A stretch of DNA of 11,241 nucleotides, from contig PCCJ01000040.1 of the NCBI GenBank assembly GCA_002731665.1, positions 1 through 11,241 of the forward strand. The letters run 5' to 3'. A program made the position numbers and the translations under genes. The stretch is from Actinomycetota bacterium (GTDB lineage Bacteria > Actinomycetota > Acidimicrobiia > Acidimicrobiales > Poriferisodaliceae). Under the pieces are notes generated by a model. That model was not told where the DNA came from. It ran no database searches and worked only from the letters and a program-made list of their open reading frames with translations. Shown here one piece after another: positions 1 to 11,241 of the stretch; within the stretch, counting starts at the first letter, position 1, and the number at the start of each line of letters is the position of its first letter.

Positions 1-123
1 GTGCAAGGGGGGTTTGGTCGTAAGGGAGAACCCTCGATAATTCTAGCTGGTGGTAAAAATATTGCCGGAATCGATGATGCTTTGCAACATGCTCGCCGGG
101 CCGCAGGGCTACCGCAAGATTAG
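1..123 (+). CDS. alaS: Alanyl-tRNA synthetase, C-terminal end (partial, 5' truncated by window)
   Basis: The first 40 codons of the window are open in frame 1 and end in TAG at 121-123. The peptide contains a glycine-rich stretch (VQGGFGRKGEPSIILAGG) followed by NIAGIDDALQHARRAAG. This resembles the C-terminal DHHA1 region of AlaRS, which typically reads GGGGGGxPxxAQAGG followed by a helix with 'LDEAL..A'. AlaRS charges tRNA-Ala in the cytoplasm, and the DHHA1 part helps tRNA contact and editing. The glycine run is less pure than in most family members. The identification rests on this short motif plus context, since alaS immediately before ruvX and mltG is a common actinobacterial order. The ruvX frame begins directly after the stop, implying co-transcription. 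Confidence 0.75.
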   Translation: MQGGFGRKGEPSIILAGGKNIAGIDDALQHARRAAGLPQD

Positions 124-132
124 TTGGCAACG

Positions 133-543
133 ATGAGAGCTGTTGGTGTTGATCTAGGGTCGAAACGAATAGGTATAGCTATTTCAGATAGCGACGGAAT
201 CGTGGCCACGCCATATGAGGTGGTGAAACGATCTGGGGATCGCGAACAAGATCATCGTAGGATTCAGAGTATTATTTTAGAAGTGGAAGCAGAGATATTA
301 GTCGTCGGGTTGCCGTTATCTCTTAATGGCGAGGAAGGAAGAGCAGCCCAAGGTGCGCGACATGAGGCTGACGAAATCAAAAAAGACCTCGATATTCCGG
401 TAGTGATGCATGACGAGCGATACACGACGGTGGAGGCGGAAAGATCTCTCAAAGAGCAAGATCTGAACGCTGTCCAGCGACGGAAAATAATTGACAAAGT
501 AGCTGCTACTGTTTTGCTGCAGGCGTGGTTAGATGGGCAGTAA
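133..543 (+). CDS. ruvX: RuvX/YqgF family pre-16S rRNA nuclease / putative Holliday junction resolvase
   Basis: RuvX is a small RNase H-fold nuclease implicated in maturing the 16S rRNA 5' end and, by homology, in Holliday-junction resolution. From ATG 133 the protein is 136 aa, normal for the family. Diagnostic motifs in order are VGVDLGSKRIGIAISD (residues 4-19, catalytic Asp7), VVGLPLSLNGEEG (57-69), HDERYTT (93-99) and the C-terminal DKVAATVLLQAWLD (Asp121). All acidic positions expected of the active site are present. A TTG at 124 in the same frame, abutting the alaS stop, would add three residues. I chose ATG 133 because the family normally starts 'M-R-A-h-G-h-D' at this point; neither start has a convincing Shine-Dalgarno. 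The gene lies between alaS and mltG and is probably co-transcribed with both. Confidence 0.93.
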   Translation: MRAVGVDLGSKRIGIAISDSDGIVATPYEVVKRSGDREQDHRRIQSIILEVEAEILVVGLPLSLNGEEGRAAQGARHEADEIKKDLDIPVVMHDERYTTVEAERSLKEQDLNAVQRRKIIDKVAATVLLQAWLDGQ

Positions 544-588
544 GAGAAAGACAAAAAACATTGTTCCTTACCTCTATCACGAACCGCT

Positions 589-1740
589 ATGACGGCCTCG
601 AAAACTAGCTCGAGCGATCTGACATCAAAATCTTCCGGCAAGGAAGGAGTTGATTATGAAACTATTTTTATTAGAAAAAATCGAGGAACTCTGCTCTCAT
701 TAGTTCTTCTACTCATGGTGCTAATGGCTAGTCTTTTCTTTTTGAATAGGACCATAAATTGGGCGAAAGAGTTGATTGATCCACCAGGTGATCGGGGTGC
801 AGCAATCAATCTGACTCTCCCGCCAGGCGCAACTACGTCGGGCATCTCCGAAACATTGGCTGATCTCGAGATCATTCCCAGCGCAAGCGCCTACGAGTGG
901 TACATCCGACTAAAAGGTGGTCCTGAATTTCAAGCTGGCTCATACACATTCCACAGTAACTCTTCGATATCTCAAGCCTTGGAAGTTTTGAGTGCTGGTC
1001 CTAACACTCCGGAACAGGCGGAGCAGCTTCGACTAACAATCCCAGAAGGGTTCACAGTTTCGCGAATAATAGATTTAATAAACAACACTCCTGGTTTGGC
1101 TTTTAGCGGGTTCGATTTCGAAAACGAATTACGCGTTGGGTATAACAGCTCAGGCGTTTTATCAGACCAAGCGATGGTCGCTGAAGGAGTCATCGAGCCA
1201 TATGAGGGACTACTGTTTCCAGATACTTATTTCCTAACTGAAGAATCTTCTGCAGAAGATCTGGTTGTGCAAATGATCTCCCGTTTTGATCAAGTACTTT
1301 TGGAACTCGGCTATTCGGAAGCTACCGAGAGCGTGGGTCTAAGCGCTTACGAGGTTCTCACTATCGCAAGTTTGATTGAGCGAGAAGCTCGAATCCCAGA
1401 AGAACGCGGAAAGGTTTCGCGCGTGATCCACAACCGTGTCGCTTCAAATTGGTTTCTTGGAATTGACGCCACAATCGTATATGTGACTGGTAATAACAAT
1501 TTGTCCGCTGCTGACCTCAGAGTGGATTCTCCGTACAACTCTCGACTTGTTCGTGGTCTGCCTCCAGGGCCCATAAGCTCACCCGGAAGAGCTGCTTTAG
1601 AAGCTGCTATTGAGCCTGCTCCCGGGCCGTGGCTGTATTATGTACTTGTTTCAGAAGATGGTCGTCATTCCTTCTCAACCAATAATCAAGATTTTCAGCG
1701 AGACAAAGCAAAATGTGTAGAGAGAAACCTTTGCGGATGA
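589..1740 (+). CDS. mltG: Endolytic transglycosylase MltG (YceG-like), membrane anchored
   Basis: MltG cleaves nascent glycan strands in peptidoglycan and is thought to set glycan chain length as a terminase. The 383-aa product has a hydrophilic cytoplasmic tail (1-32), one transmembrane segment (about 33-52, LLSLVLLLMVLMASLFF), a LysM-like extracytoplasmic region (about 72-170) and the YceG catalytic domain. Visible motifs are LTIPEGFTVSRII (149-161), EGLLFPDTY (206-214), IASLIEREA (259-267, catalytic Glu264 by analogy with the Glu of the E. coli ASIVEKE motif), GIDATIVYV (291-299) and RGLPPGPISSPG (322-333). ATG 589 is the only reasonable start after the ruvX stop in the same frame, with 45 non-coding nt between; no strong Shine-Dalgarno precedes it. 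The stop overlaps the aroE ATG (ATGA at 1737-1740). Confidence 0.93.
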   Translation: MTASKTSSSDLTSKSSGKEGVDYETIFIRKNRGTLLSLVLLLMVLMASLFFLNRTINWAKELIDPPGDRGAAINLTLPPGATTSGISETLADLEIIPSASAYEWYIRLKGGPEFQAGSYTFHSNSSISQALEVLSAGPNTPEQAEQLRLTIPEGFTVSRIIDLINNTPGLAFSGFDFENELRVGYNSSGVLSDQAMVAEGVIEPYEGLLFPDTYFLTEESSAEDLVVQMISRFDQVLLELGYSEATESVGLSAYEVLTIASLIEREARIPEERGKVSRVIHNRVASNWFLGIDATIVYVTGNNNLSAADLRVDSPYNSRLVRGLPPGPISSPGRAALEAAIEPAPGPWLYYVLVSEDGRHSFSTNNQDFQRDKAKCVERNLCG

Positions 1741-2588
1741 ACGAATTTGCGTTACCCACAGCTAAAACGAAGTTACTGGCAGTGATAGGAGACCCCGTTC
1801 GTCATTCATTAAGCCCAGTGATGTTTAACTCTGCATTCCGGGCTTTGGGCATGGACTGGCTCTATGTTGCCTTGCCAGTAAAGCTAGGTTCGAGTAGAGC
1901 TGCGATCGACGGAATCCGTGCCCTCGACATTGTGGGGCTATCAGTAACGACTCCTCACAAGGAAATGGTTGCGGCGGTAGTTGACCAACTCTCTCCCGTT
2001 GCTAGGAAATTAGGAGCTGTTAACTGCGTGCGCAGGAGCGGCGAAGTGCTAATCGGAGAGAATACGGACGGCAAGGGATTCGTTGAATCGGTTCGCTCCG
2101 GGCTGGGTGTTGAACCTGAGAGAAGTAACGTGGTGGTGGTTGGCGCTGGAGGTGCTGCCCGTGCGGTGACTTTAGCGCTGGCTGAAGCTGGGGCGACCAT
2201 CGCTGTGGTTAACAGAACCAAAGACAAAGCAGAAAAAATAGTTGGCCAGATGGCCATGGAAAATGTTTCTACAACTGGATTCGAATCGATCAGCGACGCT
2301 GACCTAGTAGTACAAGCGACTTCATTGGGTATGCGTAATGACGACCCATTACCGTTCGACCCAAATCTAATCGGAAAAGGTCAAACGTTGGTTGATCTGA
2401 TATACCACCCCGAGCGCACACCAATTGCAGCAGCCGCCGCAGCGCATGGTGCTCAGATTGCCAACGGAGTTGGAATGTTGCTACATCAAGCTGGAGAACA
2501 ATTTCGTATTTGGACGGGAGAAGAGCCTCCCCTTAACGTTATGGCGGCTGCTGTCGGTCTTAAGTTCGCTCAGAATACAGGCGAGTAG
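1737..2588 (+). CDS. aroE: Shikimate dehydrogenase (NADP+)
   Basis: AroE reduces 3-dehydroshikimate to shikimate in aromatic amino acid biosynthesis. From ATG 1737 the protein is 283 aa, typical for the family. The shikimate-binding motif GDPVRHSLSP spans residues 18-27. The catalytic Lys75 lies in SVTTPHKE, and the catalytic Asp101 in ENTDGKG. The Rossmann nucleotide loop VVVVGAGGAARA spans 122-133, and the NRT motif (149-151) suggests NADP preference. GVGMLLHQAG (254-263) supplies the conserved C-terminal Gln261. The frame could be extended upstream to ATG 1713, but 1737 gives the ATGA stop/start overlap with mltG and the family-typical N terminus. The expected downstream partners aroC and aroK are absent; aroB follows after a short gap. 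Confidence 0.95.
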   Translation: MNEFALPTAKTKLLAVIGDPVRHSLSPVMFNSAFRALGMDWLYVALPVKLGSSRAAIDGIRALDIVGLSVTTPHKEMVAAVVDQLSPVARKLGAVNCVRRSGEVLIGENTDGKGFVESVRSGLGVEPERSNVVVVGAGGAARAVTLALAEAGATIAVVNRTKDKAEKIVGQMAMENVSTTGFESISDADLVVQATSLGMRNDDPLPFDPNLIGKGQTLVDLIYHPERTPIAAAAAAHGAQIANGVGMLLHQAGEQFRIWTGEEPPLNVMAAAVGLKFAQNTGE

Positions 2589-2649
2589 GTCTTTGGAATT
2601 GAAGCTTGGAAGCTGAAGCCGGGTAAGACACTAAAAATCTGTACGATGT
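2589..2649 (+). other. aroE-aroB spacer (site where aroC-aroK are often found)
   Basis: This 61-nt gap holds no gene. It contains three imperfect copies of GAAGCY (2601-2606, 2610-2615 and 2615-2620) and an AT-rich patch at 2632-2637. I see no terminator hairpin with a T-tract and no good sigma70-type promoter: TTGGAA/TTGAAG hexamers have no correctly spaced -10. An ATG at 2646 is followed by a stop after three codons. In relatives with a full aroE-aroC-aroK-aroB cluster, two genes would be here. Confidence 0.4.
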
Positions 2650-3678
2650 GTGTGTGAGCGTGACGCAGTGATAGAGGTCGAGGTCCCGTTGGGTGATCGT
2701 TCCTACTCGGTTTTAGTAGGCCCCGGAGCGGTTAATCAGCTGAGTTCGCTGATACCTGAAGATGCTGAAAGAGCATTCGTAATTACTCAGGCAGGAGTAG
2801 GTGTCACCGTTGACCCGAGGATTCCATACCAAGTAGCGCATATTCCAGATGGGGAAGAAGCCAAAATTCTTACAACAGTGGGGAATTTGTGTTCATCGTT
2901 TGCAAAGTTTGGGATAACTCGTCGAGATATTATTATTGGGGTCGGAGGCGGTGTCGTAACCGACGTCGCCGGATTCGCTGCGTCGGTGTATCACCGAGGA
3001 GTGAGAGTAATTCACGTTGCTACGACTCTTTTAGCTCAAATTGATGCCGCTATCGGTGGCAAAACGGGAGTTAACCTTCCCGAAGGAAAAAATTTAGTAG
3101 GAACGTTTTGGCAACCATCTGGAGTCATCTGCGACACTTCCGTCCTAGATAATCTCCCGGAACGTGAGATGGTGGCAGCAATGGGTGAACTAGCAAAATA
3201 CCATTTTTTGGGTGGCAGACAGCTAAATAAATTGCCTCTAGATCAACGAATTGCCGCCTGCATACAAATCAAGGCTGATGTAGTTGCCGCGGACGAGAGA
3301 GAAGGCGCCGGTCGAGCGCTACTGAACTATGGTCACACGCTTGGGCACGCTCTGGAAATTGCTGGCAGCTTCGATCTCAGACATGGCGAAGCTGTTGCAA
3401 TTGGCCTTAAGTATGCAGCGTTGCTAGCTCTCACTTTGGGTCGTATAGATGAGAATCGAGTCGCCGAACATCAGGCGGTGCTTGATGCCTATTCCTTGTC
3501 GTCAGTTCTGCCGCCGGAAGTCAATCATGAAGACCTAGTTGATTTGTGCAGCAAAGACAAAAAAGCTTTCGATGGTTTCACATTCGTTTTAGATAGCTCC
3601 GCTGGCCTAGAAGTCGTCTCTGGGATACCGCGAGAAGCGTTACTTTCTGCCCTTAAACTCATGGAAATCAGTGAATGA
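2650..3678 (+). CDS. aroB: 3-dehydroquinate synthase
   Basis: AroB converts DAHP to 3-dehydroquinate, the second step of the shikimate pathway, using NAD+ and a divalent metal. The frame encodes up to 342 aa. Visible are PDGEEAK (66-72), the NAD-binding GVGGGVVTDVAGFAASVYHR (97-116), the TTLLAQIDAAIGGKTGVN core (125-142), and the metal ligands Glu180 (MGELAKY), His229 (NYGHTLGHA, with catalytic His233) and His245 (RHGEAVAIG). The start is uncertain: GTG 2650 gives the longest form, while GTG 2668 (336 aa, MIEVEVPLGD) matches the usual family N terminus better; neither has a clear Shine-Dalgarno. The protein is short because the segment between GELAKYHFLGG and IQIKADVV is only about 17-20 residues, where most homologues carry a longer helical stretch. 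Catalytic residues are intact, so activity is expected. Confidence 0.94.
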   Translation: MCERDAVIEVEVPLGDRSYSVLVGPGAVNQLSSLIPEDAERAFVITQAGVGVTVDPRIPYQVAHIPDGEEAKILTTVGNLCSSFAKFGITRRDIIIGVGGGVVTDVAGFAASVYHRGVRVIHVATTLLAQIDAAIGGKTGVNLPEGKNLVGTFWQPSGVICDTSVLDNLPEREMVAAMGELAKYHFLGGRQLNKLPLDQRIAACIQIKADVVAADEREGAGRALLNYGHTLGHALEIAGSFDLRHGEAVAIGLKYAALLALTLGRIDENRVAEHQAVLDAYSLSSVLPPEVNHEDLVDLCSKDKKAFDGFTFVLDSSAGLEVVSGIPREALLSALKLMEISE

Positions 3679-3719
3679 CTTGACCGGGTGTCGCCTAATG
3701 GCCAAATGTCTGGCAATCT

Positions 3720-4190
3720 ATGAGTGTGTCTAATCCAGTTCTACTTCTCTTATCCGGAGTAAATTTAAACCTACTTGGAACGCGAGAGCCTGAAATTTAT
3801 GGAACATCAACTCTCGAAGACCACGTTCAGATTGCTCGTACGCAAGCCAATATGGCTGGTTATGACGTTGAGCATCTGCAAACTAACTTTGAAGGAGTTC
3901 TAGTAGAAGCCATTCAAGCTGCTCGCGGTACTGCTGCGGCGATAATTATAAACCCGGGAGCATTCACTCACTACGCTTGGTCAATTCACGATGCGTTAGC
4001 GGCCTTCGATGGTCCAGTTGTCGAGCTGCATCTATCCAACCCTAAAAAGAGGGAAGCTTGGAGACATGTCTCAGTAGTGGAACCAGTGTCGATAGCTACT
4101 GTGTCTGGCGAGGGCGGACCCGGTTACGCTCGAGCCGTTGAGATAGCAGTAGGAGCCATCGAGGGTGCCGGTGCTAAAAATAACTCCTAG
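3720..4190 (+). CDS. aroQ: 3-dehydroquinate dehydratase, type II
   Basis: AroQ dehydrates 3-dehydroquinate to 3-dehydroshikimate, linking AroB to AroE. The 156-aa length fits the small dodecameric type II enzymes. The N-terminal motif GVNLNLLGTREPEIYG (13-28) carries the loop Arg22 and the catalytic Tyr27. NPGAFTH (78-84) carries Asn78 and His84. ELHLSNPKKREAWRHVS (102-118) provides Glu102, His104 and Arg111 of the substrate pocket. Val14 replaces the proline usual in G-P-N-L-N, a mild deviation. ATG 3720 follows aroB after a 41-nt gap without a strong ribosome binding site. The 3' end overlaps the next gene by 26 nt. Confidence 0.95.
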   Translation: MSVSNPVLLLLSGVNLNLLGTREPEIYGTSTLEDHVQIARTQANMAGYDVEHLQTNFEGVLVEAIQAARGTAAAIIINPGAFTHYAWSIHDALAAFDGPVVELHLSNPKKREAWRHVSVVEPVSIATVSGEGGPGYARAVEIAVGAIEGAGAKNNS

Positions 4191-5262
4191 CAGACATCAA
4201 AGAGTCAAACGGCTTCGAACGCTGCTGAAGGATTCCAAAATTGATGGACTAATGATCAATGATATGGTCAACATCTTTTATCTGACCGGATTCACGGGAT
4301 CCTCTGCTCGACTGTTTATCAACGAACATGAAGCCAAAATCTATACGGACAAACGCTACGAGGAGCAAGTCAGCGCTGAGATCAGTAGCAAAGTTTTCGA
4401 TGTTGATATTGGAAGTGGCCCACAGCAAGAACTCGTTTTAGTTACTGATATGAAATCTTGCCGCAGCGTTGGGTTTGAGTCTGACAGCCTTAGCTGGACT
4501 GAAGCTAGAAAGTATTTAGAACTTCTTGACGACAAGAAAGTGATTCCAACTGTTGGGATAGTGGAAGGCCTAAGAACTGTAAAAGATGATGCAGAAATAG
4601 AACGGATTAAGGCTGCAGCAACGATTGCAGACGCTGCTTTAGCTGCTGTTAAACAAGAACTGGCTAATAACCCTACAGAAGTTGAGTTTGCAAGATTGCT
4701 GGATCAGACCATGTTTAACCAAGGAGCGGATGCTCTTTCTTTTGAGACAATATGCGCTAGCGGCCCAAATAGTGCGCTTCCGCACGCGAGACCTTCGGGT
4801 AGAACTATCAAAACTGGTGATTTAGTAGTTCTAGATTTTGGTGCGGTGATAGATGGTTACCATTCAGATATGAGCAGGACTTACTGCATAGGTGACCCAA
4901 GCTCAGAATCCCAGCTTCTGCTTGACGCAGTAGCTAAAGCTCAAGACGCTGGAGTTGTGGCTGTACGCCCTAGCGCAGAGTGCGCGGCAATCGATGCAGC
5001 TTGTAGAAATAAACTCGCTGACTGTGGGCTTGAAGAACTGTTTGTTCATGGCACCGGACATGGAGTGGGCCTCTTGATCCATGAGGCGCCATGGTTGAAT
5101 TCCAGAAATGAAACAAAACTTCAAGCCGGGCATGTAGTGACTGTGGAGCCAGGGGTGTACCGTCCCGGGTTTGGAGGTGTTCGTATAGAGGACACCATTT
5201 TGGTTACCCAGGAGGGTGGCCGGCTGTTAACACTTGCGCCCAAAGACCCAGTTATCGCATAA
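4165..5262 (+). CDS. pepQ: M24B family Xaa-Pro peptidase (aminopeptidase P / prolidase type)
   Basis: This is a dinuclear-metal peptidase that cleaves at Xaa-Pro bonds, likely cytoplasmic and used in peptide turnover. The 365-aa protein has an N-terminal creatinase-like domain (about 10-130, with [12 protein letters not shown]) and a C-terminal pita-bread catalytic domain. All five metal ligands are visible: Asp214 (LDFGA), Asp225 (SDMSRT), His289 (HGTGHGVG), Glu318 (VEPG) and Glu332 (RIED). Their 11- and 29-residue spacings match the aminopeptidase P pattern. GTG 4165 is supported by AGGAG at 4151-4155; an in-frame GTG at 4171 is an alternative. The reading frame begins inside aroQ, suggesting coupled translation. 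Whether it prefers dipeptides (PepQ) or longer peptides (PepP) cannot be read from the sequence. Its place before efp is usual in actinobacteria and many Firmicutes. Confidence 0.92.
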
Positions 5263-5273
5263 GCGCTAACAAT

Positions 5274-5279
5274 AAAGGA
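5274..5279 (+). promoter_or_regulatory. Ribosome binding site of efp
   Basis: AAAGGA lies 6 nt before ATG 5286. It is one of the clearer Shine-Dalgarno sequences in the window and fixes the EF-P start. Confidence 0.7.
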
Positions 5280-5285
5280 ATCCGT

Positions 5286-5852
5286 ATGTCGATATCGACT
5301 AGTGACTTCAAAAATGGAATAACCATTGACCTTAGTGAGGGTTTGTTTCAAATATCTGAGTTTCAACATGTGAAACCGGGAAAAGGCGGCGCTTTCGTTC
5401 GCACTACGCTTCGCAACGTTAGGACTGGAGCAGTTGTAGAGCGCACCTTTCGATCAGGTGAAAAAATGGAACGAGCCATCATCGATAAGCGAGAGATGCA
5501 ATTCTTATACAACGATGGCTCTGATCTGGTTTTTATGGATATAGAAACTTATGAACAACTCGAGGTGGAGAAATCATCCCTAGGTAATGCACCGGATTAT
5601 TTAGTCGAAGGAAATGGTGTCGTGCTACAGATGTATGGCACAGAAATAGTAGGCACGGACTTGCCTGCTGCTGTTGTACTTGCAGTAACTCAAACTGAGC
5701 CTGGACTTCAAGGAGATCGAGTGTCCGGTGCACGAAAATCAGCGACAATGGAAACAGGTTTAACTGTTCAGGTTCCATTATTTATCGAAATCGGAGAACG
5801 GCTTCGCATTGATACGCGTAGCGGAGAATACATAGAACGAGACAACGGGTGA
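5286..5852 (+). CDS. efp: Translation elongation factor P
   Basis: EF-P enters the ribosomal E-site region and relieves stalling at polyproline stretches. The 188-aa protein has the usual three beta-barrel layout: KOW-like domain I (1-64), OB domain II (about 65-128) and domain III ending in [22 protein letters not shown]. The functional loop reads [13 protein letters not shown] (28-40), with the tip lysine at Lys33. Many actinobacterial EF-Ps carry PGKGP here and are known to work with an unmodified lysine; this one has glycine at the last position. The start is set by AAAGGA six bases upstream. The last four bases overlap the nusB GTG (GTGA at 5849-5852). Identification is firm; whether Lys33 is modified is unknown. 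Confidence 0.97.
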
Positions 5853-6274
5853 CAGAATTCGAAGGCGATCCGTTTGCCGGTGATCTAGCTACGCAACGCC
5901 GAGAAGCTCGGGAGCGAGTAATAGAAATGCTTTACGAGGCTGATTTCAAAGAGGGTAATATTTCAGACGTAATAGACAGTCAGATTGTCGTACCTGACGC
6001 GTTTGCGATTCGACTCGCTGTAGGCGTCTACGAAAATATTTCAAATCTCGATCAACAAATTGAAGCGCTGTTGCACGAAGGTTGGTCATTGGAGCGTTTA
6101 GGCAAACTCGACCGTTGGATTCTGAGGCTCGGAATCTATGAGATGAATAATGCCGAGGTGCCTGCAGCTGTCATCATCAACGAAGCAGTCGAACTAGCCC
6201 ATCAATATGGGGCGACTGATGAAAGCGGAAGATTCGTGAATGGATTATTGGCGGCTCAGGTAAACCAACAATAA
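5849..6274 (+). CDS. nusB: Transcription antitermination factor NusB
   Basis: NusB binds boxA RNA together with NusE (S10) in rRNA antitermination complexes. The 141-aa all-helical protein has the family's N-terminal helix (RREARERVIEMLYEADF, 17-33). The C-terminal signature is LDRWILRLGIYEM (87-99), VPAAVIINEAVELAHQYG (104-121) and ESGRFVNGLL (125-134). GTG 5849 overlaps the efp stop. No strong Shine-Dalgarno is present, so initiation probably depends on coupling to EF-P translation. It is the last gene before the pyrimidine operon leader, and a possible pyr promoter lies across its 3' end. Confidence 0.95.
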   Translation: MTEFEGDPFAGDLATQRREARERVIEMLYEADFKEGNISDVIDSQIVVPDAFAIRLAVGVYENISNLDQQIEALLHEGWSLERLGKLDRWILRLGIYEMNNAEVPAAVIINEAVELAHQYGATDESGRFVNGLLAAQVNQQ

Positions 6275-6275
6275 T
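6248..6275 (+). promoter_or_regulatory. Candidate sigma70-type promoter of the pyr operon
   Basis: TTGGCG (6248-6253, 4/6 to TTGACA) and AATAAT (6270-6275, 5/6 to TATAAT) are separated by 16 bp and would start transcription near 6282, just after the nusB stop. This would give a pyr leader of about 100 nt before the pyrR start. It is a weak visual match only; the operon might instead be read from upstream nusB transcription. Confidence 0.35.
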
Positions 6276-6297
6276 TTTATTGAATAGGTGAGATACC

Positions 6298-6327
6298 ATG
6301 AGCGGAAACTTCGGTAACTGCGACTAG
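6298..6327 (+). CDS. Possible 9-codon leader peptide upstream of pyrR
   Basis: ATG 6298 opens a nine-codon frame (MSGNFGNCD) ending in TAG at 6325-6327. Five bases upstream lies AGGTGAG (6286-6292), a strong Shine-Dalgarno match and better than those of most real genes here. The peptide resembles nothing I know, and no codon repeats suggest amino-acid sensing. It ends 13 nt before the PyrR-binding hairpin, so ribosomes on it would lie just upstream of that structure. It may be chance. Confidence 0.25.
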   Translation: MSGNFGNCD

Positions 6328-6340
6328 CATGCGATTCTGA

Positions 6341-6371
6341 CCGTGAAGTGAGTCCTGTGAGGCTCAAACGG
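6341..6371 (+). promoter_or_regulatory. PyrR-binding RNA hairpin (pyr leader)
   Basis: The RNA contains AGTCCTGTGAGGCT at 6351-6364, an exact match to the PyrR-binding consensus ARUCCNGNGAGGYU. Flanking bases fold as in known sites. The lower stem is CCGT (6341-6344) with ACGG (6368-6371), followed by an asymmetric internal bulge (GAAG against A). The upper stem is TGAG (6349-6352) with CTCA (6363-6366), then a bulged U6353, CC/GG and a UGUGA loop. PyrR bound to UMP or UTP should stabilise this hairpin. The pyrR Shine-Dalgarno begins only 3 nt after it, so bound PyrR would likely hinder initiation, as described for PyrR-dependent translational repression in Mycobacterium smegmatis. Confidence 0.9.
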
Positions 6372-6373
6372 CT

Positions 6374-6379
6374 GGAGGA
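6374..6379 (+). promoter_or_regulatory. Shine-Dalgarno of pyrR
   Basis: GGAGGA is a near-perfect Shine-Dalgarno. It is too close to ATG 6380 (no spacer) but ideally placed, with six bases between, for GTG 6386. This decides the pyrR start. It begins three bases after the end of the PyrR-binding hairpin. Confidence 0.75.
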
Positions 6380-6385
6380 ATGCGC

Positions 6386-6952
6386 GTGGCAGATCGCGAA
6401 AGAAGAATGACGCCCCCATTCGGGGGCGTTTTTGTTGCCACGTCAACTATTTTAGATCAAGCCCAAGTTCATAGAGCGCTAACGCGTATTAGTCACGAGA
6501 TAATAGAAAAAAACCGTGGGTTAGACAATATTGTTCTTGTTGCCCTTCAAACTGGCGGAGTTCAGGTAGCCGAGCACATTGCACAGCTACTGTTTGAAAT
6601 TGAAGGCGTTGATGTACCTACAGGAACAATCGATGTCGCCCTTTATCGAGATGACATTGGTCTTCGTCCAGTGATGCCGGAGGCAGAGACTACGATCCCA
6701 GTGGACCTCACCGCTAAGACCGTGGTGCTTGTAGACGATGTTCTGTTCACCGGAAGAACAATTCGCGCTGCATTAGACGCGTTAAATGATTTCGGTAGAC
6801 CTCGAGCTGTACAACTTGCGGTAGTCATAGACCGAGGCCATAGGGAACTGCCTATACGGCCAGACTTTGTTGGCAAAAATCTTCCGACACGGCGCGAAGA
6901 AGTAGTTGATGTAAACCCTGAAGGAGTACTCCTTGGGGTGATGAGAAAATGA
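6386..6952 (+). CDS. pyrR: Pyrimidine operon regulator PyrR (phosphoribosyltransferase fold)
   Basis: PyrR senses uridine nucleotides and binds pyr leader RNA; many members also have uracil phosphoribosyltransferase activity. From GTG 6386 the protein is 188 aa. Motifs are ALTRISHEIIEKNRGLDNIVLV (31-52), the PRPP loop VVLVDDVLFTGRT (103-115) and DRGHRELPIRPDFVGKNLPT (139-158). Thr33, His37, Arg143, Arg148 and Lys154 correspond, by my recollection of the Bacillus protein, to residues used in RNA recognition. The usual TRG of the pyrophosphate loop reads TGG (56-58). About 15 extra N-terminal residues (MADRERRMTPPFGGVF) precede the conserved core, and codons 9-17 are the terminator-like hairpin itself. 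ATG 6380 (SD abutting) and ATG 6407 are alternatives; no ATG, GTG or TTG follows until far into the core. The stop overlaps pyrB. Confidence 0.93.
   Translation: MADRERRMTPPFGGVFVATSTILDQAQVHRALTRISHEIIEKNRGLDNIVLVALQTGGVQVAEHIAQLLFEIEGVDVPTGTIDVALYRDDIGLRPVMPEAETTIPVDLTAKTVVLVDDVLFTGRTIRAALDALNDFGRPRAVQLAVVIDRGHRELPIRPDFVGKNLPTRREEVVDVNPEGVLLGVMRK
6410..6433 (+). terminator. Intrinsic-terminator hairpin within the 5' coding region of pyrR
   Basis: A perfect 8-bp, GC-rich stem pairs ACGCCCCC (6410-6417) with GGGGGCGT (6422-6429) around the loop ATTC. It is followed by an uninterrupted T-tract (6429-6433), then GTT. This is the classic form of a Rho-independent terminator and the strongest such structure in the window. 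It lies 8 codons after the preferred pyrR GTG and encodes TPPFGGVF in frame. A ribosome translating pyrR would melt it; without translation it should form and stop RNA polymerase. I found no upstream segment that clearly forms a classical antiterminator with it. Confidence 0.8.
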
Positions 6953-7902
6953 TGAAACATCTTCTCGAGCTTGAAGAGCTTGACCTCGAAGGTATTCAAG
7001 CAATTCTTCAGCTCACAGATCGATTCGTCGAGGTAGGGGAAAGGGCAATTCCGAAAGTGCCGGCTCTACGAGGAAAAACTGTAGCCAACATGTTTTTTGA
7101 AGACTCGACTCGCACCCGGCTCTCATTTGACGTCGCTGCGAAGCGACTATCTGCGGATGTCCTGACTTTTTCTGCGAGCTCTTCCTCATTGAACAAAGGT
7201 GAGTCGATTCGAGATAGCGTTGAAACGCTCGAAGCAATGGGAATTAATGCAATAGTCGTGAGGCACAGCTCCTCTGGAGTTCCTCAACAGATAAGTCGAT
7301 GGGTGAATGAAGGCATTTCGGTCATAAACGCAGGCGATGGATGGCATGCGCACCCTACACAGGGGCTCCTCGATGCCTACACAGTGTGCGAGCATTTCAG
7401 GGGACCGGCTGGTCCGGCAGCTTCCTTGCAGGGACTACATGTTGGTTTAGTCGGAGATATTTTGCATAGCCGGGTCGCTCGAAGCGATATTCAGGCATAT
7501 ACGGCTTTAGGAGCCACGGTCACGCTGATAGCACCACCTACGTTGCTGCCAGCAGATATTTCGACCTGGCCAGTTCGGGTAAGCCAAGACCTTGATCAAG
7601 TTCTTCCGACGTTAGACGTTTTGGGTCTTCTCAGAGTGCAAAGAGAACGGATGGCGGAAGGATCAATTGGTTCGATGCGTGAATACATCGAAGAATTCAG
7701 CCTAACCCAAAGGCGTGTAAAACTATTATCAGACACTGCTGTCATCACTCATCCGGGCCCCGTTGTGCGCGGAGTGGAGGTAACTGGATCAGTTCTTGAT
7801 GAGTATCCGAGAGTTCTCAAAAATCGTCAAGTGTCAAATGGTGTTGCTGTTCGAATGGCTGTGCTTTTCCTCTTACTTGGATCCGGAGCAGAACTTGTCT
7901 AG
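6949..7902 (+). CDS. pyrB: Aspartate carbamoyltransferase catalytic subunit
   Basis: PyrB joins carbamoyl phosphate and aspartate into carbamoyl aspartate, the committed step of pyrimidine synthesis. The 317-aa protein has the carbamoyl-phosphate motif STRTRLSF (53-60), Lys83 in LNKGES, Arg105-His106, HPTQGLLD (135-142), HSRVARSD (173-180), LRVQRER (228-234) and HPGPVVRGVEV (268-278), so all active-site segments are intact. ATG 6949 overlaps the pyrR stop (ATGA); an adjacent in-frame ATG at 6952 is possible. GGTGAT a few bases upstream may act as the ribosome binding site. No regulatory pyrI gene follows. It has no long N-terminal extension of the kind seen in Pseudomonas PyrB, yet it is followed by a dihydroorotase-like gene lacking catalytic residues, which suggests a PyrB-partner complex. 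Confidence 0.97.
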   Translation: MMKHLLELEELDLEGIQAILQLTDRFVEVGERAIPKVPALRGKTVANMFFEDSTRTRLSFDVAAKRLSADVLTFSASSSSLNKGESIRDSVETLEAMGINAIVVRHSSSGVPQQISRWVNEGISVINAGDGWHAHPTQGLLDAYTVCEHFRGPAGPAASLQGLHVGLVGDILHSRVARSDIQAYTALGATVTLIAPPTLLPADISTWPVRVSQDLDQVLPTLDVLGLLRVQRERMAEGSIGSMREYIEEFSLTQRRVKLLSDTAVITHPGPVVRGVEVTGSVLDEYPRVLKNRQVSNGVAVRMAVLFLLLGSGAELV

Positions 7903-9166
7903 TCGACTGCTTTCGTATTTCTTCAAAGGTGGAGAAGTAGTAGATCAGAGTGGTCGGCGTTATGAAGATGTGGCTGTTTCAGATGGAATGATTGTCAAAC
8001 AACCAACTGATGATGCCATAGAAATAGATATCAGTGGGTGTGTTATGTCCGCTGGATTGGTAGATCTTTCAGTGAACTTCGGTGAGCCGGGTTTCGAGGA
8101 TGTTGAGTGTGTTGATAGTGGTTCCAGAGCGGCGGCAAGAGGCGGGTTTACTGCAGTTCTAAATAGCTCAGATACCTTCCCTGTTCTTGACTGCCCATCG
8201 ATGCTAGCTGAAGCTGAATTGCTCTTTGCTAAGAGCATTTGTGAGATGAGAGCGAGCGCCACTATTACAGTCGGAGGCAAGGGGTTAAGTTTGGCTCCAT
8301 TGCGGGAGCTAAGCACTAAAGGTGTCCGCTGGTTCAGCGATCGCGGAGCTATAGAAAATAAAAGTTTGTTGCGTAACGCAATGGAATATTCCTTAAGTGG
8401 TTCTGTCATCTCAGTTCGTCCCCGATCTGGATCTCTAAATGTTAATGGGGCAATGCACGAGGGAAAGTGGTCAGCAATATTAGGTCTTCCTGGGGAGCCA
8501 AGCGTTAGTGAGACATCAGAAGTTGCGGCCATTATTGACCTCGCACACGTTACCGGAGCCCGTGTTCATCTAGATCGGATTAGTGCAGCTGAGTCCGTTC
8601 AGCTACTCCGAGAAGCCAAACGGAACGGCGTTGAAATAACTTCTTCTGTGACCATCCAGCACCTAATGTTCACAGATTCAGATTGCGCCGCCTATGACCC
8701 TATGTACCGAGCTGAGCCTCCGTACCGTTCTGACGAAGATCGAAAAGCACTTATTTTAGGAGTTGAAGATAGAACTATCGATATCGTGGTGAGCGACCAC
8801 CGCCCAGCCACTGCTGAAGCAAAAGAACTCCCCTTTGATAAATCAGCAAAAGGCGCAGCAGGAATTGAAGCTACTGCAGCTCTCTTAATGGGCTCCTGTG
8901 GCTTAGAACTTGAAGTAGTTTTAGATGCTTTATCTTGGCGCCCGGCAAAAGTCGCTGGTTTCGTAAACCATGGCAATCTAGTTCGTCCGGGGAATGTCGC
9001 CAATTTGACTGTGTTGAACCCAAAGGCCTCATGGAAGTTTCAAGCTAGCGAGCAAGTTTCCCGAGGTCGAAACAATCCTTATTTTGAAAAAATACTTACG
9101 GGTCGCGTGATCCACACGATATATCGAGGAGAGCTAGTGGTTACTGATAGTGAGGTCGTTGTATGA
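7895..9166 (+). CDS. Dihydroorotase homologue lacking metal ligands (probable non-catalytic PyrC')
   Basis: The 423-aa product aligns by eye along the whole length of type I dihydroorotases: KGGEVVD at the N terminus, GEPGFEDVECVDSGSRAAARGGFTAV, AILGLPGEPSVSETSEV, EPPYRSDEDRKALILG, IDIVVSDHRP, and a C-terminal segment ending in RVIHTIYRGELVV. The residues that bind the metals are mostly gone. The HxH motif reads S59-V60-N61. FSDDG reads FSDRG (Arg150). The HxED histidine is Arg175 within VRPRS. The HxxHxS histidine is Arg228. Only Asp301 in SDHRP remains. It is therefore unlikely to cyclise carbamoyl aspartate. The frame is intact, so it is not a decaying pseudogene; a structural role with PyrB, as for Pseudomonas PyrC', is the best inference. 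TTG 7895 is supported by GGAG at 7885-7888 and overlaps pyrB by 8 nt; the same frame reaches further upstream only within pyrB. Confidence 0.9.
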   Translation: MSSRLLSYFFKGGEVVDQSGRRYEDVAVSDGMIVKQPTDDAIEIDISGCVMSAGLVDLSVNFGEPGFEDVECVDSGSRAAARGGFTAVLNSSDTFPVLDCPSMLAEAELLFAKSICEMRASATITVGGKGLSLAPLRELSTKGVRWFSDRGAIENKSLLRNAMEYSLSGSVISVRPRSGSLNVNGAMHEGKWSAILGLPGEPSVSETSEVAAIIDLAHVTGARVHLDRISAAESVQLLREAKRNGVEITSSVTIQHLMFTDSDCAAYDPMYRAEPPYRSDEDRKALILGVEDRTIDIVVSDHRPATAEAKELPFDKSAKGAAGIEATAALLMGSCGLELEVVLDALSWRPAKVAGFVNHGNLVRPGNVANLTVLNPKASWKFQASEQVSRGRNNPYFEKILTGRVIHTIYRGELVVTDSEVVV

Positions 9167-10251
9167 GTGCGATTAGATATGGTTGTTTAGTCCTTGCAGA
9201 TGGAAGTGTTTTCGAAGGTGAACTCATAGGGGCAGAGCGTGAGGTGGCTTCGGGGGAAGTCGTATTTAATACTTCTATGAGTGGATACCAAGAAGTTATC
9301 ACTGACCCGTCGTACGCAGGTCAGATAATAAACTTTACCTACCCTCACATCGGCAACTACGGAGTTAACAGCAACGATGTTGAAAGTAAGCGTTCTCATT
9401 GCCGAGGGATTATTATTCGCGACTTAGCTCGGCGACACTCGAATTGGAGAAGCGAAGACGATCTTGATTCGTACTTGAAACTTGAAGGAGTTCCCGGTAT
9501 CGCTGGTATCGATACTCGCCGGCTGACACGTCACATCAGAAATCATGGATCAATGTCTGGGGCCTTTGGCGAACTGAACGAAAAAAAATTGGGTGAGGTT
9601 GCTGCTGCTGAACTCGGAACGAGTGGCATCGATTTAGTCAGTCAGGTCAGTACGAAATCTCCATACACAGTGGGTAATGGACCATGGCGAGTAGTGGTGT
9701 ATGACCTTGGAGTTAAGCAGTCGATTCTTGAACAGCTCGGGAGAATTGCGACAATTGAGGTCGTTCCAGCAGATACAAAACCGGAAGAAGTCATTAGGCG
9801 AAATCCGCACGGCGTTTTTTTGTCAAACGGGCCCGGCGACCCAGAAATGGCGGGCGCTGTTGTTTCGGCGATAAAACAGTTCCTAGGGGTAATTCCTGTG
9901 TTTGGTATTTGTCTCGGGCACCAAGTGTTATCTTTGGCACTTGGAGGCCGCTCATTTAAAATGAAGTTCGGCCACCACGGTGGGAATGTTCCCGTTCGGA
10001 ATGAACTTACAGGCAAGGTTGAGATAACAAGCCAAAACCACAACTTTGCAATTGAGTCGGGATCGGTACCGGGAGTCGTGGAAACCCATTTTTGTCTCAA
10101 CGACGGCACTCTTGAAGGGCTTCGATGTCAAGATATCCCAGCGTTTAGCGTTCAATACCATCCGGAGGCAAGCCCAGGCCCTCATGATTCCAGATATTTA
10201 TTCGATCAATTCGCAGAGCTTATGAGTTCATTCCATGGAGATCAAAGTTAA
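9163..10251 (+). CDS. carA: Carbamoyl-phosphate synthase small (glutaminase) subunit
   Basis: CarA hydrolyses glutamine and channels ammonia to CarB for carbamoyl phosphate synthesis. The 362-aa protein has the CarA-specific N-terminal domain ([20 protein letters not shown], 32-51; then [15 protein letters not shown], 112-126). The class I amidotransferase domain follows: SNGPGDP (221-227), nucleophile Cys250 in [17 protein letters not shown] (279-287), and His333/Glu335 in [10 protein letters not shown]. The triad is complete. ATG 9163 overlaps the stop of the preceding gene (ATGA), with GAGG at 9152-9155 as ribosome binding site. It forms the complex with CarB, encoded directly downstream, and supplies PyrB's substrate as well as arginine synthesis. 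Confidence 0.97.
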
Positions 10252-11241
10252 TGCCGCGTAGAGATGATATTGAAAGCATTCTGATAATCGGCTCTGGCCC
10301 GATCGTAATTGGTCAAGCTTGTGAATTTGACTACTCAGGGACACAAGCGTGTCGAGTGTTGAGAGACGAGGGTTACCGAGTGATCCTCGCTAACTCGAAT
10401 CCAGCGACAATTATGACTGATCCTGAATTTGCTGACGCGACTTACATAGAGCCGTTAGACGTCGCTGTGCTAACTGCGATTATCGAAAAAGAGCGTCCGG
10501 ACGCAGTATTGCCAACTCTTGGTGGACAGACGGCTCTCAACCTAGCGACAGAGCTCGCCAACGCAGGTGTCCTAGACAAACATAACGTTGAGATGATTGG
10601 TGCGAGCAATGACGCTATTAAGACTGCGGAAGACCGTGATCTTTTCCGCAGAGCAATGGCTGAAATTGGGATTGAATGCGCTCGGTCTGAGATAGCTCAC
10701 AATATAGAAGAAGCGCGCGCAGCGCTAAAAGAAATTGGTCTTCCAGTCATTATTCGACCGGCTTACATTCTCGGAGGTAAAGGAACTGCGTTCGCATACA
10801 CGTTAGAAGAATATGAGAAAGTAGCAGCGTTGGGACTAGAGGCGAGCCCTATCTCTGAGATTTTGATCGAGCAATCCATTAAGGGCTGGAAAGAATTCGA
10901 GCTTGAAGTGATGCGCGATCATGAAGATAACTGCGTAGTTATCTGCTCGATCGAAAACGTCGACGCGATGGGTGTTCATACAGGTGACTCGATCACTGTT
11001 GCACCCGCTCAAACGCTTTCTGATGTCGAGTATCAAACAATGAGAGACTCTGCCTTCGCTTGCATTCGCCGCGTGGGGGTGGAGACTGGCGGTTCAAACG
11101 TTCAATTTGCAGTGCACCCCGAAACCGGACAGCAAATAGTTATCGAAATGAATCCACGCGTCAGTCGCAGCTCAGCCCTAGCGTCTAAAGCCACAGGTTT
11201 CCCAATAGCAAAGATTGCTGCCCGCCTGGCTGTGGGTTATA
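10251..11241 (+). CDS. carB: Carbamoyl-phosphate synthase large subunit, N-terminal part (3' truncated by window)
   Basis: The frame from ATG 10251 stays open to the window edge (330 complete codons of a protein usually near 1070 aa). It covers the carboxyphosphate-forming ATP-grasp half. Visible are [20 protein letters not shown] (11-30), [20 protein letters not shown] (48-67), [13 protein letters not shown] (87-99), Arg169 in [31 protein letters not shown] (242-261) and the metal-binding Gln285, Glu299 and Asn301 ([20 protein letters not shown]). Position numbers agree with E. coli CarB. The glycine loop reads GGKGTAF, where GGxGGG or GGxGSG is usual, a mild variant. The ATG overlaps the carA stop by one base, with GGAG at 10237-10240 upstream. 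The extreme N terminus lacks extensions. Confidence 0.97.

Follow-up and report, generated by a model that had tools for sequence, protein, structure and literature searches.

The window, by which we mean the whole 11,241-nt stretch of DNA analyzed here, carries on its forward strand efp and nusB, followed by the pyrimidine genes pyrR, pyrB, a pyrC-like gene, carA, and carB (Table 1). The first of these genes was identified as pyrR at the equivalog level by NF003549, and four sister PyrR models scored below their own cutoffs. Among the matches listed, the PyrR proteins closest to that of the window came from Acidimicrobiaceae/Acidimicrobiales metagenome genomes (L026, 99% identity; L001, 96%). 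A contig titled as a Klebsiella pneumoniae MAG (L061), possibly a mislabeled bin, also carries a PyrR-like gene, which shares 60% identity with that of the window. When the stretch 7865-9163 was searched against NCBIfam, all 25 matches listed for the pyrC-like protein scored below their cutoffs. Dihydroorotases carry a D-x-H-x-H metal motif, and at the corresponding place this protein has GLVDLSVNFGEPG. Judging from its residues, it may be a noncatalytic partner of PyrB.

Table 1. Features of the pyr locus in order along the window
Feature	Position	Strand	Evidence or remark
efp (elongation factor P)	5286-5852	+	two genes 5' of pyrR
nusB	ends 6274	+	5' of pyrR
-10-like box TAGCAT	6325-6330	+	TANNNT at fixed distance from the TCC of the loop; predicted transcript start at about 6336-6339
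PyrR-binding stem-loop (predicted)	6341-6371	+	RF00515 alignment; lower stem 6341-6344/6368-6371, upper stem 6349-6354/6361-6366, loop CTGTGA
Shine-Dalgarno GGAGGA	6374-6379	+	sequence; 2 nt 3' of the binding stem
pyrR, start GTG 6386	6386-6952	+	NCBIfam NF003549, 219.5 bits (cutoff 138); start-codon mix and codon-position pattern
In-frame candidate terminator hairpin	6409-6430	+	sequence, folding, synonymous null, covariation; codons 6410-6430 = TPPFGGV
T-tract TTTTTGTT	6429-6436	+	end of GTT, then TTT GTT; T-rich codon preference
pyrB, start overlapping pyrR stop	6949-7902	+	NF002032, 359.9 bits (cutoff 263)
Dihydroorotase-like gene (pyrC-like)	7796-9166	+	highest NCBIfam score 296 bits (cutoff 538, not reached)
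carA	9163-10251	+	TIGR01368, 455.7 bits (cutoff 307)
carB, truncated by window end	10251-11240	+	NF003671, 610.1 bits (cutoff 599)

To the 5' side of pyrR, the Rfam model RF00515 aligned end to end over positions 6337-6436 with 32.6 bits, which is below its gathering score of 54. A search of the window at that cutoff returned no match, as did a search of genome G002; among the control genomes, Thermus composti matched. Both the alignment and the covariation recovered the bipartite stem that the PyrR loop caps. Counting from the TCC of this loop, 79 of 150 sequences had a TANNNT motif that began at -28, and 131 occurrences fell between -30 and -25, compared with fewer than one per position farther upstream. 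The window's own copy was not flagged by a consensus promoter scan, which demands a -35 box. The recurring position points to a putative promoter. With the -10-like box held at this distance, the leader would consist of the PyrR loop only, and a transcript starting at the foot of the stem-loop would leave no space for a Bacillus-style leader. Purine-rich stretches resembling the Shine-Dalgarno sequence were visible, though uncounted, in relatives.

The original prediction placed the start of pyrR at GTG 6386, behind the GGAGGA motif, and comparison with relatives supports that choice. Codons are numbered here from ATG 6380, which makes GTG 6386 codon 3; the open frame spans 6380-6952. Among 75 relatives that share the 22-codon type, the codon aligned with GTG 6386 was GTG (43), ATG (19), or TTG (13), and codons 4 to 8 encoded A-E/D-R-E-R with variation that was mostly in third positions. 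Because these rows were chosen for having a start codon at this place and at least three E or R among the next five residues, the evidence they provide is limited to the mixture of start codons and the variability at third positions. Together, these two patterns make it very likely that the region is translated from 6386 through the hairpin. Initiation at ATG 6380 was rejected: the Shine-Dalgarno sequence would touch the start codon, and among the relatives listed, ATG was found there only in L001 and L026. The suggestion that ribosomes might instead initiate at ATG 6407 fared poorly, since codon 10 is ATG in just 16 of the 75 relatives. Inspection by eye confirmed that the window has no in-frame ATG, GTG, or TTG between the hairpin and the conserved ALTRI motif. 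Such a codon was present at residues 19 to 31 in 59 of the 75 relatives and absent from 16.

The hairpin was present as described, about 24 nt into pyrR, with a perfect 8-bp stem formed by ACGCCCCC (6410-6417) and GGGGGCGT (6422-6429) around an ATTC loop. A ninth pair, G6409-U6430, is possible, and TTTGTTGCC follows on the 3' side. Folded alone, the hairpin had an energy of -17.9 kcal/mol (z = -5.2), and none of 200 shuffles was equally stable. The full presumed 104-nt transcript (6337-6440) was less striking (z = -1.4; 20 of 200 shuffles equally stable). We also applied a filter for strong terminators, which required an unbroken stem of 6 or more pairs, an energy of -12 kcal/mol or lower, and no fewer than 5 T's in 8. 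The hairpin was the only forward-strand site in the window that passed, and its minus-strand reading passed too. A forward-strand site of the same strength was likewise unique in 12 of 13 loci of 11 to 12.6 kb; the other, L005, had one extra. The element thus combines the GC-rich stem and T-tract of an intrinsic terminator, beyond what chance would produce.

A PyrR match was found in 355 of the 395 genomes of the class that were searched, although some matches were weak. From these we examined 130 loci (30 plus 100), mostly from the best-ranked of the 355 genomes. The full set of 150 loci includes one (L074) whose record title has no class name. Of these 150 loci, nearly all from Acidimicrobiia, 95 had a hairpin within the pyrR frame ("fused") under a lenient threshold (E ≤ -9, at least 4 T's); the strict threshold was passed by 73 of 149. 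Since the loci were mostly best-ranked matches, 95 of 150 is not a frequency for the class. Another 49 loci had no hairpin, two had a hairpin under a separate leader open reading frame (ORF) (L175 and L177), and four had no recognized loop. These last four, missed by the loop finder, are L012, L015, and L083, which have a strong hairpin, and L185, which has none. The expectation that relatives would carry the hairpin was therefore borne out at 95 loci and failed at 49, L017 among them, which means that some lineages lost the hairpin or never had it. Within the 95, L014 and L016 have weaker stems and no more than 3 T's in a row. These two loci and L017 keep the peptide APP(F/Y)GG with weaker stems and at most 3 consecutive T's, offering a natural contrast for the switch. 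The distance from start codon to hairpin was 22 to 26 nt in 63 of the 95 rows, taking the first start codon after the loop, so that the window is counted from 6380.

We compared the hairpins with a null distribution of synonymous recodings that kept the peptide and the codon use of the gene. The comparison covered 151 loci (the window and relatives), of which 149 were usable. At E ≤ -12 kcal/mol with at least 5 T's in 8, 73 of 149 loci passed, compared with 2.5 expected; when at least 6 T's were required, 63 passed against an expectation of 0.4. None of 603 control windows from pyrR codons 30 to 150 passed at E ≤ -12. At E ≤ -8, six of the 603 passed with at least 4 T's and one with at least 5. 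A weak threshold (E ≤ -6, at least 4 T's) was less telling, with 89 of 144 observed and 39 expected. Of the 86 hairpins tested individually, which had been preselected for having a hairpin, 84 beat 95% of their synonymous recodings. Because the sequences are related, these counts reflect strength and not a number of independent events.

Codon choice in the 95 compact hairpins followed the same pattern. Stem-facing third bases were almost fixed: codon 11 was ACG in 68 rows, codon 12 was CCC in 64, codon 15 was GGG in 72, and codon 16 was GGC in 73. In the rest of the gene, GGG makes up 20% of Gly codons and ACG 21% of Thr codons. The loop-facing third base of codon 13 was free (CCC 33, CCG 24, CCA 15, CCT 13; entropy, 1.79 bits). 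Valine was encoded by GTT in 66 of the 70 Val codons listed at codon 17 and in 52 of the 67 listed at codon 19, compared with 10% in the rest of the gene, and phenylalanine at codon 18 by TTT in 48 of 87 cases, compared with 19%.

When relatives were aligned, as the original prediction had proposed, many of them kept the stem, T-tract, and frame together, with some compensatory changes. Across 38 aligned sequences, the PyrR stem and terminator were paired in 95.6% of cells, and 8 of 18 pairs had double-sided changes. The covariation score was 0.168, compared with 0.078 in shuffles, none of 500 reaching it, although the structure was derived from the same 38 sequences, which favors it. Versions of the structure that were slid along the alignment dropped to 27 to 48% paired. 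The upper PyrR helix was 98.7% paired, with double-sided changes in 4 of 6 pairs; the lower helix was 94.7% paired, with none. In the terminator, double-sided changes occurred in 4 of 8 pairs, amounting to 6 cells in total. The parts of the element, their order, their frame, their covariation, and selection on both the pairing and the T's can thus be read directly from the compared sequences, and on that basis we conclude that the hairpin and T-tract are kept by selection.

From this arrangement we infer a promoter, binding by PyrR-UMP, termination, and its relief by ribosomes. Taken together, the data make it probable that the locus is a PyrR-controlled, translation-coupled transcription attenuator in which PyrR's own N-terminal residues serve as the translated "leader." Transcription would begin at the foot of the PyrR-binding stem-loop. 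Under pyrimidine surplus, PyrR-UMP would occupy the stem-loop and bar ribosomes from the Shine-Dalgarno sequence 2 nt downstream. With the first codons left naked, the GC-rich hairpin would fold behind RNA polymerase, and the T-tract would release the transcript before pyrR-pyrB-pyrC-carAB. Under pyrimidine scarcity, a ribosome would initiate at GTG 6386, enter the hairpin, and hold it open so that transcription continues, making an RNA antiterminator unnecessary. When no ribosome is translating it, this stop signal probably cuts off transcription of the entire pyrimidine operon. We favor, with moderate confidence, the further view that an attenuator's leader peptide was captured by its own regulator. 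The first ~22 codons of PyrR would then double as a ribosome-read terminator, and the operon would be transcribed only while its repressor is translated.

Timing in such a mechanism would be tight. The stretch from GTG 6386 to where the T-tract ends is about 50 nt long, and the footprint of a ribosome that has not yet left the start codon should fall short of the hairpin. The hairpin encodes Pro-Pro at 6413-6418, two genes downstream of efp; Pro-Pro is a slow step that is aided by EF-P. One study reports that ribosomes block intrinsic terminator hairpins, including that of pyrL, and that in Escherichia coli lacking EF-P, a PPPPPP stall before an intrinsic terminator raised termination (PMC5021804).

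We weighed four other explanations. One is that PyrR represses translation only, in the manner of Mycobacterium smegmatis, and that the hairpin is a nonterminating structural or mRNA-stability element. The 49 loci with a PyrR loop and no hairpin are compatible with this explanation, as is the fact that the stem encodes amino acids kept in many relatives. However, a stability stem needs no T-tract, and T's were favored at codons 18 and 19, which lie outside the stem and so point to a terminator and not merely a stem. A strong stem with a T-tract is also all but unique within the loci of 11 to 12.6 kb. On balance, we regard repression of translation alone as unlikely.

We also considered attenuation of the Bacillus type, in which a terminator in the 5' leader competes with an RNA antiterminator and PyrR is made from the uncommon downstream start ATT 6449. 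The end-to-end alignment of RF00515, whose model comprises loop, middle stem, and terminator, would fit such a system, but most of the aligned middle stem does not pair. Complementarity between the leader and the stem arms in the 95 rows was not above that of shuffles in either of two duplex tests (z = +0.54; z = +0.42, with 6 of 95 beating 95% of shuffles). The corresponding values were z = -0.18 (1 of 22) in 22 leader-type loci of the phylum and z = -0.64 (6 of 34) in a mostly Bacillota set in which an antiterminator is expected. Even that set was barely above shuffles, so that testing of this kind has little power; neither test found an antiterminator. Furthermore, GTG 6386 precedes the hairpin, whereas a Bacillus-type terminator lies before the start codon; the coding pattern extends before and into the hairpin, the start codon is properly spaced from its Shine-Dalgarno sequence, and the window offers no ATG, GTG, or TTG downstream. 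These observations make a Bacillus-type switch quite improbable.

We give even less credence to the idea that the hairpin mainly insulates the operon against ribosome-free readthrough from an upstream efp-nusB transcript. Both genes do lie upstream on the same strand. However, a terminator serving that purpose would have no need to sit within the pyrR frame or at a fixed spacing from the PyrR loop, and readthrough transcripts, too, would leave the start of pyrR open. Least credible is that TPPYGGVFVAR is kept for PyrR function with the hairpin as a by-product of Pro and Gly codons: GC-rich codons often yield weak stems under the synonymous null, but the expectation collapses at realistic strength, codon bias argues against chance as well, the stem is kept over TPHRRG in L101 and over TRHPGAAF in L144 and L151, and L174 and L192 have a different, 12-pair stem.

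The translation-coupled attenuator that we favor has apparent relatives elsewhere in the phylum. Among 28 phylum loci drawn from 144 genomes with a match (three of them, L227, L231, and L249, come from genomes also in the class draw), 19 were labeled as having a hairpin under a short ORF by the PyrR loop, three had a hairpin without an ORF, and six had none, three of these six being in class-draw genomes. The "leader ORF" label is only suggestive, because it was assigned mechanically with no null and was also given to 24 of 59 other loci, mostly Bacillota. The "fused" label was given to 7 of those 59 as well, and it requires a check of the start, because in four of the seven (L024, L030, L053, and L055) a separate start codon lies 3' of the hairpin, in three cases with an evident Shine-Dalgarno sequence. 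The stop codon of the leader ORF seems to overlap the start of pyrR in L236 and L245. In L237, the short ORF that follows the PyrR loop terminates within a long hairpin ending in a T run; this locus may work differently. A second match to the RNA model was seen before an apparent carA, recognized by eye from translations, in L241 (G122), L228 (G063), and L233 (G031). In L241, this second element lies about 3.6 kb from the pyrR element and has a short leader ORF, a GC-rich inverted repeat, and a stop overlapping the carA start. Such a layout suggests that PyrR may control carA separately in that genome.

On a PyrR tree of 141 rows, with noisy labels and unsettled bootstrap support, the "fused" label required 23 changes, at least 11 of them on well-supported branches, implying frequent gain or loss. 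A fused clade of nine rows (L172, L186, L187, L188, L190, L196, L206, L208, and L209) was split from the main fused clade by a 100/99 branch. A P-x-GG-like pattern, which the hairpin itself could impose, is preserved in several peptides of this clade. That hairpins of differing sequence and length occur over different N-terminal peptides suggests rebuilding of the element, and perhaps more than one capture of a leader by pyrR.

If this reading is true, a single RNA-binding regulator, PyrR, has no fewer than three routes to the same outcome in one phylum (no hairpin, a leader-ORF hairpin, and an in-gene hairpin), which would make the evolutionary order of attenuators testable. The locus would also show clearly how selected bases can serve an RNA structure and a protein sequence at once, and it could act as a natural reporter of how transcription and translation are coupled in Actinomycetota.

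The system closest in design is the attenuation model for pyr in Thermus ZO5, reportedly proposed by Van de Casteele et al. in 1997 with PyrR, a terminator, no antiterminator, and a separate short leader ORF that is translated. As in that model, a translating ribosome would prevent the terminator from forming: an ORF with a Shine-Dalgarno sequence beside the PyrR loop runs through the hairpin and T-tract. Unlike in the Thermus model, that ORF is pyrR; the window has no separate leader peptide, and the hairpin is part of the protein. The locus resembles the PyrR attenuator of Bacillus subtilis (RF00515) in having a PyrR-binding loop and an intrinsic terminator that precede the bulk of the operon, and differs in that the terminator lies in the coding region and no conserved antiterminator was detected by our low-powered test. 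In M. smegmatis, PyrR is said to repress translation. The PyrR loop adjoining the pyrR Shine-Dalgarno sequence recalls that system, and the additional terminator in the first codons sets the locus apart from it. The proposal that elements of the Bacillus and Mycobacterium types are merged here is therefore supported by the comparison. The principle itself is not new, since a leader-ORF version occurs in the phylum, on the mechanical calls at 19 of 28 loci made with no null, and was reportedly proposed for Thermus.

In the pyrBI/pyrL attenuator of E. coli, the outcome is set by UTP-dependent pausing of RNA polymerase. It differs from the present locus in having a separate leader peptide and no RNA-binding protein as its setter. 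What the two would share is that a ribosome on an ORF overlapping the terminator prevents termination (PMC5021804). In the B12 riboswitches and upstream ORFs of a mycobacterium, a blocked translation start is likewise reported to go along with early loss of the transcript; unlike here, the RNA itself binds the ligand, and for metE no intrinsic hairpin was found and the authors consider Rho the likely agent (PMC11260477). In the open literature that we searched, there was no report of a terminator inside the pyrR frame. Compared with these systems, what is new here is that the element sits inside the gene of its regulator, that it is conserved, and that three arrangements stand side by side.
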